From positions 1 through 64,000 of the forward strand of contig NZ_AUMN01000012.1 of NCBI RefSeq assembly GCF_000430705.1: a stretch of DNA of 64,000 bases, written 5' to 3'. Shown here piece after piece: positions 1 through 64,000 of this stretch. The notes under the pieces were generated by a model. The model saw only the letters and a program-made list of their open reading frames with translations, made no database searches and was not told the origin of the DNA. The translations under genes were made by a program, and so were the position numbers. This stretch comes from Arthrobacter castelli DSM 16402. Its GTDB lineage: Bacteria; Actinomycetota; Actinomycetes; Actinomycetales; Micrococcaceae. The stretch's first letter is position 1. Each line of letters begins with the position of its first letter.

Positions 1-184
1 GTCCGTGCCCGATGGCAACGACGCCGCAGGCCGGGCAACCAGCCAGGGACTGATCCGTTTCAATGCGAAGGAGCAGGCTCTCGGCAGATCCGGTGACGGA
101 GGTGATGTGCACTCCAGTGATACCGAGCAGAGTGTCAGCGCGTTCGCACCAGCGCCCACCGGGACAGGACGTAGAATTAGACAA
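1..184 (-). CDS. ISL3-family transposase, N-terminal part (cut by window edge)
   Basis: Translating the minus strand from a TTG at 184 gives an uninterrupted frame with WCERADTLLGITGVHI and then a zinc-type CPACG, the pattern at the N-terminus of ISL3-family transposases. The rest lies outside the window. No ATG is available; TTG at 184 is the earliest start next to the inverted repeat at 187-240. The family call rests on recognition of this short stretch, and intactness cannot be judged. Confidence 0.6.
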   Translation of the reverse strand, partial: MSNSTSCPGGRWCERADTLLGITGVHITSVTGSAESLLLRIETDQSLAGCPACGVVAIGHG

Positions 185-186
185 GT

Positions 187-240
187 CAGGGTCTCTTTTG
201 AGGTTGGAAGTTTGGTCGCTACCAATTCAAAGAGACCCTG
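187..240. repeat. 12-bp inverted repeat, probable IS end
   Basis: CAGGGTCTCTTT at 187-198 is repeated inverted at 229-240 with a 30-base spacer. It lies just upstream of the ISL3-type frame, so it probably belongs to that element's terminus. A stem-loop terminator is possible but there is no T-run. Confidence 0.5.
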
Positions 241-355
241 ACCCCGTTCCGTGCGCGCCACGCCGCAGCAGCCGCAGAACATCCCGCCATCTCAAATTCC
301 TGAGGACACCCTAACCACGCTCAAATGCGAAGGGCCCGTTTGTTCAGGAGTGCTT

Positions 356-1369
356 GTGCCTGCCGTTCCATCTTCCATCATTGAAACCATCTGGGACCAG
401 TTCAGTGCTCTGATACCACCGGTGGTCGATGACCATCCGCTGGGTTGCCACCGACCACGGGTGACTGACCGGATCGTGTTCGACAAGCTCGTCCAGGTAC
501 TGGTGCTCGGTGTCGCCTACGACAAGATCTCTGACACCATCTGCTCGGCGACCACAATCCGGCGGCGTCGGGACGCGTGGATCGCTGCAGGGATCTTCAC
601 CGAACTCGAACAGATCGCCCTGGAGGCCTACGACCGGTACTGCGGACTGGAGCTGGAAGATCTGGCCGTTGACGGGTGTCTGGTCAAGGCCCCGTGCGGC
701 GGTGAAGCGGCTGGCCGTTCGCCGGTTGATCGCGGCAAGGGCGGGACCAAACGCTCTTTACTCACCGACGGGGCGGGCCTGCCTCTGGGGTGCGTGGTCG
801 CCGGCGCCAACCGCCATGATTCACCCCTGCCGCGCCCCACCCTGGAAAGGCTTGGCCGGTTCGGCTTCGACCTGCCCGAAGACATCCATGTGCACCTGGA
901 CGCCGGTTACGACTCCGGCGCCACCCGCGACCTGCTCGACGAACTGGGCTGCGAGGCCCACATCGCTAAGAAAGGCGTCCCGGCACCGATCCAGAACACC
1001 TCACGCTGGGTCGTCGAACGCACGAACTCGTGGCACAATCGCGGCTTTAAGAAGCTCCACATCTGCACCGAGAAGCGGACCCGGGTGATCGACGCGTTCA
1101 TCGCCCTGGCAGATACGATCATCACCATCCGCAGACTCATCCGCCAGGCCTGGACCACCCACCGCTGGGACACCCGGCCAACACGCAGACCATACCCTAT
1201 CGGCGGAATCTCTAATTGTCTGGACTTGGTCAACCAACGTGTAGTGGTTTCCTGTTGGCTCTCCTGCAGGCCTGTTATGAGGATGCGGATGTTGTCGTTG
1301 GTTCGCGGTACCGAATGCCGAAGCCGCGGGTTAGTGGGGCCAGGAAGGCGATTAACGCAGAGAAGATGA
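356..1369 (+). CDS. IS5-family DDE transposase, 3' end lost
   Basis: A DDE transposase of the IS5 type: an N-terminal DUF4096-like region, then the catalytic triad in LAVDGCLVKAP, HLDAGYDSGA and VVERTNSW. GTG at 356 is preferred because AGGAG lies 5 bases upstream; the frame is open from 251. Homology-like sequence stops near 1190 (WDTRPTRRP) and the frame runs on into the antisense of the antiporter's 3' end. No right-hand copy of the inverted repeat was found, so the right end of the element is probably deleted. Confidence 0.75.
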   Translation: MPAVPSSIIETIWDQFSALIPPVVDDHPLGCHRPRVTDRIVFDKLVQVLVLGVAYDKISDTICSATTIRRRRDAWIAAGIFTELEQIALEAYDRYCGLELEDLAVDGCLVKAPCGGEAAGRSPVDRGKGGTKRSLLTDGAGLPLGCVVAGANRHDSPLPRPTLERLGRFGFDLPEDIHVHLDAGYDSGATRDLLDELGCEAHIAKKGVPAPIQNTSRWVVERTNSWHNRGFKKLHICTEKRTRVIDAFIALADTIITIRRLIRQAWTTHRWDTRPTRRPYPIGGISNCLDLVNQRVVVSCWLSCRPVMRMRMLSLVRGTECRSRGLVGPGRRLTQRR

Positions 1370-2723
1370 GCCCACTCCAATTGAACACTGCCCAGGGTAA
1401 GAATTCGAAGTTGTCTACGCCGAGCGTAGTCGCGAAAAACACACCGCTCACTGTCCACGGCATTAGTACCTCGGTGATGGTGATTGAGTCCTCCATGCTG
1501 CGGGACAAATTGACCGGGTGGAGGTTCCTTTTGCGATAAGCCTCTCCGTATAGGTCGTTGATCAGGAAGTATGTGACCAAGGCATTGGAGATGGTGACGA
1601 TCATGGTGAATCCGGACAGCAATGTAGCCGCGACCAGTCCACCGGTCGTCTTCAGCTTCTCGATCATACGACCGATCAGGATGCGGAGCACGTTTGACTT
1701 CTCTAGTGCCGCAGCGAAGAAAAAGGCGCAGAATACAAAGAACGCCGAGCTGTACATCGAATACAGCCCACCGCGGTTCAGTAACTCCGCGAGCGAATCC
1801 GATACTCCATCACTGCTAGGCAGCATCTCTGTAGTGAAGCCGGAGACCGCCGAGGCGAAGAGGTCTGCGCCGTCGAACCCTTGCACGATTCCCGCCAGCA
1901 GCAGCGCCGACATTGAGGACACGAATAGCACCATCAGTGGCGATTTGCGTAGGATCGACCCGATGAGCACGACGGCGGCCGGGATCAGCAGGGTTGGGTT
2001 CAGGTCGAACAAGGCGTTCAGCTCGCTGGTGGTGCTGGTGATCGCGTCCAGGTTCGCCGACGAGTCGCCGATCGAATTGCCCGCGATTAAGAACACGGCA
2101 ATAGCTAGCAATGATGACGGGACTGCTGTATAGAGCATGTGGCGTATGTGCTCATACAAGTCGGCGCCGGCGGCTAACGAGCTCATGTTTGTGGTGTCCG
2201 AAAGCGGCGAGAGTTTGTCGCCGAAATAGGCGCCCGAGACTACCGCACCTGCGGTGATCGCCAAGGACACGTCCATTGTCTGTGCAACGCCGATGAGGGC
2301 GACGCCGACGGTGCCGCCGGCACCCCACGACGTGCCGGTGAAGGTCGCGACGATGGCCGTAATGATGAAAGCGAGAACATACAGAAATGCCGGGTCGATG
2401 AGTTCCAGGCCGTAGTAGACCATCAACGGGATCGTCCCGGCGACCATCCAAGCACCAATCAGCATTCCAATGCTGAGCAGGATCAGGATGGCAGGAAGGG
2501 CCTGCTTGATCTTCTCGCCCATGTCCTCGAGGACCTGCGCCAGGGTGATGCCATATCGGGCGGCGAAGAGGGTGAACACAATTCCCGCGAAGATGAGCAT
2601 CAGTTCCGCTGGGTACTTCAGGATCCCGATTCCGCCGACCAGGATCACCACCGTAATGGCCACGGGAACGAGAGCCATCGCGACGGCCGGCTGGGGCGGC
2701 GTTCGGGCGTCTTTCTTCTCCAT
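1275..2723 (-). CDS. nhaC: NhaC-type Na+/H+ antiporter
   Basis: A 482-residue polytopic membrane protein with about 11-12 hydrophobic segments. The family stretches FTGTSWGAGGT and SGAYFGDKLSPLSDTTN are clearly present, as in NhaC-family antiporters; some members exchange organic acids instead of protons. Length is normal for the family. It is 39 bases downstream of the PLP enzyme on the same strand, so the two are probably co-transcribed. The truncated IS5 copy abuts its 3' end. The transported ion or substrate cannot be told from sequence. Confidence 0.88.
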   Translation of the reverse strand: MEKKDARTPPQPAVAMALVPVAITVVILVGGIGILKYPAELMLIFAGIVFTLFAARYGITLAQVLEDMGEKIKQALPAILILLSIGMLIGAWMVAGTIPLMVYYGLELIDPAFLYVLAFIITAIVATFTGTSWGAGGTVGVALIGVAQTMDVSLAITAGAVVSGAYFGDKLSPLSDTTNMSSLAAGADLYEHIRHMLYTAVPSSLLAIAVFLIAGNSIGDSSANLDAITSTTSELNALFDLNPTLLIPAAVVLIGSILRKSPLMVLFVSSMSALLLAGIVQGFDGADLFASAVSGFTTEMLPSSDGVSDSLAELLNRGGLYSMYSSAFFVFCAFFFAAALEKSNVLRILIGRMIEKLKTTGGLVAATLLSGFTMIVTISNALVTYFLINDLYGEAYRKRNLHPVNLSRSMEDSITITEVLMPWTVSGVFFATTLGVDNFEFLPWAVFNWSGLIFSALIAFLAPLTRGFGIRYREPTTTSASS

Positions 2724-2762
2724 AGAGGCAGTCCTCTCGTTGCTGGTGCTGCGATGGCGCTC

Positions 2763-3932
2763 TTACAGCTTCGGTAGGGAATCGAACGCTTTGTCGAGGT
2801 CCTCGATCTGTCGTTCCGCGCCTTCGAGCCCCACGGAGAGGCGGATCAGGCCGGGCGCCAAACCGTTCGAACGTAGCTGCGCGGCGTTGCCCGGTCGCAT
2901 TGGCGAGGTCACGAGGCTCTCATACCCACCCCAGCTGGCACCGATGCGGAACAATGACAGGCTGTCGATGAATCGGCGGACCCGTTCGAACGTGCCGTTC
3001 CGGAGGTCGAAGCTCAGCAGGCCGGAGAAGCCGCTGAACTGCGCACTAATGATGTTCTCGTCGAGCGCGTGGTCGGCGTAGGGGTGATGGACCGCCACGA
3101 CCTCCGGGTGGGAAGCCAGGTGGTTTATGACCCGCTCGGCGTTGCGCTGGTGCTCTTCCATCCGAACCGGAAGGGTCCGTAACCCCCGCAGGATCATTGA
3201 TGCCTCCAGCGCGGACATGACTGCACCGAGGAGTTGGTACCCTGTGTAGAAGATCTCGGTGATCGCCGCTCGCGAGCCGATCACGGCGCCTCCGATAACG
3301 TCGCTGTGACCACCAATGTACTTGGTGCACGAGTGCACAACGAGGTCTATCCCTGAGGAGATCGGCTTCTGGAACAGCGGAGTCGACCACGTATTGTCCA
3401 TGACGGTCCGAATGCCGTGGTGTCGCGCGACGGCTGTTAACGACCGCAGGTCCAGCACCCGCATGAGCATGGTGCCCGGGCTCTCCACATAGATTAATGC
3501 CGTGTTCTCACGAATATGCTCCTCGATATCTTCGCCCGGGTCGGCCAAAACAGTGTGCTCGATGCCGAAGCGGCGCAGATGCTCAGCGAGCTCGAGAGTG
3601 GGCCCGTAGATCGTGTTGACGAACAGCACATGGTCGCCACTGCGCAACAGCCCGGTCAGAACAGCGCTAATAGCCCCCATGCCGGAGGCGAAACACTTGG
3701 CCGCCTCACCGCCCTCCAACAATGACAGGCGTTCCTCAAGAAACGCCACCGTGGGATTGGTCCCACGACTGTACACGAAGTGCTCGTGCTCCGCGGCCTG
3801 CTGTCGAACGAAGGCGTCGAAGGACGGCTTCGCGAACAAGCTGGTCTGGAAGATTGGTGGCGCGACTGCACCGGCGCTTTCCCCTGGCCCGTTCCAGGCA
3901 CCCATGCAGATCTCTCTATCCGTACTGTGCAA
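2763..3932 (-). CDS. Cys/Met-metabolism PLP enzyme (gamma-lyase/synthase fold)
   Basis: A 389-residue enzyme of the cystathionine gamma-synthase / methionine gamma-lyase family. Visible marks: YSRGTNPT (phosphate site), the PLP-ring region FASGMGAISA, VMDNTWSTP with Asp179, and the Schiff-base lysine Lys204 in SCTKYIGGHSD. Full length. Sequence alone does not separate gamma-lyase from synthase or a lanthionine-type activity. Grouping with an NhaC carrier suggests uptake and degradation of a sulfur amino acid or related compound (inference). Confidence 0.85.
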   Translation of the reverse strand: MHSTDREICMGAWNGPGESAGAVAPPIFQTSLFAKPSFDAFVRQQAAEHEHFVYSRGTNPTVAFLEERLSLLEGGEAAKCFASGMGAISAVLTGLLRSGDHVLFVNTIYGPTLELAEHLRRFGIEHTVLADPGEDIEEHIRENTALIYVESPGTMLMRVLDLRSLTAVARHHGIRTVMDNTWSTPLFQKPISSGIDLVVHSCTKYIGGHSDVIGGAVIGSRAAITEIFYTGYQLLGAVMSALEASMILRGLRTLPVRMEEHQRNAERVINHLASHPEVVAVHHPYADHALDENIISAQFSGFSGLLSFDLRNGTFERVRRFIDSLSLFRIGASWGGYESLVTSPMRPGNAAQLRSNGLAPGLIRLSVGLEGAERQIEDLDKAFDSLPKL

Positions 3933-4285
3933 ATGTGCACCTCTCTCTTGGTGTTTGTGGATTCAGCGCGTCCGACGCCGCTTCCGGTGCGACCCTCACC
4001 AATACCCACGCGCCTCATCTTCTCCGGGAATCGACTCCGAATCAGCGGCCTGGCCGGTCGTTGGACCGTGCACACTTCGGCGACTGCGACGGGAGTCCGC
4101 TGCTGGGCTCTGGCGTGGATTACATCTTCCATGGTGTCCTTGCTGGCTTTGTGTGGTGTGCGGAAGCTCGGCGGATCGAGTTGATGTCGACCATCAGCCG
4201 GCGACGCTGCTTCATAGGGACCTAGATTCTCCTGGCTTTCTTCCACTTGTCATTGAATCAGTCCAACTGATGGGAGGGATAATGA
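3933..4285. other. Intergenic region, no gene recognised
   Basis: This 353-base gap is upstream of the PLP-nhaC pair and downstream of the ROK gene, all transcribed leftward. Open frames cross it but none resembles a known protein or has a good ribosome site. It presumably holds the promoter for the PLP-nhaC transcript. Confidence 0.5.
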
Positions 4286-5506
4286 TCAGGCTAAGGTGAG
4301 ATTTGTAGACGAAGATGCCACAGTCCTGTACATGACCAAAGACGCGGCGCCGACGGAGCCGACGTCGATGCCGAGTTCCGACTGCCGGACCTCGACTGAA
4401 TGCACTTCACTTATAGTAAACAGACGATTGATCTCGCGCGCTGCTATGGGGAGAACGACTTTAGAGAGTTCCGGCCATTCCGGTCCACCGAAAACTATTG
4501 CCTCGAGATCGAGTGCATTCGCAAGGTTCGAGGCAGCTCGTCCGAAGGCATGTCCAACTGCCTCCAACATCTCCCGGGCCGAATCGGTTCCTGTCTCCGC
4601 AAGTTCCGAGAGTTTGGCGATGGCAGCTGCCACTTCTATTGGGTCTTTGGTGTCCACGGCTTTCAAAACACCGGCTTCTACGGCGCACGAGACAATGTAA
4701 GGAGGGGCTGTTGTGATCGCGACGCATCCTCGTCCGCCGCAAGAGCAGATTGGACCGTTGGGGTCGCCGCTTAAATGGCCAATCTCTCCGAGGTTCTTGG
4801 AGGCCCCCCGAATGATCTCGCCGTCAAGGACTACACCAGCGCCGACACCGGTTCCGACATAAATGAACGCGAAGTTGGACAGTTGCTGGCGTCCCGCCCA
4901 CAACTCTCCAGTTGTGGCGGCGATTGTATCCTTTTCCAATACAGTAACTAGTCCAAGCCGCGTCTCCAACTCATTACGAAGTTCGAGCAGCGACCACCCG
5001 CGTAGATTTGGTGGGCCGACCAAAGTTCCGGCATCGACGTCAATAGGGCCCGGGCAGGAAACGCCCAATCCGCTCACTGCATCTACACCGATCATATTGT
5101 CCCGCAGCATCGTACATACTGAGGTTTCGATCGCGTCGAGACCTGCCTCCGGGTCGTCACCCGGAGGCGTAGCGACCGACGTACGATCGACGATGTTGCC
5201 CGCGAGGTCGAGGACGACGAGATCCATTCGTGCAGGGTCAATGTGCAGACCTACAGCGTATTGGCTGTCGGCCACAATCTCATAGAAGACAGCGCGTGCT
5301 CCGTGCTCTGTCGCCGGTCTAGCAGCAGGTCGTATCAATCCCAACTGTATGAGCCGTTGACAAATGTTCGAAACAGTCTGGATGGTCAGGCCGGTGCGTT
5401 CGGCGAGAATACGCTTCGGCAGAGCGCCCGACTGACGAATCAGATCGAGCGCGAGTACTTGGTTGTAATCGCCAACCTGCGGGAGATTCGATCCGCGCTT
5501 CCGCAT
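4286..5506 (-). CDS. ROK-family transcriptional repressor
   Basis: An N-terminal winged helix (LPKRILAERTGLTIQTVSNI) followed by a ROK sugar-kinase fold with the zinc motif CSCGGRGC and the glycine-rich VGTGVGAGVVLDG, the layout of NagC/XylR-type repressors. Start taken at the ATG at 5506 because AAAGGA precedes it; an upstream ATG at 5557 would add 17 residues. Divergent from the sugar ABC operon at 5628, which it probably represses until a sugar or sugar phosphate binds. Confidence 0.88.
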   Translation of the reverse strand: MRKRGSNLPQVGDYNQVLALDLIRQSGALPKRILAERTGLTIQTVSNICQRLIQLGLIRPAARPATEHGARAVFYEIVADSQYAVGLHIDPARMDLVVLDLAGNIVDRTSVATPPGDDPEAGLDAIETSVCTMLRDNMIGVDAVSGLGVSCPGPIDVDAGTLVGPPNLRGWSLLELRNELETRLGLVTVLEKDTIAATTGELWAGRQQLSNFAFIYVGTGVGAGVVLDGEIIRGASKNLGEIGHLSGDPNGPICSCGGRGCVAITTAPPYIVSCAVEAGVLKAVDTKDPIEVAAAIAKLSELAETGTDSAREMLEAVGHAFGRAASNLANALDLEAIVFGGPEWPELSKVVLPIAAREINRLFTISEVHSVEVRQSELGIDVGSVGAASLVMYRTVASSSTNLTLA

Positions 5507-5627
5507 CCCGATGTCCTTTCCATGAAGTCTTATTACGAGTGCATGGTCCGTCTGCAAGCTATTGTTGAATTCAATTTGATTGTATACGCTTTGAGGACTT
5601 GGCCCTAGCCTTCAAAGGAGAAGTAGA
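5507..5627. promoter_or_regulatory. Divergent promoter region with palindrome
   Basis: The 121 bases between the ROK gene and the ABC operon contain a perfect palindrome TTGAATTCAA at 5565-5574 in an AT-rich stretch. It is a reasonable operator for the adjacent repressor; binding is inferred. AAAGGAGAAG just before 5628 is the ribosome site of the binding protein. Confidence 0.5.
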
Positions 5628-6911
5628 ATGAGGAGAAACCTGTTAAGGACCGTCCTGGCGGCCAGCTCCGTACTTGCCATATCCCTCACTGGCTGTTCAT
5701 CTGGCTCATCCGGTTCCGATGATACGACACTGGTCTTCCGGCAGTTCGATCCGGCCGCACAAATTCAGGGCCTTGAGAAGGCAGTCGATGCCTGGAATAA
5801 CTCTCATCCGGATATACAGGTTGAGCTTCAGACTCTCAGTCCCAATGACGTTCAGCAGTTCGCACGCGAAGCGAACTCAGGCACTGGTCCCGATATCACG
5901 CAGCTCGGTCTCGCCGACGTCGCATTCGTCGCCGACCCCGACATCCTGCTTCCCCTTGACAAGTACCTCAAGTCAGATCCGTCGATAGATGCTGACAACC
6001 TGCTTGCAATGGATATGGTCAAGTCCGACGGTAAGACATGGGCGATGCCTTGGACCGTCGATACCATGGCTCTCGTCTATAACCCGAAGGCATTGGCCAG
6101 TGCAGGGATAGATGCGCCGCCCACCTCATGGGAGGAGCTCGCAGATAATGCCGCCAAGATCAGTTCTTCCAGTGGCGGCGAAGTAGCCGGCTTTTGTTGG
6201 CCCGCCGGAGGCGCCGCCACCAGTTCCGGTTGGTATGCGATCAATTACTACATCTGGTCACATGGCGGCACTCTAATTGAGAAGTCGTCATCCGGTAAAT
6301 GGCAGCCAGGTGTTTCCCGATCACAACTCGAGGACGCCATCAAGTACCTCAATGGCCTCTTCGTGTCAGGGGCGACCCCGACCTCATACCAAGCGGTCTC
6401 CGACTATAGCGATGCCGCTATTCTGAACGAGCTTGCCACCGGAGACTGTGCGATGAGTTATCAGCCTCCCGCTACTTTCCGCACGGTGCAGTCGCAAGCC
6501 GATGCGCAAGGCATTGAGCTGGTGACAGCTCCCATGCCTGACGGTACGACCGACGGGTCTACTCATCTGGGTGGCCGTGCGCTCGGGATCAACCGGAACA
6601 CCGAGCATCCCGACGCCGCATGGGAATTCATCAAGTACTTGATGAGCTCTGACACGTTCGAAAGCTACGATCAGTACCCTGCCTCAACCAGCACACTTTC
6701 AAAATTGGATGTGCCTGAGGCCGAGAAGGGGTACGTCAAGCAATTGCCCCATGCCGAGTCTTTCGCCCGCTACATTGGTTCCGAAACGAATGTGGGGACC
6801 ATTCAGGAGATCGTAAACGGGCAGTTCTCGGCTGTGTACTCAGGGCAGAAGGACGCTCAGAGCGCAGCCAGCGCGATACTTAAGCAGTTGCGAGCTGCTC
6901 TGAAGGGCTGA
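5628..6911 (+). CDS. Sugar ABC transporter substrate-binding lipoprotein
   Basis: A 427-residue family-1 extracellular solute-binding protein. Lipoprotein signal peptide with lipobox LTGC (Cys23) followed by a Ser/Gly linker. The mature part shows the usual sugar-binding fold, including a MPWTVDTMALVYNP region. First gene of an operon with two permeases, a sulfatase and an alpha-mannosidase; the ligand is probably a glycan fragment. No ATPase gene is in the operon, so a shared MsiK-type ATPase elsewhere is likely. Confidence 0.9.
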   Translation: MRRNLLRTVLAASSVLAISLTGCSSGSSGSDDTTLVFRQFDPAAQIQGLEKAVDAWNNSHPDIQVELQTLSPNDVQQFAREANSGTGPDITQLGLADVAFVADPDILLPLDKYLKSDPSIDADNLLAMDMVKSDGKTWAMPWTVDTMALVYNPKALASAGIDAPPTSWEELADNAAKISSSSGGEVAGFCWPAGGAATSSGWYAINYYIWSHGGTLIEKSSSGKWQPGVSRSQLEDAIKYLNGLFVSGATPTSYQAVSDYSDAAILNELATGDCAMSYQPPATFRTVQSQADAQGIELVTAPMPDGTTDGSTHLGGRALGINRNTEHPDAAWEFIKYLMSSDTFESYDQYPASTSTLSKLDVPEAEKGYVKQLPHAESFARYIGSETNVGTIQEIVNGQFSAVYSGQKDAQSAASAILKQLRAALKG

Positions 6912-6952
6912 TTTTCATTTCATCGCCTCGTCTACGCAAGGCACAACCTTTT

Positions 6953-7819
6953 GTGCTTACAGGACCGGCATTGGCCATCATTGCTGTACTGTTTCTGTTC
7001 CCGGCTGTGTACAACCTGGTGCTGTCGTTCCAACAGTTGACGCCATATCAGTCGCCTGCTGAGGCAGTATGGGTTGGACTGCGAAACTTCGTCTCTGTGT
7101 TCACCTCGCCCCAGACGGCGACAGCGGCCATTAACACTGCGCTGCCATTCACCTTCGCTACCGTGGCCGCACGTGTCGTGCTCGGGTTGGGACTGGCCCA
7201 GCTGCTGCAGAGTCGGACTCTAGCGCGGTGGCGGTTGCGGGGCCTTGCCCGTACTCTCGCATTGCTTCCGTGGATGATTCCGCCAGTAGCTGCCGTCGCG
7301 AGCTGGCGCTGGATGCTTAATGCCAATACTGGCGTGATCAACCAAATACTCACATCCACCGGTCTGGTCGATAGCGGAATCCCGTTCCTGGCCCAAACAA
7401 GTACGGTTTGGTGGGCAATCGATACTATTCTTGTCTGGCGCGAGTTGCCGTTTGTCGTGATCGTGATTATGGCGGGTCTGCAGGCCATCCCACAGGAACA
7501 ATACGAAGCGGCAGAGCTTGATTCGGCAAATCGTTGGCAGCGGTTCCGCTATGTGACGCTGCCCAACCTGCGCCCGGTGCTCCTTGTCGTGGTGTTGATT
7601 ACGACTATTCAGACCTTCAATAACTTCGTCTATGTCTGGCTCACTACCGGTGGCGGCCCGGGTAACTACACACAAGTACTCGCTACGCAGTTGTACTCGG
7701 CCGCGTTCATCGACAACAACCTTGGGCAGGGAGCCGCAATTGGCTTGATCATGTCGATTGTGATGTTAATATTCGCCCTTGTCTACCTTCGCATCACGTC
7801 TGGGAAGGAGAACTTGTGA
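6953..7819 (+). CDS. Sugar ABC transporter permease 1 (MalF/UgpA type)
   Basis: Inner-membrane permease with about six hydrophobic helices and the EAA loop EQYEAAELDSANRWQRFRYV that docks the ATPase. The GTG at 6953 is the first conventional start, but it leaves almost no residues before the first helix and has no ribosome site. The frame is open upstream, and an ATT at 6917 follows AGGG at good spacing and adds SSPRLRKAQPF, typical of these N-termini. The true start may be that rare codon. Confidence 0.87.
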   Translation: MLTGPALAIIAVLFLFPAVYNLVLSFQQLTPYQSPAEAVWVGLRNFVSVFTSPQTATAAINTALPFTFATVAARVVLGLGLAQLLQSRTLARWRLRGLARTLALLPWMIPPVAAVASWRWMLNANTGVINQILTSTGLVDSGIPFLAQTSTVWWAIDTILVWRELPFVVIVIMAGLQAIPQEQYEAAELDSANRWQRFRYVTLPNLRPVLLVVVLITTIQTFNNFVYVWLTTGGGPGNYTQVLATQLYSAAFIDNNLGQGAAIGLIMSIVMLIFALVYLRITSGKENL

Positions 7820-8700
7820 TGTCATCCGGTATTCAAGCACCTTCGCACGACTACACCTTCAGGGCCTCTGATAAAAGGCGCCCACGAGACCTTCTAGTCA
7901 TAGTGCCGACCTTCATTTTGCTTCTGCTGCTGGTGTTTCCCGTGCTATGGATGGTGTTTACTTCGCTTCGTCCTGCCAGCGCCCTCATCGGTGGGACGGG
8001 CCTGTCCGAATTGTTCGTCGATCTCGGCTTCGACTCTTACGTCCGTCTGTTTCAAGGATCGGACTTCGCGCGCTTTATCGGAAACAGCCTACTGATCTCC
8101 CTGGTGAGTACCACGTGCACCCTCATTCTGGCGAGTGTGGCCGCCTACGGGTTCTCGCGCTTCCGCTTTCGGGGCCGATACCCCCTGCTGCTCGTGGTGC
8201 TGGCAACCCAGCTGGTGCCCTTCGTCGTGCTAATTACGCCGGTGTACCTGTTTTTCTCCACATTAGGTCTGCTCAATACCTACTTCGGACTAATTATCGT
8301 GTACGTAGCGATGACGCTGCCGTTGGCCACGTATCTGATGTTGGGGTTCCTTAACACGGTTCCTCGTATGCTCGATGAAGCCGCGCGGGTGGACGGCTGC
8401 AACACTTTGCAGGCGATTTTCCGCGTCATATTGCCTGTTGCGGTACCTGGCCTCGTCTCAACAGGGGTGACCACGTTCATCGCCACCTGGGAAGAATTCC
8501 TCTTCGCCAGTGTCTTCCTGACCGATCCCAATCTCAAGACTGTGCAGGTTGGGCTATATGGGTTCTTTGGCGAGTACGCGACAGATTGGGGAGTCATTAT
8601 GGCAGCCGCTACGATTTCGGCCATTCCGACAATCGTGCTGTTTTCGATCATCCAGCGCCGCCTCATTACCGGCGTGGCGGCAGGAAGTGTGAAGGAATAA
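7819..8700 (+). CDS. Sugar ABC transporter permease 2 (MalG type)
   Basis: About 293 residues with six predicted helices and the EAA-type loop MLDEAARVDGCNTLQAIFRV. ATG at 7819 overlaps the stop of permease 1; a GTG at 7816 is equally placed behind GGAG. Forms the membrane channel with permease 1. The sulfatase start follows 2 bases after its stop, so the operon is tightly coupled. Confidence 0.88.
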   Translation: MSSGIQAPSHDYTFRASDKRRPRDLLVIVPTFILLLLLVFPVLWMVFTSLRPASALIGGTGLSELFVDLGFDSYVRLFQGSDFARFIGNSLLISLVSTTCTLILASVAAYGFSRFRFRGRYPLLLVVLATQLVPFVVLITPVYLFFSTLGLLNTYFGLIIVYVAMTLPLATYLMLGFLNTVPRMLDEAARVDGCNTLQAIFRVILPVAVPGLVSTGVTTFIATWEEFLFASVFLTDPNLKTVQVGLYGFFGEYATDWGVIMAAATISAIPTIVLFSIIQRRLITGVAAGSVKE

Positions 8701-8702
8701 AT

Positions 8703-9995
8703 ATGCCAGTCCGGCCAAATATAATAATCATCTACGCTGACGATCTCGGCTGGGGGGACTTGGGCTGCTACGGCGCCGACGAACTTTCCACTCCGGCTAT
8801 TGACACACTCGCTGAAAATGGCGTGCGTTTCACCGACTGGTACTCGAACTCACCGGTATGCTCGCCGTCACGGGCATCACTTCTCACCGGCCGTTACCCG
8901 GCACACTGTGGCGTCGAAAGTATTCTTGGCGGAACCCGCCGTACCCCGGGACTAAAGCCGCAACGTACACTGGCTGACAGTTTGCGCGGACAGGGGTATA
9001 CCACCGGCATCTTCGGGAAGTGGCATCTGGGCGCCGATCCGACCTATGGGCCCCTCAAATATGGCTTCGATACCCACTTTGGCTTCCGAGCGGGGTGCGT
9101 CGATTACTATTCCCACATCTTTTACTGGAATGACCATAATCCAATTCATGATCTCTGGGAAGATGACGAAGAGGTGTGGCGCAATGGCGAGTATCTCACC
9201 ACTATAGTGGCAGAGCGCGCCGCCGGCTTTATCGAAGACCACTCGGATGGACCATTCCTCTGCTACGTTCCCTTTAACGCTCCCCACTATCCTCTGCACG
9301 CACCGGAACACTACGTATCGCAATTCTCCCACCTGCCAGAGGATCGACGAATGATGGCAGCGATGATTAAGGCAATGGACGACGGCGTCGGACATATCAT
9401 GGGGACACTTGAGCGGCTTGGATTGCGGGAGGACACGCTTGTATTCTTCTCTTCCGATAACGGGCCTTCCACAGAAGAGCGCAATTGGCTCAATGGTGAG
9501 GAAGTCTCATACATGGGAGGTTCGGCCGGCGGTCTACGCGGCCACAAAGGATCGGTATTTGAGGGGGGTATCCGCGTCCCCGCCATCATCTCCTGGCCCC
9601 GGAATATCGGGCCCGGGCAGGAAATTACCACCGCCGGTGTGATGATGGATGTTGCCCCGACCGTACTCGATGCAGTGGGCTGCCCTCCCGAAAGCGATAT
9701 TGATGGCCGCTCAATGCTAGGGACGCTGCTGGGTGCGGATGCGCCGGAGCGCACTATCTTCTGGGAGTACGAGCAGCAGTCAGCCTGTCGTTCCGGCCGG
9801 TGGAAGCTAGTGCTTGGGGCCATCGAGAGCCTACAGGGCCCCGTCGTCGTAGAGGCGGCCCTCTTCGACCTGATGACCGATCCCAGCGAACAGAATGATG
9901 TGCAGGCCGACTATCCCGATATGTTCGAGAGATTGAGTTCACAACTGCGTGCATGGAGCGCCGAGAACGCGTCCCTGCGTAATGAACATGAGTAA
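8703..9995 (+). CDS. Type I sulfatase (formylglycine-dependent)
   Basis: A 430-residue alkaline-phosphatase-superfamily sulfatase. The metal site starts with YADDLGWGD, and CSPSRASLLTGRYP is the sulfatase signature with Cys53 as the residue converted to formylglycine. GKWHLG and SDNGP are further active-site marks. Start at the ATG at 8703 behind GAAGGAA; the longer frame from 8586 would overlap permease 2. No signal peptide, so it appears to act in the cytoplasm on imported sulfated sugar. No formylglycine-generating enzyme is in the window. Confidence 0.9.
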   Translation: MPVRPNIIIIYADDLGWGDLGCYGADELSTPAIDTLAENGVRFTDWYSNSPVCSPSRASLLTGRYPAHCGVESILGGTRRTPGLKPQRTLADSLRGQGYTTGIFGKWHLGADPTYGPLKYGFDTHFGFRAGCVDYYSHIFYWNDHNPIHDLWEDDEEVWRNGEYLTTIVAERAAGFIEDHSDGPFLCYVPFNAPHYPLHAPEHYVSQFSHLPEDRRMMAAMIKAMDDGVGHIMGTLERLGLREDTLVFFSSDNGPSTEERNWLNGEEVSYMGGSAGGLRGHKGSVFEGGIRVPAIISWPRNIGPGQEITTAGVMMDVAPTVLDAVGCPPESDIDGRSMLGTLLGADAPERTIFWEYEQQSACRSGRWKLVLGAIESLQGPVVVEAALFDLMTDPSEQNDVQADYPDMFERLSSQLRAWSAENASLRNEHE

Positions 9996-10032
9996 TTTGC
10001 CCGCGCCCAAACCAGATGTGGAGTAACTGATT

Positions 10033-13029
10033 ATGGATCATAAAGCGACCGCTGCCGAGATGCGCATCGAGCGGTTCACCCGGGAACGGATCCTCCCGGC
10101 GGTGAAGCGAAGGAGTACCCCGCTTGCGATTGAGGCGTGGGATGTGCCGGGAGAACCAGTTTCGTTCAATGAAGCACGCGGCGGAGAATACCGTCCGTTC
10201 TCGGCAGGCATGCCTTGGAGCCGCCCTTGGGGCACTACATGGTTCCACGTAACGGGCGAGGTCCCTAAGGGGTGGGGCGACGATGATGCATCACTGGAGA
10301 TACATGTGGACCTGGGCTTCACAGATCGCCAGGCAGGGTTCCAGGCAGAGGGCCTTGTTTATCGTCCGGATGGTTCAATCATTAAGGCATTGGAGCCGCT
10401 GAATGCCTACGTACCGCTGGAAGCGCACTGCTCAGTGGACGTCTACATCGAAGCCGCGTCGAATCCCGATGTGGGGGGCAACTACTTCTACTTACCGACG
10501 CACCTCGGGGATCCCGAAACTGCCGGCAATGAACCGATCTACACACTGCGTCGTATCGACCTCGTCGAACGCGATCCAACGGTATGGCGCTTGTATCACG
10601 ATGTATGCGCTCTTGTTGGCGTTGCAGACCAACTGGAGACCAGCGCACCCCGCCGCGCTGCAATACTGGGCGCCCTGGAACGGATGTGCGACGAGGTCGA
10701 TCCCCAGAATGTTGCCGGAACCGCGGCAGCTGGACGCGAACTCCTCTCGTCCTCCCTCGCCAGTCCAGCATCAGCGAGTTCCCATCACGTAGTCGCAGTT
10801 GGCCATGCCCACATCGATTCAGCTTGGCTATGGCCCGTACGCGAGACAATCCGCAAATGTGCCCGCACGTTCTCAAATGTGCTGCAGCTAATGGACGAGG
10901 CCCCCGAATTCGTGTTCGCGTGCTCGAGTGCTCAACAGTTCGACTGGATGCGGCGATACTATCCCCAGCTCTTTGAACAGATCCGGGAGCGGGTCGCGGA
11001 AGGCCGCTTCATCCCAGTTGGCGGAATGTGGGTCGAATCAGACATCAACATGCCCGGCGGTGAGGCATTGGTGCGCCAGTTCCTGCGTGGAAAAGGCTTC
11101 TTCCAGCGTGAGTTTGGCATCGAGCCGACTGAAGTATGGCTTCCTGACACCTTCGGTTACACAGCCGCGTTCCCCCAAATCGCAAAACTGGCAGGCAACG
11201 ATTTCATGCTGACGCAAAAGCTGTCGTGGAACGAAGTTAATCCAATGCCACATCATACTTTCCTGTGGGAAGGGATTGACGGAACTCAGATCTTTACTCA
11301 CTTTCCGCCAGCTGACACATATAACTCGGACCTATCCGGCGAGGATCTGACTCGCGCCGAACGGCAATTCTCGGAAAAGGGCGAGTCGAACATTTCGCTC
11401 CTGCCATTCGGCTTTGGCGACGGTGGCGGGGGGCCAACACGGGAAATGGTCGAGGCCGCTGACCGCAAGCGGAATCTCGAAGGATCGCCCACAGTGGAGA
11501 TATCGTCTCCACTTCGCTTCTTCAAGGAGGCGGAGAGGCAACTTTCCACTCCGAGTGTCTGGTCGGGAGAAATGTACCTCGAACTGCATCGTGGGACTTA
11601 TACCTCCCAGGCCGGCACTAAGAGCGGCAACCGCCGGAATGAACACCTCCTGCGCGAAGCTGAGCTTTGGTCCGCAACCGCCGCCGTCCGCGGCGTCATC
11701 GAATACCCGTATGACGAACTGAATGAAATATGGGAACGCGTCCTGCTGCTGCAGTTTCATGACATCCTTCCTGGTTCGTCGATCGCCTGGGTGCATCGAG
11801 AAGCAGAGAGCGACCACGCGGAGATGAGCCAGCGTCTGGAGGAGATCATCGCACGGGCGCAACGTGCTCTGGCCGGCAGAGGCGCCAAACGCATCGCGTT
11901 CAACGCAGCACCTGTTGCACACCATGATGTCCCTGCCAGCGGTGCAGCCCTCAATATCCCAAAGCAATTTGCTGCACCCATCGTCGATGGAGAGGGCTGG
12001 ACGATGCGCGGCGACCGGATCGAAGCCCGCTTCAATTCAGCTGGCATACTTGTGTCACTCATCGATCGCAGAACCGGACGGGATGCTGTGCCATCTGGCC
12101 AGGAAGCCGCAGTTCTGCAGGTTTTTCGGGACACACCTAATCAATGGGACGCATGGGATATCGACGTGCATTACCGCAACAACAAAGCTGAGCTGCGGCA
12201 GGCCGACGACACGTGCGTGGACGACGAAGCTCTCGTCGTTACACGCAGTTTCGGCTCGTCCACCATGACCCAAAGGTTCAGCCTTTCCCAAGAGGCAACG
12301 GAAATTGATATTGAAACCCGGGTTGATTGGCGTGAGCAGGAGAAGATGCTCAAGCTCGCCTTTGCCGTGGATGTCCTCGCCGACCATGCCACCTCAGAGA
12401 TCCAGTTCGGCCACCTGCAACGCCCGACACATACAAATACATCTTGGGATAAAGCCCGTTTCGAAACGATTGCCCACCGCTGGGTTCATGTAGGCGAGCA
12501 TGGCTTTGGCGCCTACGTAGCCAACCGGGCAACTTATGGCCACGACATCACACGACAACGCAACCTTGACGGGGCACCTTTCACCCTCGTGAGGGAATCG
12601 TTGCTGAGGTCACCAATGTTCCCCGACCCTAAATCTGATCAGAGCGAGCATGTGCTCCAAACTTCCTTTGGTATCGGATCCACGATCGACACGGCAGTGA
12701 GCGCGGGATACCGAATGAATCTGCCTTTGCGCATACTCGAAGGCGGCAAGGCCCCAGCCCCTGTCGTCACTGTCGACTCGCGGTCGGTACTGGTTGAGTC
12801 GGTGAAGCTCGCTGAGGATCGATCAGGTGATCTAATCGTGCGCCTTTATGAGTCTCTGGGCGGATCGGAGCCGGCGACCGTGGACATCGATGCATCATGG
12901 ACGGCGGCATGGCGAACTGATCTACTGGAGCGCGACGCGGAGGAGGCGCGATGGTGGCCAAGCGGGCCGATTGAGATGGCTGTAAAGCCATTCGAAATCA
13001 TTACGCTGCGGATGCGGGTGGACAGTTGA
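10033..13029 (+). CDS. GH38 alpha-mannosidase
   Basis: A 998-residue class II alpha-mannosidase. The metal site is in GHAHIDSAWLWP (His258, Asp262) and the likely nucleophile is Asp337 in GGMWVESDINMPGGE; LPDTFGYTAAFPQI and LQFHDILPGS are further family marks. No signal peptide, so cytoplasmic. Last gene of the ABC-sulfatase operon, which suggests intracellular removal of sulfate and mannose from an imported oligosaccharide, for instance an N-glycan fragment (inference). Confidence 0.92.
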   Translation: MDHKATAAEMRIERFTRERILPAVKRRSTPLAIEAWDVPGEPVSFNEARGGEYRPFSAGMPWSRPWGTTWFHVTGEVPKGWGDDDASLEIHVDLGFTDRQAGFQAEGLVYRPDGSIIKALEPLNAYVPLEAHCSVDVYIEAASNPDVGGNYFYLPTHLGDPETAGNEPIYTLRRIDLVERDPTVWRLYHDVCALVGVADQLETSAPRRAAILGALERMCDEVDPQNVAGTAAAGRELLSSSLASPASASSHHVVAVGHAHIDSAWLWPVRETIRKCARTFSNVLQLMDEAPEFVFACSSAQQFDWMRRYYPQLFEQIRERVAEGRFIPVGGMWVESDINMPGGEALVRQFLRGKGFFQREFGIEPTEVWLPDTFGYTAAFPQIAKLAGNDFMLTQKLSWNEVNPMPHHTFLWEGIDGTQIFTHFPPADTYNSDLSGEDLTRAERQFSEKGESNISLLPFGFGDGGGGPTREMVEAADRKRNLEGSPTVEISSPLRFFKEAERQLSTPSVWSGEMYLELHRGTYTSQAGTKSGNRRNEHLLREAELWSATAAVRGVIEYPYDELNEIWERVLLLQFHDILPGSSIAWVHREAESDHAEMSQRLEEIIARAQRALAGRGAKRIAFNAAPVAHHDVPASGAALNIPKQFAAPIVDGEGWTMRGDRIEARFNSAGILVSLIDRRTGRDAVPSGQEAAVLQVFRDTPNQWDAWDIDVHYRNNKAELRQADDTCVDDEALVVTRSFGSSTMTQRFSLSQEATEIDIETRVDWREQEKMLKLAFAVDVLADHATSEIQFGHLQRPTHTNTSWDKARFETIAHRWVHVGEHGFGAYVANRATYGHDITRQRNLDGAPFTLVRESLLRSPMFPDPKSDQSEHVLQTSFGIGSTIDTAVSAGYRMNLPLRILEGGKAPAPVVTVDSRSVLVESVKLAEDRSGDLIVRLYESLGGSEPATVDIDASWTAAWRTDLLERDAEEARWWPSGPIEMAVKPFEIITLRMRVDS

Positions 13030-13365
13030 CCCACTCACCTTGCAGGGTCTTTTCAAAGTCGGGTGAGGTGGTGTTCGCGCTCTTGCCGTGGCGTGGCGGC
13101 TTTTAATGGAGGAGTGTTATGTCGCAAGAGATCGGTGACAGTTCTGCCTCAGGACATCGGTGACACTTGGGCGGGTTTTGGTGGTGACACTTCCAGTGGT
13201 GTTAACGGTTTTGGCCTGGCCCGTGGTGGTGGCGAAGAATGATGGGTGAATAAGAATGAGCCTGTCAATGCCTGTATCCGTCTCGCCATCGCCGGGTGGC
13301 CCGATGACGCACCACGCGGTGCGGTCAGCACGTAGACCCCTCAACGGAATCCGGGTCGATCTTGG
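13030..13365. other. Intergenic region with IS481-like end remnant
   Basis: No full gene. Around 13149-13168 the sequence, read on the minus strand, is TGTCACCGATGTCCTGAG, which resembles termini of IS481-type elements. GGTGACACTT occurs at 13159-13168 and again at 13183-13192. No transposase body remains. The mannosidase operon (rightward) and the nanE operon (leftward) converge here. Confidence 0.4.
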
Positions 13366-14097
13366 TCAGGAACGTCTTAGAATCGGCCGAGCGTTGTCGG
13401 GGGCTTTCTGCCCGACGAGAGCGCCCGCGAACCATGAGGTTATGGTCGTCGGGTGGGTTATCGCTGTGCCGACGACGACGGCGAAGGCACCCGCCTCAAG
13501 GGCTGCCGCGGCCTGGATAGGAGTATGGATCCTGCCTTCCGCCAGTACGGGCTTACTCACCACCGCGACGAGCTCGCGGACCAGGGCGAGGTCCGGCTCC
13601 TCGGTCCTCGCCCGCTCTCCCGTATGCCCGGAGAGGGTGGTTCCGATACAGTCGGCCCCGGCATCTTCGGCGTATATGCCGTCTGCCACACTGCCGACAT
13701 CGGCCATGACGAGCGCAGATGTCTGCCGATGCAGTTCCGTGATCGTTTCCTGCAGCGACAGGCCGTCGGGACGCGATCTGCCAGTGCCGTCTATGGCTAC
13801 GATTTCGGCACCAGCCTCAGCGACGGCGATGGCGTGCTCCAGAGTGGGCGTGATGAAAATGTCGTTGCCTGGTACCTTCCAAAGCCCGATTTGGAGTGCC
13901 TCGATGTTGTCGTGGATGAGTCTGATGTCATCCAGGCCCTGGGCCCGGATGGCGACAGCACCCCCGAGTACAGCGGATTGGGCCATCAGCATCATGGTGT
14001 GCGGATCTTGGAGCGGCTCGCCGGGATATGCCTGGCACGACACGACGAGCTTGCCCCGTAGCATTTCGAGCGGTGGAGTGCCCGTTATGTGGCTCAT
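13366..14097 (-). CDS. nanE: N-acetylmannosamine-6-phosphate 2-epimerase
   Basis: A 243-residue TIM-barrel protein of the NanE family: KLVVSCQAYPGEPL at the N-terminus, GAVAIRAQG, an ITPTLEHA segment, ALVMADVG and VLAEGRIHTP. It converts ManNAc-6-phosphate to GlcNAc-6-phosphate. Its start overlaps the stop of the upstream kinase by 4 bases (ATGA), so the two are translationally coupled and probably consecutive steps. Confidence 0.9.
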   Translation of the reverse strand: MSHITGTPPLEMLRGKLVVSCQAYPGEPLQDPHTMMLMAQSAVLGGAVAIRAQGLDDIRLIHDNIEALQIGLWKVPGNDIFITPTLEHAIAVAEAGAEIVAIDGTGRSRPDGLSLQETITELHRQTSALVMADVGSVADGIYAEDAGADCIGTTLSGHTGERARTEEPDLALVRELVAVVSKPVLAEGRIHTPIQAAAALEAGAFAVVVGTAITHPTTITSWFAGALVGQKAPDNARPILRRS

Positions 14098-15038
14098 TGT
14101 CGATCTCCCTTCCGCAGATCAACAACGCGGATCAGAGAGCTGTGCGGGAGGTCGTCCGCCTCGCGCAGCAGGCGAGCGGCTCCGTCCAGCGACGTCCCTT
14201 CCGGCTGCAGATGACTGCTGGGGCCCCACTCGTTGAGGGCGCGTGCGATACCAGGCAGAAACAGGTCGCTGGCAGGGGAGAGCCCGCCGATGAGGGAATA
14301 CTTCAGATCAGCGGTGAGACCGGCCCGTCGTGCCGCAGCCGCAACGGCGCGACCTATGTGTCCAGAGGCTTCTTTGAGGATCGAGACAGAGGTCGGATCG
14401 GCGTCACGCGCGGCGTTAATCACTACTCGGGCGAAAGCGGCGACTTCGCCTATCGGAGATGCGGCGGAGGCGACTGCGATGGGGATAGCAGATGTGCCCG
14501 TGTACTTGTCCTTCGCCTTTTCCAGGAGGTACGAGGAGGCGGGCTCACGGCCGTCTTCGGCGGATAGCGCGGCGATCAGCCCCTGCCGGCCGATCCACCA
14601 GCCCGACCCCTCATCTCCGATCAGCGGACCGACACCGTCCACGCGGGCGAATTCGCCGGACTCGGACCGCGCCAGTGCCACCAACCCGGTGCCGAGGGAG
14701 ACGACGATGCCGGGGCCGCTTCCCACAGCACCGAGGTATGAGGTGACGGCATCGTCGGCGAGGGTGAGACGAGTGGTTCCGAAGGCGTTGTATAGGTCAC
14801 GTGCTGTGTCCAATGTGTCGGGGACGCGGCCGAAGACTCCGGTGACGCCTCCGGCTATGGAGTCGAATCTCTCGATTCCGGTGTTGTCGACCGCTTCGCG
14901 CACGACGGCGTTTATTGCGTCGCGGAAGGGGGTACCCATCACGTAGCCCGGTCCGGAGAACTCTGGTCCGGCCGTGCCGTCGATGCTCGCGCGGGCACGG
15001 AATCCGGTCTGGCCGAGGTCGAAGGTCAAGGTAGTCAT
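14094..15038 (-). CDS. BadF/BadG-type sugar kinase (GlcNAc/ManNAc kinase-like)
   Basis: A 314-residue ASKHA-fold kinase. TFDLGQTGFRA is the phosphate-1 loop, GIVVSLGTGLVA the phosphate-2 region, and GDEGSGWWIGRQGL is the hallmark of BadF-type N-acetylhexosamine kinases. ATG at 15038 is the start; the open frame extends upstream as antisense noise. Coupling to nanE suggests it phosphorylates ManNAc (inference). Confidence 0.8.
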   Translation of the reverse strand: MTTLTFDLGQTGFRARASIDGTAGPEFSGPGYVMGTPFRDAINAVVREAVDNTGIERFDSIAGGVTGVFGRVPDTLDTARDLYNAFGTTRLTLADDAVTSYLGAVGSGPGIVVSLGTGLVALARSESGEFARVDGVGPLIGDEGSGWWIGRQGLIAALSAEDGREPASSYLLEKAKDKYTGTSAIPIAVASAASPIGEVAAFARVVINAARDADPTSVSILKEASGHIGRAVAAAARRAGLTADLKYSLIGGLSPASDLFLPGIARALNEWGPSSHLQPEGTSLDGAARLLREADDLPHSSLIRVVDLRKGDRQ

Positions 15039-15057
15039 CTGCTGCTCACTTTCGGTC

Positions 15058-16024
15058 TCACACATTCTTGTCCAGAAGACGCTGCAGCCAGCTTGCCCTT
15101 GCCCGGTGCGCCTGACGGGACACCTCGGCGTCTTCGACCACGCAGTCGGAGCTGTGGGATCCGCCCGACCACATGTGCAGCTCGACCGCGTTTCCCGCGG
15201 CGTTGAGCCGGCCCGCGAAGTCAAGGCAGCCGTCACGGAACAGCTCCGCCGATCCCGCGTCGACAAATGTGGGAACCATGCCTTCCAGATCCGCGCGCTC
15301 TCCCGGCGGGATAGTGGAGGCCCCCGCGAGGACCACGGACCACGCGGTTCGATTTGATTGATCGCTCCATGCCGGGTCGTGCGCGAACTGCTCCAGTCGA
15401 CGGACGCTCCAGGCGGTCGAGCATCGGGCAGGTGAGGAGTTGGCCGGCAAGCCGGACGCCCCGCCCGCGTGCGGCGAATGCACATGCAGCGGCAAGACCG
15501 CCACCACCGCTCTGACCGGCGAGTACGGTCGGGAGGCCGTCCGCGCCACAGTCGACAACAATGGCCAGTACGGCGTCGATCATTTCATCGAGCTCGTGCT
15601 CGGGGGCAAGCGGGTATTCCACAGTCCATACATCTGCACCGGCCGGCTCGGCGTGTCTGGCTACGACATCCACTCCGTCGAAGCGATTCCCGGCGATGAA
15701 GCCACTGCCGTGAAGGAAGACGACGTGGGCCCTCGGGTCGCGGTGAACTGGACGGAAGATCGTCACCGAGCAGGCGCTGGAGGTCCGCTCTTCTCGGATC
15801 AGGCCGAGCCGGTTCGCAACCTCTTCGACCGTCGTCCTCCGGGATGCTCCGGAACGGCGGTAAGCTTCGATATCTGCATGAGTACGCAGATCGGTTGGAA
15901 GAGCCGTTGCGAGGCCGTTCAGCCCGGAGCGCAGAACGGCCGCCGCCCCCGGATGCAGACGGACGACGGGCCCGTCTCGCGGTCCTGTCGGCATAGGCGG
16001 GATCATTCTTGTCGAAGACGACAT
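15058..16024 (-). pseudogene. Alpha/beta-hydrolase (HSL-type esterase), frameshifted
   Basis: The 5' part (16024 to about 15420) encodes the oxyanion motif HGSGF and the nucleophile elbow GQSGGGGLAAA. The 3' part continues in the +1 frame with FVDAGSAELFRDGCLDFAGRLN and HMWSGGSHSSD, the regions carrying the catalytic Asp and His. Together they make one normal-length esterase of the HSL/acetylhydrolase type. The switch lies near 15400-15425. GGGAGG precedes the ATG at 16024. Either a real inactivating indel or a sequencing error. If active it could de-esterify the imported sugar. Confidence 0.8.
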
Positions 16025-16036
16025 GCTTGCCTCCCT

Positions 16037-17455
16037 CTACTCTGCACCGGGGTGCGAGTCGGTTGATTCCGTGCCCCGAAGATCCCGTTCGATCTCTTCG
16101 AGGCTGCGGCCCTTGGTCTCGGGGATATACCGGGCCGCGAAGACGACAAGGATGATGCAGAATGCCGCGTAGAGCCAGAAAGCGCCCGAGGTGCCGAGTG
16201 CGTCGAGCATCGGCAGGAAGGTGAGAGAGACGACGAAGCTGAGGCTCCAGTTGGAGAACAGCGTCACGCTCATCGCGGTGCCTCGGATCTTCAGCGGGTA
16301 GATCTCTGACGGAATGATGAACACGACGACGTTCAAGCTCGCCGCGACAGCGGCAATGTAGACGGCGACACAGATGAAAGCAACCATACCGGCTACGTCC
16401 GAGAGGCCACCGATCATGAACGTCGTGGCCAGGGCGATGAGAGAGACAGCCATGATAGAAACGCCGGAGATGAGCAGCGGCTTGCGCCCGATGCGGTCCA
16501 CCAGGCTCATCCCCACCAGCGTCATGACGACGTTGACGAGCCCGATGCCGACCGTCGCCAGGATCGCCGCCGAGGCATCGAAGCCCGCGTTCTGGAAGAT
16601 GATCGGCGCGTAGTAGATGACCGTGTTGACACCGGTGGCCTGGCCGAGGACCTGGAGACCAATGCCGGCCAGGAGTGCCGGGGCCATCCATCGCCGGGTC
16701 AGGTCGCGGAGGCGGGTGCGTCCGCCCGATCCGACCTGCTCGATTTCCGCGATCTCGCCTTCTACGGCGTTCGCGGGCCGCAGGCGTGCCAGGATAGCCC
16801 GGGCCCGATCGCCCCTTCCGTTCAAGAGCAGCCAGCGCGGGCTCTCGGGCAAAAAGAGCATCCCGATGCCCAACGCGAGGGCAGGAATAATGCCGACCGC
16901 GAACATCGCTCTCCAGTTCTCGCTGTCGGTGAAAGCGTAGCCGATGAAGTAGGCGACGGCGATGCCGATGGTGATGAGCAACTGGTTGACGGCGACGAGG
17001 CGGCCACGGCTGGCCGGGGGCGCGACCTCCGAGATGAAAGTGGGCACGAGGGCCGAAGTGGTGCCGATGCCGATGCCGAGGATGACGCGGGCGGCGACAA
17101 GGGTGAGGAACGACGGGGCGAGGGCCGCGAGAGCGGATCCGACCGTGAAAATGGCCGCTGCGATCAGGATCATCGTGCGGCGTCCGAAGCGGTCGGCAAG
17201 CCTGCCGGAGCCGAGGGCCCCGATCATGGCACCAACCACGATGGAACTGACCACGACGCCGGATGTGAACGAGGAGAGCCCGAAGTCGTCATTGATGAAA
17301 GTCAGCGCACCGGAGATAACGCCGGTGTCATAGCCGAAGAGGAAACCGCCCAAGGCGACCACGGAGGTGATGCCCAGCACGGCCCGCGTTCGGTTCCTGG
17401 CCGAGGGATCGTTTCGTGAGTTTTTCAGCTGTGAAGCGTACTGATCGTCTGTCAT
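16037..17455 (-). CDS. MFS sugar porter
   Basis: A 472-residue, 12-helix member of the GalP/XylE/GLUT sugar porter family: GFLFGYDTGVISGAL in helix 1, RFGRR between helices 2 and 3, PESPRWLLL, GQATGVNTVIYYAP in helix 7 and PETKGRSLEEIE at the C-terminus. ATG at 17455 follows AAGGAAC. It heads the leftward esterase-kinase-nanE operon and faces the HutC-type regulator; probably imports the amino sugar. Confidence 0.9.
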   Translation of the reverse strand: MTDDQYASQLKNSRNDPSARNRTRAVLGITSVVALGGFLFGYDTGVISGALTFINDDFGLSSFTSGVVVSSIVVGAMIGALGSGRLADRFGRRTMILIAAAIFTVGSALAALAPSFLTLVAARVILGIGIGTTSALVPTFISEVAPPASRGRLVAVNQLLITIGIAVAYFIGYAFTDSENWRAMFAVGIIPALALGIGMLFLPESPRWLLLNGRGDRARAILARLRPANAVEGEIAEIEQVGSGGRTRLRDLTRRWMAPALLAGIGLQVLGQATGVNTVIYYAPIIFQNAGFDASAAILATVGIGLVNVVMTLVGMSLVDRIGRKPLLISGVSIMAVSLIALATTFMIGGLSDVAGMVAFICVAVYIAAVAASLNVVVFIIPSEIYPLKIRGTAMSVTLFSNWSLSFVVSLTFLPMLDALGTSGAFWLYAAFCIILVVFAARYIPETKGRSLEEIERDLRGTESTDSHPGAE

Positions 17456-17595
17456 GTCCGGTGTTCCTTCATTGGAGCCAGAAAATTGGTTAGATCCAAT
17501 AATGCGATTAATGCCGGACCTACGCAATAGATCTCGTAAAATCGTGAGAACATGAAGTATTGGTACGAACCATATTACGAAGGGTGGGTGCCGCA
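17456..17595. promoter_or_regulatory. Divergent promoter with two operator-like dyads
   Basis: Between the sugar porter and the GntR regulator lie TGGTACGAACCA (17561-17572), of the form TGGT-N4-ACCA used by many HutC-subfamily proteins, and ATTGG-N6-CCAAT at 17485-17500. Both are perfect dyads and plausible binding sites for the neighbouring regulator (inference). Confidence 0.5.
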
Positions 17596-18306
17596 GTGTT
17601 CCCGGGATCAAAGCACGAGTGGCTTGGCGCGGAGCTGCGCAAGCAGATAGAGCCCCTCGACGCGCACACGCCGCTGTCAACTGAACGGGAACTCGCCGTT
17701 CGTTACCAGGTGAGCCGTGCTACCGTTCGGACCGCACTGCGCGGGCTTGAGGCCGCTGGGATCGTCTACCGGGTCCAGGGTGCGGGAACGTTTGTGTCGG
17801 ACTCGACCGTGTCGAAAACCCTGACACTCACCTCGTTCAGCGAGGATATGCGGAGGCGGGCGAGCCGCCCCGACTCTCGGGTCGTCGTTGCAGGGGAGGT
17901 ACCTGCGGGCAGCGTCATCGGGGGCGAACTGCGATTGTCCGTTGATGATCCGGTTGTGCGGTTGGTCCGGCTCCGGCTCGCGGACGACGAGCCGATGTGC
18001 CTGGAGACGAGTTATCTGCCAGCGGTATTGGTCCCGGGACTTCTCGGCGAAGACCTGTCGTCTTCTCTATACGAAAAGCTGGATACTCTGGGTATACGTC
18101 CGGTGCGCGCCGAACAGGTCGTCACAGCAGTCACAACGGAGGACACTGAGGCGGGGCTGCTCGTTGTGCCGCCGGGGGCCCCCGCACTCCGGGTCCAGCG
18201 CATCGGTCTCGATCATCGTGACCAACCGGTCGAACGTACGACGAGTCTCTATCGGGCAGATCGCTACGATTTGAAATTCGGCGTTAGGCGTGAGCCGTTG
18301 ATCTAG
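17596..18306 (+). CDS. GntR-family regulator, HutC subfamily
   Basis: N-terminal winged helix (LSTERELAVRYQVSRATVRT, then RVQGAGTFV) followed by a UTRA ligand domain ending RTTSLYRADRYDLKF. GTG at 17596 is preferred; the TTG at 17560 would place the start inside the putative operator. Divergent from the porter-esterase-kinase-nanE operon; probably represses it until an amino-sugar phosphate binds. It converges on plasmid backbone genes and so marks the right end of cargo block 1. Confidence 0.85.
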   Translation: MFPGSKHEWLGAELRKQIEPLDAHTPLSTERELAVRYQVSRATVRTALRGLEAAGIVYRVQGAGTFVSDSTVSKTLTLTSFSEDMRRRASRPDSRVVVAGEVPAGSVIGGELRLSVDDPVVRLVRLRLADDEPMCLETSYLPAVLVPGLLGEDLSSSLYEKLDTLGIRPVRAEQVVTAVTTEDTEAGLLVVPPGAPALRVQRIGLDHRDQPVERTTSLYRADRYDLKFGVRREPLI

Positions 18307-18393
18307 CGTGGCTCCGAGGGCGCACCCTTCTTTGTACAGATGGGATATACCGTGTTGGACAAATGAGTCAGGAGCCGCCCGCCACACCTTGAC

Positions 18394-19476
18394 TCACCGC
18401 ATCGGCCGGCCGTCCCGGTCCTGTTCAAATTTCTCCCGCTTGCGCGTCTCGTCACGGGCCTTGTCCCGCATGGTGATGGATGATTTATGCGTCAGGCGCA
18501 CATCGGAGACGGCGTATATCCCTTTGGCCAGGTTTTCGGTCCGATCGGCGATCGAGTAGGCCAGCAACTGTTCAGTGACCTGTGAGGTCTGCTTCACCTG
18601 TTTGAGACTGTCCTCGAGGTGACTCAGTTGTCTCTGGCTATGGGCCTGGTTCTGTTCCATCGCCTCCATGCGTGCGGCCAGTGAGCCCAGCAGCGGGTTC
18701 TGAGACCGGAACAGCTCAACGGCGGTGGACGTGGAAGCATCAGTGTCGACGTCCACGTCGAATTGTGCCGACAGCGCGGCGATCACCAGGGCCGGCTGGG
18801 ACAATCTTTGGCTGAACTCGCGGGCCTCGTCAGCATCAATACCCCGATCGCGCACCGTCGCTGCCCGCACCTGTTCCTGCAGGGCCGTGATCAGAACATC
18901 GGGCAGGCCCCGCACCTGCAGCTGCTTCTTCGCCCGAGACAAGTTGAAGCCGGTGCGCGGCAGGGCTGCGGTATTACCGGCCCCTGCTGGATTCTTGTGC
19001 GCCGAGGCCGATTGGACCGCAACCTGCTGATCAGTCTTGCGCTGTGTCGATACAGCCGACACGGCCTGGGCACGATCGCGTTCTGAACCCTGTTGTGCCG
19101 ACGATGACGTCTCGGGCACAACAACGGCAGGCTCCGCCTGCGGCTCAGGGGAGCCGGGCTCGGGTTCAGGCTCAGGCGCAGAAGCGGCATCAACGTCTGG
19201 TTGCGCCGGTGCCGCCGCTGTAGTCTGCGTGGCTGCTACCACATCAACACCGGAAGAATCATCGGGCCCGCCCGGCTCAGACTGTCGCCGATCACCGACG
19301 GCCTGAGAGTCAAAATCGTCATCAATGTCCCGGTCGGGTTCAGGATCCGCGCCGCCTGGCCGGGCGGGCTCGCCGGTCGCGACCGTGTTGGGCCGGGTGG
19401 TCAGATACGACATATCGACGTCCATGGCCTCATCGACTGAGGCGTTCTGGAGCAACTCGTCAAAGGTCCCACTCAC
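18394..19476 (-). CDS. Unknown coiled-coil protein coupled to RHH gene
   Basis: A 360-residue protein not recognised. Residues 1 to about 175 are low-complexity, rich in Pro, Glu, Asp and Ala (EPEPEPGSPEPQAEP). The remainder is predicted helical and heptad-like (MEAMEQNQAHSQRQLSHLED) and ends in a basic tail. GTG at 19476 overlaps the stop of the RHH gene by 4 bases. The arrangement, a small DNA-binding protein followed by a larger partner, recalls partition or mobilisation modules, but there is no NTPase motif and no function is assigned. Confidence 0.75.
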   Translation of the reverse strand: MSGTFDELLQNASVDEAMDVDMSYLTTRPNTVATGEPARPGGADPEPDRDIDDDFDSQAVGDRRQSEPGGPDDSSGVDVVAATQTTAAAPAQPDVDAASAPEPEPEPGSPEPQAEPAVVVPETSSSAQQGSERDRAQAVSAVSTQRKTDQQVAVQSASAHKNPAGAGNTAALPRTGFNLSRAKKQLQVRGLPDVLITALQEQVRAATVRDRGIDADEAREFSQRLSQPALVIAALSAQFDVDVDTDASTSTAVELFRSQNPLLGSLAARMEAMEQNQAHSQRQLSHLEDSLKQVKQTSQVTEQLLAYSIADRTENLAKGIYAVSDVRLTHKSSITMRDKARDETRKREKFEQDRDGRPMR

Positions 19477-19817
19477 GCCAGCTCACCGTCTTCGTCGTCC
19501 ATCAAATAGTTGTCCCCGCGGGTCAGCCCGATGAGCGTGTCGAAACCCTGGGTGGTCACACGCTCCAGGTTTGCTGAGTTCGTCGACAGTGCCTTGACTT
19601 CGTCGACGAGCTGGTTGATCCGGGCGATCTCCAGCGTGGGAAGGTCATAATCAAGATTCTCGCGCCGGATCTGCTCGCCAATGGCATCGGCGATGTACTC
19701 GTTGACCGTCAAGGCCCGTTTATCCGCCCAATACTGCACCCGCTGTTTGGTATCGGGATGCAGCCGCACGGTCGTGCGTTCACGACGGTCCTGGCCGGGT
19801 TGTGTCGTTGCCGCCAT
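19473..19817 (-). CDS. Ribbon-helix-helix DNA-binding protein
   Basis: A 114-residue protein starting at the ATG at 19817 behind a perfect AAAGGAGGT. RERTTVRLHPDTKQRVQYWA followed by LTVNEYIADAI fits a ribbon-helix-helix domain of the CopG/ParR/MobC kind; the C-terminal half is helical. Coupled to the downstream coiled-coil gene. Probably autoregulatory through sites in its leader, which shares an 11-base sequence with the par operon leader at 41158. Confidence 0.7.
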   Translation of the reverse strand: MAATTQPGQDRRERTTVRLHPDTKQRVQYWADKRALTVNEYIADAIGEQIRRENLDYDLPTLEIARINQLVDEVKALSTNSANLERVTTQGFDTLIGLTRGDNYLMDDEDGELA

Positions 19818-19909
19818 CTTCGCGACCTCCTTTATAATCATCATTCAACTCATGTATCAATCAATTCTAACCAGCATTGTGAGACAATCACGCATCACTT
19901 GGCCGATCA
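19818..19909. promoter_or_regulatory. AT-rich leader with motif shared with the par operon
   Basis: On the minus strand GATTGATACAT (19852-19862) is followed by an AT-rich stretch and the AAAGGAGGT of the RHH gene. The same 11 bases occur at the same relative place at 41158-41168. Likely a promoter or operator. Confidence 0.45.
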
Positions 19910-20821
19910 TCAGGTCAAACACGCCGACAGGGACGAGCTGAAATCCGACGACTGCCACAGTTGCTGGTCCTTTTCGTCGGGGATGTATTCAGCGATAGAT
20001 CCGGCCGCGATCTCGGCCCCGCCGGCGATAAAATGCAGTGTTTGCTGCGAAAAACCGGCATCCAGCACTGCCTCGCTCAGACACCGGGCGCTGTCTTTAA
20101 TCAACTCACTCTGGCGCTGACCGCCGAACGAGGACATCATCGATACCAGGCCCGGCTTCAACTGCTCCACCGTGGTGATCGGTTGATCCCGGTTGATGTC
20201 GTACTTCGAGGGCACATGAATATACGACGATGGCGCACTCGCCTGTGGTGTGGGGCGGTTGGTCATAGCAGACTGCGCATCGCTGCCGGGCTGTGCCTTG
20301 CCGCCGGAGCCGGCGGCAGAATCCTCGCCGGCATTCAAATCAGCATCGGCACAACGATCGACCAGCGTGCGAAACTTCTGGCCCATCAGGGCATCGGCAG
20401 CGGTATTGCTGACGTCGGCCCGCAGCGCTGAACCGACCTCGGTCCACCGGTCGCCGCCGCGTTCGACAATGTATCTCTGCGCCTCGATAGAGAGGCCGAC
20501 CTGCTCTACCGCCTCGACAAAGCACTGGCCGCCGTCGGAGCTGGTGTGCAGACTGCCGTAGATCATCCGGTTCAACGCTGCGCCGAGCTCTTCGTCACTG
20601 ACCGGCGAAAGTGCCGCCTTCGACGACTTCGGCTGTGCCGGTGCTGCTGCTGACTTCGACGGTGTCTGCGTTGACTGTGTTGGCTGTCTCTGCGGCGGTG
20701 TCGCTGTACTGGTCGCGCCGGGCCCGGCGGTGTGGCCGGCGGTGGCATCACCGCTGCCGCAACCGGCCAGCATGGTCACCACCAGCACGGCCGCGCCGCC
20801 TAAGACTGCTTTGGACATCAT
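19910..20821 (-). CDS. Unknown lipoprotein with internal duplication
   Basis: About 303 residues. Signal peptide with lipobox LAGC, then a Thr/Pro/Gln/Ala-rich linker to about residue 70. Two similar globular segments follow, each with a conserved Cys and pattern: QCFVEAVEQVGLSIEAQRYI near residue 100 and RCLSEAVLDAGFSQQTLHFI near residue 250, both ending in another Cys, so disulfides are likely. Start at ATG 20821 (TTG at 20827 and ATG at 20818 also possible) behind GGGAG. Function unknown; surface-exposed, plasmid backbone. Confidence 0.75.
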   Translation of the reverse strand: MMSKAVLGGAAVLVVTMLAGCGSGDATAGHTAGPGATSTATPPQRQPTQSTQTPSKSAAAPAQPKSSKAALSPVSDEELGAALNRMIYGSLHTSSDGGQCFVEAVEQVGLSIEAQRYIVERGGDRWTEVGSALRADVSNTAADALMGQKFRTLVDRCADADLNAGEDSAAGSGGKAQPGSDAQSAMTNRPTPQASAPSSYIHVPSKYDINRDQPITTVEQLKPGLVSMMSSFGGQRQSELIKDSARCLSEAVLDAGFSQQTLHFIAGGAEIAAGSIAEYIPDEKDQQLWQSSDFSSSLSACLT

Positions 20822-20957
20822 GTTCAAGGCATCTCCCGATTCGACTGATAAAGCTTCTTGATTTACGAGTCCATCATATCTGATAGATAATAACGATCAT
20901 CGATTGAATGCTGGATGCGCCGTTGGTTGGTGTGTTGAAAGTTGACAGGTGGGCCCG

Positions 20958-20994
20958 GGATCAGCACAGCTGCTCCGGGACAAGCATGGAAAGA
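20958..20994 (+). promoter_or_regulatory. Leader stem-loop/GAAAGA element, copy A
   Basis: Arms at 20958-20965 and 20969-20976 (core CAGC-ACA-GCTG, one mismatch), then exactly 12 bases and GAAAGA at 20989-20994. It lies in the leader of the small-gene cluster that starts at 21145. A second perfect 7-bp stem ACCGCAC/GTGCGGT follows just before that gene. Confidence 0.55.
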
Positions 20995-21144
20995 GTGACT
21001 GAGGCAGTTGCGTTAGCGGTAGCTGCCGGTCTCGTCGCGATCTCGTCGCCGCGGTGTCACAACCGCGACGACCTCGACGCACGAGTCGTCAGTCACGCCA
21101 TGACCGCACATCGAGGTGCGGTACGCGCAAAAAGGGGAATACCC

Positions 21145-21324
21145 ATGTCCTATGCAGTCATCTACGGCAACAACCTGTGCCTGAAGCACCACTCAAAGTC
21201 CGAAGCCCTCGCCAGCTTTTTCGCCATCGCGACCCGGCACGCCAATGCCCAGATCTTCGCGATCTGCGGATCCAACTTCACCAACCTCACACACAACGCG
21301 TTGTACGCCCGGGAGAATGCCTGA
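21145..21324 (+). CDS. Small unknown protein (59 aa)
   Basis: Starts at ATG 21145 behind AAAGGGG; the frame upstream to 20908 lacks a good start and contains the leader hairpins. Begins MSYAVIYGNNLCLKHHS and has no recognised motif. Its stop overlaps the next start by one base, so the two small genes are coupled. Confidence 0.6.
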   Translation: MSYAVIYGNNLCLKHHSKSEALASFFAIATRHANAQIFAICGSNFTNLTHNALYARENA

Positions 21325-21563
21325 TGCCTGAAAACATCGAACACACCGCTGTGATCACCGTGACGCTGCCGGTGAGCCTAGACGGGAACACCTGGTATCC
21401 AATCGTCTTCGAGGCCGAGTCGGCCGATTACCTCGACTCTCAGATCCAGACCTGGATCATCACCCACCGGGATCAATTGATCATCGGCGACGAGAACACC
21501 GACTACTCACGACTGCCCAAAACCTGTCAGGCACTGCTGTCGCCGGTTTACGAGCATGCCTGA
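21324..21563 (+). CDS. Small unknown protein (79 aa)
   Basis: Directly coupled to the gene before it (TGATG). Acidic, with no recognised domain; begins MPENIEHTAVITVTLPVSLD. A plasmid-backbone protein of unknown role. Confidence 0.6.
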   Translation: MPENIEHTAVITVTLPVSLDGNTWYPIVFEAESADYLDSQIQTWIITHRDQLIIGDENTDYSRLPKTCQALLSPVYEHA

Positions 21564-21617
21564 TCAAACACACCGCGCACGTACACAGCGACGGCGTCTA
21601 CAGAGAGATCGATCATC

Positions 21618-22007
21618 ATGGCGTTCAAAACCACCCGGACACGGTTTGAGACCGAAGCAGAAGAACAGGCACGCCTGGCCGAATTTCCCGAAGGTTCGTT
21701 GACCCACACATTGTCCACCCGGCCGGTGAGCCTCACAGAGGATTCGCTGGCCGATCTGGCCATTGAACTGCCCTGGCACGGCGATAAACACCATCAATAC
21801 CAGGTCATCGTCGAACCGATTGAGTTCCGCGGTGTCCGACCGGATGGCTACATCAATCAGAAATCGTCGCTGCGCAAACGCAACATCGGTTCCTGGATCT
21901 GCCTGGTCGTGTCCTCGAACCACCCGTCGTATCCGCCCGCGAATGCAGGCCATCGCGTCACCATCAGGACCGACGAGCTGGTCCGGGGCCACCAATCCAA
22001 CATCTGA
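21618..22007 (+). CDS. Unknown protein (129 aa)
   Basis: Begins MAFKTTRTRFETEAEEQARL. Soluble, mixed alpha/beta composition, no recognised motif. Same direction as its neighbours and 54 bases after the preceding stop; probably one transcript with the small genes and the nuclease lipoprotein. Confidence 0.6.
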   Translation: MAFKTTRTRFETEAEEQARLAEFPEGSLTHTLSTRPVSLTEDSLADLAIELPWHGDKHHQYQVIVEPIEFRGVRPDGYINQKSSLRKRNIGSWICLVVSSNHPSYPPANAGHRVTIRTDELVRGHQSNI

Positions 22008-22110
22008 GTGTCCAACGGCGGCAAAAAGCTGCAACAAACCCGCCTGCGCATGTGCCGGTGATCGAGCCGGTCACCGACACAGGCGGACTATACACCACAC
22101 CAAGGAAACC

Positions 22111-22719
22111 ATGAAGCCCATATCAAGATTAGCCGCGGCACTGCTGACTTCACTGCTGGCGATCATTGCTCTGTCCGGCTGCAGCATCGGCCTGTTTGAA
22201 GACAAACCGACGACAACGACCCCGCCCACCGACCAACGTGCACAGATCACCACCGAGGTGGTGCGCGTCATCGACGGCGACACCGTCGCCGTGAAGCCGG
22301 TCGCCGGTGTCCTGGAGGCCACCAACGAGGCCGGCGACGAGCACTCGGTGCGCCTGCTGGGCATCGACACTGCCGAGATGAACACCTATGAAACAGCCAC
22401 ACCCGAATGCGGGGCGCAGGCCGCCACCGACCACCTCAAGACCATGCTGGACGCCGGCACCGCCGTGACACTGACCTATGACGACCACGCCGACCACGCC
22501 GACCACACCGACCGCTACGGCCGGTCCCTGACCTATCTCAGCACCGATGGCGGCGGTGATGTCGCGCTGCGGCAAATCAGCGCGGGTTATGCGGTGCCCT
22601 GGTATCCGGACGGCGAGCCTGAACCACAGCGCTTCGGCATCTACAGCACCGCCGCCGACAAAGCAGAAGCAGCAGAGGCCGGCGCATATGCATACTGCAC
22701 ATCCATTGGCCGCAGCTGA
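22111..22719 (+). CDS. Thermonuclease-like (SNase) lipoprotein
   Basis: A 202-residue lipoprotein (lipobox LSGC) with a staphylococcal-nuclease domain: RVIDGDTVAV, then RLLGIDTAEM (Arg81, Glu89) and DRYGRSLTYL (Arg138), matching the Arg-Glu-Arg catalytic set and the calcium aspartates. A DHADHADHTD run precedes the last motif. Start at ATG 22111; the longer frame overlaps the upstream gene. Expected to be anchored outside the cell and to degrade or trim nucleic acid; SNase-like proteins are common on conjugative plasmids. Confidence 0.85.
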   Translation: MKPISRLAAALLTSLLAIIALSGCSIGLFEDKPTTTTPPTDQRAQITTEVVRVIDGDTVAVKPVAGVLEATNEAGDEHSVRLLGIDTAEMNTYETATPECGAQAATDHLKTMLDAGTAVTLTYDDHADHADHTDRYGRSLTYLSTDGGGDVALRQISAGYAVPWYPDGEPEPQRFGIYSTAADKAEAAEAGAYAYCTSIGRS

Positions 22720-22742
22720 CCCAAATAACCAAGGAATCACTC

Positions 22743-23201
22743 ATGAGACAGAAACACCCCATGGAATTAAATGACGTCACCCTCGTCTACGTTGACGACG
22801 ATGATGTCGAACATGAACAGCCAGTATCCGACGTCACCTGGTCGGGAACCCTCATTGATCCGGACAGCGGCCACGATCTTGAACTATCGCATGTAGTCAT
22901 CAACCAACCGCCATCGTCGGAATCCGCTTCCCGCGCCGCAACAAACAACAACCATGACTACAGCGGAGGTCACGATGACGGCTACCGGGCCGGTCTGCAG
23001 AAAGCCCGTGATGCCATCGCCGACGGTGAACTGTTCAACCGTCAACAAGTCAAAGAGCTGCAACAAGCCCAGGAGCAGATCATTGTCTCCGTCATCGGCG
23101 GGCTCGACCAAGCTTTGATCGAGGTTGCGGCAGGTGCCGGTCTCGACGAGTTCGCCGGACAGATTGCCCGGATCCGGTCTCAACTCCAGGACCAGGGATA
23201 A
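22743..23201 (+). CDS. Unknown acidic protein (152 aa)
   Basis: Begins MRQKHPMELNDVTLVYVDDD; a second ATG seven codons in is also possible. The N-terminal half is acidic, and the C-terminal half is helical and Gln-rich (QQVKELQQAQEQI). No family recognised. It follows the nuclease by 23 bases. Confidence 0.6.
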   Translation: MRQKHPMELNDVTLVYVDDDDVEHEQPVSDVTWSGTLIDPDSGHDLELSHVVINQPPSSESASRAATNNNHDYSGGHDDGYRAGLQKARDAIADGELFNRQQVKELQQAQEQIIVSVIGGLDQALIEVAAGAGLDEFAGQIARIRSQLQDQG

Positions 23202-23240
23202 ACGACGGCAAAGTCATGGCACGGACAAAGAGCACAGCGG

Positions 23241-23279
23241 GGCGGCAGCACAGCTGCGCCGGGGGAGGGCAGTGACAAC
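23241..23279 (+). promoter_or_regulatory. Leader stem-loop element, copy B (variant)
   Basis: GCAGC-ACA-GCTGC core at 23245-23257 with GGC/GCC outer pairs and one bulged G, followed by the G-rich spacer of the family. The GAAAGA box is replaced by GACAAC at 23274-23279. It lies 62 bases before the start at 23323. Confidence 0.4.
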
Positions 23280-23322
23280 ACGTTCACCGCCACCGCCGCG
23301 TCACACGAAAGGATTGTCCTTC

Positions 23323-23598
23323 ATGTTCGCCATGTCACCACTGCAAAGCTGGGCCGTCATCGCGCTCATCCTCGGCTGCATCGGCAGCTGGGTCTTCAAC
23401 TCCGTTACCGCAACACACGAGCGCGTCAACAATGACGTCGTCGTCGAGCACGCCCGCCGGAGTGAACCTGAGTCCGTGCCCGTCGAGGCACCCGAACCCG
23501 TCGCGTCAGTGACGGACATACGCTCAGCGCGCAGCGCCGGCGATCACGGAACCGACGACGAAGAGGACTGGCTTGCCGCCTGGCGCGGGGTCCTGTAA
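23323..23598 (+). CDS. Small single-pass membrane protein (91 aa)
   Basis: One N-terminal hydrophobic helix (SWAVIALILGCIGSWVFN), then an acidic, Pro/Glu-rich soluble tail ending in Trp-rich EEDWLAAWRGVL. Start at ATG 23323 behind GAAAGG. No family recognised. Confidence 0.6.
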   Translation: MFAMSPLQSWAVIALILGCIGSWVFNSVTATHERVNNDVVVEHARRSEPESVPVEAPEPVASVTDIRSARSAGDHGTDDEEDWLAAWRGVL

Positions 23599-23698
23599 GT
23601 CACTGCTCAACTGAACCCATCAACGTGGATTACCTCGAATCCGAGATTCGTCGTCTGCACATGTGATCTCCAGCTGAGAAAAGAATTTGAACACGTCA

Positions 23699-23735
23699 GA
23701 ATCAGCGCAGCTGATTCGAGATTCGTGATGAAAGA
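23699..23735 (+). promoter_or_regulatory. Leader stem-loop/GAAAGA element, copy C
   Basis: Perfect 8-bp stem GAATCAGC/GCTGATTC (23699-23706 and 23710-23717, loop GCA), 12 bases, then GAAAGA at 23730-23735. It is in the leader of the ssb gene, about 110 bases before its start. Confidence 0.6.
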
Positions 23736-23829
23736 GACACACCATCGACAAGGTCGATTCGGGTGTGGGAATGAAAGACAACTACATACTTCGCACTACG
23801 CACTGATCAGAACAATCAAGGAGAAAACC

Positions 23830-24324
23830 ATGTCGAATCCTGCCAACAACGGAAACCTCGTCGGCCGTCTCGCCCGCGATCCGAAGGTTTGGGAAAACAG
23901 CGACGGATCCAAGAAGGTCGCCTTCACCGTCTTCGCCGATCGCAACTACAAGAACAACGGCGAGGTCCTCTCCGACGCGGTTCCGGTTGAGGCGTTCGTG
24001 CGCAAAGACACCGACTTCGAGGCCACCCCGTTCGCCAGCCTCTTCCAGGGCAGCCGCCTGGCGCTGAGCACCTCGCTGCGCATGGACAGCTACACCCGCG
24101 GCGACGAACAGGTCTACGACCTGAAGGTCGTCGTCGAAGCGGTGACGTTCCTGGAATCGAAGACCGAATCCCAGAAGCGTCTGGCCAAGCGCGCCGCCGA
24201 AGCCGGACAGGTCAACCAGCAAGCCGCTGCCGCTGTTGCCGAGCCGGTTGCCGCCGTGCCGGGACAGCAGTCCCTGCTGACAGATGATCAGGTGTCGGCC
24301 CTGCAGGATGAGCCGCCCTTCTAA
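23830..24324 (+). CDS. ssb: Single-stranded DNA-binding protein
   Basis: A 164-residue OB-fold protein: NLVGRLARDPKVWENSDGSK and VAFTVFADRNYKN match the first strands of bacterial SSB, and the C-terminus ends in the acidic tip DEPPF that recruits partner proteins. Start at ATG 23830 behind AAGGAG. It diverges from chromosomal SSBs, as plasmid copies often do. Probably works with the plasmid primase-helicase and polymerase at 58962-64000. Confidence 0.85.
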   Translation: MSNPANNGNLVGRLARDPKVWENSDGSKKVAFTVFADRNYKNNGEVLSDAVPVEAFVRKDTDFEATPFASLFQGSRLALSTSLRMDSYTRGDEQVYDLKVVVEAVTFLESKTESQKRLAKRAAEAGQVNQQAAAAVAEPVAAVPGQQSLLTDDQVSALQDEPPF

Positions 24325-24393
24325 GACCTGACAGCGCTTTGAACTTCATCGAGGCGCTGGCAGCACCATAACTGAATAACAACTGAATACACC

Positions 24394-24446
24394 GATTGGC
24401 CGTGCCGATGAACACATTTGCTTCATCAGCACGGCCAATCTTTTTT
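24394..24446. terminator. Bidirectional terminator after ssb
   Basis: A 12-bp stem GATTGGCCGTGC/GCACGGCCAATC (24394-24405 and 24429-24440) with a nested GATGAA/TTCATC stem, then six T. Placed between ssb and the convergent gene ending at 24455. Confidence 0.85.
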
Positions 24447-24454
24447 ATCAGCCT

Positions 24455-24814
24455 TTACGTTGCTGTTCTTTGAATCCACTGCTGCCAGGCCCTGGCCAGC
24501 CGCAAATGCGGGAAGCCTGCCAGGCTCGTCGTCGCAGCATGCGCCTCGATCCAGGTCAGTGCTGATTGACGGCTCGTAAAGCCGTAGAACGCCGTCATGT
24601 CATCAACAGAATAGGACGGCAGCCGGCCCCATTCCGGTACAGAAAAATCAGCAACCATCACGCCGAACAAGCCGGTATCTGGGCCGGAATCGGCTTCAAG
24701 CAGGTAATACACGCAGCGGCCGTCCGCGCTGCGTGTGGCCCACTGATCTAAAGGTCTGCGATACGTGGCATCCGTGGTCGTGGTGGGCATTGGCCGCGTG
24801 GTTTTATCAATCAT
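24455..24814 (-). CDS. Unknown protein (119 aa)
   Basis: The only leftward gene in this block, convergent with ssb. Trp- and aromatic-rich C-terminal half (WIEAHAATT, ARAWQQWIQRTAT). No recognised domain. ATG at 24814 (or TTG at 24817) has no clear ribosome site, so it may be leaderless. Confidence 0.5.
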   Translation of the reverse strand: MIDKTTRPMPTTTTDATYRRPLDQWATRSADGRCVYYLLEADSGPDTGLFGVMVADFSVPEWGRLPSYSVDDMTAFYGFTSRQSALTWIEAHAATTSLAGFPHLRLARAWQQWIQRTAT

Positions 24815-24867
24815 CAATGAATCAGTTTACAGTAACGCACAATCGTTGGCTGTGTGGCCTTGGAGAT

Positions 24868-24904
24868 GGATCAGCATAGCTGATCCGAGTGGGGGATTGA
24901 AAGA
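24868..24904 (+). promoter_or_regulatory. Leader stem-loop/GAAAGA element, copy D
   Basis: Perfect 8-bp stem GGATCAGC/GCTGATCC (24868-24875 and 24879-24886, loop ATA), 12 bases, then GAAAGA at 24899-24904; 51 bases before the gene at 24938. Confidence 0.6.
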
Positions 24905-24937
24905 ACATCTTCATCCACTCACGGAGGTTTCGACATC

Positions 24938-25156
24938 ATGACACTGCTTCTGGAGCACACTGCCACGCCGGCAAACAAGAAGACAGCCAAACCCGCATAC
25001 ACCGAAGCCGACCGCGTCGCCGACCGCCTGCTGTGCCGGACGTACCTGCGCCAGTGGAAAGAAAGTTTTGGTGGTTGGCCAGCACCCGAGTCCGGTATCA
25101 GCTTCACCACCTTCGCAGCCGCAGCCGATCGTCTGGCTGCACCGATCTATCACTGA
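24938..25156 (+). CDS. Small unknown protein (72 aa)
   Basis: Begins MTLLLEHTATPANKKTAKP; the middle is basic (DRLLCRTYLRQWKESF). Behind ACGGAGG. No family recognised. First gene after leader element D. Confidence 0.6.
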   Translation: MTLLLEHTATPANKKTAKPAYTEADRVADRLLCRTYLRQWKESFGGWPAPESGISFTTFAAAADRLAAPIYH

Positions 25157-25199
25157 ACGTTCAAACACACCCGCGTCACGAAGAGGAGAGTTGATCATC

Positions 25200-25358
25200 A
25201 TGGCGTCAGCCACCAAGGACACCATGCTCAGCAAGCGCTGCCCGAACGGGCCCGGCGGCCGCGACTGCCCGTGCTGCGGAGACAAGCCAGGCAAGAGCCG
25301 CACCGCGCCCGCCGGCGAACCAAGCGCGCCGAACGCCGCAGCTGGAAGAAGACCGTAA
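25200..25358 (+). CDS. Small Cys-containing basic protein (52 aa)
   Basis: ATG at 25200 follows GAGGAGAG. CPNGPGGRDCPCCGDKPGKS carries four cysteines in a possible zinc knuckle, with a basic Ala/Pro-rich tail. Short, so only moderately supported; unknown role. Confidence 0.45.
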   Translation: MASATKDTMLSKRCPNGPGGRDCPCCGDKPGKSRTAPAGEPSAPNAAAGRRP

Positions 25359-25424
25359 CCCGCAGCGAAGACTGAACCGTTCAGTATCACTAACGAAGCA
25401 AAACAGATATCACAGGAGTTCATC

Positions 25425-25754
25425 ATGACCGCTACTCACACTGCCGCCAAGACCCTCGCCGATCTCACGGTGGGCGACCAGGTCACCGTCAAGCGCAACC
25501 TGAACCACTCTCACTGGATGGTGGTCGTCGACAATCCCCGCGAAGGCAGCCGCCGGGTGCCGAACCCGGATCCCGACGAGGTCATCGGCACCGCAGCAAT
25601 TATCGACCGCCGTGACGTACCGGCTGTTCCCGGTTGGTGCGGCCGCAGTGCCACGACCCTGGTCAGGCTGCCCAACCACCATTGGTATGACCTGGCCGAC
25701 GGACTGCAGAACGGCAGCCGGGCCACCCGCATCGAACCATCCGTGAGGTTATGA
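25425..25754 (+). CDS. Unknown protein (109 aa)
   Basis: Begins MTATHTAAKTLADLTVGDQV and contains GDQVTVKRNLNHSHWMVVVD, which looks like a small beta-barrel, but no family is recognised. ATG at 25425 behind AGGAG. Followed by the long palindrome at 25775. Confidence 0.55.
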   Translation: MTATHTAAKTLADLTVGDQVTVKRNLNHSHWMVVVDNPREGSRRVPNPDPDEVIGTAAIIDRRDVPAVPGWCGRSATTLVRLPNHHWYDLADGLQNGSRATRIEPSVRL

Positions 25755-25774
25755 CACGGGCCGACGTGCATTAC

Positions 25775-25838
25775 GCCGACCCATCACGACCGACCCTGCT
25801 CCGCCGCACCGGAGCAGGGTCGGTCGTGATGGGTCGGC
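25775..25838. repeat. Perfect 29-bp inverted repeat (stem-loop)
   Basis: Bases 25775-25803 and 25810-25838 are perfect reverse complements with a 6-base loop (CCGCAC). No T-run follows in either direction, so it is not a standard terminator. It separates the small-gene cluster from the Fic gene. Confidence 0.8.
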
Positions 25839-25856
25839 ATAGACAGAACTACGAGC

Positions 25857-25985
25857 ATGATGGCCGAATACGCCTTGCGCACCTACGGCACCGCGCCAGT
25901 GGCGATCACGACCGGCACATTAGAATGGGCTGAAGCGTACCAAGACCTCTCGCGAAAAGGAGTACACGATGGCCGCGCTCAATAT
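25857..25985 (+). CDS. Possible small ORF preceding Fic (candidate antitoxin)
   Basis: ATG at 25857 opens a 42-codon frame (MMAEYALRTYGTAPVAITTG, then a helical LEWAEAYQDLSRKG) that overlaps the Fic start by 17 bases, the usual layout of an antitoxin before a toxin. It contains TGTLEW, which only partly fits the (S/T)xxxE(G/N) inhibitory motif of Fic antitoxins. No clear ribosome site. Speculative. Confidence 0.3.
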
Positions 25986-26637
25986 CACTGATCTGGCCGG
26001 GGTCGTGTACTCCTCGGGCAAGGTGTTCGACGGCCTGAGAACCGGTCGCCTCGACACTGAGAACTTCCTTCGCTCGGGAAGTCTCGAGGGCGTCACCTCG
26101 CGCTCGGATCTCGCCCTGCTGCAGGACATGCGCGACGTCGCTCAGTTCGTCGTCAACTACGGGAACCAACCTATCGACGCACGGTTCGTGTGCGAGGTCA
26201 ATGCGCAGCTCACTCGCAGCGCAGCGATCGAACCCGGAAAGCTCCGGGCTGCCGACCCGCCGATTGGAGTCAACACCCGACACGGTCGGCACGACCCCAA
26301 GGCGCTCACCGATGCGGGATTGCAGCAGATCATCGACGGCTCGCTGGCGGCCGGGGACCCGGACGAGAATGCGCTTGACCTGTTCGTCGATCTCGCGAAG
26401 GCTCAGCCCTTCCAAGACGGTAACAAGCGCACGGCGCTGTTCGTGGCCAACGCCCGGCTCCTCGGTGCCCGGAACAACAGAATGCTTACGATCCCGGTCG
26501 ATGAGAACGACCCGTCAGTAGCTGACAGGTTCAATGACTTGCTCGCGCGGGCGTACATGTTCGACGAACACGACAGTGTCAAAGGCATGCTCCGTGAAAC
26601 AGGATTAGTCGACATCGAACCCCAGACTCGACTGTAG
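25969..26637 (+). CDS. Fic/Doc-fold protein lacking the catalytic His
   Basis: A 222-residue Fic-domain protein; the core reads AQPFQDGNKRTALFVANARLL. The Fic motif is HxFx(D/E)(G/A)N(G/K)R, and here the catalytic histidine is Gln146 (codon CAG), while the phosphate-binding Asp-Gly-Asn and Lys-Arg remain. An upstream DPKALTDAGLQQIIDG region fits the fold. ATG at 25969 follows AAAAGGAG. Without the His, ordinary AMPylation or phosphorylation is not expected; it may be inactive or may have another role. Confidence 0.8.
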   Translation: MAALNITDLAGVVYSSGKVFDGLRTGRLDTENFLRSGSLEGVTSRSDLALLQDMRDVAQFVVNYGNQPIDARFVCEVNAQLTRSAAIEPGKLRAADPPIGVNTRHGRHDPKALTDAGLQQIIDGSLAAGDPDENALDLFVDLAKAQPFQDGNKRTALFVANARLLGARNNRMLTIPVDENDPSVADRFNDLLARAYMFDEHDSVKGMLRETGLVDIEPQTRL

Positions 26638-26722
26638 CTCAGCCGGCGGGCTGAAGAGCCCTCACGCCTCGACCACCTAAGGGGCCAGGTCAGTACGAGC
26701 CGACCAGAAGTTCACCATAACA

Positions 26723-26770
26723 AACCCCGGCGGCGGTGCGTACGCACCGCCGCCGGGGTTCTCTTTTTTC
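26723..26770. terminator. Terminator after the Fic gene
   Basis: A 17-bp GC-rich perfect stem (26723-26739 and 26744-26760, loop GTAC), followed by CTC and a run of six T. Confidence 0.9.
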
Positions 26771-26807
26771 GCATCCTATTCACGTGCCAACCCGTAGTAG
26801 CAAGCGT

Positions 26808-26844
26808 GACGCAGCACAGCTGCGTCGGGAGGTGAACCAACAAC
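26808..26844 (+). promoter_or_regulatory. Leader stem-loop element, copy E (variant box)
   Basis: Perfect 8-bp stem GACGCAGC/GCTGCGTC (26808-26815 and 26819-26826, loop ACA), the same G-rich 12-base spacer, then AACAAC in place of GAAAGA. It is 50 bases before the HD gene. Confidence 0.5.
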
Positions 26845-26876
26845 CAAGACACCCGGCTAAGAACGAGGAGACCGTT

Positions 26877-27602
26877 ATGAGCACCCTGCCCACCGTTTTT
26901 CCGCGCGTGCCGCTGAAGTGCATGGATCCATCCATGCTGGTCTTCGAACTCGACCGCGAGAGCCACCGGCTGATACCCGACTCCTGTGAAATGATCACCT
27001 CGGCGGCGACCATGGCCTCCTTCCTGCACCGCGAACAGACCCGCGCCGTCCGTGGCGATATGCCCAAGGTGCCCTACATTGAGCACCCGCTGCGCGTGGC
27101 ACTGCGGCTGATCCGCTGGGGCGCGCGCGACGGAAACCTCATCGCCGCGGCACTGCTACACGACGTTGCCGAAGACTGTGCCGCAGAGCTGGTCGACATC
27201 TTCGGCCACGGTGACGAAACAGTGTTCGACTGCCTCGGCCGGCTCTACGGCGGCGACGTCGCAGAATGTGTCAAGACAGTGACCAACCCGACCGACGGAA
27301 CTGGCTATGAAGAGCACCTGTGCCGGCTGGCTGATTCACAGTCACCGGCACTGCTGATCAAGGCCAGCGACCTCAAAGACAACGCCGGTTCGATCCGCCA
27401 CCAGCTCGGCCACGGCAAGGACAGCCGGATGCTGTGCCGGCTGCGCAAGTACCTGCCTGTCGTCGACATCGTCTCCACCGAGCTCATGAACAGCGGCGGC
27501 GGGGCCATGCCTGGTGCGGTCACCGCGACGGCTGCCATCAAGATGACCGATCTATCCATGGACCTGCTACAGCTGGCCGATGAGCACAACATCGTGATCT
27601 AA
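26877..27602 (+). CDS. RSH-type HD hydrolase domain protein
   Basis: A 241-residue protein with the metal-binding HD set of RelA/SpoT hydrolases: His70 (YIEHPLRVA), His95-Asp96 with Glu99-Asp100 (LLHDVAED), and Asp165 (KASDLKDN). Spacing matches RSH hydrolase domains. No synthetase, TGS or ACT domain follows, so it resembles small alarmone hydrolases (MESH-like). Start at ATG 26877 behind GAGGAG. It could lower (p)ppGpp or act on another nucleotide; the substrate is inferred. Confidence 0.75.
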   Translation: MSTLPTVFPRVPLKCMDPSMLVFELDRESHRLIPDSCEMITSAATMASFLHREQTRAVRGDMPKVPYIEHPLRVALRLIRWGARDGNLIAAALLHDVAEDCAAELVDIFGHGDETVFDCLGRLYGGDVAECVKTVTNPTDGTGYEEHLCRLADSQSPALLIKASDLKDNAGSIRHQLGHGKDSRMLCRLRKYLPVVDIVSTELMNSGGGAMPGAVTATAAIKMTDLSMDLLQLADEHNIVI

Positions 27603-27648
27603 AGACAGCACGGACCAGGATCAGCTGAAAGAAAGGAAACCAACGACC

Positions 27649-27963
27649 ATGTCAAACAACCCCACCTTTGACCACGTGGCCAAACGAGCGAAAAGCGCTA
27701 CCGGCAAACTGGTCATCGTGTCCCTGGTCGTCATCAACGTCGGGCTCATCGTGCCCAGCCTGATCTTCAGTATCCAACTCAATCAATACAGACCCACACT
27801 GATCATCATCGGTATGAGCCTGGCTGTATGGGCTGTCGGATACAAAATCGTCAAGCTGATCCGGGACAAACTGGCCCGGTGGCGCAAGTCGAAGGCCAAG
27901 CCCACGGCAGCGGACGAATTCCAATCCCGGTTGGAGTCCGACTGGACCGACATCAAATGGTGA
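27649..27963 (+). CDS. Small two-helix membrane protein (104 aa)
   Basis: Two hydrophobic helices (LVIVSLVVINVGLIVPSLIF and TLIIIGMSLAVWAVGY) and a basic then acidic C-terminal tail. Behind AAAGGAAA, 46 bases after the HD gene, and followed by a strong terminator; probably co-transcribed with it. No family recognised. Confidence 0.6.
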   Translation: MSNNPTFDHVAKRAKSATGKLVIVSLVVINVGLIVPSLIFSIQLNQYRPTLIIIGMSLAVWAVGYKIVKLIRDKLARWRKSKAKPTAADEFQSRLESDWTDIKW

Positions 27964-27997
27964 TCGACCATCATGTCAAATCACTTGAAACCATCGA

Positions 27998-28047
27998 GAA
28001 CCCTCCCTGCTCCAGCATCACGCTGGATGCGGGGAGGGTTCTTTTTT
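27998..28047. terminator. Terminator at end of backbone block A
   Basis: GAACCCTCCC/GGGAGGGTTC (27998-28007 and 28032-28041) around an inner TCCAGC/GCTGGA stem, then six T. It ends the HD operon and lies at the junction to cargo block 2. Confidence 0.9.
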
Positions 28048-28120
28048 GCTCTGGTCTGTTCTGCTCTGGTCAACCACCACGGCCGCTGTAGATTCCGCAT
28101 AAAAACGGCTCTCTTGATGT

Positions 28121-28630
28121 TCAGGTGGGGGCGGAAGGGCCAAATTCGGGGTACATGTACGAAAGTTTGTGCATCTTCGTTTCTTGGAATGTCTCGACGG
28201 CGGTCACTCCGGTTACTTTTGGAAGCTGTTCCACGAGGAGCTGCCACAGGTGCTCATGATCCCTGCAAACTATTTGAATGTACAGATCTGCCCGGCCGGT
28301 ACACGAGGAGATATAGGTCACTTCAACCCATTCCGTCAATTCGTCAATAGCGGCCGTTTGTTCACCGAGCTGCACATTGAGCAGGCAGAACGCCATCGCG
28401 CGATAGCCCAGTTTGAATGGGTCGGCGATTGCGGCAATCGTTAACACACCTTCAGACTGGAGGCGGTTAGCCCGTCCCCGTACTGTTCCTTCAGAGACCC
28501 CGAGGCGGCGGGCTATTTCGCGATATGACTCGCGGCCATTGCTCTGCAGAATCGTTAATATCTTGCTGTCAGTTGAGTCTAATTGTGTCTCTACTTTGCC
28601 ACCTGTGGAGTTCTTAGTTGCCCTTTTCAT
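28121..28630 (-). CDS. Lrp/AsnC-family regulator
   Basis: About 169 residues: N-terminal HTH (LDSTDSKILTILQSNGRESY, then IARRLGVSEGTVRGR) and a C-terminal RAM ligand domain (YISSCTGRADLYIQI). Start at ATG 28630; a TTG at 28660 would add 10 residues. Last gene, same strand as the acx cluster and 49 bases after the SDR stop, so a likely regulator of it. Orphan Lrp regulators often sense the substrate of the adjacent pathway. Confidence 0.85.
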   Translation of the reverse strand: MKRATKNSTGGKVETQLDSTDSKILTILQSNGRESYREIARRLGVSEGTVRGRANRLQSEGVLTIAAIADPFKLGYRAMAFCLLNVQLGEQTAAIDELTEWVEVTYISSCTGRADLYIQIVCRDHEHLWQLLVEQLPKVTGVTAVETFQETKMHKLSYMYPEFGPSAPT

Positions 28631-28679
28631 ATCGCATACTTTATCGGAATGGCCGGGCAACTGTACGCAGTGGCCACGC

Positions 28680-29444
28680 TCACATGCCCTTCAGGGTGGG
28701 TAAGCCGGTCGCAAGGAAACCACCGTCGACATAGAGCGCCTGGCCTGTTACCCAGGTCGCCTGATTACAGAAGAAGGCGACGGCTTCGGCGATGTCGGCT
28801 GGCTGCCCCCATCGTCCAAGTGGTGTACGCGAGAGCTCGTGAGCCGCGATTGGGCCTTCGCCGAGATAGTCGCCGCCCATGGCGGTCTCACTCGTACCCG
28901 GGCCCACGCCGTTAACAGTGATGTTGTGCCCCGCGAGCTCGACTGCCAACGTGCGGGTCAACAGCAAAGCGGCACCCTTGGACGCGCAATAGGCACTTTC
29001 GTTCGCGAAACCTTGAACGGCGGCGTTCGAAAGAATATTGACAATCGAGCCGCCGCCGTTTTCTTTCATACGACGGCTGCCTTCCCGGCACATGAGGAAT
29101 GGTCCGCGCGCGTTGACCGCCATGATCCGGTCCCACGTATCGACTGACGTCTCGTGCACCGGGTGGTCGGCGAATATCCCCGCAGCGTTAACGAGAGCGG
29201 AGGGGACGCCGAATTCGTTCTCCATCGCGGAAAACACGGTCACCACACTGCTTTCGTCGGAAACGTCTGTCACGTGTTGCCAGCTATCGACCCCCTTATC
29301 GGCCAGGAGCTTCGCCGTTTCGTCGCACGATTGCCGGTCGAGCAGGGCAATGCGGTAGCCGGCGTCGGCGAGCCGGAGGGCAACGCCCCGGCCAAGCCCC
29401 TGGCCCGCACCGGTAACTGCTGCGATTCTCTTCTCTTCGGCCAT
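28680..29444 (-). CDS. Short-chain dehydrogenase/reductase
   Basis: A 254-residue classical SDR: cofactor loop TGAGQGLG, NAAG, catalytic Ser region ILSNAAVQG, YxxxK as YCASK, and the C-terminal VTGQALYVDGGFLATG. Full length. Downstream of acxC with a strong hairpin between; may oxidise a secondary alcohol to the ketone that the Acx enzyme carboxylates (inference). Confidence 0.88.
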   Translation of the reverse strand: MAEEKRIAAVTGAGQGLGRGVALRLADAGYRIALLDRQSCDETAKLLADKGVDSWQHVTDVSDESSVVTVFSAMENEFGVPSALVNAAGIFADHPVHETSVDTWDRIMAVNARGPFLMCREGSRRMKENGGGSIVNILSNAAVQGFANESAYCASKGAALLLTRTLAVELAGHNITVNGVGPGTSETAMGGDYLGEGPIAAHELSRTPLGRWGQPADIAEAVAFFCNQATWVTGQALYVDGGFLATGLPTLKGM

Positions 29445-29498
29445 GACTTTCCTTTTCGTCCGTAGATGAATTGCGCGTATATAGCAGGGGCTCTCGCG

Positions 29499-29554
29499 AA
29501 TGGTGACGGCGCCGGACGTCCGATGATGTCGGGCGTGCCGGCGCCGTCACCATT
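29499..29554 (-). repeat. Intra-operon 17-bp perfect stem-loop
   Basis: 29499-29515 and 29538-29554 are perfect reverse complements with a 22-base loop, between acxC and the SDR gene. No T-run. It could act as an attenuator or 3'-end stabiliser separating acx expression from the SDR. Confidence 0.65.
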
Positions 29555-29570
29555 TACCGACGGAGTCTTC

Positions 29571-30068
29571 TCATGCTTCTTGCGGCAGCGACTTGCCGAG
29601 CCAGTCTTCGTAGAACCCTTCAAGGTCTGGCAGAAAATCGAACACGATCGGGAACCCGGGCGGGGCCGCCTCAACTTCCAAAAGGGTGACGCAGCCGGGG
29701 CAGATAAACTCTCTGAGCTCCATCCACTCCGGATCACATGTGTACCGTCCGGGATAAATCTCGGCGATGCTCTCCCTGTCGCCGCGGACGCGGATGAGGG
29801 CCTGGTTCTTCCAATTGTCCTGGTAGGAGCCGAATTCATGGCCGCAATCGCATTTCACGATCCGGTTCTCCCCGCTTTGCACGATGTAGAGATGCTCACC
29901 GATCGGCAACAGGATCGGGTGATGCCATGGTACGCGCTCCTGCAAGATCGACAGATACTTGTCGAAGCGATCGTCGTCCTTATGTGCGCTCATGATCGCC
30001 CGGGTGGACGGCCACGGCATGGACCCGTCAATTAAGTCCGCAATTTCTGTCTTGTCGTAACTAGCCAT
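29571..30068 (-). CDS. acxC: Acetone carboxylase-type gamma subunit
   Basis: A 165-residue protein matching the small subunit of acetone carboxylases: WHHPILLPIGEHLYIV, a KCDCGHEFG cysteine pair, then FICPGCVTLLEVEA. These four cysteines probably bind metal. Its presence separates this cluster from hydantoinases and oxoprolinases, which lack such a subunit. It follows acxB by 46 bases. Confidence 0.85.
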   Translation of the reverse strand: MASYDKTEIADLIDGSMPWPSTRAIMSAHKDDDRFDKYLSILQERVPWHHPILLPIGEHLYIVQSGENRIVKCDCGHEFGSYQDNWKNQALIRVRGDRESIAEIYPGRYTCDPEWMELREFICPGCVTLLEVEAAPPGFPIVFDFLPDLEGFYEDWLGKSLPQEA

Positions 30069-30114
30069 CTGTTAATTCCAATCCGTTCTTGAGGGGGTGA
30101 GTGACCGCGCCGGA

Positions 30115-32328
30115 TTAGCGCCGTGAGCGCTTCGCGATTTCGTAGTCGGACGGAAGGCTCCAAAAGTTCCGGAACTCGCCGGCGAACCGCGGCGACAACT
30201 CCATGCTGTCGCGATACATTTCCCGTACTTCCGGGGCGAAATCGCCGTCTGCGACCCGGCTGCGTGTTTGTTCGATCCACTCGCTGACAGGGAGGGCGTT
30301 CGCCAACCGCTCGTCGTGAATGTTGCGACGCCTGGACTGGGTTGCTTCCGCATTCACGGTGCTGGTGTTGTCGTTGGATTCGACGACGACCCCGTACACG
30401 TTCTCGGCGGCATCGGCCGTCACGTAGCCGTTGGCGACGTCACGAGCGATTGAGCCGGCGTCGCGTTCCAGCGGATCTCCGTATCCACCCCCGCCGTTAT
30501 AGGAATGCGCGAACAAATCGCCGCTTTGCAGAGGCTCGGCCAGGTACGGACCTTCGTCAATCTTCGTCTGTCCATCGGTAAGACGTTCTATATCGGACTC
30601 GTACGGGTTGTCTCCGATCGAATGCGGAAGCGGCTTGCGCTCCGCGGCCCGTTGTTCGATTCCGGCGTCTTTCACAGAGTGATGGAGCTGCACCGTCGGA
30701 GCTGGGTACCCGCCGCACATTCCTGCGTTGTCGAACACTCGGCTGGAATGTTCGGAGGTCGCGGGGATCAGAAGTTCCGTGTTGGTCACCGCCCACAGCG
30801 ATTCGAATCCGCTTCCGCCGCGGTAACGACCAAATCCACCGGAGTTGGGACTGATGGTACGACCCAGATAGACCATCGGCATGTCCTGCTCCCAGATCTC
30901 CATATTTCCCATGTCGGATTCCGGGTTCCATCCCACGTAGGCGGTGTCGAGCCCGTCCTTGATGCCGAGCGCTCCGCTGCCGGCGGCGGCGCACTCGAAC
31001 AGGGCGATCCCGAAGTCACCGCCATACTGGCTCTCGCCGCCCATTTCCATCATCGGGCTATTGACTTGGCCGACGAATACCTCTTCCTTGTAACCGCGGC
31101 CTAAGAATCCGCGGCTGAGCATACGTTGGAAACAGCCGAACGCCGGTAGGAGCAAAGCCCACGACGTTGCGGTGGCAACTGTTTCCTTGTCCGGGTTCGT
31201 CCAGGTGCCCAACGGCAAATTCATATCGGTGGCCAGCCAGGCGCCGTCGTTGACCTTGCCGTCGAAGTTCATGTGCTGGGTCAAGGTGACGAACATTCCG
31301 CCGTCCATGCCTGCCGGCGTGCAGTTCATCGAGTGGTAGCCCCATGAGTTCGTGCCATCGAAGTCCAGGCTGAGTTTTCCCTGGCGGGTGACTTCCATTT
31401 CCATCGGAATCGCATACAGCCAGTTCCGGTTGCCTTGCGGAAGGACCCCTTGCTTGCCTTCGGTCACGTGGCCGAAGAACGTGTGGCCACGGTACCGACC
31501 GGGGACTGTGAGCTGGCGCACGCGGGCGAGCTGTGCCCGGCGTCCCTCTTCAATGAATTCCTTGGTTGCCCGCTTGTAATAGTCGAGGCCGACTTCGTCG
31601 ATCAACTCCCTGACCTGTTTACGGACCTCGAGACATGCGGCGACCTTGGCCTTATCGTCCAGCACCCAATAGATCGGCATCCGCAAGTTGCGTTCGAGCC
31701 GGATGAGATAGTCGCGGCGCAGTTCGTCATCGTAGCCGACCTTCTCGGCGCAGACCATGAGCCCTTCGGTATAGCGCTCCTGTGACAGGGCGACGTCACC
31801 GCCGGGTGTGATTCCGCCGACTTCCAATTCGTGAGCCACTGCGGCGACCCACCCGATCAATTCGTCCTCGTGGAAGATCGGGATCGTGATGATGACATCC
31901 GGTGCCTGGACCGTGCCAATGAATGCGTCGTTGTTGGCGAAGATATCGCCAGGCCGGATGCCGGGCGATTCTTCGTAGCCGTTCTGGATCATCCATTTGA
32001 TGAATCGGCTGGCTGTATGAACGTGCACCATAATGCCGGTAGACAGAGCAATGGCATCGCCTTCGGGAGTGTAGATGGCGACGACGCTTTCGCCGACTTC
32101 CCGGACCCCGGGGGACGCGGAGATTCGGCGCGCCATCTCACGAGCGGAGACGACCATGGACCGGAGTTTAGTGTGCATGCTCTCGTACTTGAGAGGATCC
32201 GCCGCACGGAGTTCCAGGTTTTCGAGACCAGCATAACTATCTGTCTCTTTCAGCAGGCGTTCGCTTTCCAGAAGGCGCTCGTGGAGCGTCGTTACGCTTT
32301 GTGGTTCCGTTATCGGTGTTGCAGTCAT
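30115..32328 (-). CDS. acxB: Acetone carboxylase-type alpha subunit (hydantoinase B fold)
   Basis: A 737-residue HyuB-family protein: SPGIRPGDIFANNDAF, HELEVGGITPGGD and the near-C-terminal glycine loop YNGGGGYGDPLERD. Length matches acetone carboxylase alpha subunits. Together with the beta subunit it would phosphorylate and carboxylate a ketone using ATP and bicarbonate. Acetophenone-carboxylase-like specificity cannot be excluded. It follows acxA by 13 bases. Confidence 0.88.
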   Translation of the reverse strand: MTATPITEPQSVTTLHERLLESERLLKETDSYAGLENLELRAADPLKYESMHTKLRSMVVSAREMARRISASPGVREVGESVVAIYTPEGDAIALSTGIMVHVHTASRFIKWMIQNGYEESPGIRPGDIFANNDAFIGTVQAPDVIITIPIFHEDELIGWVAAVAHELEVGGITPGGDVALSQERYTEGLMVCAEKVGYDDELRRDYLIRLERNLRMPIYWVLDDKAKVAACLEVRKQVRELIDEVGLDYYKRATKEFIEEGRRAQLARVRQLTVPGRYRGHTFFGHVTEGKQGVLPQGNRNWLYAIPMEMEVTRQGKLSLDFDGTNSWGYHSMNCTPAGMDGGMFVTLTQHMNFDGKVNDGAWLATDMNLPLGTWTNPDKETVATATSWALLLPAFGCFQRMLSRGFLGRGYKEEVFVGQVNSPMMEMGGESQYGGDFGIALFECAAAGSGALGIKDGLDTAYVGWNPESDMGNMEIWEQDMPMVYLGRTISPNSGGFGRYRGGSGFESLWAVTNTELLIPATSEHSSRVFDNAGMCGGYPAPTVQLHHSVKDAGIEQRAAERKPLPHSIGDNPYESDIERLTDGQTKIDEGPYLAEPLQSGDLFAHSYNGGGGYGDPLERDAGSIARDVANGYVTADAAENVYGVVVESNDNTSTVNAEATQSRRRNIHDERLANALPVSEWIEQTRSRVADGDFAPEVREMYRDSMELSPRFAGEFRNFWSLPSDYEIAKRSRR

Positions 32329-32341
32329 TTCAACCTACCTT

Positions 32342-34501
32342 TTACTCGGACTCAGAGGAATCTTCGGCGTGCTCGTAGTGCACGATGGTCCATTCGTCGA
32401 CCCATACGCGGTCGCCGGCCGGTATGACGAGGGTGGTGGCGGGATGTTCGACCACGGCCGGGCCGGCGACGACGTTTCCGGGCTTCAAGTAGTCCATCTC
32501 CCACAACTGGGCCTCGTGCCATTCGCGGTTGTAATACATCGACCGCGTGCCCTTGAACGCCTCGGCGAGCGGGGTCTCACCCTGCAGCGTCTCGCGCACG
32601 AGTTTGGGCTTGATCTTTTCGACCTTGGCCACGATCCCCAGCTCGGTGATGCTGTGGCCGGCCTCGCGGTACTGCGCTACCGCTCCGTTGATGGCGGCAT
32701 ACAGTTCGTCGAATTCCTTGATGACCAAATCCAGGTCGGAATCCGCAGTGATGCGTTGCATGGCGAGCGGCACTTCCACGTCTTCGAGCTGACCGGTGTA
32801 GCGCATCTGGGCGAACATTTCGAGCTGTACATCGGCCGGGGCGTGCCCCTCGTCACCCATTTCCGAGGTTGCGGCTTCTTGCAGTCCCTCCCATATCCTA
32901 TTGATCTCCTCGGCCACACTGTTCCGGTGCTCGGCATCGGCATTCGGCGGCAGGGTCAACTGGACTGAACGGCTATACCGCCGTAAGTAATCGGCGGTCG
33001 TGCAGCCAAATGCCGAGAATGCGGCGGCAAAGGGGAACGTGAGGATGTTTTTGAATCCCATACCGCGGCTGTATTCGGCCATATGCAGTGGGCCGGAACC
33101 GCCGTAGGCCATCAATGCGTAGTCTGCCGGGTCGACGGCTCGGGCTGAAATCATCTGCCGCATGGATTCTTTCGCATCCATCTCCAGCATATTCGCCATG
33201 CCTTCGGCCGCCTCGTAAACGTCGACGCCAAGTGGATCGGCGACCTTCTCCTTGAATACGCTTTTTGCGGCTTCGACGTTCAGCTTCACTTTTCCGCCGA
33301 GGAAGTAGTCCGGGTTCAACCGGCCCATAATGACATCGCAGTCGCAGACTGTTGGTTCGGTGCCGCCCATATCGAAAGCCACCGGGCCGGGGGTGGATCC
33401 GGCGCTCTCAGGGCCGAGACTGACCTTTTTGGTCAGCGGGTCGACCTTGATGATGGTGCCCGCACCGGCCCCGATGCTTTCCATGGAGATGGTGGGAAGG
33501 TTCAGCTTGAAGCGGGCGAGGGTGGGTTCATTTTCGATCGGGATGTTCCCGCGGGTGATCGCGCTGATATCGAAGCTGGTGCCGCCCATATCGCTGACGA
33601 TCACAGAATCGGATCCGATAATGTCACCGACGTATTTCGCCCCGAGAATTCCTCCCACGGGTCCGGAGATCATCGTCTCGTGCAGCCGCGGGTAGCGGAT
33701 TCCAGCGAGACCGCCGTAGGACAGGACGGTTTGGACGCCGTATCGGAAGCCTTGTGATTGCGTGGCTTCCTCGACGCCCACCAATTGTTCGCGGCTGACG
33801 TCGGCAGCGTAGGCCTCGATGACGACGCTGTTGAGTCTTGATTGTTCGCGGATCACCGGACGCACCGATGATGACCGGTAAATGGGGACCTCGACATCAC
33901 GCTTATTGAGTACGTTTTGCACGATCTCAGTGATTTGTCGTTCGTGTGTGTCGTCCACATAAGAAAACATGCAGCACACGCAGATCGCCTCGACGCCTTG
34001 GGCGACGAGCTCTTCGGCCGCTTTCTCCGCCTCGTGTTCGTAAACCGGCGCCACCACATTGCCGAATTGGTCGATACGCTCGGTCACGCCGTAAATGCGA
34101 TGCCGGGGAACAAGCGGTTCCGGCGCCTGGTGCGTGACCGCGTGAAGCCGGTCCGGATACGAATAATCGGTCCAGGCTTGCAATCCGCGGCCCATCAGGA
34201 TGGCATCTTCCATCCCCCGGGTCACGATCAGTCCGACTCGGCGTCCGGTCCGTGAAAGCAGCGTGTTCAGCATTCCGGTACCCGAATAGAGCACTACAGA
34301 GAGTTGCTCAAACGCCTCTTGTGACGTCAAATCCCAATATCCGGCGGCGTCTTCGGCCGATTCGAGAAAGCCGACCGACTCGTTTTGCGGCGTGGTCGAT
34401 GCCTTTCCGACCGCAAATCGTCCGTCCTCATCGACGAGGAGGGTATCGGTCATCGTCCCTCCGGCGTCGATCCCAAGTACTAATGGTCGAAAATCGTTCA
34501 C
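32342..34501 (-). CDS. acxA: Acetone carboxylase-type beta subunit (hydantoinase A fold)
   Basis: About 719 residues with the ASKHA ATP-binding start VLGIDAGGTMTDTLLVDEDG, the SDMGGTSFD loop and a HyuA C-terminal domain. GTG at 34501 is chosen because GGAAGGA precedes it and the resulting length fits the family; an ATG at 34636 would add 45 unusual residues. First gene of the leftward acx operon. Confidence 0.87.
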   Translation of the reverse strand: MNDFRPLVLGIDAGGTMTDTLLVDEDGRFAVGKASTTPQNESVGFLESAEDAAGYWDLTSQEAFEQLSVVLYSGTGMLNTLLSRTGRRVGLIVTRGMEDAILMGRGLQAWTDYSYPDRLHAVTHQAPEPLVPRHRIYGVTERIDQFGNVVAPVYEHEAEKAAEELVAQGVEAICVCCMFSYVDDTHERQITEIVQNVLNKRDVEVPIYRSSSVRPVIREQSRLNSVVIEAYAADVSREQLVGVEEATQSQGFRYGVQTVLSYGGLAGIRYPRLHETMISGPVGGILGAKYVGDIIGSDSVIVSDMGGTSFDISAITRGNIPIENEPTLARFKLNLPTISMESIGAGAGTIIKVDPLTKKVSLGPESAGSTPGPVAFDMGGTEPTVCDCDVIMGRLNPDYFLGGKVKLNVEAAKSVFKEKVADPLGVDVYEAAEGMANMLEMDAKESMRQMISARAVDPADYALMAYGGSGPLHMAEYSRGMGFKNILTFPFAAAFSAFGCTTADYLRRYSRSVQLTLPPNADAEHRNSVAEEINRIWEGLQEAATSEMGDEGHAPADVQLEMFAQMRYTGQLEDVEVPLAMQRITADSDLDLVIKEFDELYAAINGAVAQYREAGHSITELGIVAKVEKIKPKLVRETLQGETPLAEAFKGTRSMYYNREWHEAQLWEMDYLKPGNVVAGPAVVEHPATTLVIPAGDRVWVDEWTIVHYEHAEDSSESE

Positions 34502-35029
34502 GAGATGTCCTTCCATATCCGTTTGAAAGACCAACTTGATCTTCCGGATGCCCCTCGATTCGGCGTGAGCGGGAAGCCCTCCGATGGGAACACAGTCGCC
34601 ACAACCATTGAGTGACACCACTTCGGGTGCCTGCATATACTACGCATTGCAAAATAGTTCATGCTTACCAGAAGGTAATTAGTAGCACAATTCCCCATAA
34701 ACTACGCATTGTCAAGGATGGTGCCGATGGGGGGCCTGCGCCCCGGCCCGCGACCTGGACCACAATCACAACGGCACAGGCTGTACTCGACCGATCGGGC
34801 AAAGGCACGAACCGCCCAGCGACCCCGGGGCGGCATTGGGTCGATTGCGACCCGTGGTGGATCCCCCAGGGCCGCCGACCGCGCCGCCCCCGTGACGATT
34901 GACACATCGATCAGTTGCTGAAAACATCCGTTACGGCGCTGCGTAAGAAATCCAAAACATATCCATGCAATCTGCGCGTAATGTGCGAGATGATACGCGA
35001 TGCGAATATTTGACTCTCAGGAGGCCTTC
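34502..35029. promoter_or_regulatory. Divergent control region of the acx cluster
   Basis: About 530 bases between acxA and the rightward transporter operon. ACTACGCATTG occurs twice in direct orientation at 34639-34649 and 34701-34711, 62 bases apart, in an AT-rich segment, and is a candidate activator or repressor site. The stretch 34720-34900 is GC-rich with no convincing gene; AGGAGG at 35019-35024 serves the small protein at 35030. Confidence 0.5.
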
Positions 35030-35182
35030 TTGCCCCGCGAACTCGACGAACACCTTGAACTCGATTTAACTCAACTCGATTCCGCTGAAACCGGACGGGA
35101 ACTCAACAAAATGGACATGCTTCATTTGGCCCTTCTCGGCCTCGTCCTTCCCGCTGCCCTTTTGGTGTGGGGATGGATGTGA
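35030..35182 (+). CDS. Tiny membrane protein coupled to the NCS1 permease
   Basis: TTG at 35030 sits 5 bases after AGGAGG and gives 50 residues: an acidic N-terminus, then one C-terminal helix (MLHLALLGLVLPAALLVWGW). Its stop overlaps the permease start region. Small subunits or leader proteins of this kind occur before some transporters; the role is unknown. Confidence 0.5.
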   Translation: MPRELDEHLELDLTQLDSAETGRELNKMDMLHLALLGLVLPAALLVWGWM

Positions 35183-36627
35183 GGGTGTCTCCAAAGACGA
35201 CAAGCATCCCGCGGTCAAGCCTGCCGCTTCCCCTCGGTGAACGGAACTGGAGCAGTTTCGTGCTCGGAACTGTCTGCACCAGCACGGGCGTGGCCACGTG
35301 GGCATTCGTGATCGGCGGTTCGGCTGCGCTGTACCTGAATGCGCGCATGGGGCTGATCGCGATGGTCGCCGGCGCGCTTATCGGACAGCTACTGGTTACG
35401 CTTGCCACGACTCCCGTCAGCACGAAATTTGGAATTGAAACCACTGTTTCGACGAAACCACAACTCGGTGTACGCGGGATCTACATCGGCCTATTCCTGA
35501 TGCTCTTCAACGCCATCGGTTGGAATACCGTTCTGATGATTTTCTTTGGGCGGGCCGTAGCGTCCGTCCTCGACATATTTGGGCTCATTGGCGACTCATC
35601 CCGCTATACCGTCTCGGTGGTCAGCTCGGTCGCCGGCCTGATCCTCATCGGCGTTTTGGTCACCCGCGGCACCAGATCGCTGAGTAAGACGGGACCCGTC
35701 ATTGCCGGAAGCATCGTTCTTTTGGCCGCGTGGCTCGTATATATCCTCCTGCGCACGCACGGAGTGTCGGGGGTCGCCGACGCCGCGCCGTTAGAGCCGC
35801 ACGATAACCGGCTGCTGAACTATACGCTAGTGGTCGAGATGCTAATCGCCGGAACGTTCGGCTGGTGGGGCTACATGGGCGGAATCGTCCGGATGGTCTC
35901 CGGGGCCCGTAAGGCTATTCTTCCAACCATGCTCGGTCTCGGTGCGGCATGGGCCGTGGTCGCTGCGGTGAGCTTATTTGGCGCGCTGGTTACCGGCGAA
36001 CCCGATCCGACGGTCTGGGTACCCGAGATCGCCGGCCAGGTTGGCGCGGTCATCGTGTTGATATTTATCAGCTTCGCGAACCTCGGGTCGACCCTTGTCG
36101 GGGTGTACGTTTCCACGCTCGCCGTTAAACAAACGCAAAGTCTTGGCCGCTCACTGTCGTGGGGGCGTACGGTTGCCCTCGTACTGGCGCCGATGTTGTT
36201 CATTTTGATCTTCATCCCGAACATGATCTTTGACAATGTTCCGATCTTCATGGCCTTCCTCGGCATGATTACCGGCCCGATGGTCGGCGTTCAAATTGCG
36301 GATTGGTTCATTCTGCGGCGCAGGGCGCACATGTCGGTGTCTTCGTTATATCTGCCCGGACGGGCCTCAAATTACTGGTATCTGCGCGGTTTCAACCCTG
36401 CCGGCGTCCTCGCGCTGATCGCCGGAAGCTCCACGTATATGCTCATCATGAACCCATACACGCTCATACCGAATTCGCCGATCTTTGCGTACACCACAGC
36501 TTCAATACCTGCCGTCTTGATGGGCGGGACCGTGTATGTCTTAGCCTCGCGTGCCATGTGGCGGCTCTTCCCGCACACACATACTCAATATCAAAATCAT
36601 CGTCAGTTTGATGTCGAAGCATCGTGA
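35173..36627 (+). CDS. NCS1-family permease (cytosine/purine/hydantoin type)
   Basis: About 484 residues with 12 hydrophobic helices. Family marks: GERNWSSFVLGTVCTSTGVA at helix 1, an FNAIGWNTVLMIFFG segment and VGVQIADWFILRR near helix 10. Start at ATG 35173 (GTG at 35179 would overlap the previous stop as GTGA). Substrate unknown; its pairing with the acx genes suggests uptake of the compound feeding that pathway. Its last codons lie inside a 23-bp tandem duplication. Confidence 0.87.
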   Translation: MDVRVSPKTTSIPRSSLPLPLGERNWSSFVLGTVCTSTGVATWAFVIGGSAALYLNARMGLIAMVAGALIGQLLVTLATTPVSTKFGIETTVSTKPQLGVRGIYIGLFLMLFNAIGWNTVLMIFFGRAVASVLDIFGLIGDSSRYTVSVVSSVAGLILIGVLVTRGTRSLSKTGPVIAGSIVLLAAWLVYILLRTHGVSGVADAAPLEPHDNRLLNYTLVVEMLIAGTFGWWGYMGGIVRMVSGARKAILPTMLGLGAAWAVVAAVSLFGALVTGEPDPTVWVPEIAGQVGAVIVLIFISFANLGSTLVGVYVSTLAVKQTQSLGRSLSWGRTVALVLAPMLFILIFIPNMIFDNVPIFMAFLGMITGPMVGVQIADWFILRRRAHMSVSSLYLPGRASNYWYLRGFNPAGVLALIAGSSTYMLIMNPYTLIPNSPIFAYTTASIPAVLMGGTVYVLASRAMWRLFPHTHTQYQNHRQFDVEAS

Positions 36628-36658
36628 CGGAGTCAGTCGAAGCATCGTGACGGAGTCA
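36613..36658. repeat. 23-bp perfect tandem duplication
   Basis: Bases 36613-36635 and 36636-36658 are identical and adjacent. The first copy includes the permease stop codon; the second sits just before the AAAGGAG of the SDR gene. A recent slippage-type duplication that moves the SDR 23 bases further away. Confidence 0.9.
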
Positions 36659-36672
36659 AAGGAGCGAAATCC

Positions 36673-37449
36673 ATGCCCAGGCTCGAGAAAAAGGTAGCGA
36701 TCATTACCGGAGCTGCCCAAGGAATCGGTGCCGCGACGGCCGAGCTCTTTGCCCAAGAGGGCGCGGCCGTCGTGATCGCCGATATCGACGAAGCTGCGGG
36801 CCGCGAGGAGGCAGCGAAAATCAACGCGGCCGGCTACAACGCAACATACTTCAACCTCGATGTCACGAGCCGGACGGGTTGGGAAGAATGCGTGTCGTTC
36901 ACCGCCAGGGTTTTCGGCAAGTTGAATATCCTCGTCAACAATGCAGGTATTTCCCACAGCAAAAACATCGCGGACACGAGCGATGAAGTGTGGGATCGCA
37001 CGATCGCCACCAACCAAACGAGCATCTTTTACGGCATGCAAACCGCCATCGACACGATGCGTCAGAGCGGCGAGTCCTGCGCCATTGCCAACGCCTCATC
37101 CATCGATGGCCTTGTCGGTGAATCCAGGTTTTTCGCCTACTGCGCCGCAAAGGGTGCCGTGACCATGATGACGAAGGCTGCTGCCTTGTATTGCGCAGAA
37201 AACGACCTGACCATACGCGTCAATTCCGTGCACCCAGGTTATATCTTGACTCCGATGGCATCCCGCGACGCCGAACAGCACGGTCAAACCCCTGAAGAGT
37301 ACACGAAACAATTCGTCGACCGGCACCCCGTCGGCCACCTCGGAGATCCAGCAAACATCGCCAATGGATACCTCTATCTGTGTTCGGACGACGCGGCGTT
37401 CGTGACGGGAACCCAACTCGCCATAGATGGCGGGTTCACCGCGCAATAG
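36673..37449 (+). CDS. Short-chain dehydrogenase/reductase
   Basis: A 258-residue classical SDR: TGAAQGIG, the acidic DID after strand 2 favouring NAD, NNAGISHS, catalytic Ser in NASSIDG, YCAAK and a C-terminal TGTQLAIDGGFTAQ. ATG at 36673 behind AAAGGAG. Follows the NCS1 permease in the rightward operon; likely oxidises an alcohol intermediate of the same pathway. Confidence 0.88.
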   Translation: MPRLEKKVAIITGAAQGIGAATAELFAQEGAAVVIADIDEAAGREEAAKINAAGYNATYFNLDVTSRTGWEECVSFTARVFGKLNILVNNAGISHSKNIADTSDEVWDRTIATNQTSIFYGMQTAIDTMRQSGESCAIANASSIDGLVGESRFFAYCAAKGAVTMMTKAAALYCAENDLTIRVNSVHPGYILTPMASRDAEQHGQTPEEYTKQFVDRHPVGHLGDPANIANGYLYLCSDDAAFVTGTQLAIDGGFTAQ

Positions 37450-37859
37450 GTTCCAGCGCTCCTTGGGCGGGCCAATCTCCGACGTTGATCTGGTCGAACG
37501 CCGCCGATAGCCCGTCTTCGCCCGGCAACGGGGTGAACCCCTTCGTCACCGTGTAAGTCCCGGCTCCAGCAATCCAACCAACATGCAAAAGCCCTCATCC
37601 CAACGTGGTCGAGCGACCAACCATAAACAATAATAGCGATTAGGGCTTTCATAACTGCCCATTATCGGCGGTCAACGTGTGCAGCGGGTGGACCCCCGGG
37701 TCCCTCCGGCGATTACCACGATGAGTCCATTTAACTGGCTGAGGGCCCTGCAGCTCTTGGCCGCGGGACCCTCAGTAATCCATAACAGGGAACCTGTCCC
37801 TGTCTTCGTTTACAGTTTACTCCAATGGGTAAAGACGAAGACCGAGCATTGAGGCTGTG
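37450..37859. other. Junction region with degenerate sequence
   Basis: No intact gene. The minus strand at about 37455-37570 reads as protein-like sequence (KGFTPLPGEDGL) without a start. AAAGCCCT/AGGGCTTT dyads flank 37579-37651, and a GAGGG..CCCTC dyad lies near 37742. It looks like decayed material at the cargo/backbone junction. Confidence 0.4.
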
Positions 37860-38190
37860 ATGTTAAGGCGCTTCAGCGCACCCCGGCTGGCTCCCTACCT
37901 TGTCGCCGCGGGCAACTTCCAGAGGCGCTGTCCACCTGTACCGATGGAACGTCGCCCCCTCCGGGGCCGTGTATGAGGCCCTCCACATCTTCGAAGTCGT
38001 TCTCCGCAATGCGATCGATGAACGCCTCCCAACCCGATCCGCAGACCGGACGCCTGTACACATCGGGCCACTTTTCCAAGCGGACGTTGCTTTAGAACCG
38101 TTCCAATCTTTTCAACTGAAGCGAACCAGGGACAGCAGATCCTTGTCTATGGCACCAGACATCAATGGGGACTTCTCGCTCGGGTGGTGA
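37860..38190 (+). pseudogene. Abi-family (abortive infection) gene fragment
   Basis: From ATG 37860 the frame reads RRFSAPRLAPYLVAAGNF, then breaks near 37919 and continues in another frame as AVHLYRWNVAPSGAVYEAL and FEVVLRNAIDERL, the N-terminal signature of actinobacterial Abi-like HEPN proteins. One extra C at 37919-37920 explains the shift. After about 38030 the homology is lost. A remnant of a phage-defence gene. Confidence 0.55.
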
Positions 38191-38334
38191 TAGATGCCGG
38201 ACTCAACTCTGGAGTGGGACACTCAGGTAATGGGTGGGAAACTTTATAAGGTCGAGTACCGGTGCAGGCTGATCGCGGATGGCGGCTCCAACTGTGGAAT
38301 GGGTGCCGATCCAGGCGGTTAAGTGCAATACCGT

Positions 38335-38640
38335 TCAGTTAGGTCCGAGTATTGTTATCTCGGGTGCTCCGGTCGGTTGTGGCCAGGTGGCGTGGTGAGA
38401 GCGTTTGACGTGCCATTTGGGCATCTTGCGTTTGATGGCCCATGGGTTGGAGCGGGCGCGTCGTGGCGGGTTGAGTCTGTGCAGGAGTTTGTCGGTGACC
38501 AGGCTCCAGAGCTGTTCAAGGCCGCGAGGGGGAAAAAGCGCCCTCGGATGGTGCGCAGCCGCTCCAAATACGGCCGCTATACCATCAGGATCGCCGTGGC
38601 TGGACCCGATAACTACCCCTTCAGCGAGGTCCCGAGGCAA
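38335..38640 (-). pseudogene. IS4-type transposase C-terminal remnant
   Basis: The minus-strand frame ends WAIKRKMPKWHVKRSHHATW and stops at 38335. This basic KRKM..VKR tail is typical of the C-terminus of actinobacterial IS4-type transposases. No catalytic residues remain upstream. Confidence 0.5.
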
Positions 38641-38643
38641 TTT

Positions 38644-38730
38644 GGATTATTCCGAGCCTGAAGCGTAATTTCCCCTGTTCCAAGGGCCGTTCACGCGGCA
38701 AACGGAATAATCCCAGACTCGGAATAATCC
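38644..38730. repeat. 13-bp inverted repeat with a third copy: recombinase-site-like
   Basis: GGATTATTCCGAG at 38644-38656 is inverted at 38718-38730, and the 11-base core CGGAATAATCC occurs again in direct orientation at 38703-38713. The array cuts into the gene fragment at 38691-38807, so it marks the edge of an insertion. Confidence 0.7.
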
Positions 38731-38807
38731 ACGAAGAAGTCATCGCCGTCGACGTCGAAGCGCATCTGACGTCCAACGAATGCATGCTCTGGTTCCAGAT
38801 CAGTCAT
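38691..38807 (-). pseudogene. Fragment of a YhcG-type (DUF1016) PDDEXK nuclease
   Basis: ATG at 38807 overlaps the stop of the upstream gene (ATGA) and encodes EHAFVGRQMRFDVDGDDFF before running into the repeat array. This matches the start of the YhcG/DUF1016 nuclease domain (FxFVGRQ...GDDFxxDL). The catalytic core that should follow is missing; the frame stops at 38691. Confidence 0.5.
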
Positions 38808-39268
38808 GAATTATTCCTTTGTTCATATGCAGCCTCGTTGGCCGCGATCTGTGCCGCCGCCCGGGCGAACATCGTGAAGCTGGACTCGATATCGACACGC
38901 GAGTCTGCAATGTACGGGTCCAGCGACAGCTTCAGGCTAAGTTTGGAGGCCTCGTGCCAACGCCCGTCATCGATCAACGAGCGCAGCCGGCGCACCGGCT
39001 CGGCGCGGGCCTCGACGACCGCTTCGTCGTTGAGCGCGAACACAAAAAGCTCTGCGACCGGCCCGGGAAAAGCATTCATCACAGAAATTGCCGTGTGGCC
39101 GAACTCAATATCGGCGGCGTCGACACCGTCGGCACCACCGAGCCAGTGCCGGCTCTCCCACCGGTCCAGGTCAATGTATTCGCACAACTCATAGACCCTG
39201 CCGTTACTGTTGGTGCGCAGACGGAGCACATCCGCCTCACGCTCCACCGAAACCTGCTCACTCATCAC
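38804..39268 (-). CDS. Unknown protein coupled to parM (154 aa)
   Basis: GTG at 39268 overlaps the parM stop by 4 bases. The N-terminal half is beta-rich (DVLRLRTNSNGRVYELCEYI), the C-terminal half helical. No family recognised. As third gene of the par operon it may help segregation. Confidence 0.7.
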   Translation of the reverse strand: MMSEQVSVEREADVLRLRTNSNGRVYELCEYIDLDRWESRHWLGGADGVDAADIEFGHTAISVMNAFPGPVAELFVFALNDEAVVEARAEPVRRLRSLIDDGRWHEASKLSLKLSLDPYIADSRVDIESSFTMFARAAAQIAANEAAYEQRNNS

Positions 39269-40569
39269 GCCACCGCCTTGCTCTTGTGCTTGGCTTTATT
39301 CACGGCTTGGCCCTCGACGTGCCTCGCGGCGATGTAGAGGCCCTCGCGGTTCAGGTGCCGCGAGTAGCCCGAGTCCAGATACAACACCGGAATATCACCG
39401 GCTGCTTTCAACAGTGCCGGATACAGCAGCTGCTTGAGCGGGCCGGCCCCGCCGCCGTAGACGTAGACGACCTCGGTCATCGCCCCGGCCTGGGAGAGCA
39501 CCTCGCCGAAAGAAGAAGTGATCTCGTCGACCAGATAAGAAGCCTCGTCCTCGACGAACCCGGCGGCACGGGTGTGCCGCGACTGTTGCAGCGGCGACGG
39601 CACAGCCTGCAGGAAGTCGGCCAGCTGCTTGCGCGAAGAAAACTGCAAGGTCGAGTCAGACTCGTTCATCCGCTCCATCGCGTTCATCAACGCGGTACCG
39701 TAGCCCTCCTGAAGTGTCGAGGCGGCCTCGGAGTTGAACCGGCCGTCGGAGAAGACCGGGAAGTTGACGGTGCCTTCGCCGACATCGACTCCGATCGTGT
39801 TGCGCACCTGGACCAGATCGGCGGCGGTGACACCTTCGACGATCGAGGCATCGCGAGTGCGCAGATCGCCCAGCAGCGCCTGTGCCAGCGGTTCGCCCTT
39901 GTCGGTGATCGCGAACTGCGCCGACGCGCCTTCGGCCATCACCTGCACGTCGTCGAACTCCAGACGGACGCTGACCGGGGTGTTGAAATTCTTGATGGTC
40001 ACCAGGTGCACTGCCGGGTCAGCTGCGCCCGGTACGCCCATGAATTCGGCGGCGTAGGACTGCCGGCGGGCGACGAATTCGGCGATCGGCAGCGCCAGCC
40101 CGGCACGCACGCGCACCCGCAGCTCGTGATCGGGCAGCGAACCGGTCGCGCCGACGTGGTCCCGCAGCGCCTTGGCCGCGAAGACGCCGAGCACCAGAAC
40201 CTTCGACAGCTCCTGGTCGGCCTTCGAATGCTTGCCCAACACCTCGAACTCGGTGAACTTGGAGCCGCGCACGGACAGCGCGGACCGGCCGAACATCCGG
40301 CGGTCGGCGGCGGCGACCAGGGCCGTGATCATCGTCGCATCCAACCGGTTGTAGAAATCGTCGGTGCCGGCTGCTGCCGTCGGTGCGAGCACTTCGGCGG
40401 CTGTAGCGTCGGCGGCCGGCACCTTCGGGCTGGTCCGCGACGTCGACACGACCGCCGAAGGCAGATCAATGTCGTCGACGACGCCGGTGGCGGTGTTGCG
40501 GATGACACCTTTGACGTAGCCGTTGCCGACGTCGATGCCTCCGGTCAAAGTGATGGTCTCCGTGCTCAT
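39265..40569 (-). CDS. parM: ParM-like actin (plasmid segregation)
   Basis: A 434-residue actin-fold ATPase of the ParM/Alp type: phosphate-1 loop GGIDVGNGYVKGV, phosphate-2 VDVGEGTVNFPVF and adenosine-site glycine loop VYVYGGGAGPLK. Start at ATG 40569 behind GAGGAAC; the frame extends upstream without a better start. Would form filaments that push plasmid copies apart, with the RHH protein at 40650 as the centromere-binding adaptor. The adaptor gene is upstream here, the reverse of the R1 order. Confidence 0.82.
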   Translation of the reverse strand: MSTETITLTGGIDVGNGYVKGVIRNTATGVVDDIDLPSAVVSTSRTSPKVPAADATAAEVLAPTAAAGTDDFYNRLDATMITALVAAADRRMFGRSALSVRGSKFTEFEVLGKHSKADQELSKVLVLGVFAAKALRDHVGATGSLPDHELRVRVRAGLALPIAEFVARRQSYAAEFMGVPGAADPAVHLVTIKNFNTPVSVRLEFDDVQVMAEGASAQFAITDKGEPLAQALLGDLRTRDASIVEGVTAADLVQVRNTIGVDVGEGTVNFPVFSDGRFNSEAASTLQEGYGTALMNAMERMNESDSTLQFSSRKQLADFLQAVPSPLQQSRHTRAAGFVEDEASYLVDEITSSFGEVLSQAGAMTEVVYVYGGGAGPLKQLLYPALLKAAGDIPVLYLDSGYSRHLNREGLYIAARHVEGQAVNKAKHKSKAVA

Positions 40570-40649
40570 AGATTCGTCGTTCCTCAATGTCAGTGGTGGA
40601 TTCATGCGGCGGCCGTATATGTCAGGTGCCGCCAAAAGCGGCGGCGGCT

Positions 40650-41120
40650 TCAGTTGCGCAGGCCGGCCATGATGTCGTTGATGTCGACCTGCACGTCATC
40701 GGCTGATTCGCCGGACCTATGCGGGGTCTCATCTTCGGATCCGGCCGGCTGCTCTGCGGCAGGCAGTGTCGTTTCAGTCTCCTGTGTAGAGTCCGGCCGG
40801 GCATGCTCATTGAAGGTCTCCGTGGCGGCGGCTGATTCTTCGTCTGCCGACGACGGCCCATTATTATGCTCAGTGGATTCGACCGGCGGCCGGCCGCGGC
40901 GCGGCAGCTGATCAACCGGCCGGTTCACCACATCGAGGTATCCGTCGCGCTGGATGGACTCACGGATCAGCAGCTGCAACGAACGCGAGATGTTCTCCTG
41001 CTTGTCGAGCCAGTAGTTCGTTGAAACATCCACCGCCGGAACACTCCAGCGCAGCCGGCGCGGCTCAGACTCAGCAGGCCGGCCCTGGCGAGCACCGTCG
41101 GGCTTCACATCGTCAGCCAT
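40650..41120 (-). CDS. ParR-like RHH adaptor (predicted)
   Basis: A 156-residue protein with a short N-terminal DNA-binding-like segment (VDVSTNYWLDKQENISRSLQ, then LLIRESIQRDGYLD) compatible with a ribbon-helix-helix, and a long acidic, disordered tail ending VQVDINDIMAGLRN. In ParR proteins the C-terminal peptide contacts ParM, and this conserved-looking tip may do the same (inference). It is 80 bases upstream of parM. Confidence 0.6.
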   Translation of the reverse strand: MADDVKPDGARQGRPAESEPRRLRWSVPAVDVSTNYWLDKQENISRSLQLLIRESIQRDGYLDVVNRPVDQLPRRGRPPVESTEHNNGPSSADEESAAATETFNEHARPDSTQETETTLPAAEQPAGSEDETPHRSGESADDVQVDINDIMAGLRN

Positions 41121-41240
41121 AACAGAGACATCCTCTCTTCCCTGATCGTATTCGATTATGTATCAATCCTTATGCTAATGGACTTTTACCGGTCTATGCA
41201 AACATCAAGATAAACCATCAAAAGACCATCTGTCATAGAG
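41121..41240. promoter_or_regulatory. par operon leader / candidate centromere
   Basis: A 120-base AT-rich island in high-GC DNA upstream of the ParR-like gene. On the minus strand GATTGATACAT (41158-41168) is identical to the leader of the RHH gene at 19817. No obvious tandem parC repeats. Confidence 0.45.
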
Positions 41241-42012
41241 GACCACATCAGCGTGCCAATGCGGTGGGCATAATCGACCTCAGCAGAGCCACCGGCAAAA
41301 CCTGAGAAAGTCCTGTATTACCCGGCGGCAGAATATAACCCGGGACCAACCGGGTACGGCAAAGAAACCCAATACCGCCTGTATCCAGACCGTGAAAAGT
41401 CCCTGGCCTGATGCAGGTCCAGTGCCAGCCGCTTTCCAAACGCTGCACAGGTTGAGCCGGGACCGCACCGGGGCCACGCAAAACAACGGTCTTCATCAAG
41501 TCCCGATAGAACCCGGCACCGTACACGCATCGGGCGCACTCGGGCACCCAATCAGGCCATCCGGCCGGCAAAAGATGAAAAGCGGCCCATTGGGACTATT
41601 GCGGGTTCGATGGCGGTCTTGGTTCCGGCTTGCTCAGCCATCATCAAGCCGCAGATCAGCCACACTATAGTCCACGGTTGGCACTCAAAATCGGTGCTCC
41701 GAACGCGATGGCACCGCCGTCGCAGACCCACATTTAAGCTCAATTTGAGGGCCGGCGTCTGGGCCGCGCATCGACATCGAAACTGATGGTGGATCCGGTG
41801 TTCGCCGGTTGCTGCAATGACGGTGCAGGGCGGTGGAGGGCACACACCATGGACAGTCGGTGCAACTGCCGGTGCTGCGACCGTTGCAACAGGGGCGGTG
41901 TGAGAAGTCGGTGAGACTCACCCATCGGCCGTGGAGTCAACGCAGGGGAGGGGAGATCGATACGGGGGACGAAAGGGGTAGGCCGCGCATACAGCGATGC
42001 TGCTGTTGAGTC

Positions 42013-42079
42013 GGTGTTTCTATACAGAAAGCCATGGCAGAGGAAATCGGTGGGCGAGGCGTTTCTGTATAGAAACACC
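42013..42079. repeat. 18-bp inverted repeat of near-palindromic sites
   Basis: 42013-42030 and 42062-42079 are perfect reverse complements with a 31-base spacer. Each arm contains TTTCT(A/G)TA(C/T)AGAAA, itself nearly palindromic, so this looks like two binding sites of a dimeric protein or recombinase. Confidence 0.8.
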
Positions 42080-42800
42080 TTTTGCCTTGGAAATTGCCGG
42101 CCACGACCGATGAGACATATCGAAACATAAGTGCAGCAAGATTCTGCCGACACTATTGAGACATTCGATATGTCGGTATCGGGACTCTTCTTTTTTAATG
42201 CGCCCACACCAAATGCGTTCGGGCCGCGCAGGCGCGATACAGGGCAGGGGCCGAAGCAAAACTGTGCAGCGCCACACGGCTACGCCAGCGGTTCCGATGG
42301 GCGCTGCACAGCGTGGGCGCTGTGGAACGCACTGAGGCCGTGACGCCATGAAGCCGGCGGCCGATGACGGCTGTAGAGCTGCTGGCGCAGCCGGCGGCCG
42401 TCGTACCGATGCGATGGTCTGAAGCGACTGATGCAGCGACAGAGGCGTTGCACTGTGCATCCAGAGATGGAACGGAGAATTATCCACAGCGACAACAGAG
42501 AGCGGATCCGCGCAGCTGGCGCGGCTGTGGCAACGGTGTCGATACACAATGACAACGCGCTGCGCGCGACGACACCGAGGTGCAGAGGCGGACCTGTACA
42601 CGACGCGTCGATCGTTCCTCACGACGGTGTGCACAGGCATTCGTACGGCGGTGCCACGGGCACCAAAAAACCAGTACACCATAAAGGGCCATGACCAGGG
42701 GAAACACACTCGTACGTACACGCGCTGCGCGCAAACAGGGACGATGCACGGACTCGTACGTACCGGAGGTTTCCCCTGATACACCAGCGTGCCAGTCTTC

Positions 42801-42984
42801 CGCTAACGCTCCAGACGTGGAACAGACAGGGGAGGAGGGAAAGGGCATAAGAAAAAGTGGCACCACTGGTCCTACGGACCCTCCGCTGGCGCTCCGGTCT
42901 TCCGCTAGCGCTCCACACAGTGGCGGTCGGCATAGCCGACACTTTTTCACGGTCGCTGGCGCTCCCTGACCTCGCTGGCGCTCG
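42801..42984 (+). repeat. Five dispersed 12-bp direct repeats
   Basis: CGCTAACGCTCC (42801), CGCTGGCGCTCC (42884), CGCTAGCGCTCC (42903), CGCTGGCGCTCC (42954) and CGCTGGCGCTCG (42973), all in the same orientation. Iteron-like, but spacing is irregular. Confidence 0.65.
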
Positions 42985-43086
42985 GCCATGCCCATACAGG
43001 GGAAATAGACCCACCACCGCGCGACGCTGCATCGAATCCACAGTCGTGGACCGACCGCAGCAACGTCACCGTCAGCGGTGGTGGAG

Positions 43087-43150
43087 GCCGCGCAAAGCGC
43101 GGCTGATCAAGGGCAGTTCCCCGCCCGGCGCGTGTACGCGCCGGGCGGGG
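43087..43150. repeat. Two strong GC palindromes
   Basis: GCCGCGC-AAA-GCGCGGC at 43087-43103, and a perfect 14-bp stem at 43119-43132/43137-43150 with loop TGTA. No T-run. Confidence 0.7.
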
Positions 43151-43326
43151 CCATGAAACCCGCCGCGTCGGCCTGTGCACACAGAACCGCCAGATGCCGA
43201 CGCGGCGATGCGGCCATCATGAGCAGTCAGCCGTACGGCTGACACGGGTGCCAATAAAGATGGCAGCGTCCATCAAATAATTGTCATTGCCTCATCCATC
43301 GACATCAAGTGAAAAGAGCAGGACCA

Positions 43327-43596
43327 ATGAATCAACCATTTTTTACCCCGTATGACACCGGAGCCCGCTGCGAGCCGAAAATATGGCAGCCCGATCACAA
43401 TTCCGTGATCGATGCAATGAAATGCGATGAAAAAGACGATATTGGCAAGGTCGACTTCGATGATGATGAGGGCCATACCGTCTGTGTCGTCCATGTTGAA
43501 CCGGACGCCTCCGGCAAGTTCGCCGTCCATGTCCAGCCGTTGTGCGGTGACGACGAGATCAGCGTCGAGCTGCACACCGAACAAGAGGCACGGTGA
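43327..43596 (+). CDS. Small acidic unknown protein (89 aa)
   Basis: ATG at 43327 behind AGGA; an upstream ATG at 43309 is less well placed. Acidic (CDEKDDIGKVDFDDDEGHTV), no recognised domain. First of three rightward genes ending with the SLOG protein. Confidence 0.55.
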   Translation: MNQPFFTPYDTGARCEPKIWQPDHNSVIDAMKCDEKDDIGKVDFDDDEGHTVCVVHVEPDASGKFAVHVQPLCGDDEISVELHTEQEAR

Positions 43597-43630
43597 TGGC
43601 CACGTTCGTCGATGTGACATCAACCAACCC

Positions 43631-43741
43631 GTGTTGCATCCGCACGTCTCGTGCCAGTGGCACAGCTACTACATTATGGCTGATCAGACGTGCCAGGACG
43701 CCACGAACGTCTGCCTGAACTGCTACGGAGAGGACCACTGA
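43631..43741 (+). CDS. Possible Cys/His-rich small protein
   Basis: In the frame ending at 43741 the sequence HVSCQWHSYYIM followed by CQDATNVCLNCYGEDH has Cys and His spacing suggestive of a zinc site. GTG at 43631 is the only available start and has no ribosome site. It may instead be part of a frameshifted gene. Confidence 0.3.
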   Translation: MLHPHVSCQWHSYYIMADQTCQDATNVCLNCYGEDH

Positions 43742-43748
43742 TGCAATC

Positions 43749-44255
43749 ATGAACCAGTCACAGAATGATTTACACAATGATTCCGCGACGTATTCACACG
43801 TCATGCTCGTCACCGGTGCACGTAGCTGGGATGATCAGGCACTGATGCGTTCAACTTTCAACGACGCCTGGCGATTCTGGGGATCAGGGCATATGGCCCG
43901 GCCGCTGTTGGTGTGCGGGGACGCCGGCGACGGTGCCGATGCCATGGCCGGGCGGGTGTGGCGCAACGCGGGCTTCGACACCAAAGTCGTTGCCGCCGAT
44001 TGGTCCACCCGTGGGAAGAAAGCCGGCCTGCTGCGCAATCAGCAGATGGTCAACCTTGTCGCAGAGCTTCGCGAGCAGGGCAGCGACGTGCTGTGCACGG
44101 CCTTCATCGACGTCTGTCGAAAACCTCGATGCCCGAAGCGCGACGATGAACAGCTCATGCCTGCTGCGGGCGGTCATTACTCACATGGGACGATGCATGC
44201 CCGGGCCGCGGCGCTGAAAGCGGGTATCACCACTATCGACGTGCTGCGTCCATAG
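43749..44255 (+). CDS. SLOG-superfamily (DUF2493/YspA-like) protein
   Basis: A 168-residue Rossmann-like protein: VMLVTGARSWDDQALM, LLVCGDAGDGADAMAGRVW and AADWSTRGKKAGLLRNQQMV follow the DUF2493/YspA pattern, whose members are proposed nucleotide-ligand sensors. The region ending SHGTMHARAAALKAGI completes the fold. Ends before a bidirectional terminator. Confidence 0.8.
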   Translation: MNQSQNDLHNDSATYSHVMLVTGARSWDDQALMRSTFNDAWRFWGSGHMARPLLVCGDAGDGADAMAGRVWRNAGFDTKVVAADWSTRGKKAGLLRNQQMVNLVAELREQGSDVLCTAFIDVCRKPRCPKRDDEQLMPAAGGHYSHGTMHARAAALKAGITTIDVLRP

Positions 44256-44276
44256 CGACCATCAGTGGCAGGCACG

Positions 44277-44311
44277 AAAAGATCCCATGGTCGTTGACGA
44301 TGGGATCTTTT
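44277..44311. terminator. Bidirectional terminator
   Basis: AAAAGATCCCAT/ATGGGATCTTTT at 44277-44288 and 44300-44311 between the convergent SLOG and lsr2 genes; the A-run and T-run serve both strands. Confidence 0.85.
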
Positions 44312-44352
44312 CTGTTGATCAGCCGATCACGCACACCCGAGACGGATGACGC

Positions 44353-44697
44353 TCAATCGTTTTTCTTATCGCTGGCCAGCCCGTGCTCGGCCCGATATGC
44401 GGCCATGATCTTCTTCGGGATCCGACCATAGCCCTTGTCTTCATAACCCTTCTTTTTGGCCCAGGCACGGATGGCCGCGCGCTCTTCGACTGAGGTCTCG
44501 GGCACCTGCCTGGGTTTGGCCTGCTTCTCCTCGGCCTTCCGGGCCACCGTGACATACGTATCGAGATAGGCCTTCAGCTGCTCCTGCTCATCCGGGGTCA
44601 AGTCAACCTCATACCAATCGTCTCCCAGTCCGAAGGTGATCGTGGCCGCATCCGTTTTTCCGCTGATGTCTGATTCGATGATGTGTCGTGTAGCCAT
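44353..44697 (-). CDS. lsr2: Lsr2-family nucleoid protein
   Basis: A 114-residue Lsr2: N-terminal dimerisation domain (GLGDDWYEVDLTPDEQEQLK) and C-terminal DNA-binding domain (EERAAIRAWAKKKGYEDKGY, then GRIPKKIMAAYRAEHG). Lsr2 silences AT-rich foreign DNA by inserting an RGR loop in the minor groove. Here the first Arg of that loop is Tyr (KGYGRIP), which may change affinity. Plasmid copies may act as stealth proteins. Confidence 0.87.
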   Translation of the reverse strand: MATRHIIESDISGKTDAATITFGLGDDWYEVDLTPDEQEQLKAYLDTYVTVARKAEEKQAKPRQVPETSVEERAAIRAWAKKKGYEDKGYGRIPKKIMAAYRAEHGLASDKKND

Positions 44698-44800
44698 AGT
44701 CCCGAGATTAGCCTACTGAGTGGTCTATGAAAAGTCTTTCGGCAAAGAGGTGGCGCAACAACTAAGAACGCTGCTATATGAGCATAATTGACCGCTTTCC

Positions 44801-44817
44801 AGTGCTAAAATGGCACT
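44801..44817. promoter_or_regulatory. Small dyad between lsr2 and the DHH gene
   Basis: AGTGC (44801-44805) and GCACT (44813-44817) flank TAAAATG in the divergent AT-rich region upstream of the DHH gene; a plausible operator or part of the promoter. Confidence 0.35.
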
Positions 44818-44861
44818 AGTAGATACGAGTAAATTGTTTTCCACGCAAGGACCACACGACC

Positions 44862-46694
44862 ATGAATCAACCTTCCAATGATTCCACTCTGCTTCTGGAA
44901 GAAGCCTCAAAGACCACTGACCTGTTTGCTCTGCTCTGTCAGCGCAAGGGGTGGACTGATGAATACTTATCGGCGATAGACAATGCCGAACACGATTCGC
45001 TCAAGGATCTCGATACGCTGGTTGCCGCTCTCGAAGATATTCGGCTCGCCGGCGGCACCATCACCATTGCTCCGGACTTCGACATGGACGGCATCGCCTC
45101 GGGCGTGCTCGGCTATGCCGGCCTGAAAGAGCTCGGCTTCAACGTCAACCTCCACATACCCGACTACCGTCGCGGCCACGATCTCACCGTCGAAGATATT
45201 ACCGAGATCCACGATCGCTATCCGGACACCACGGCGTTGCTGACGTGCGACGGCGGCGTGAACTCGCACCCGGGCATCGCCGCCGCCAGGGCACTGGGCT
45301 GGACGACGATGGTCACCGACCACCACCAAGAGCTCGAACCCGGCTCGAGTGCCGACATCACCGTCGATCCCTGCCGCATCGATGAGACGTACGCGCTGCC
45401 CGGTATTTGCGGCGCTCACGTGCTCTATCAGGTCCTTCAGGCCTATGCCCTGGCTCATCAGCCGTTCAAGTTGTGGGCGATCCGGCTGCTGCGTCTGTTC
45501 GCCGGACTGGGCACTATCTCCGACGTCATGCCCATCCTCTACGAGAACCGCCAGCTGGTTCGTGATTCACGGTCGATCGCCCGTCTGCTATGGGTACCGG
45601 CACCAAAGACACATCAGTACGCCGACCCCGAGCCCGACAGGATCAACGTCGAGCACGCCACGCTGATGCAGTTGCTGCGCAACGAGCCGCATGATCCGGC
45701 ATTCATTGCGGCCTTCGAAGGTTTCGCGGTAATGCTCAAGGCTTTCGCGATCGGCGGCAAAGTCCGTGACATCGACAGCATCAACGAGGGCTTCTACGGC
45801 TTCTACGTCGCACCGGCGATGAACAGCCCGCGCCGTACCGGCTCACCGTTGGAAGACTGCTTCGCCGTCTTCACCGGCCAATCGGCCGGCGAGAAGCTCG
45901 CGGCCATGGACCGGGTGATCGAAAACAACGAGGTCCGCAAGGAACTGACCACCCGCTATATGGAAGAAATCGTCGAAGGTGACCAGCCGCTGGCCCCCTG
46001 GGTCTACTTCTCCGGGGCAAACCATGGCATGTTCGGCCTGCTGGCCTCCCAGATAATGCGCGCAAACGGCCACCCGGTCGTGGTGCTGGCCCGGCCCGCC
46101 ACGGCCGGTGAGCCGGTCAGCGGATCGGCGCGTGCGCCCGGCTGGTTCGACGTCATCGCCACCCTGGACGGATACGAGAACCTCACGGCCATCGGTCATC
46201 GACAGGCCTGCGGCGTCAAGCTCGCATCAGCGGCCGCCCTGGACCAGCTGGTGACGATCCTCGCAGACGCCACCCGCGTGCTGCTGTTGACCGCCGGGGA
46301 CAACCTCGGACCGGCCGCCGACCTCACCCTGGGACCCGACGAGGCACACGACGCACCGCTGACCGATGCAGAACCACTGATCGAGTTGGTACGGCGCTTA
46401 GAGACTCTGCGCCCGTTTGGCCACGGTTTCACCGAACCGGTCGTCGAGCTGGTCGTGGACCCGGCCACGGCCCGGCTGGACCGGATCGGCTCCGAGCGCC
46501 AGCATCTGCGTCTTCTCACCCACACGGGTATGGCCCTGTTGTGGTGGAACGCCGCCGCGAACCAGGGCGATCGACTGGATGGTGTGGTTGCCGACCCCGC
46601 TGTACACGGGCCTGCCCGGTTCATCGGCAAACTGCAGCTGAACACGTTCCGCGGCGAGACTCGTCTCCAGGCCGTCATCAACGAACAGCTGTGA
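44862..46694 (+). CDS. RecJ-like DHH-family phosphoesterase/exonuclease
   Basis: A 610-residue protein with DHH motif I APDFDMDGIASG (Asp72, Asp74, Asp76), TCDGGVNSHPG, the namesake VTDHHQE (Asp153-His154-His155) and a C-terminal DHHA1-like part with NHGMFGLLASQI and RPFGHGFTEPVVEL. This fits RecJ-type single-strand 5' exonucleases, though it is divergent. It follows a divergent promoter shared with lsr2, and its stop overlaps the CPBP start. Probably supports plasmid replication or recombination. Confidence 0.8.
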   Translation: MNQPSNDSTLLLEEASKTTDLFALLCQRKGWTDEYLSAIDNAEHDSLKDLDTLVAALEDIRLAGGTITIAPDFDMDGIASGVLGYAGLKELGFNVNLHIPDYRRGHDLTVEDITEIHDRYPDTTALLTCDGGVNSHPGIAAARALGWTTMVTDHHQELEPGSSADITVDPCRIDETYALPGICGAHVLYQVLQAYALAHQPFKLWAIRLLRLFAGLGTISDVMPILYENRQLVRDSRSIARLLWVPAPKTHQYADPEPDRINVEHATLMQLLRNEPHDPAFIAAFEGFAVMLKAFAIGGKVRDIDSINEGFYGFYVAPAMNSPRRTGSPLEDCFAVFTGQSAGEKLAAMDRVIENNEVRKELTTRYMEEIVEGDQPLAPWVYFSGANHGMFGLLASQIMRANGHPVVVLARPATAGEPVSGSARAPGWFDVIATLDGYENLTAIGHRQACGVKLASAAALDQLVTILADATRVLLLTAGDNLGPAADLTLGPDEAHDAPLTDAEPLIELVRRLETLRPFGHGFTEPVVELVVDPATARLDRIGSERQHLRLLTHTGMALLWWNAAANQGDRLDGVVADPAVHGPARFIGKLQLNTFRGETRLQAVINEQL

Positions 46695-47512
46695 CCGGCG
46701 ACCGCCGCCGATCACAGTCGGCAAATACCGCCGCAACGACCGGGTCCGCAGCGTTGGGCCGGTCGCGGGCTCTGATGCACGATGCCGGTTACAGCGCCGC
46801 CATCGTGATCGCAGCCGTCGGCGCATATCTCGTGCTCTCGGCCGTGGTGCTTGGTGTTATTGACGATCCGATCATCGCCACGCTGGCCGTGGACGGGCTG
46901 GTCATAGCAACGGTGCTCGGCCTCAGGGCGCTGCGGCCGCAGTGGCTGTCTTATACCCCGCCCGCACAGCCGTCCGGTTTTTGGCCCTGGGCACTGCCCG
47001 CGTTCTGCCTGGCCTTTTTGGCCGGTCAGAGTGCGGCGCTGGGTCTGTACGAACTGGTCGGCTCGGCCGGGTTCGATGCCGCCGCCGATACACGGGAAGC
47101 CTCGAATCCGATACTGGTGCTGACATTGACCCTGGTGGCAGCACCGGTGTGCGAGGAGGCGATGATGCGCGGGCTTCTGTATCCGCTGCTGCGCCGGCGC
47201 GTGTCCGTTCTCGTTTCCGCACTGATCAGTGCAACAGTCTTTGCCGCAATGCACGCCAACATGGTCCAGGCCGCCGCGACGATTCCGATGGCACTGCTGC
47301 TGGCGATGGTCTATGAACGCACACGGACGTTGTGGCCGGTAATGGTGCTGCACGCGGTGTTCAATCTGGCCGCGATGCTTGTTCCGCTGGCGGTCATCGC
47401 AGCACTGTCCACACCGGTGATGACAGTGCTGCTGCTGGCGGCGTACATCCTCGCCCTGGCCCGTGTCTTCGCCCGAATCCAAGCCGGCCCGCAAGGGGGC
47501 CCGTGCTTGTAG
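46691..47512 (+). CDS. CPBP-family intramembrane metalloprotease
   Basis: About 273 residues with six or more helices and the CPBP motifs CEEAMMRGLLYP (Glu155, Glu156, Arg160), FAAMHAN and LHAVFN. GTG at 46691 overlaps the DHH stop (GTGA). These proteases process membrane proteins, and some give immunity to bacteriocins. Its partner on the plasmid is unknown. Confidence 0.82.
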   Translation: MTGDRRRSQSANTAATTGSAALGRSRALMHDAGYSAAIVIAAVGAYLVLSAVVLGVIDDPIIATLAVDGLVIATVLGLRALRPQWLSYTPPAQPSGFWPWALPAFCLAFLAGQSAALGLYELVGSAGFDAAADTREASNPILVLTLTLVAAPVCEEAMMRGLLYPLLRRRVSVLVSALISATVFAAMHANMVQAAATIPMALLLAMVYERTRTLWPVMVLHAVFNLAAMLVPLAVIAALSTPVMTVLLLAAYILALARVFARIQAGPQGGPCL

Positions 47513-47868
47513 GGTTCCGACCTGCCTGTCATCGACGACGAAGGGCTGTGACATGCAGTTTCATTTTCACTGCCCACGCTGAAATGCTGCGTTTCGTGAC
47601 ATTTTCCTACAGTCAGATCCAAACGCTACACATCTGGCGATCCTCGACGGGCCGTCTCCATTTCGGATCCGTCGAATGCATAAATATTCGTTCTGGAGCA
47701 GTCTTTCTGAGTAGTGCAAACAGCTTCGGCTTCATCGCCATCACCAAACTCATACCTGGATGGCAACGTGTCGCATTTGGAGATGGCCCATTGAACATGC
47801 CCCTAATGATGCCGCCCAGTCGGGGCGGCATCACCAGGGGCATGCAAGTCTGTGTCGAAAATTATTCC
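47513..47868. other. Intergenic junction with long imperfect hairpin
   Basis: No gene recognised. CATGCCCCT-GATGCCGCCC pairs with GGGCGGCATC-AGGGGCATG across 47796-47844 (about 19 pairs, a three-base internal mismatch), just beyond the 3' end of the amino-acid transporter operon. No clear T-run; possibly its terminator or a junction repeat. Confidence 0.45.
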
Positions 47869-48807
47869 TTAGCCGGCGAGGGGCCCGCCTGAGTTGACTG
47901 GTATCTTGGGCAACGCTAGGTCTTCAAGCCCGTAGCTAGATATCAGTTCGCGGTACGCCCCAGTTTCTACGAGTTTCAGCAGGGCTGCTCTAAGTGCTTC
48001 CCGAAAATCGGCGTTGTCCTTGTGTACTCCAATGCCGTAAACCCCTGGGTCAGGCTGAAGCCAGAGCGTCTTGAACGTTTCGGGATTCTGCCGGACGTTG
48101 TATAGGATTGAAGGAGCGTCGATCCAGGCGGCGTCATCCTGACCGCTTTTGACCGCCAAGACAGCTGCTGCTCCGTTTTTGTAACCAATACCCTTGATCG
48201 GCGCTTCTCCCTTTTCCTCGCATTTTTCTGAAGCAGACTGGATTAGGCCCTGCTGCCGGGTGCCGACAATGAATGCGATTGATGCACCACACAGTTCAGC
48301 AGGGGAGGCGACCTTGTCTTTCTCGAAGTCGGCTGAGACCATAATCCCGGTTCCGGATTGCATGTAATCGATAAAGTCGATGTTCGTCCGCCGCTCTTCA
48401 TAGTCGCCAATCGAACCTATTACATCAAATCGTTTCGCTTCGAGTCCGGGCACCATGGAGTCAAAGGAACCCTTCTGGATATTAACTTCGAGCCCCATTA
48501 CTTGGCCTGCTGCTCGTAACAAGTCGGGTGCAAATCCCGTGATCTCTCCAGCAGAGTTGACGAACTTAACAGGAGGCACATCGGGATTGATAGAGACTTT
48601 GAATGACCCCCGTTCCTGGTACTCTTCGGGTACCATGGATGCAATATCAGGGTCGGTCTCATACTTCTGTTGCGCGGCTCCGGACTTGGGTGCTGAGTCG
48701 GGCGCCGAAGCACCGCCCGTCGGGCTGGTCGCTCCTGGGTTTGAACAGGCGCTGATAGTCATTACTGCGACCAAAGCCAGGCCGCTTATGCTTAGCTTGT
48801 TCTTCAT
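47869..48807 (-). CDS. Amino-acid ABC transporter substrate-binding lipoprotein
   Basis: A 312-residue family-3 binding protein: lipobox ISAC with Ala/Gly/Ser linker, then FKVSINPDVPPVKFVNSAGE, GFAPDLLRAAGQVMG and IGSIGDYEERR. Last gene of the leftward opine/amino-acid operon. The ligand is probably an amino-acid derivative; the neighbours favour an opine. Confidence 0.88.
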   Translation of the reverse strand: MKNKLSISGLALVAVMTISACSNPGATSPTGGASAPDSAPKSGAAQQKYETDPDIASMVPEEYQERGSFKVSINPDVPPVKFVNSAGEITGFAPDLLRAAGQVMGLEVNIQKGSFDSMVPGLEAKRFDVIGSIGDYEERRTNIDFIDYMQSGTGIMVSADFEKDKVASPAELCGASIAFIVGTRQQGLIQSASEKCEEKGEAPIKGIGYKNGAAAVLAVKSGQDDAAWIDAPSILYNVRQNPETFKTLWLQPDPGVYGIGVHKDNADFREALRAALLKLVETGAYRELISSYGLEDLALPKIPVNSGGPLAG

Positions 48808-48906
48808 GGGTCTCTATCTCCTTTGATACCGATGACACATTTGTCGGTGAGTCAGATCCGATTGTTTTATTTCGCGATGACAGTCAATGGGTTACCATCC
48901 AGGGCC

Positions 48907-49683
48907 TTAGGAAGCCACGACGGAAGAGAAAAACTCTCGAGCTCGCTGGTGAGAAGAGTTGTGAACGACTTGTTTTGGAGAGCCTCGCTCTATCACTTCC
49001 CCATCGGCCATCATCACGACCTCGTCGGCCACATCCTGCGCAAACGCCATTTCATGGGTCACGATCAACATGGTGGAGCCCTGTTCGGCGAGTGACTTGA
49101 TGACGGCTAGCACTTCGCCTACCAATTCCGGGTCAAGGGCGCTCGTAGGCTCGTCGAATAACAAAATCTCAGGTTCCATGGCCAGTGCCCTCGCGATGGC
49201 GACTCGTTGCTGCTGGCCACCTGAGAGTTCATTTGGATATCGGTCTTTCTTGTGTTCCAAGCCGACCCGTTCTAGCAGCTGCAGAGCCGCTGCCCTCGCA
49301 GATTTGCGGCTGTGTCCTCGTACAGTAATCGGCGCAAGCGTCACATTCTCCATAACAGTACGATTGGGAAATAGGTTGAAGGTTTGGAATACCATTCCGA
49401 AGTTTAGCTTCTGTAGACGCGCTTGCTTGGATGAAACCGGAACGCGGTGTTGTCCCCGGACAGTTTGACCAATCATCTCTCCCTTAAAGAACACTGCACC
49501 TCCGTCAATTTCTTCTAGTCCGTTGATGGTGCGAAGCAATGTACTCTTGCCAGAGCCGGAAGGGCCAACGATGCATGTGACGCTTCCTGGGGCAATTTCA
49601 ATGTCAACACCCTTCAATGCAACGAAACTACCGAACTGTTTGGTGATTGCAACAAGTTCAAGTATTGGTTTTGCCACGTTCAT
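48907..49683 (-). CDS. Amino-acid ABC transporter ATPase
   Basis: A 258-residue polar amino-acid type ATPase: Walker A GPSGSGKST, signature LSGGQQQR, Walker B ILLFDEPTSALDPE and the switch His in VTHEM. Its start overlaps the permease stop by 4 bases. Confidence 0.93.
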   Translation of the reverse strand: MNVAKPILELVAITKQFGSFVALKGVDIEIAPGSVTCIVGPSGSGKSTLLRTINGLEEIDGGAVFFKGEMIGQTVRGQHRVPVSSKQARLQKLNFGMVFQTFNLFPNRTVMENVTLAPITVRGHSRKSARAAALQLLERVGLEHKKDRYPNELSGGQQQRVAIARALAMEPEILLFDEPTSALDPELVGEVLAVIKSLAEQGSTMLIVTHEMAFAQDVADEVVMMADGEVIERGSPKQVVHNSSHQRAREFFSSVVAS

Positions 49684-50648
49684 CGAATGTCTCCGTCCGC
49701 AATAGTGGATGTTCTGGTTTCCACTTTCTCTGTCGGTTCGCGTTGCTCTTCTTTGTCCGTTCTCCGATCAAAACCCCGGCCAAACCGTTTTTCGAGGAGC
49801 GATTGTCCGTACATTGCGATGGATGTGAGGGTGAGGTACCAAATGACCGCCACGGTGAGCAGGGGAATAGTTTGGAAATTTGTTGCATAGATCAATTTCG
49901 CTGTGGTCAAAAGTTCTGTGTATCCGATTACCGAGACCAAGGATGTATTTTTGAACATCGTAATGATCTCATTGGCCATAGGTGGCGTGATCACGCGAAT
50001 GGATTGCGGGCCGATCACTCTAGTGTAGGTCGTTAACGGGGACAGTCCCACAGCCCGACAGGCTTCAAATTGTCCTCTATCGACAGCGATAATCCCAGAC
50101 CTGAAGACTTCCGCCGACTTTCCACCGAGGTAGAGGGACAGACCAAGCACGGCTGCAGTGAAGCGGGAAATCACTTCGTTAGTTGGGACTTCGAACAATG
50201 ATGGGCCAAACGGGATACCGATGCCGAGGGAGGGTACTAAGGCGGCAAGAAAGAAGATCATTAATAAGAGCACCAGTAAAGGGGTAGCCCTGATCACCCA
50301 TATGTACATGGCAGCGAGTTTTCGCAATACGGCTAGGGGTGACAATTTCGCCCACGCTACCAGTATGCCGATGAACAAACCCAAAAGGGTAGTAATGAGG
50401 GTCAGTGTTATAGTGTTTAACAGACCCTGCAATATGCGTTGGCCAAATAGGTACTCGAAAACCAGAGGCCAGTTCCAGTTTTCGTTGAAAACAAAGAATT
50501 CCAGGCCTACGAAGAATACATATACTGCCAATACAATACTTGCCCATTTTGCAATACTTGGGCGTGGTTTGATCGGTAATAAGGCTTCGGCCCTTATTTC
50601 GCCTTTATCGGTCAGGCGCTGTGCCGTCCGTTCAGTGGGTGTTTTCAT
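49680..50648 (-). CDS. Amino-acid ABC transporter permease
   Basis: A 322-residue HisM/GlnP-type permease with an extended N-terminus, at least five helices and the EAA loop FEACRAVGLSPLTTYTRVI. Overlaps the opine dehydrogenase gene by 17 bases upstream and the ATPase by 4 downstream. One permease gene suggests a homodimer. Confidence 0.9.
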   Translation of the reverse strand: MKTPTERTAQRLTDKGEIRAEALLPIKPRPSIAKWASIVLAVYVFFVGLEFFVFNENWNWPLVFEYLFGQRILQGLLNTITLTLITTLLGLFIGILVAWAKLSPLAVLRKLAAMYIWVIRATPLLVLLLMIFFLAALVPSLGIGIPFGPSLFEVPTNEVISRFTAAVLGLSLYLGGKSAEVFRSGIIAVDRGQFEACRAVGLSPLTTYTRVIGPQSIRVITPPMANEIITMFKNTSLVSVIGYTELLTTAKLIYATNFQTIPLLTVAVIWYLTLTSIAMYGQSLLEKRFGRGFDRRTDKEEQREPTEKVETRTSTIADGDIR

Positions 50649-51831
50649 GTGCCGCCTCGGTTTCGCTTGTGACTATCGCCTGGATGTTATGCATGAACAG
50701 CCCTGGACGCGGTCTTTGCTTCCATGTTGAGAAGGCCTCGTCATTCTGCACCAGGTCCTTCATGGTTTTGACTGTGAGGTCGTCGAGGTTGAGATTGCGG
50801 GCCGTTCTGCCAAGATCACGGAAATCACGCCCAAGTAGGGCACTCGACATGGTTATCAGCGCGTTCGATATTGGGACCGGCACAGTGGCGATCTCAGCAA
50901 GGGACAGCAAGGGAACTACTCCGGCGAAGGTGTCTTCCCACAGGAAGCGGTGATTCAGGTGCTCGGGCGAAGAGGACTTCGCATACATGGCGCATCCCTG
51001 AATTGATTCGTACAAGCTGCCTTCCGGGGCAGAAACCGTCTGCGTGAGGTAGTCGGACAGCGTCGTTGATTCATAGCCGAACGCCCTTGCGACGGCCAGG
51101 CGCTCCTTATCGAACTGTTGGATCACTGCCGCGATGCTCGGGGTGATCCCGTCAACATAGTAAAGAAATTTTCCGCCTTGGGCTTCTACCCTGCCAGCGT
51201 TCAAAACCATGGGAACGACATGTAGGGCCGGGCCCATGTTGTTGAATGCGGATCGCAATACGTCGTCCACGGCAACGAATGAGAATTCCGGAAGCAGGAC
51301 GTCGAAGACGTCGGCCCGACCACTGGGGAGGCTGGCGATCTCAACGCCGTCCTTACGGCCACCGATGCGAACGGTGGCCGGGTCCGTGGCCCGGCTTCCA
51401 AATACCGTTGTCGACGTTTCACCGATGAGCAGGTCACCGGTGAACCCACCGGTGATAAGTCCCTGCCACATGTCGATGGTCCCGAGCGTCCCGGATGCCA
51501 TGAGGATGAGCCGCTGAGAGCTTGAAATATGCGGAGCCAGTTGGCTGCCGACACTCTGATAAGCATCGGTGGTGGTATTGACGAGAATAACGTCCGCGCC
51601 GGAAATCGCTGCGCCAATATCGGTGGTGACTTCTTGGATAGGCGCAAATCCCTCGATGACTCCTTGGACTTCGAGGCCGCCGCGATCACTTATCGGTTTC
51701 AACCACCGGTTAACTTCTTCGTCATCATCACGGTTCCATAGGTTGACTTGGTATCCGGACAATGCGAGGAAGCCGGCGATGGCCTGCCCGCTACTGCCTG
51801 CCCCGATCACCGTAACTGTGCGTGCCTTCAT
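50632..51831 (-). CDS. Octopine/nopaline (opine) dehydrogenase family enzyme
   Basis: A 399-residue NAD(P)-dependent enzyme: Rossmann loop VIGAGSSGQAIAGFLA at the N-terminus, and a C-terminal octopine-dehydrogenase domain with HRFLWEDTFAGVVPL, the region carrying the catalytic His and Asp. Such enzymes interconvert an opine with amino acid plus keto acid. In an uptake operon with a DadA-like oxidase, a catabolic or redox-linked role is likely. Which opine is unknown. Confidence 0.82.
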   Translation of the reverse strand: MKARTVTVIGAGSSGQAIAGFLALSGYQVNLWNRDDDEEVNRWLKPISDRGGLEVQGVIEGFAPIQEVTTDIGAAISGADVILVNTTTDAYQSVGSQLAPHISSSQRLILMASGTLGTIDMWQGLITGGFTGDLLIGETSTTVFGSRATDPATVRIGGRKDGVEIASLPSGRADVFDVLLPEFSFVAVDDVLRSAFNNMGPALHVVPMVLNAGRVEAQGGKFLYYVDGITPSIAAVIQQFDKERLAVARAFGYESTTLSDYLTQTVSAPEGSLYESIQGCAMYAKSSSPEHLNHRFLWEDTFAGVVPLLSLAEIATVPVPISNALITMSSALLGRDFRDLGRTARNLNLDDLTVKTMKDLVQNDEAFSTWKQRPRPGLFMHNIQAIVTSETEAAHENTH

Positions 51832-51873
51832 GTTTTGTCCTCCGTGGCTTCTTGCACTCGTTTATCCGGCGGT

Positions 51874-53064
51874 TCAGTTCTGAAACTGAACCTCTGTTGC
51901 CAAGTCGTTAAATCGCTGTAGGCCGAAATCGATGAGTGATGAGTGGCGGGTACCAGTCAGAATTTCCTCCGCGACCGTCTCCGCGAGGTGCGGAGCCAGC
52001 GTCACGCCGCTGTGGGTGGCGACGGTATAGTACCGCTGATCGGAGTCCAACCAGTCGGCGATTGTGACCCCGTCCGACGGGAGAACGCGATTACCGATCG
52101 TTGCCGTTGATATCTCAGCAGAATCCAACGCTGGCCAAAGGGCTCGGGCACGGTCAAGCAGAGCGTTCGGCACTTGCCACAAAGCCGGGTCCGCCGAATC
52201 CCACTGGCTTGCAGTCGGATGATCGGTTATTGTGACGCCGCCATTCGAGCTGGGCCTCATGGAAACGGTATCCGCGTGAATCACATGTTTGGGGCCTCCG
52301 GTAATCGGGGTCGTCGTGCAAGTCATCCCTACGGTCGGATGTTCCGTAATTGCTCCCGGTTCATGGGAGGCATCGATGGCTGTCGGAAGGGTCGGGAAGT
52401 CAACGCCTATCGCTGGGGTGAGCAACCGGATCCCATTGCCGGCGGTGAGTATGGTGACATCCGAACTGAACCATTCATCGATACCCGAGGCATTGCTGAC
52501 AAGGACCCCGTTCTCGGTGAGCGCAGTCGCCCGGTGATAGGGCATAAATCGCGCACCAGATTCGATGGCCTCGTTTACGAGAATCGAGCACATAAGGCTC
52601 GTATCAACCCATCCTTCACTGGGGAAATACGCCCCGCCGAGGGCGCTGCGGAGGTTTAAGGTGGGCTCCATCTCGGCAATATCGTCCAGAGGCAGCAGCT
52701 CAGCGCGATAGCCAATCTCTTGTAGCCGCGCCACCTGCGTTTCTAACTCATCCATTTGCTGATCACCGTGAGCAATTCTGATGTTGCCTATCTGATGAAA
52801 CCAGGGCCGTTTCCGGTCCGCTGCGGACCAGCGTTCGTATGCATGCAGGCCCAGAGCGTTCAACTCCGCATAGCTTTGTGGCTCTTTACCGTTTGAGTTG
52901 ACCCAAGCAAAGCTCGCTGCCGTTGTACCGTTACCAACCTCACCCGAATCTAATAACGTCACTTCGCAGCCGCGACGTGCCAGTTCCCTTGTCAGCGAGC
53001 ACCCAATCACTCCTGCTCCTATCACCAGAATCGATTGGTTTCTACGCGCATTCGTACTTGACAT
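51874..53064 (-). CDS. FAD-dependent amino-acid/opine oxidase (DadA-like)
   Basis: A 396-residue DAO-fold flavoprotein: FAD site ILVIGAGVIGCSLTRELARR, GTTAASFAWVNSNGKEP and a C-terminal VATHSGVTLAPHLAETVAEE. Start at ATG 53064 behind GAGGA; an in-frame ATG at 53091 adds 9 residues. Such enzymes oxidise secondary or D-amino acids, including opines in OoxB/NoxB-type systems. First gene of the leftward operon. Confidence 0.85.
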   Translation of the reverse strand: MSSTNARRNQSILVIGAGVIGCSLTRELARRGCEVTLLDSGEVGNGTTAASFAWVNSNGKEPQSYAELNALGLHAYERWSAADRKRPWFHQIGNIRIAHGDQQMDELETQVARLQEIGYRAELLPLDDIAEMEPTLNLRSALGGAYFPSEGWVDTSLMCSILVNEAIESGARFMPYHRATALTENGVLVSNASGIDEWFSSDVTILTAGNGIRLLTPAIGVDFPTLPTAIDASHEPGAITEHPTVGMTCTTTPITGGPKHVIHADTVSMRPSSNGGVTITDHPTASQWDSADPALWQVPNALLDRARALWPALDSAEISTATIGNRVLPSDGVTIADWLDSDQRYYTVATHSGVTLAPHLAETVAEEILTGTRHSSLIDFGLQRFNDLATEVQFQN

Positions 53065-53269
53065 AAGACCGTCCTCATTGATCGTTTTCATTTCTTAGCT
53101 CCCCTTATGGAGAAGGGTGTAATTTACGTCGACTCCCTCGAGTCGATTGGTTGAACCAAGTTGTGACCAGTCGTGTCGATGAGAGCCAACCGTCATGCCA
53201 CCGTTGGCGGTTTCACCGCCACCGGCCATGAGATGGCTGATTCGGCTGATTGTGTTGACTTATGGGTGG

Positions 53270-53983
53270 TTAGTTACTTTGGTCCGAATACTCTAGGAAG
53301 AGTTCACGGGTGCCTGGGCGAAGGTAATAAGCCGTTGACTCCGCGAGTTGCCCGTTCGGTTGCCAGATATGCCGACGTCGTCGCAAAATCGCAACTCCCG
53401 GATCGATGCCAAGCAGGTCTGCGTGTTTCTTTTCCAGAAGCATCGCGTCGAAATACATTCGTGAGCGAGCCACTGACACACCCAGAGCCGCGAAATGCTC
53501 CAACACGGCGAACGTTTCCAGCCGCTCATCAAGCAGCTGTGGGGAGAGTCCGAACGGGATTGCCGCCACCTCAACAACAACTGGGCTGTCATCCAGGTCA
53601 TGCCTAACTCGAACAAGCTGAGTCACGGGCTCGTCGGCATCCATTCCGGGCAGATGCACTTCCGCCTTTCCTGCAGTAACGACATCAGCGGATACCACGG
53701 ACAGTCGTCCGGGAACATCCGCGCCACCCATTTTGGGTCCAACTAAACGTAGGAGGTTGACCTGTCGAGCTCCTTCGCTGACATGAGTCCCTAGACGTTT
53801 GCGCCGCACCACCAGCCCAGCTTGAGCAAGATCGTTCAGGACCCGCTGTGCAACCGAACGGCTGACGCCGTGTTCGGCCTGCAGCTCAGCCTCAGTAGGA
53901 ACTTTTGCTCCTGGGGTGAGGTCCCCTGACTGAATCCGTTCCTCAAGTTCTGCACGGATGGTCTGGTATCGAGGCTTCAACAT
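53270..53983 (-). CDS. GntR-family regulator, HutC/UTRA subfamily
   Basis: About 237 residues: winged helix (VPTEAELQAEHGVSRSVAQR) and a UTRA domain ending AESTAYYLRPGTRELFLEY. ATG at 53983 chosen; the alternative start at 53998 is equally unsupported by a ribosome site. Same strand and just upstream of the oxidase operon; the likely local repressor responding to the opine or amino acid. Confidence 0.85.
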   Translation of the reverse strand: MLKPRYQTIRAELEERIQSGDLTPGAKVPTEAELQAEHGVSRSVAQRVLNDLAQAGLVVRRKRLGTHVSEGARQVNLLRLVGPKMGGADVPGRLSVVSADVVTAGKAEVHLPGMDADEPVTQLVRVRHDLDDSPVVVEVAAIPFGLSPQLLDERLETFAVLEHFAALGVSVARSRMYFDAMLLEKKHADLLGIDPGVAILRRRRHIWQPNGQLAESTAYYLRPGTRELFLEYSDQSN

Positions 53984-53985
53984 GT

Positions 53986-54019
53986 ATTGACCGTACAATT
54001 GGTTCTATGACCGGTCAAT
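53986..54019. promoter_or_regulatory. Putative GntR operator
   Basis: ATTGACCG (53986-53993) and CGGTCAAT (54012-54019) form an inverted repeat, and the right half contains a perfect palindrome TGACCGGTCA at 54008-54017. Immediately upstream of the GntR gene; probably autoregulatory. Confidence 0.55.
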
Positions 54020-54129
54020 AGTTTTTGGAGATTTTTTGTTGTCGGGGTCACATGTTCAGGGGGGAGTAAGCAATCACCCGGCGCGCCGGAACTCCGGCAC
54101 CCCCGCCACCGGCATCCTCTACCTCGGTT

Positions 54130-54606
54130 CTAGACTGCTGGCCCAACTCGGGCGTGTTCAAAGACCAAGCTCGTTTGAGTTCCAGCCACCGCAGGATTAG
54201 CAGATAGCCAATCGAGGACAAACCTGCGGATGTGTTCTGTGTCCTTGGCAGCGATGTGGACCAGGAAATCTTCGGCACCGCCAAGTACAAAGAACTGCAG
54301 TATCTCTGGAGCGTGTCGAAGTTCTTCACCAACCTTGGCCATTAGGTGGCGGGCGCCAGGTTGCAGACGCACGCTGATTAGCGCTTGAAGGGGAAAGCCG
54401 AGCGCATCTGGCTCAACATCGATCGTGAATCTATCGATGATCCCGGCTTCCTTCAAGGTTTTCATTCGAGATAGACAAGTCGACGGCGCTATGCCGAGTT
54501 CATCGGAGAGGGACTGATTGGTCCGGCGTGCGTTCCCGCCCAGCAACATAAGGAGCTTGCGGTCGAGTGGGTCGAGCTGCATTCGTAGTTTCTTCGACTG
54601 ACCCAT
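54130..54606 (-). CDS. Lrp/AsnC-family regulator
   Basis: A 158-residue Lrp: HTH (LDPLDRKLLMLLGGNARRTN, LGIAPSTCLSRMKTL) and RAM domain (FFVLGGAEDFLVHIAAKD). ATG at 54606 is the family-like start; the frame is open to 54795 but overlaps the ald gene. Divergent from ald; in many actinobacteria such an Lrp (AldR) controls alanine dehydrogenase in response to amino acids. Confidence 0.87.
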   Translation of the reverse strand: MGQSKKLRMQLDPLDRKLLMLLGGNARRTNQSLSDELGIAPSTCLSRMKTLKEAGIIDRFTIDVEPDALGFPLQALISVRLQPGARHLMAKVGEELRHAPEILQFFVLGGAEDFLVHIAAKDTEHIRRFVLDWLSANPAVAGTQTSLVFEHARVGPAV

Positions 54607-54739
54607 ACGACATCGCTCCATTCCCGAATATTCATTCCACTTCGTTGCTAATAACCGAAGAAACTCTAACCGATGGCGCTTAAGCCAGGAAAGTCTGCAA
54701 CCATCTCCCCGTAACGAGACCCTATTGTTCGGAGGAAGA

Positions 54740-55822
54740 ATGATCATTTCAGTGCCAAGAGAGGTCAAGAACAACGAGTACCGCGTCGCCATCACTGCGG
54801 CCGGAGTCCAAGAACTTCACGCCCGAGGCCATGAGGTTTTGGTGCAGGCAGGTGCCGGACTTGGTTCAAGCATTTTTGATCATGAGTACGAATCTGCCGG
54901 TGCAGAAGTAGTCGAGGATGTGGAGGCACTCTGGGCCCGGGCTGAAATGGTAATGAAGGTTAAAGAGCCAATTGCAGCGGAGTACGGTTACTTTCGTGAA
55001 GGTTTGATCCTCTTCACATACCTTCACCTCGCGGCTGAACCTGAACTTACCGAAGCTCTTGTTCGAACAGGAGTAACCGCAATCGCTTACGAAACAGTTC
55101 GAACGGCCGATGGGGGGTTGCCTCTCCTGGCGCCGATGTCCGAGGTTGCGGGTCGACTAGCCGTACAGGCCGGTGCGACATCACTGATGGCAGCAGCAGG
55201 CGGAAGCGGCATCCTTTTGGGTGGTGTGCCCGGAGTCCGTCCCGCCAAAGTGGTGGTGCTAGGAGCAGGAGTCGCAGGAACCAATGCGGCTGCAATGGCC
55301 ATTGGGTTGGGCGCTGAAGTTACGATCCTCGACATCAACATTCCACGCCTGCGTGAGCTCGACGCTCAGTACCGAAGCCGAATCAAGACCGTTGCTTCGA
55401 ATGCGTTCGAAATCGAAAGGACGTTGATAGACGCTGACTTGGTCATTGGCTCGGTCCTCCTCCCAGGCGCGAAGGCTCCGAAACTGGTTACCAATGAACA
55501 AGTGTCAAGGATGAAGACAGGATCTGTCCTAGTCGACGTCGCCGTGGACCAAGGAGGGTGCTTCGAGGACAGCAAACCCACGACCCACGAACATCCCACT
55601 TTCAAGGTCCACGACACGTTGTTCTACTGTGTCGCCAATATGCCTGGTGCCGTTCCCAACACCGCCACCTATGCTTTGACCAATGTCACCATGCGTTACG
55701 CACTGGCTATTGCAGATCACGGCGTGGACAAAGCACTTGCACTCGACCCATCACTTGCCCTCGGCCTGAACGTCCAAGCCGGTCAGACTATTCATCCATC
55801 CATCACTGGCCATCGCCCCTGA
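54740..55822 (+). CDS. ald: Alanine dehydrogenase
   Basis: A 360-residue NAD-dependent L-alanine dehydrogenase: IISVPREVKNNEYRVAI, the substrate Lys in MVMKVKEP, the catalytic His in TYLHLA, the Rossmann loop VLGAGVAGTNAA and MPGAVPNTATYAL. Near full length. ATG at 54740 behind GGAGGA. Converts alanine to pyruvate and ammonia; a fitting end step if the neighbouring opine enzymes release alanine. Confidence 0.93.
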   Translation: MIISVPREVKNNEYRVAITAAGVQELHARGHEVLVQAGAGLGSSIFDHEYESAGAEVVEDVEALWARAEMVMKVKEPIAAEYGYFREGLILFTYLHLAAEPELTEALVRTGVTAIAYETVRTADGGLPLLAPMSEVAGRLAVQAGATSLMAAAGGSGILLGGVPGVRPAKVVVLGAGVAGTNAAAMAIGLGAEVTILDINIPRLRELDAQYRSRIKTVASNAFEIERTLIDADLVIGSVLLPGAKAPKLVTNEQVSRMKTGSVLVDVAVDQGGCFEDSKPTTHEHPTFKVHDTLFYCVANMPGAVPNTATYALTNVTMRYALAIADHGVDKALALDPSLALGLNVQAGQTIHPSITGHRP

Positions 55823-56402
55823 GCCGACACTGACACCAGGGCCACTTCGAGGCTGGTCAAAACGTTAGCGTCGAATACTTCACTTCTTCACAAGCCCAAA
55901 TTCGGCACCGCGGGATCAGGAAACATCTGCGGCCGACAATCACGGTCACCGCCCGATAGGGGAACCCTCACCGGTCACACCCCATCCTGACCTGCGGCGA
56001 TGCAGCTCCGGGTTTTGACCAATGCCGTATAGGCGGTCCGGACCCTTGTCCGGTGACGCGGGCCCTATACGACACACCCTCTGCGACACCACAGATGTCG
56101 GTCGTACCCACGTTCCCGTGCCATCCCGGCCCCGCCGATAACGGAACGAGTCTGCGTTAATCAATGTGCAAATACTCAATAGGGTGCATCCTTATACAGT
56201 CCACTCCACGCTAACCAGTACGTTCCCTTGGATCGCGAAATACGAAGAGATCACACCGAGGTCATGAAACGCTGTGATCACGAACGGGCGGACCCTACAG
56301 TGCCAAAGAAACAGACGAGGTAGTGCCCTTATTGCCGCCGCCGTCCGGTCGTCAATGATGTCCGGTCGGCGGGCAGGACCATGGGCGCAACTTCGATCTG
56401 TG
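55823..56402. other. Intergenic junction, dyads but no gene
   Basis: About 580 bases between ald and backbone block C. CGTATAGG (56026-56033) and CCTATACG (56064-56071) form an inverted repeat around a GC-rich core with a GGTCCGG/CCGG hairpin. A 77-codon minus frame (55946-56179) looks unlike a real protein. Possibly a decayed element end. Confidence 0.35.
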
Positions 56403-56445
56403 GGTGACCGGGGTTCAACCGGTCACCGGGGGAAGGATGGAAAGA
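56403..56445 (+). promoter_or_regulatory. Leader stem-loop/GAAAGA element, copy F
   Basis: Perfect 9-bp stem GGTGACCGG/CCGGTCACC (56403-56411 and 56419-56427, loop of 7), exactly 12 purine-rich bases, then GAAAGA at 56440-56445; 63 bases before the gene at 56491. The stem sequence differs from copies A-E while the architecture is kept. Confidence 0.6.
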
Positions 56446-56490
56446 ACATATACAGTCACACTGACGGCTACGCCACGAAAGGAGAGCTCA

Positions 56491-56994
56491 ATGTCTGTTA
56501 TCAGCCCGTGCGAATACGTCGGCGGCAACCTGATCAATCCGCCCATGGAGCCGTGGCTGGCGGCCAGTCACCGTCTGACCACCAAAGGCGGGAAATTCTT
56601 CCCCACCTTTGACATCGGCTATTACCACATCTTCGAGATCAATGTTCAAACACCCTCGTACGATCGCACTGAGCGCGAAATAACGCGCAAGCTGGGCCGG
56701 TTCTACAAGAAGATGAACATGATCGAAGGGTTCCGCACCCTTAAGACCAGGATCGTCAACGAGTACATCCCCATCAATCACAACTTCAGTATGGTTCATA
56801 AGATCACCTATGTGATTGAGAAGACCGGCACCGGCAACCAGAACCCCGACTGCCCGTATCCGCAATACCCGGATGACATGCGGCGGCTGACGTTTGCCCC
56901 GGAGACCGCCGAGGTGTTGAAAAACGAACCGACGCTGAAATCCAGAGGCCCGATGGTCCGTATCCCGGACAACCACAGGACGTTCGGATACTGA
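56491..56994 (+). CDS. Unknown protein (167 aa)
   Basis: ATG at 56491 behind AAAGGAGAG; the frame upstream contains the leader element. Rich in aromatic residues (FFPTFDIGYYHIFEINVQ) with a basic helix (EREITRKLGRFYKKMNMIEG). No family recognised. Followed by a terminator, so a single-gene transcript. Confidence 0.65.
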   Translation: MSVISPCEYVGGNLINPPMEPWLAASHRLTTKGGKFFPTFDIGYYHIFEINVQTPSYDRTEREITRKLGRFYKKMNMIEGFRTLKTRIVNEYIPINHNFSMVHKITYVIEKTGTGNQNPDCPYPQYPDDMRRLTFAPETAEVLKNEPTLKSRGPMVRIPDNHRTFGY

Positions 56995-57028
56995 CGTGGT
57001 CCGGCTCGTCGGGAGCCAAAGACGCAAA

Positions 57029-57073
57029 AAGGCCGGAGAGCTTCCCTTCCCATGGGGATAACTCTCCGGCCTT
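57029..57073. terminator. Terminator after the 167-aa gene
   Basis: AAGGCCGGAGAG/CTCTCCGGCCTT at 57029-57040 and 57062-57073 with an A-run before and TTCCTGTT after. Confidence 0.8.
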
Positions 57074-57138
57074 CCTGTTACTTCACACGCTCATTCAAAT
57101 ACGGGACACGTGACAACGACAAGTCACCTATCACCTAG

Positions 57139-57153
57139 CCGATAGACTATCGG
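57139..57153. promoter_or_regulatory. 15-bp palindrome before a membrane-protein gene
   Basis: CCGATAG-A-CTATCGG at 57139-57153, about 75 bases before the start at 57229; an operator-like site. Confidence 0.4.
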
Positions 57154-57228
57154 AGTCCGGGTCTCAATGCAAGCATCAAAACAACCACCAATGATCATCC
57201 GAGACGAGACGGACAAGGAGGACAAACC

Positions 57229-57753
57229 ATGCACGACAACGACACTGATCATGATCGAAACGCCCGCGACCAGGGCGTGGCCGATGCCCGGCAGATGGCC
57301 GACGGCGCGGCCCGGTTCGCCTCCGGTGCCCGGGGCTACATCAACCACCGCCTCATCCCGGCGGCCGCCGCAGGCACTAAACGGCTAAGCGCCGAAGCCG
57401 CCACACGCACGAGCAACGCCGGGGGAGTGCGGGCACTGGCACGGAACCTGGCACCATGGGCCATCGTCGCCGCAGCGATCGTCGCGGCCATCTCGCTGTT
57501 CATGCCCGTGGCCTCAATGGGCGGGTTGAGTATCAGCTACATGAGCATGCCCAGCCCGGAAGGGCCGATACAGCTGATCCTGCTGCTGGCAACCATCGCC
57601 GTGACCGGATTCAACGTCAAATCCGGCCGCACGCGCACATGGTCACGCATCGCCTCGGGCATCGCGGCCATCGTGCTGGGCCTGCCCGACACGTTCAGCG
57701 GATTGACCAACCTGTCCACGTTCGGATTCTCGTTCGCCAGCCTGTTCCTATAA
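57229..57753 (+). CDS. Unknown membrane protein (174 aa)
   Basis: Soluble N-terminal ~70 residues (Ala/Arg/Asp-rich), then about three hydrophobic helices (PWAIVAAAIVAAISLFMPVA and two more). ATG at 57229 behind AAGGAGGA. No family recognised. Confidence 0.6.
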   Translation: MHDNDTDHDRNARDQGVADARQMADGAARFASGARGYINHRLIPAAAAGTKRLSAEAATRTSNAGGVRALARNLAPWAIVAAAIVAAISLFMPVASMGGLSISYMSMPSPEGPIQLILLLATIAVTGFNVKSGRTRTWSRIASGIAAIVLGLPDTFSGLTNLSTFGFSFASLFL

Positions 57754-57860
57754 TGCTGCTCGTGTCAGGACTGGCCACGCTGGTCACCACAGGCCCGCGT
57801 TCGACACCGACTCGATTCTGAACAGACCACCCGAAGCCGGCCGATGCCGGCTAAATACAG

Positions 57861-57901
57861 CCGGCTCAAGAGAGAACAGACGTCATCTCTTGAGCCGGTT
57901 T
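57861..57901. terminator. Terminator after the membrane-protein gene
   Basis: CCGGCTCAAGAGA/TCTCTTGAGCCGG at 57861-57873 and 57886-57898, followed by TTTTC. Confidence 0.8.
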
Positions 57902-58119
57902 TCACATTTTAACCATCGTCGTCGCTGAGTCAGATAGTCCGTGCGGCGCTGCAGACGCTGCGCGGCGGCTCAAAAGCATACTCGAGCACCCAAACCCCGG
58001 TCACCGTGGTTTATGATGCTCACAGGACGAATGCAGGTTCTCACAAGCATTCCCCGGCTGACGCCACCGGCAAAGACGCCGGCTTCGCATCCGGCCCGGA
58101 TCGTGCAAATCCGACCCGC

Positions 58120-58600
58120 GTGTACCAATAGTGGTACACCCCTTCAAATGCGCTTTGACCTGCATAAACATCTGTATTACACAGGTGACGGAAGCATCCC
58201 GGTACCATATGGCTTTTCCAGTTGGTACAGGTGTTTGCCCTGGTCAGAACGGCTTTTAAGCCATTGGTACCAGTTGTACCAACTGTTCGCAGATCTTTGT
58301 AGGGAAATATAAGGCGAACACTTGATACGACAACACGCCGGGACATTGGTCGATTGACCAATAAGCTGATGACGTGTATATCGCACACGCACATGCGTAT
58401 TACTTTTATATTTTCAAATGGTACAACTGGTACAGAGATCCCAAAACCCGCTCTGACCAGGGCAAACGGGTGTACCACTTGAATTTTTAGAAATGGTACA
58501 TCTCTTCTGCGCGGCCCCCTTGAATATCCCTCAAAACCCGCTCTGACCAGGGCAAACGGGTGTACTTATCAGTGGTACACCTCTCCGGCATCTCCTACAG
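58120..58600. repeat. Iteron-like repeat array, candidate replication origin
   Basis: A stretch with no gene between 57902 and 58961. A 34-bp sequence is repeated exactly at 58442-58475 and 58532-58565; 16 bases of it recur inverted at 58233-58248. TGGTACA/TGTACCA sites recur, as dyads at 58120-58139 and 58264-58282, in tandem at 58419 and 58428, and singly elsewhere. AT-rich tracts lie between them. Position upstream of the primase-helicase makes this the best oriV candidate. Confidence 0.65.
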
Positions 58601-58961
58601 GGATATATGCTCAAACCCGTCCAGGGTCCCTCAGAACCTCCACCCGCCGGTGACATCGCCTCCCGTTGACCCGAACGACACCCGCGACAAACCCGGCGGC
58701 TCACGCCGCCGGCGGGTGCGGTGCTCGGCACTGACCGCCGTCATTGACCATCGACGCCGACCAGCCTCATCATCACAAGCGGCGAAATGGACCATTTGCA
58801 AAGACAGTTCGATAACGGAATCGATAGGACACTGATGTCTTTGCTGAATGAGCATTCAATGATCTAGGCTGAGAATCCACGGCCCATTCAAATACGAGAT
58901 CTAACCGGCTTCCCATATTCATGCTGGCCGGCCCTGGTATCGAGACGGGATACGACGACAC

Positions 58962-60809
58962 ATGACACTTGACAGCACCGACGACAGCACGACCGAAACA
59001 CCCGGCACGGCCGAGAACGCGGCCGGCGAAAAGGACCAGGACACCTTCCTGTCCGACATACTCGATTACTTCGAACAGCGTTCGTCGGCGGCAGCCTCGC
59101 CCAGCCTGATTACCGCCGAAGTCACCACCGGCTACCTTGCATGCCTTGATCCGGCCGACCCGCCTCACCCGCAGTTCCTTGAGCAACAACTGCTGGTCGC
59201 CCGCAACGCCGTCGTGGAGGCCGAAAACAAGAAGATCAGCCAGAGCAAGGACAAGCTGGCCCGGTCCAACTATCTGACCCTGTGGCAGGTCGCCCGGATC
59301 CTGCTGCGGCTGCATCGCGTCATCCGCATTGCACCCAACGCCAAAGACACCGACCGCGAATACGACCTGCTGGCCATGTATCGGCCCGGCGGGGCCGGCT
59401 ATGGCACGTACACCACCAGCGAAGACGACATCCGCACCACGGCCCGGCTTTACTACATGCTGCTGTCACTGAACGACTTCAAAGAGATCCAAGCCATCCT
59501 GCGCGAAGACAGCCCGCGCCGGCACCAGTGCGCACACCCGGACCTGATCGCCGCCAACAACGGCATCGTCTTCTACGGCACCAAAGACACTGACATCGAT
59601 TTCGTCGGGAAGACCTTCCACTTCAAAGCCAAGCAGGTCCACCCGTTCGACCCGGCGATCATCTTCTTGAGCAAGAATCACGTCGACTATGTCGCCGACG
59701 CGCCCAGGCAGGTCATCACCGACCCGGTCGATCACAGTGACTGGGAGGTCGTCGAATGGGTCAACAGCCTCTCCGACGACGAGGGCATGCCGGCGCTGCT
59801 GTGGGAGGTCATCGGCGCGATCATCCGGCCCCATGTGCCGTGGAACAAAACGGCCTGGTTCTACTCCGAGCAGGGCAACAACGGTAAAGGAACCCTGTGC
59901 GCACTGATGCGCAACCTGGTCGGACCCGGCGCTCACACTTCGATCCCGCTGTCCGACTTCGGCAAAGACTTCGCCCTGGAACCTTTGGTGCGGGCCAATG
60001 CGATCATCGTCGACGAAAACGACGTGGGCACCTTCATCGACAAGGCCGCCAACCTCAAGGCCGTCGTCACCGGCGACATCATTCAGATCAACCGCAAGTA
60101 CCGCACGCCGATCGCTTACCAGTTCTTCGGCTTCATGGTTCAATGCCTCAACGAATTCCCGCGCGTCAAAGACAAGTCGGAGTCGTTCTACCGCCGGCAG
60201 CTGTTCGTGCCGTTCACCAAGTGGTTCGGCGGCAACGAGAAGAAGCACATTAAGAACGACTACCTGCAGCGCAAGGCGGTGCTCGAGTATGTGTTCTGGT
60301 ATGCGATCAATGTCGCAGGTGCCGCTGAGCCGGGCAACTACTACCAGCTCTCCGAACCGGCCGCGACGAAGGCCGTGCTCAACGAATACAAGGAAGCCAA
60401 CGACCCGGTCCGGGGTTTCTGGGAGGAATTCAGCACCCGCTTCGCCTGGGACCTGCTGCCTTTTCCGTTCCTCTACGACCACTACAAGGTCTGGTTCGCC
60501 GCCGTCTCGCCGTCGGGGTCGCCGGTGTCCCGCCAGCAGTTCGTCACCGACCTCGTATCCATCATTGCCGAAGATGAGAACTGGCACTGCCCGGACAAGA
60601 ACCGCAAGATCCGTCCCGGCTCGATGATGAACACCCCCGAGCCGCTGATCGGTGAATACGAGCTCAAGAACTGGTACAGCCCGACCTATCAGGGTTCGGA
60701 TCCGTTGCGCCTGGCCCAGCCGATGCTCAAGGCCAACTACCGCGGCCTGCTGCGGGCCACACCGACCACTACCGCAGCACCGGCCGGCGACACTGACAAA
60801 CAGGATTGA
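58962..60809 (+). CDS. SF3/D5-type primase-helicase (plasmid replication)
   Basis: A 615-residue protein. The central SF3 helicase has Walker A SEQGNNGKGTLC (Lys309), Walker B-like ANAIIVDENDVG and motif C FFGFMVQCLNEFPRVKDKSE; it resembles phage/plasmid P4/D5-type replication helicases. The N-terminal part has no visible primase catalytic set. Residues about 494-571 form a C-terminal domain (WDLLPFPFLYDHY ... SRQQFV ... WHCPDKNRKIRPGSMM) that is duplicated in the DinD-like protein at 61090. Likely replication initiator/helicase for the adjacent repeats. Confidence 0.85.
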   Translation: MTLDSTDDSTTETPGTAENAAGEKDQDTFLSDILDYFEQRSSAAASPSLITAEVTTGYLACLDPADPPHPQFLEQQLLVARNAVVEAENKKISQSKDKLARSNYLTLWQVARILLRLHRVIRIAPNAKDTDREYDLLAMYRPGGAGYGTYTTSEDDIRTTARLYYMLLSLNDFKEIQAILREDSPRRHQCAHPDLIAANNGIVFYGTKDTDIDFVGKTFHFKAKQVHPFDPAIIFLSKNHVDYVADAPRQVITDPVDHSDWEVVEWVNSLSDDEGMPALLWEVIGAIIRPHVPWNKTAWFYSEQGNNGKGTLCALMRNLVGPGAHTSIPLSDFGKDFALEPLVRANAIIVDENDVGTFIDKAANLKAVVTGDIIQINRKYRTPIAYQFFGFMVQCLNEFPRVKDKSESFYRRQLFVPFTKWFGGNEKKHIKNDYLQRKAVLEYVFWYAINVAGAAEPGNYYQLSEPAATKAVLNEYKEANDPVRGFWEEFSTRFAWDLLPFPFLYDHYKVWFAAVSPSGSPVSRQQFVTDLVSIIAEDENWHCPDKNRKIRPGSMMNTPEPLIGEYELKNWYSPTYQGSDPLRLAQPMLKANYRGLLRATPTTTAAPAGDTDKQD

Positions 60810-60814
60810 TACAC

Positions 60815-61048
60815 ATGTCCCGCCTGAACACAGCCATCGATGCGCTCGTCGCCGCACTGTCGAGGGTGGCCGAAGAACACAGCAATCTCGCCTCCACCCA
60901 GGCCGAGGTCGTGCGCGAACAACGGGTCACCAACCTCATCGTCCGCTCACAGATCGAAACCGACCCGGGTGAAAAGGCCCGGCTGCTGCACGAGGCCCGA
61001 CAGCGCATGGACGCACCCAGCCGGCGCGCCGCACACCACTCGCTGTAG
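60815..61048 (+). CDS. Small helical unknown protein (77 aa)
   Basis: ATG at 60815 (TTG at 60806 overlaps the helicase stop). Predicted mostly helical, charged (MSRLNTAIDALVAALSRVAE). Coupled between helicase and DinD-like gene; no family recognised. Confidence 0.55.
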   Translation: MSRLNTAIDALVAALSRVAEEHSNLASTQAEVVREQRVTNLIVRSQIETDPGEKARLLHEARQRMDAPSRRAAHHSL

Positions 61049-61089
61049 AGCCGCACGCCACCACCACCATCACGAAAGGACACGAGGCC

Positions 61090-62049
61090 ATGCCCGCCAC
61101 CATAGAGGCGACCCACCCTGTAACCGAGTCGAGCCACTCGAGAACTGACCATGAACCCGGCTCGCCCTTCGATGCCATCCGGAACATCCGCAATGACGGC
61201 AGCGAATACTGGTCGGCCCGCGACCTGATGCCGCTGCTGGGCTACGACTCCTGGCGTCGGTTCACCGATGTCATTGACCGTGCACAGGCAGCAGCCCGAA
61301 ACCAGGGATTCACCGCCGGAAATCTTTTCCTTGACACTGCCGTCAAAAATTCAGATCAACATGGTACAAACCGCGGCCGTCCGGCTAACAACGTCGAATT
61401 GACACGCTTCGCCGCCTATCTGGTGGCCATGAACGGCGACCCACGTAAATCGCAGATTGCCGCCGCACAGGCATATTTCGCCATCCGTACCCGTCAGGCC
61501 GAAGCCGGCCAACACCAACACCAACACCAAGGCCCCGCGCCAGCAGATGACATCAGCGCCGAGCGCAAGCTGGCGTTGCTTGAAGCCGCCGTGGGCATCC
61601 TGGGCCGTGAACAGATCCGTCAGCGTACGGCCCGGTTCCTGGACGAGACGGTCGGCGTGCCGGAGCCGGCCACAGACCCGGCGCACAGAGCCAAGCATCG
61701 CGGCACAGGCATCAGAAATCTCGAGCAGTTCTGGCACATGGCCCGCCATCGCCTGGTGTGGGATCTCGTGCCATTCGCGTTCCTGTGGCAGCTGTATCAA
61801 ACCTGGTGTGCACAGACAGAGCCTGAAGCGGTCTTGCTGTCGCGCCAACAATTCGTCAGCGGCCTCGTCACCCTCGTGGGCGAAGACGGCGAATGGCACT
61901 GCCCGGATAAAAGACGCAAGATGCGGCCGCGGTCGATGATGGATGCGCCAGAGCCGCTGATCGCCGAATACGGGCTCAACGATCCACGGGATCGAATCAA
62001 CCACCGGGGCCTGCTGAGAAGCCGGTCCTTGTCGCGAACCGGCGATTAA
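61090..62049 (+). CDS. DinD/BRO-like protein fused to a D5 C-terminal domain
   Basis: A 319-residue protein. Residues about 25-140 match the DinD/BRO type: EYWSARDLMPLLGYDSWRRF, the region ending NRGRPANNVELTRFAAYLVA and MNGDPRKSQIAAAQAYFA. A HQHQHQ linker follows near 142-148. Residues about 222-297 (WDLVPFAFLWQLY ... SRQQFV ... WHCPDKRRKMRPRSMM) repeat the helicase's C-terminal domain. ATG at 61090 behind GAAAGGA. Chromosomal DinD acts against RecA filaments; here a role in replication control is inferred. Confidence 0.78.
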   Translation: MPATIEATHPVTESSHSRTDHEPGSPFDAIRNIRNDGSEYWSARDLMPLLGYDSWRRFTDVIDRAQAAARNQGFTAGNLFLDTAVKNSDQHGTNRGRPANNVELTRFAAYLVAMNGDPRKSQIAAAQAYFAIRTRQAEAGQHQHQHQGPAPADDISAERKLALLEAAVGILGREQIRQRTARFLDETVGVPEPATDPAHRAKHRGTGIRNLEQFWHMARHRLVWDLVPFAFLWQLYQTWCAQTEPEAVLLSRQQFVSGLVTLVGEDGEWHCPDKRRKMRPRSMMDAPEPLIAEYGLNDPRDRINHRGLLRSRSLSRTGD

Positions 62050-62100
62050 ACCGAACCATTCAATGACCGGCACTGACCACCACAATGAAAAGGGATCCCC

Positions 62101-64000
62101 ATGACTGCCGGAAGGACACCTGTCACTGCCGATACGGCTTCGTTTACTTTCTACGACATCGAGTCGCTGTCCAACGTTTTCAGCCTTGTGGCCTATACAC
62201 CGCGGCCCGCAAGTCACCCCGATCTGCTCGAAGTATTCTTCCTCGTCGACGACGAGCAGCTTTGCGCGAGCTTCGACCACGATGCGCTCACGGCGGCGAT
62301 CACCGATGGCAACCCCGGCCTGCCGGCGGTGCATGTCACAGCACACGATCTGCGCACCGTCGAGGGCAATCTGGCCCTGGCGCAGCTGATGGGTCTTTGT
62401 GACGCCGACCAGGTGTGCAACACCGGTCAAAAATCTTCCTACCCGCTCGATCTGCGCCCTGTCTGCGACACCGACAATGATTACAACCCGATGCACCACC
62501 CTTATCTGGCCGGGTACAACTCGCTGAACTACGACACCACGATGCTGGCGCTGTATCTGTCCGAGGTGTTCTCGGACGTGGCCGACCATAGGCAGAATCT
62601 GGACAACGCCCGGGTGCAGGAAGAATATGCCCGCACTCCCGAAGACCAGGCCCACACCCAGGCGCTGGTCAAAGATGTCCTCAACCGCAAACCAGTGTTC
62701 AAGCCGGTCTCGGCAGCGACACTGCGCGGTTACAACGACCAGCTGTTCAGCTCCGAGCACATCGACTACATGCCCGGCTACAACCAGTGGGACTCGCAAG
62801 CGGCCAGGATCCGCCGTGCGATGCTTCATTCGGGCCGGCATCTCGATATCGCCCGGCTCAACGAGCTGCAGCACAAGGTCGCGCTCAAGCGCCTGCTGGG
62901 CATGCTGGGCCGGCAGATCAAAGAATCCGACAAGCTCGGCCACGGCTCAGTGGTCACCACCACCGGCGAGCTCTATGAACTGCTGGCCTACAACGTCTCG
63001 GACTGCCTGGGCCTGGCCCAGCTGTTTGAACATCCGGTCTATTCGTCGGCCTTCGACCTGAAAGCCGGTCTGCTTCAGCAGTATGCGGAGACGGTGTACA
63101 CCAAGTCCGGCACTGTGCGCATGGACCGGTTGACCATCGATGCCTCGTCGGCGAAGTTCGTGGGCCGCATTCTCGCCCCGTACACACCCCTGAACGACAT
63201 TGAAACCGTCTCGTTCGACTACCCGGCCAAAGAAGTGGCCGACGAACGCGGTATCGCCCAGGTCAATGTCCTCGACGAATGCGTCCACTTCTTCGACACG
63301 CAGGTCGCCCCCGACCGGGCGACCAACACGGAACAAGCAGCCGCCTGGGCGCAGTTCATGGACGTGGTGACGTACTATCGCCGGATCGAAGGTGAAAATT
63401 TCAACGATTCCGACCAATACAACAAGCGTTTCAAGCGGTCGGCCGCCTCGCTCAAAGAGATCGCCAAGACGCCGAACAACATACCGTACTTCCGCCCCGA
63501 CGGCACGGCCTCGTCATGCTTCGCGACCTTCTCCACCGGCGGGATTCACGGTGCCGAGGCCGATAAGAACGCCTTCACCCGTGACCGCATCGCCCACGTG
63601 CAGGCCGACACCATGCTGCACCGGGCCAAAACCCTGATCCCGGAGGCGGTGGAGTTCGTCGCCGAGGCCAAGCGCCAGCATGCACAGCTGTCACTGCCCG
63701 ACGGCTCATACGTCGACAAGCGCGATGTGCTGCTGGGCTCGGATCCGGCGAAAGTCAAATACCGCAAGCCGAAGAAAGGTGACCCGGCCCAGACCGACCA
63801 ACTCGCCCGCGCACAACAGCAGGTCCCCGATCCGGCCGATCTGCTGGCCACCCAGCGTCCGGAAGCCGCGGCGCTGCATGTGTCCATGTCCGACGGCAGC
63901 GTTCTTCACGGCAAGACTGTGCTGGCCACGACATCGGCGGCCGCCGCGACCTACCGCGACGAACCCGCCAAAAAGGCTCCGAGCCTGTTCACCGCCAAGG
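62101..64000 (+). CDS. B-family-type DNA polymerase, N-terminal part (cut by window end)
   Basis: ATG at 62101 opens a frame that is uninterrupted to the window end (633 codons). Exonuclease motifs are visible: ExoI FTFYDIESL (Asp19, Glu21), ExoII GYNSLNYDTTML (Asn140, Asp145) and ExoIII YNVSDCLGL (Tyr297, Asp301). FSTGGIHGAEAD follows near residue 478. The polymerase palm motifs lie mostly outside. AAAAGGGATC precedes the start. Assignment to family B is by the exonuclease layout; the polymerase activity itself is inferred. Confidence 0.7.
   Translation, partial: MTAGRTPVTADTASFTFYDIESLSNVFSLVAYTPRPASHPDLLEVFFLVDDEQLCASFDHDALTAAITDGNPGLPAVHVTAHDLRTVEGNLALAQLMGLCDADQVCNTGQKSSYPLDLRPVCDTDNDYNPMHHPYLAGYNSLNYDTTMLALYLSEVFSDVADHRQNLDNARVQEEYARTPEDQAHTQALVKDVLNRKPVFKPVSAATLRGYNDQLFSSEHIDYMPGYNQWDSQAARIRRAMLHSGRHLDIARLNELQHKVALKRLLGMLGRQIKESDKLGHGSVVTTTGELYELLAYNVSDCLGLAQLFEHPVYSSAFDLKAGLLQQYAETVYTKSGTVRMDRLTIDASSAKFVGRILAPYTPLNDIETVSFDYPAKEVADERGIAQVNVLDECVHFFDTQVAPDRATNTEQAAAWAQFMDVVTYYRRIEGENFNDSDQYNKRFKRSAASLKEIAKTPNNIPYFRPDGTASSCFATFSTGGIHGAEADKNAFTRDRIAHVQADTMLHRAKTLIPEAVEFVAEAKRQHAQLSLPDGSYVDKRDVLLGSDPAKVKYRKPKKGDPAQTDQLARAQQQVPDPADLLATQRPEAAALHVSMSDGSVLHGKTVLATTSAAAATYRDEPAKKAPSLFTAK

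Follow-up and report, generated by a model that had tools for sequence, protein, structure and literature searches.

A Bro-N protein carrying the Pox_D5 tail of a neighbouring helicase family in a replication gene block of Arthrobacter castelli

Introduction

Phages, satellites and large DNA viruses commonly encode Bro-network proteins. Shuffling of the domains of these proteins was reportedly described by Iyer et al. in 2002, and for most of them we know of no binding target. The Bro-N/KilAC antirepressors gp39 of Mycobacterium phage phiT45-1 and gp67 of Gordonia phage Periwinkle carry an ANT/KilAC tail behind a Bro-N head and are encoded approximately 3 kb or less from an immunity repressor gene. 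Escherichia coli DinD has a Bro-N head as well, followed by a different tail. D5-type SF3 helicases of actinobacteria, such as those of the Streptomyces NBC_01454 plasmid and of Gordonia pGKT2, have a DUF5906/AAA+ core and a C-terminal domain homologous to the tail of the protein described here, P0002, which lacks such a core. Exchange of domains between Bro-network proteins is described in an excerpt of PMC10111431, and an excerpt of PMC12721341 describes a fusion in the Oxyrrhis polinton-like virus OmPLV in which, as in P0002, a Bro-N head is linked to a domain from some other protein of DNA metabolism; there the partner is a VRR nuclease (VRR-NUC) in a virus-like element of a eukaryote, whereas in P0002 it is a helicase tail.

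Results

The DNA analysed (the window) comprises positions 1 to 64,000 of contig NZ_AUMN01000012.1 of Arthrobacter castelli DSM 16402. The carrier of P0002 is probably an integrated conjugative element, which probably also encodes an unannotated single-chain RNA polymerase; nothing bearing on this enzyme was found in the literature searched. The replication genes and their parts are arranged as follows:

58962..60809, + strand: P0001, SF3 (D5/P4-type) helicase of 615 aa with a DUF5906 core (residues 300-412; Pfam, 62.8 bits) and a Pox_D5 tail (Pfam, 27.0 bits)
60396..60806, + strand: Pox_D5 C-terminal domain of P0001, residues 479-615 (profile match to model positions 1-131; alignments A2 and A5)
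60806..61048, + strand: small conserved ORF of 80 aa between the helicase and P0002 genes (11 of 24 related loci have a match of 48-72% identity behind the helicase)
61075..61080, + strand: AAAGGA, resembling a ribosome-binding site, 9 nt 5' of the P0002 ATG (read from the sequence)
61090..62049, + strand: P0002, 319 aa, with Bro-N head, helical middle and Pox_D5 tail (Pfam, 32.6 bits for Bro-N and 21.9 bits for Pox_D5)
61159..61500, + strand: Bro-N head of P0002, approximately residues 24-137 (42 Bro-N heads from viral contigs are 52-67% identical to it)
61501..61710, + strand: middle segment of P0002 with two predicted helices, residues 157-170 and 173-187 (structure model)
61711..62046, + strand: Pox_D5 tail of P0002, a predicted winged helix, residues 208-319 (BLASTP, profile match, model with pLDDT 92.1 and pTM 0.85)
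61837..61980, + strand: third helix and wing of the P0002 tail (LSRQQFV...EYGLN, residues 250-297, of which 31 of 48 are shared with the helicase)
62101..64000, + strand: DNA polymerase of the element, first part of a 1088-aa ORF running beyond the window (phrog_1252 DNA polymerase, 1.3e-9)

P0001 reached 152.8 bits against TIGR01613 (cut-off 108.7) and is 70% identical over 92% to a Streptomyces plasmid helicase. Domain searches with the 80-aa ORF revealed no family of note, and the polymerase had no Pfam match, but in 20 of the 24 related loci the gene after the helicase encodes a relative of it (34-69% identity). The P0002 gene lies inside the replication block, between the helicase and polymerase genes and in the same direction as its neighbours. 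Within the sample of 24 helicase loci used for the comparison of gene order, it is missing in 20 in which helicase and polymerase genes adjoin.

An earlier note on this DNA had claimed that the helicase and a "DinD-like" protein two genes downstream share a C-terminal domain. Indeed, BLASTP aligned residues 486-599 of P0001 with residues 214-311 of P0002 (E 6e-32), with 52 of 114 columns identical (46%) and 66 positive, and the motifs SRQQFV, WHCPDK, RP-x-SMM and PEPLI-x-EY are all in register. Both tails exceed the Pfam cut-off for Pox_D5 (PF03288) of 21.4 bits, P0002 only barely, and the second of the two proteins has a Bro head, as claimed. The extent given in the note (residues 494-571 and 222-297) was too short: the common stretch starts at approximately residue 479 in P0001 (60396) and 208 in P0002 (61711) and extends nearly to both C-termini, with a 16-column gap in P0002. 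At the nucleotide level the two tails are 77% identical across 142 bp and 62% identical across 102 aligned codons. A genome-wide profile search gave two matches for the Pox_D5 tail and one for Bro-N.

The head of P0002 passes Bro-N (PF02498) with 32.6 bits (cut-off 25.6) and was modelled with pLDDT 94-98 at residues 31-80 and 101-130 and approximately 71 at residues 81-100; the head model had no PDB match below E 0.9. Among the matches listed, the best were actinophage proteins, mostly annotated as antirepressors; the heads of phiT45-1 gp39 and Periwinkle gp67 are 59.5% and 61.6% identical in the matched part. The label "DinD-like" holds for the head, which matches the NCBIfam DinD model at residues 21-145, but only there and, at 127.8 bits, below the cut-off of 242; the head is 44% identical to that of E. 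coli DinD, and the DinD tail is absent. Judged by its sequence, P0002 is not a true DinD. Neither an ANT/KilAC domain (PF03374) nor an AAA+ core (DUF5906) was detected in P0002 up to E 0.1. For the middle segment, neither a viral match nor a convincing homologue was found; a TetR-like match (L212, L213) was judged to be due to chance since the database was tiny and Pfam gave no support.

The P0002 tail is predicted to fold as a winged helix. Among known structures the model was most similar to RFX5 (Z 6.5), followed by Orc/Cdc6 entries (Z 5-6, best 6.0), all of them below 8 and with unrelated winged helices close behind; Foldseek gave a best E of 2.6, and a search of the PDB by sequence with a profile of the tails found no chain. 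In an excerpt of the published D5 structure paper (PMC9611036), RFX1 is the best match of the D5 C-terminal domain and is called weak, the orientation of the helices not being conserved. Matches in BFVD to two Bro-N proteins and the D5 helicase of Bodo saltans virus (E 0.65, 5.3 and 0.69) were weak and are taken as a lead only. The mixed head-and-tail alignments A4 and A6 placed tails on the head and were left out of all folds. Unrelated folds, which would have spoken against a common domain, gave no sign of themselves at 46% identity, the model being that of the P0002 tail alone.

Conservation within the tail is uneven. The third helix and wing contain the 31 of 48 identical residues listed above, helices 1-2 only 14 of 39, and no helicase among the 57 set against P0001 has an identity gap between the halves as large as that of P0002. 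The two halves were first picked after the alignment had been seen; with the split point optimised, none of the 938 helicase pairs whose identity lies at 40-65% equalled the unevenness of P0002, although 2 of all 1709 pairs reached 0.30. Of the helicase columns conserved to at least 90%, the P0002 tail retains 16 of 18, compared to 39 of 84 remaining columns. The wing of P0002 (DKRRKMRPRS) has two more arginines than that of the helicase (DKNRKIRPGS). Gene conversion between the two tails, raised by the 77% identity across 142 bp, is not needed, since comparison with the unlinked Nocardiopsis and Actinomadura helicases favours the same half almost as much; for the same reason the better retained half looks like a preserved surface and not like a relic. 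In the tail, pN was 0.31 and pS 0.61, with synonymous sites near saturation, and since in several pairs the second half had the lower pS as well, constraint at the codon level may add to the pattern. As modelled, the better-kept third helix and wing fit a binding target common to both tails.

The earlier note also suggested that the tail had been copied from the neighbouring helicase; as stated, this found no support. The tree placed the P0002 tail among actinobacterial helicase tails, P0001 included, although the placement is not firm, and a clade of P0001 and P0002 was neither favoured nor rejected (p-AU 0.301). The branch of the P0002 tail is long (1.3 and 1.53). Raw GC3 values were 0.66 for the head and 0.74 for the tail of P0002, compared to 0.84 for the helicase and 0.80 for the part of the polymerase in the window. 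The lower GC3 of both head and tail looks as if the fused gene had been imported ready-made, and the codon composition hints that it arrived already fused. A recent duplication in place is neither supported nor rejected by the tree and GC3.

In viral Bro-N proteins, the Pox_D5 tail was found on none of 161 sampled (134 distinct; the two scans kept the best 80 of 438 and the best 80 of 485 relatives); in this sample there was no sign of the ubiquity in unrelated DinD proteins that would have undermined the earlier note. Tails were typed with home-made profiles of four phage tails and of two sequences. By the profile of four phage tails, 67 of the 80 viral proteins closest in the head (the top 80 of 438) had an ANT-like tail and 13 another one, as expected of interchangeable tails. 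Pox_D5 gave 31 matches in 26 of 396 genomes, including the two of the window; six loci were inspected and the remainder judged from frame length. The genome contigs were scanned with one peptide pattern, and in part of the scans at most five candidates per genome were scored. No second Bro-N/Pox_D5 fusion was found in the sampled genomes and viral proteins, leaving P0002 as a single instance; at L043 and L072, short frames with such a tail come from broken helicase genes and not from Bro fusions. No report of such a fusion was found in the open-licence literature. Domain swapping in the Bro network is already known; the combination of Bro-N with a helicase Pox_D5 tail appears to be new.

Discussion

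We tentatively favour the view that P0002 is a Bro-network regulator in which the Pox_D5 domain of the element's own helicase family has taken the place of the usual C-terminal module (most of the nearest relatives have KilAC/ANT there), and that this domain directs it to the DNA site of the helicase. The tail would bring P0002 to the site used by the helicase tail, probably at the origin of the element, where binding without unwinding could hold back or time helicase loading as a brake or switch; P0002 may also, or instead, tune transcription of the surrounding replication genes. Competition for DNA would not be the sole route, because antirepressor-type heads may work through protein contact. 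A role as replication brake is plausible. The narrower proposal that the winged helix with which the helicase reads its origin site now sits on the regulator, so that both compete for one site and replication is braked by theft of a domain, seems to us rather unlikely.

Alternatively, the tail may be no more than a new DNA-binding module of an antirepressor-type transcription regulator, with a target of its own and no functional link to the helicase. This we regard as possible but doubtful: domain exchange among Bro-network proteins (excerpt of PMC10111431), the ANT-like and other tails behind the nearest viral heads, the long tail branch and the GC3 hint of arrival as a unit all agree with it, but P0002 is encoded among the replication genes of an element in which the helicase bears the same domain, the tail is on none of the Bro-N proteins sampled elsewhere, and helix 3 and the wing are retained. 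The presence of one domain on P0002 and on the helicase of the same element would also suit a tail that mimics the helicase, either absorbing a helicase inhibitor from a satellite, a rival element or the host, or jamming the helicase ring from within. Some satellites do encode proteins directed at phage replication proteins, but no inhibitor was identified, P0002 lacks the ring-forming AAA+ core, and the diverged part, helices 1-2, is possibly a packing face; we consider such a role improbable. Least probable of all is a functionless chance chimera heading to decay. Its single occurrence, the 16-column gap and the long tail branch would be expected of one, but the gene has an open frame of 319 codons behind a ribosome-binding-like site, pN is about half of pS with 16 of 18 conserved columns retained (some of the constraint may be older than the fusion), the tail fold is predicted with confidence (pLDDT 92.1) and the Bro-N head is well preserved.

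A Bro protein whose tail belongs to a helicase family with a member two genes upstream points straight to a candidate target, and one pair of binding assays could probe both the role of Pox_D5 in D5-type helicases and that of P0002. If P0002 is a brake, it would show how a conjugative element can build replication control via domain capture. The gene position differs from that of the antirepressors: P0002 is encoded between helicase and polymerase genes, theirs near the immunity repressor gene. A Pox_D5 tail outside a helicase was also seen in an orphan protein of 188 aa (24.0 bits) in genome G213 of the host's family (L021); it has no Bro-N match and an N-terminus unlike that of P0002, and its gene lies near Fic and zeta-toxin-like genes.

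The helicase and a Bro-N protein share a C-terminal domain

The SF3 helicase of the mobile element (P0001, 615 aa) and a protein with a Bro-N head, a helical middle part and a Pox_D5 tail (P0002, 319 aa) are encoded close to each other:
58962-60809, plus strand, SF3 helicase P0001
60806-61048, small ORF (80 aa)
61090-62049, plus strand, fusion protein P0002
62101 onward, polymerase gene

The earlier note had claimed that both proteins end in the same domain, and this was borne out: 52 of 114 alignment columns were identical (E 6e-32) and Pox_D5 (PF03288) was found in both by Pfam, with 27.0 bits in P0001 and 21.9 bits in P0002 at a cut-off of 21.4. The other part of P0002 matched Bro-N (PF02498) with 32.6 bits. 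Genome-wide, there were two matches to the tail profile (at E up to 1) and a single one to Bro-N (at E up to 0.1).

A model of the P0002 tail alone, built with 42 relatives, reached a pLDDT of 92.1 and a pTM of 0.85. Foldseek gave no strong PDB match to it (best E 2.6). A second structure comparison was headed by RFX5 (Z 6.5, 75 residues, 3.6 Å), followed by ORC/Cdc6 entries (Z 5-6), a cullin WHB domain (Z 5.8) and an SMC5/6 entry (Z 5.7); Fur/Zur regulators matched as well (Z 4.4-5.5), and these Z values on their own do not settle the fold. The same Pfam domain is present in the vaccinia D5 structure, for which the published report names the RFX1 winged helix as best match, not necessarily a significant one, with a different helix orientation in the C-terminal domain (PMC9611036). 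The model of the Bro-N head of P0002 was good at residues 31-80 and 101-130 and weaker at 81-100.

Search for other carriers of the tail

The tail profile recovered 57 frames, 51 from genome contigs and 6 viral, and a Walker-A-like motif was present in 54 of them. By reading, one of the other three (L028) is a whole helicase and two (L043, L072) are broken ones. In loci fetched because of a helicase or tail match, the head profile detected no Bro-N gene other than the window's own. The viral loci ranked nearest by their heads (best 80 of 438 relatives) had 67 ANT-like and 13 other tails, none of them Pox_D5; those with DinD-type heads (best 80 of 485) comprised 81 head ORFs with 72 DinD-type and 9 other tails, and Pox_D5 was found on 0 of the 81. 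The search for further Bro/DinD proteins with a D5 tail, suggested earlier, thus revealed that the tail is not ubiquitous (0 of 161 sampled viral Bro-N proteins, 134 of them distinct, in 112 clusters at 90%); the tail profile does recover P0002. Searches with P0002 in 59, 394 and 396 genomes (partly overlapping) yielded separate heads and separate tails, but no frame combining the two except in the window's genome.

A second non-helicase carrier of Pox_D5, a protein of 188 aa, is encoded in G213, a genome from the window host's family. No full helicase of the P0001 kind was found within the 60 kb examined around it; Fic and zeta-toxin-like genes are located nearby. The individual loci are:
L021:10726-11292, minus strand, G213 orphan tail protein, Pox_D5 tail with a different N-terminus
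L043:2611-4411, Acidipropionibacterium jensenii, helicase gene of P0001's family split into two overlapping frames

Not all helicases lack a Bro-N gene nearby: the 15 kb Streptococcus dysgalactiae plasmid pFGCSD4, fetched through its dinD, encodes DinD, a P4-type primase/helicase, an integrase and mutL. The distant primase/helicase is located about 5.6 kb from dinD, and DinD has an ordinary tail, with none in common with that helicase. The plasmid is a satellite-like element, and DinD and an SF3-type helicase keep company there too.

Origin of the fusion gene and conservation of its tail

In a gene-by-gene comparison of 24 helicase loci, 20 also had the polymerase gene (L023 and L034 being the same place); the remaining 4 had no polymerase within the available stretch. 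A Bro head lay between helicase and polymerase in 0 of the 20, and genome G1223 has the same gene order, likewise without it. In a Streptomyces plasmid, an annotated small gene stops 66 bp upstream of the polymerase gene. Since related helicase-polymerase blocks lack the Bro head, the P0002 gene appears to have been inserted into a conserved block. GC3 of P0002 is 0.71 (head 0.66, tail 0.74), that of the helicase 0.84, of the small ORF 0.80 and of the polymerase part within the window 0.80; head and tail are both lower than their neighbours and these values, taken at face value, hint that the gene arrived already fused. In the tree built from 29 tails, P0002 formed a long branch (1.53) and fell within the actinobacterial helicases, P0001 among them, in a position that was not firm; forcing it as sister of P0001 was 4.2 log units worse (p-AU 0.301). 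In a tree of 63 tails both fell into one unresolved group of nine.

Over 102 codons, the P0002 and P0001 tails differ with pS 0.61 and pN 0.31. Of 18 columns with at least 90% conservation among helicases, P0002 kept 16, compared to 39 of 84 others; the G213 orphan tail kept 11 of 18 and 21 of 74, respectively. Identity to P0001 was uneven, with 14 of 39 positions in helices 1-2 but 31 of 48 from helix 3 through the wing region. Such a half-to-half difference to P0001 was seen in 0 of 57 helicases (largest 0.06, against 0.29 for P0002). With the split point left free, P0002's 0.31 was reached by 0 of 938 helicase pairs of 40-65% identity, and two of all 1709 pairs were at 0.30 or above, both Streptomyces-Kribbella with a nearly identical Kribbella row. 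Against 18 actinobacterial helicases, chosen by hand from the tree, the median difference was highest for P0002 (0.23; next 0.12). Gene conversion between the two tails is not needed as an explanation because unlinked helicases show the same uneven identity to P0002. pS is lower in the second half too, including several helicase-helicase pairs, and codon-level constraint may therefore explain part of the uneven retention.

Possible role of the fusion protein

The likeliest reading is that the tail would confer the helicase's binding site on the Bro head. P0002, which has no ATPase motor, would then sit at the helicase's site and might compete with loading of the helicase or mark this region; the Bro head would bind DNA or a protein partner. 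Nearly as likely is a plain switch of DNA specificity, unconnected to the helicase. Domain swapping is described for Bro-network proteins in a study which also places a Bro zone before the replication zone in PICI satellites (PMC10111431). A Bro-N/VRR-NUC fusion, reported as new in 2025, likewise joins Bro-N to another domain (PMC12721341), and overexpression of Phi11 Gp07, which combines a Bro-like head with a KilA tail, is stated to inhibit growth of E. coli (PMC5944126). No published Bro-N/Pox_D5 fusion was found in searches of open-licence papers; what is new is this combination, met once, whereas domain swapping in the Bro network was known before.

The surrounding element and its RNA polymerase-like protein

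The window covers the initial 64 kb of contig C12 (153.7 kb), one of 49 contigs of the 4.59 Mb genome. By reading of frames, the element is entered at roughly 56 kb and extends beyond the window end. Its genes code for the helicase, a DNA polymerase, an SNF2 helicase, a type IV coupling protein, a MobL relaxase, a lysozyme/CHAP protein and UvrD-like, ClpB-like and DprA proteins (about 56000-64000 in the window, and on C12 as far as about 132 kb). From this gene content, it is a probable integrated conjugative element. Beyond the window are:
C12:66855-69602 (L018:8856-11603), SNF2 helicase with an insertion of ~370 residues (about 213-583)
C12:104487-110117 (L020:6488-12118), minus strand, ORF of 1877 aa, same element
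about C12:131-132 kb, tyrosine integrase, score barely above cut-off

The insertion in the SNF2 helicase contains a LAGLIDADG domain, is absent from 5 of 5 relatives found to carry the gene and is probably an intein.

A conjugative element that encodes an RNA polymerase of the single-chain type would be worth a separate study. The 1877-aa protein gave weak but paired matches to both catalytic subunits of RNA polymerase, through Rpb2_6 (26.0 bits, cut-off 23.4) and Rpb1_2 (25.3 bits, at cut-off). It holds the stretches GDKLSDLHGNKG and FDGDFDGD, which we take to resemble the active-site motifs of the beta and beta-prime subunits, and, judged by its sequence, has the appearance of an RNA polymerase with beta and beta-prime joined in a single chain. 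Relatives are encoded on 13 plasmid records, annotated as hypothetical in 13 of 13, with identities of 37-63% in Streptomyces, Gordonia and Rhodococcus and about 25-28% in Staphylococcus and Lactococcus. In both plasmid records inspected (2 of 2), the relative adjoins a conjugative coupling protein.
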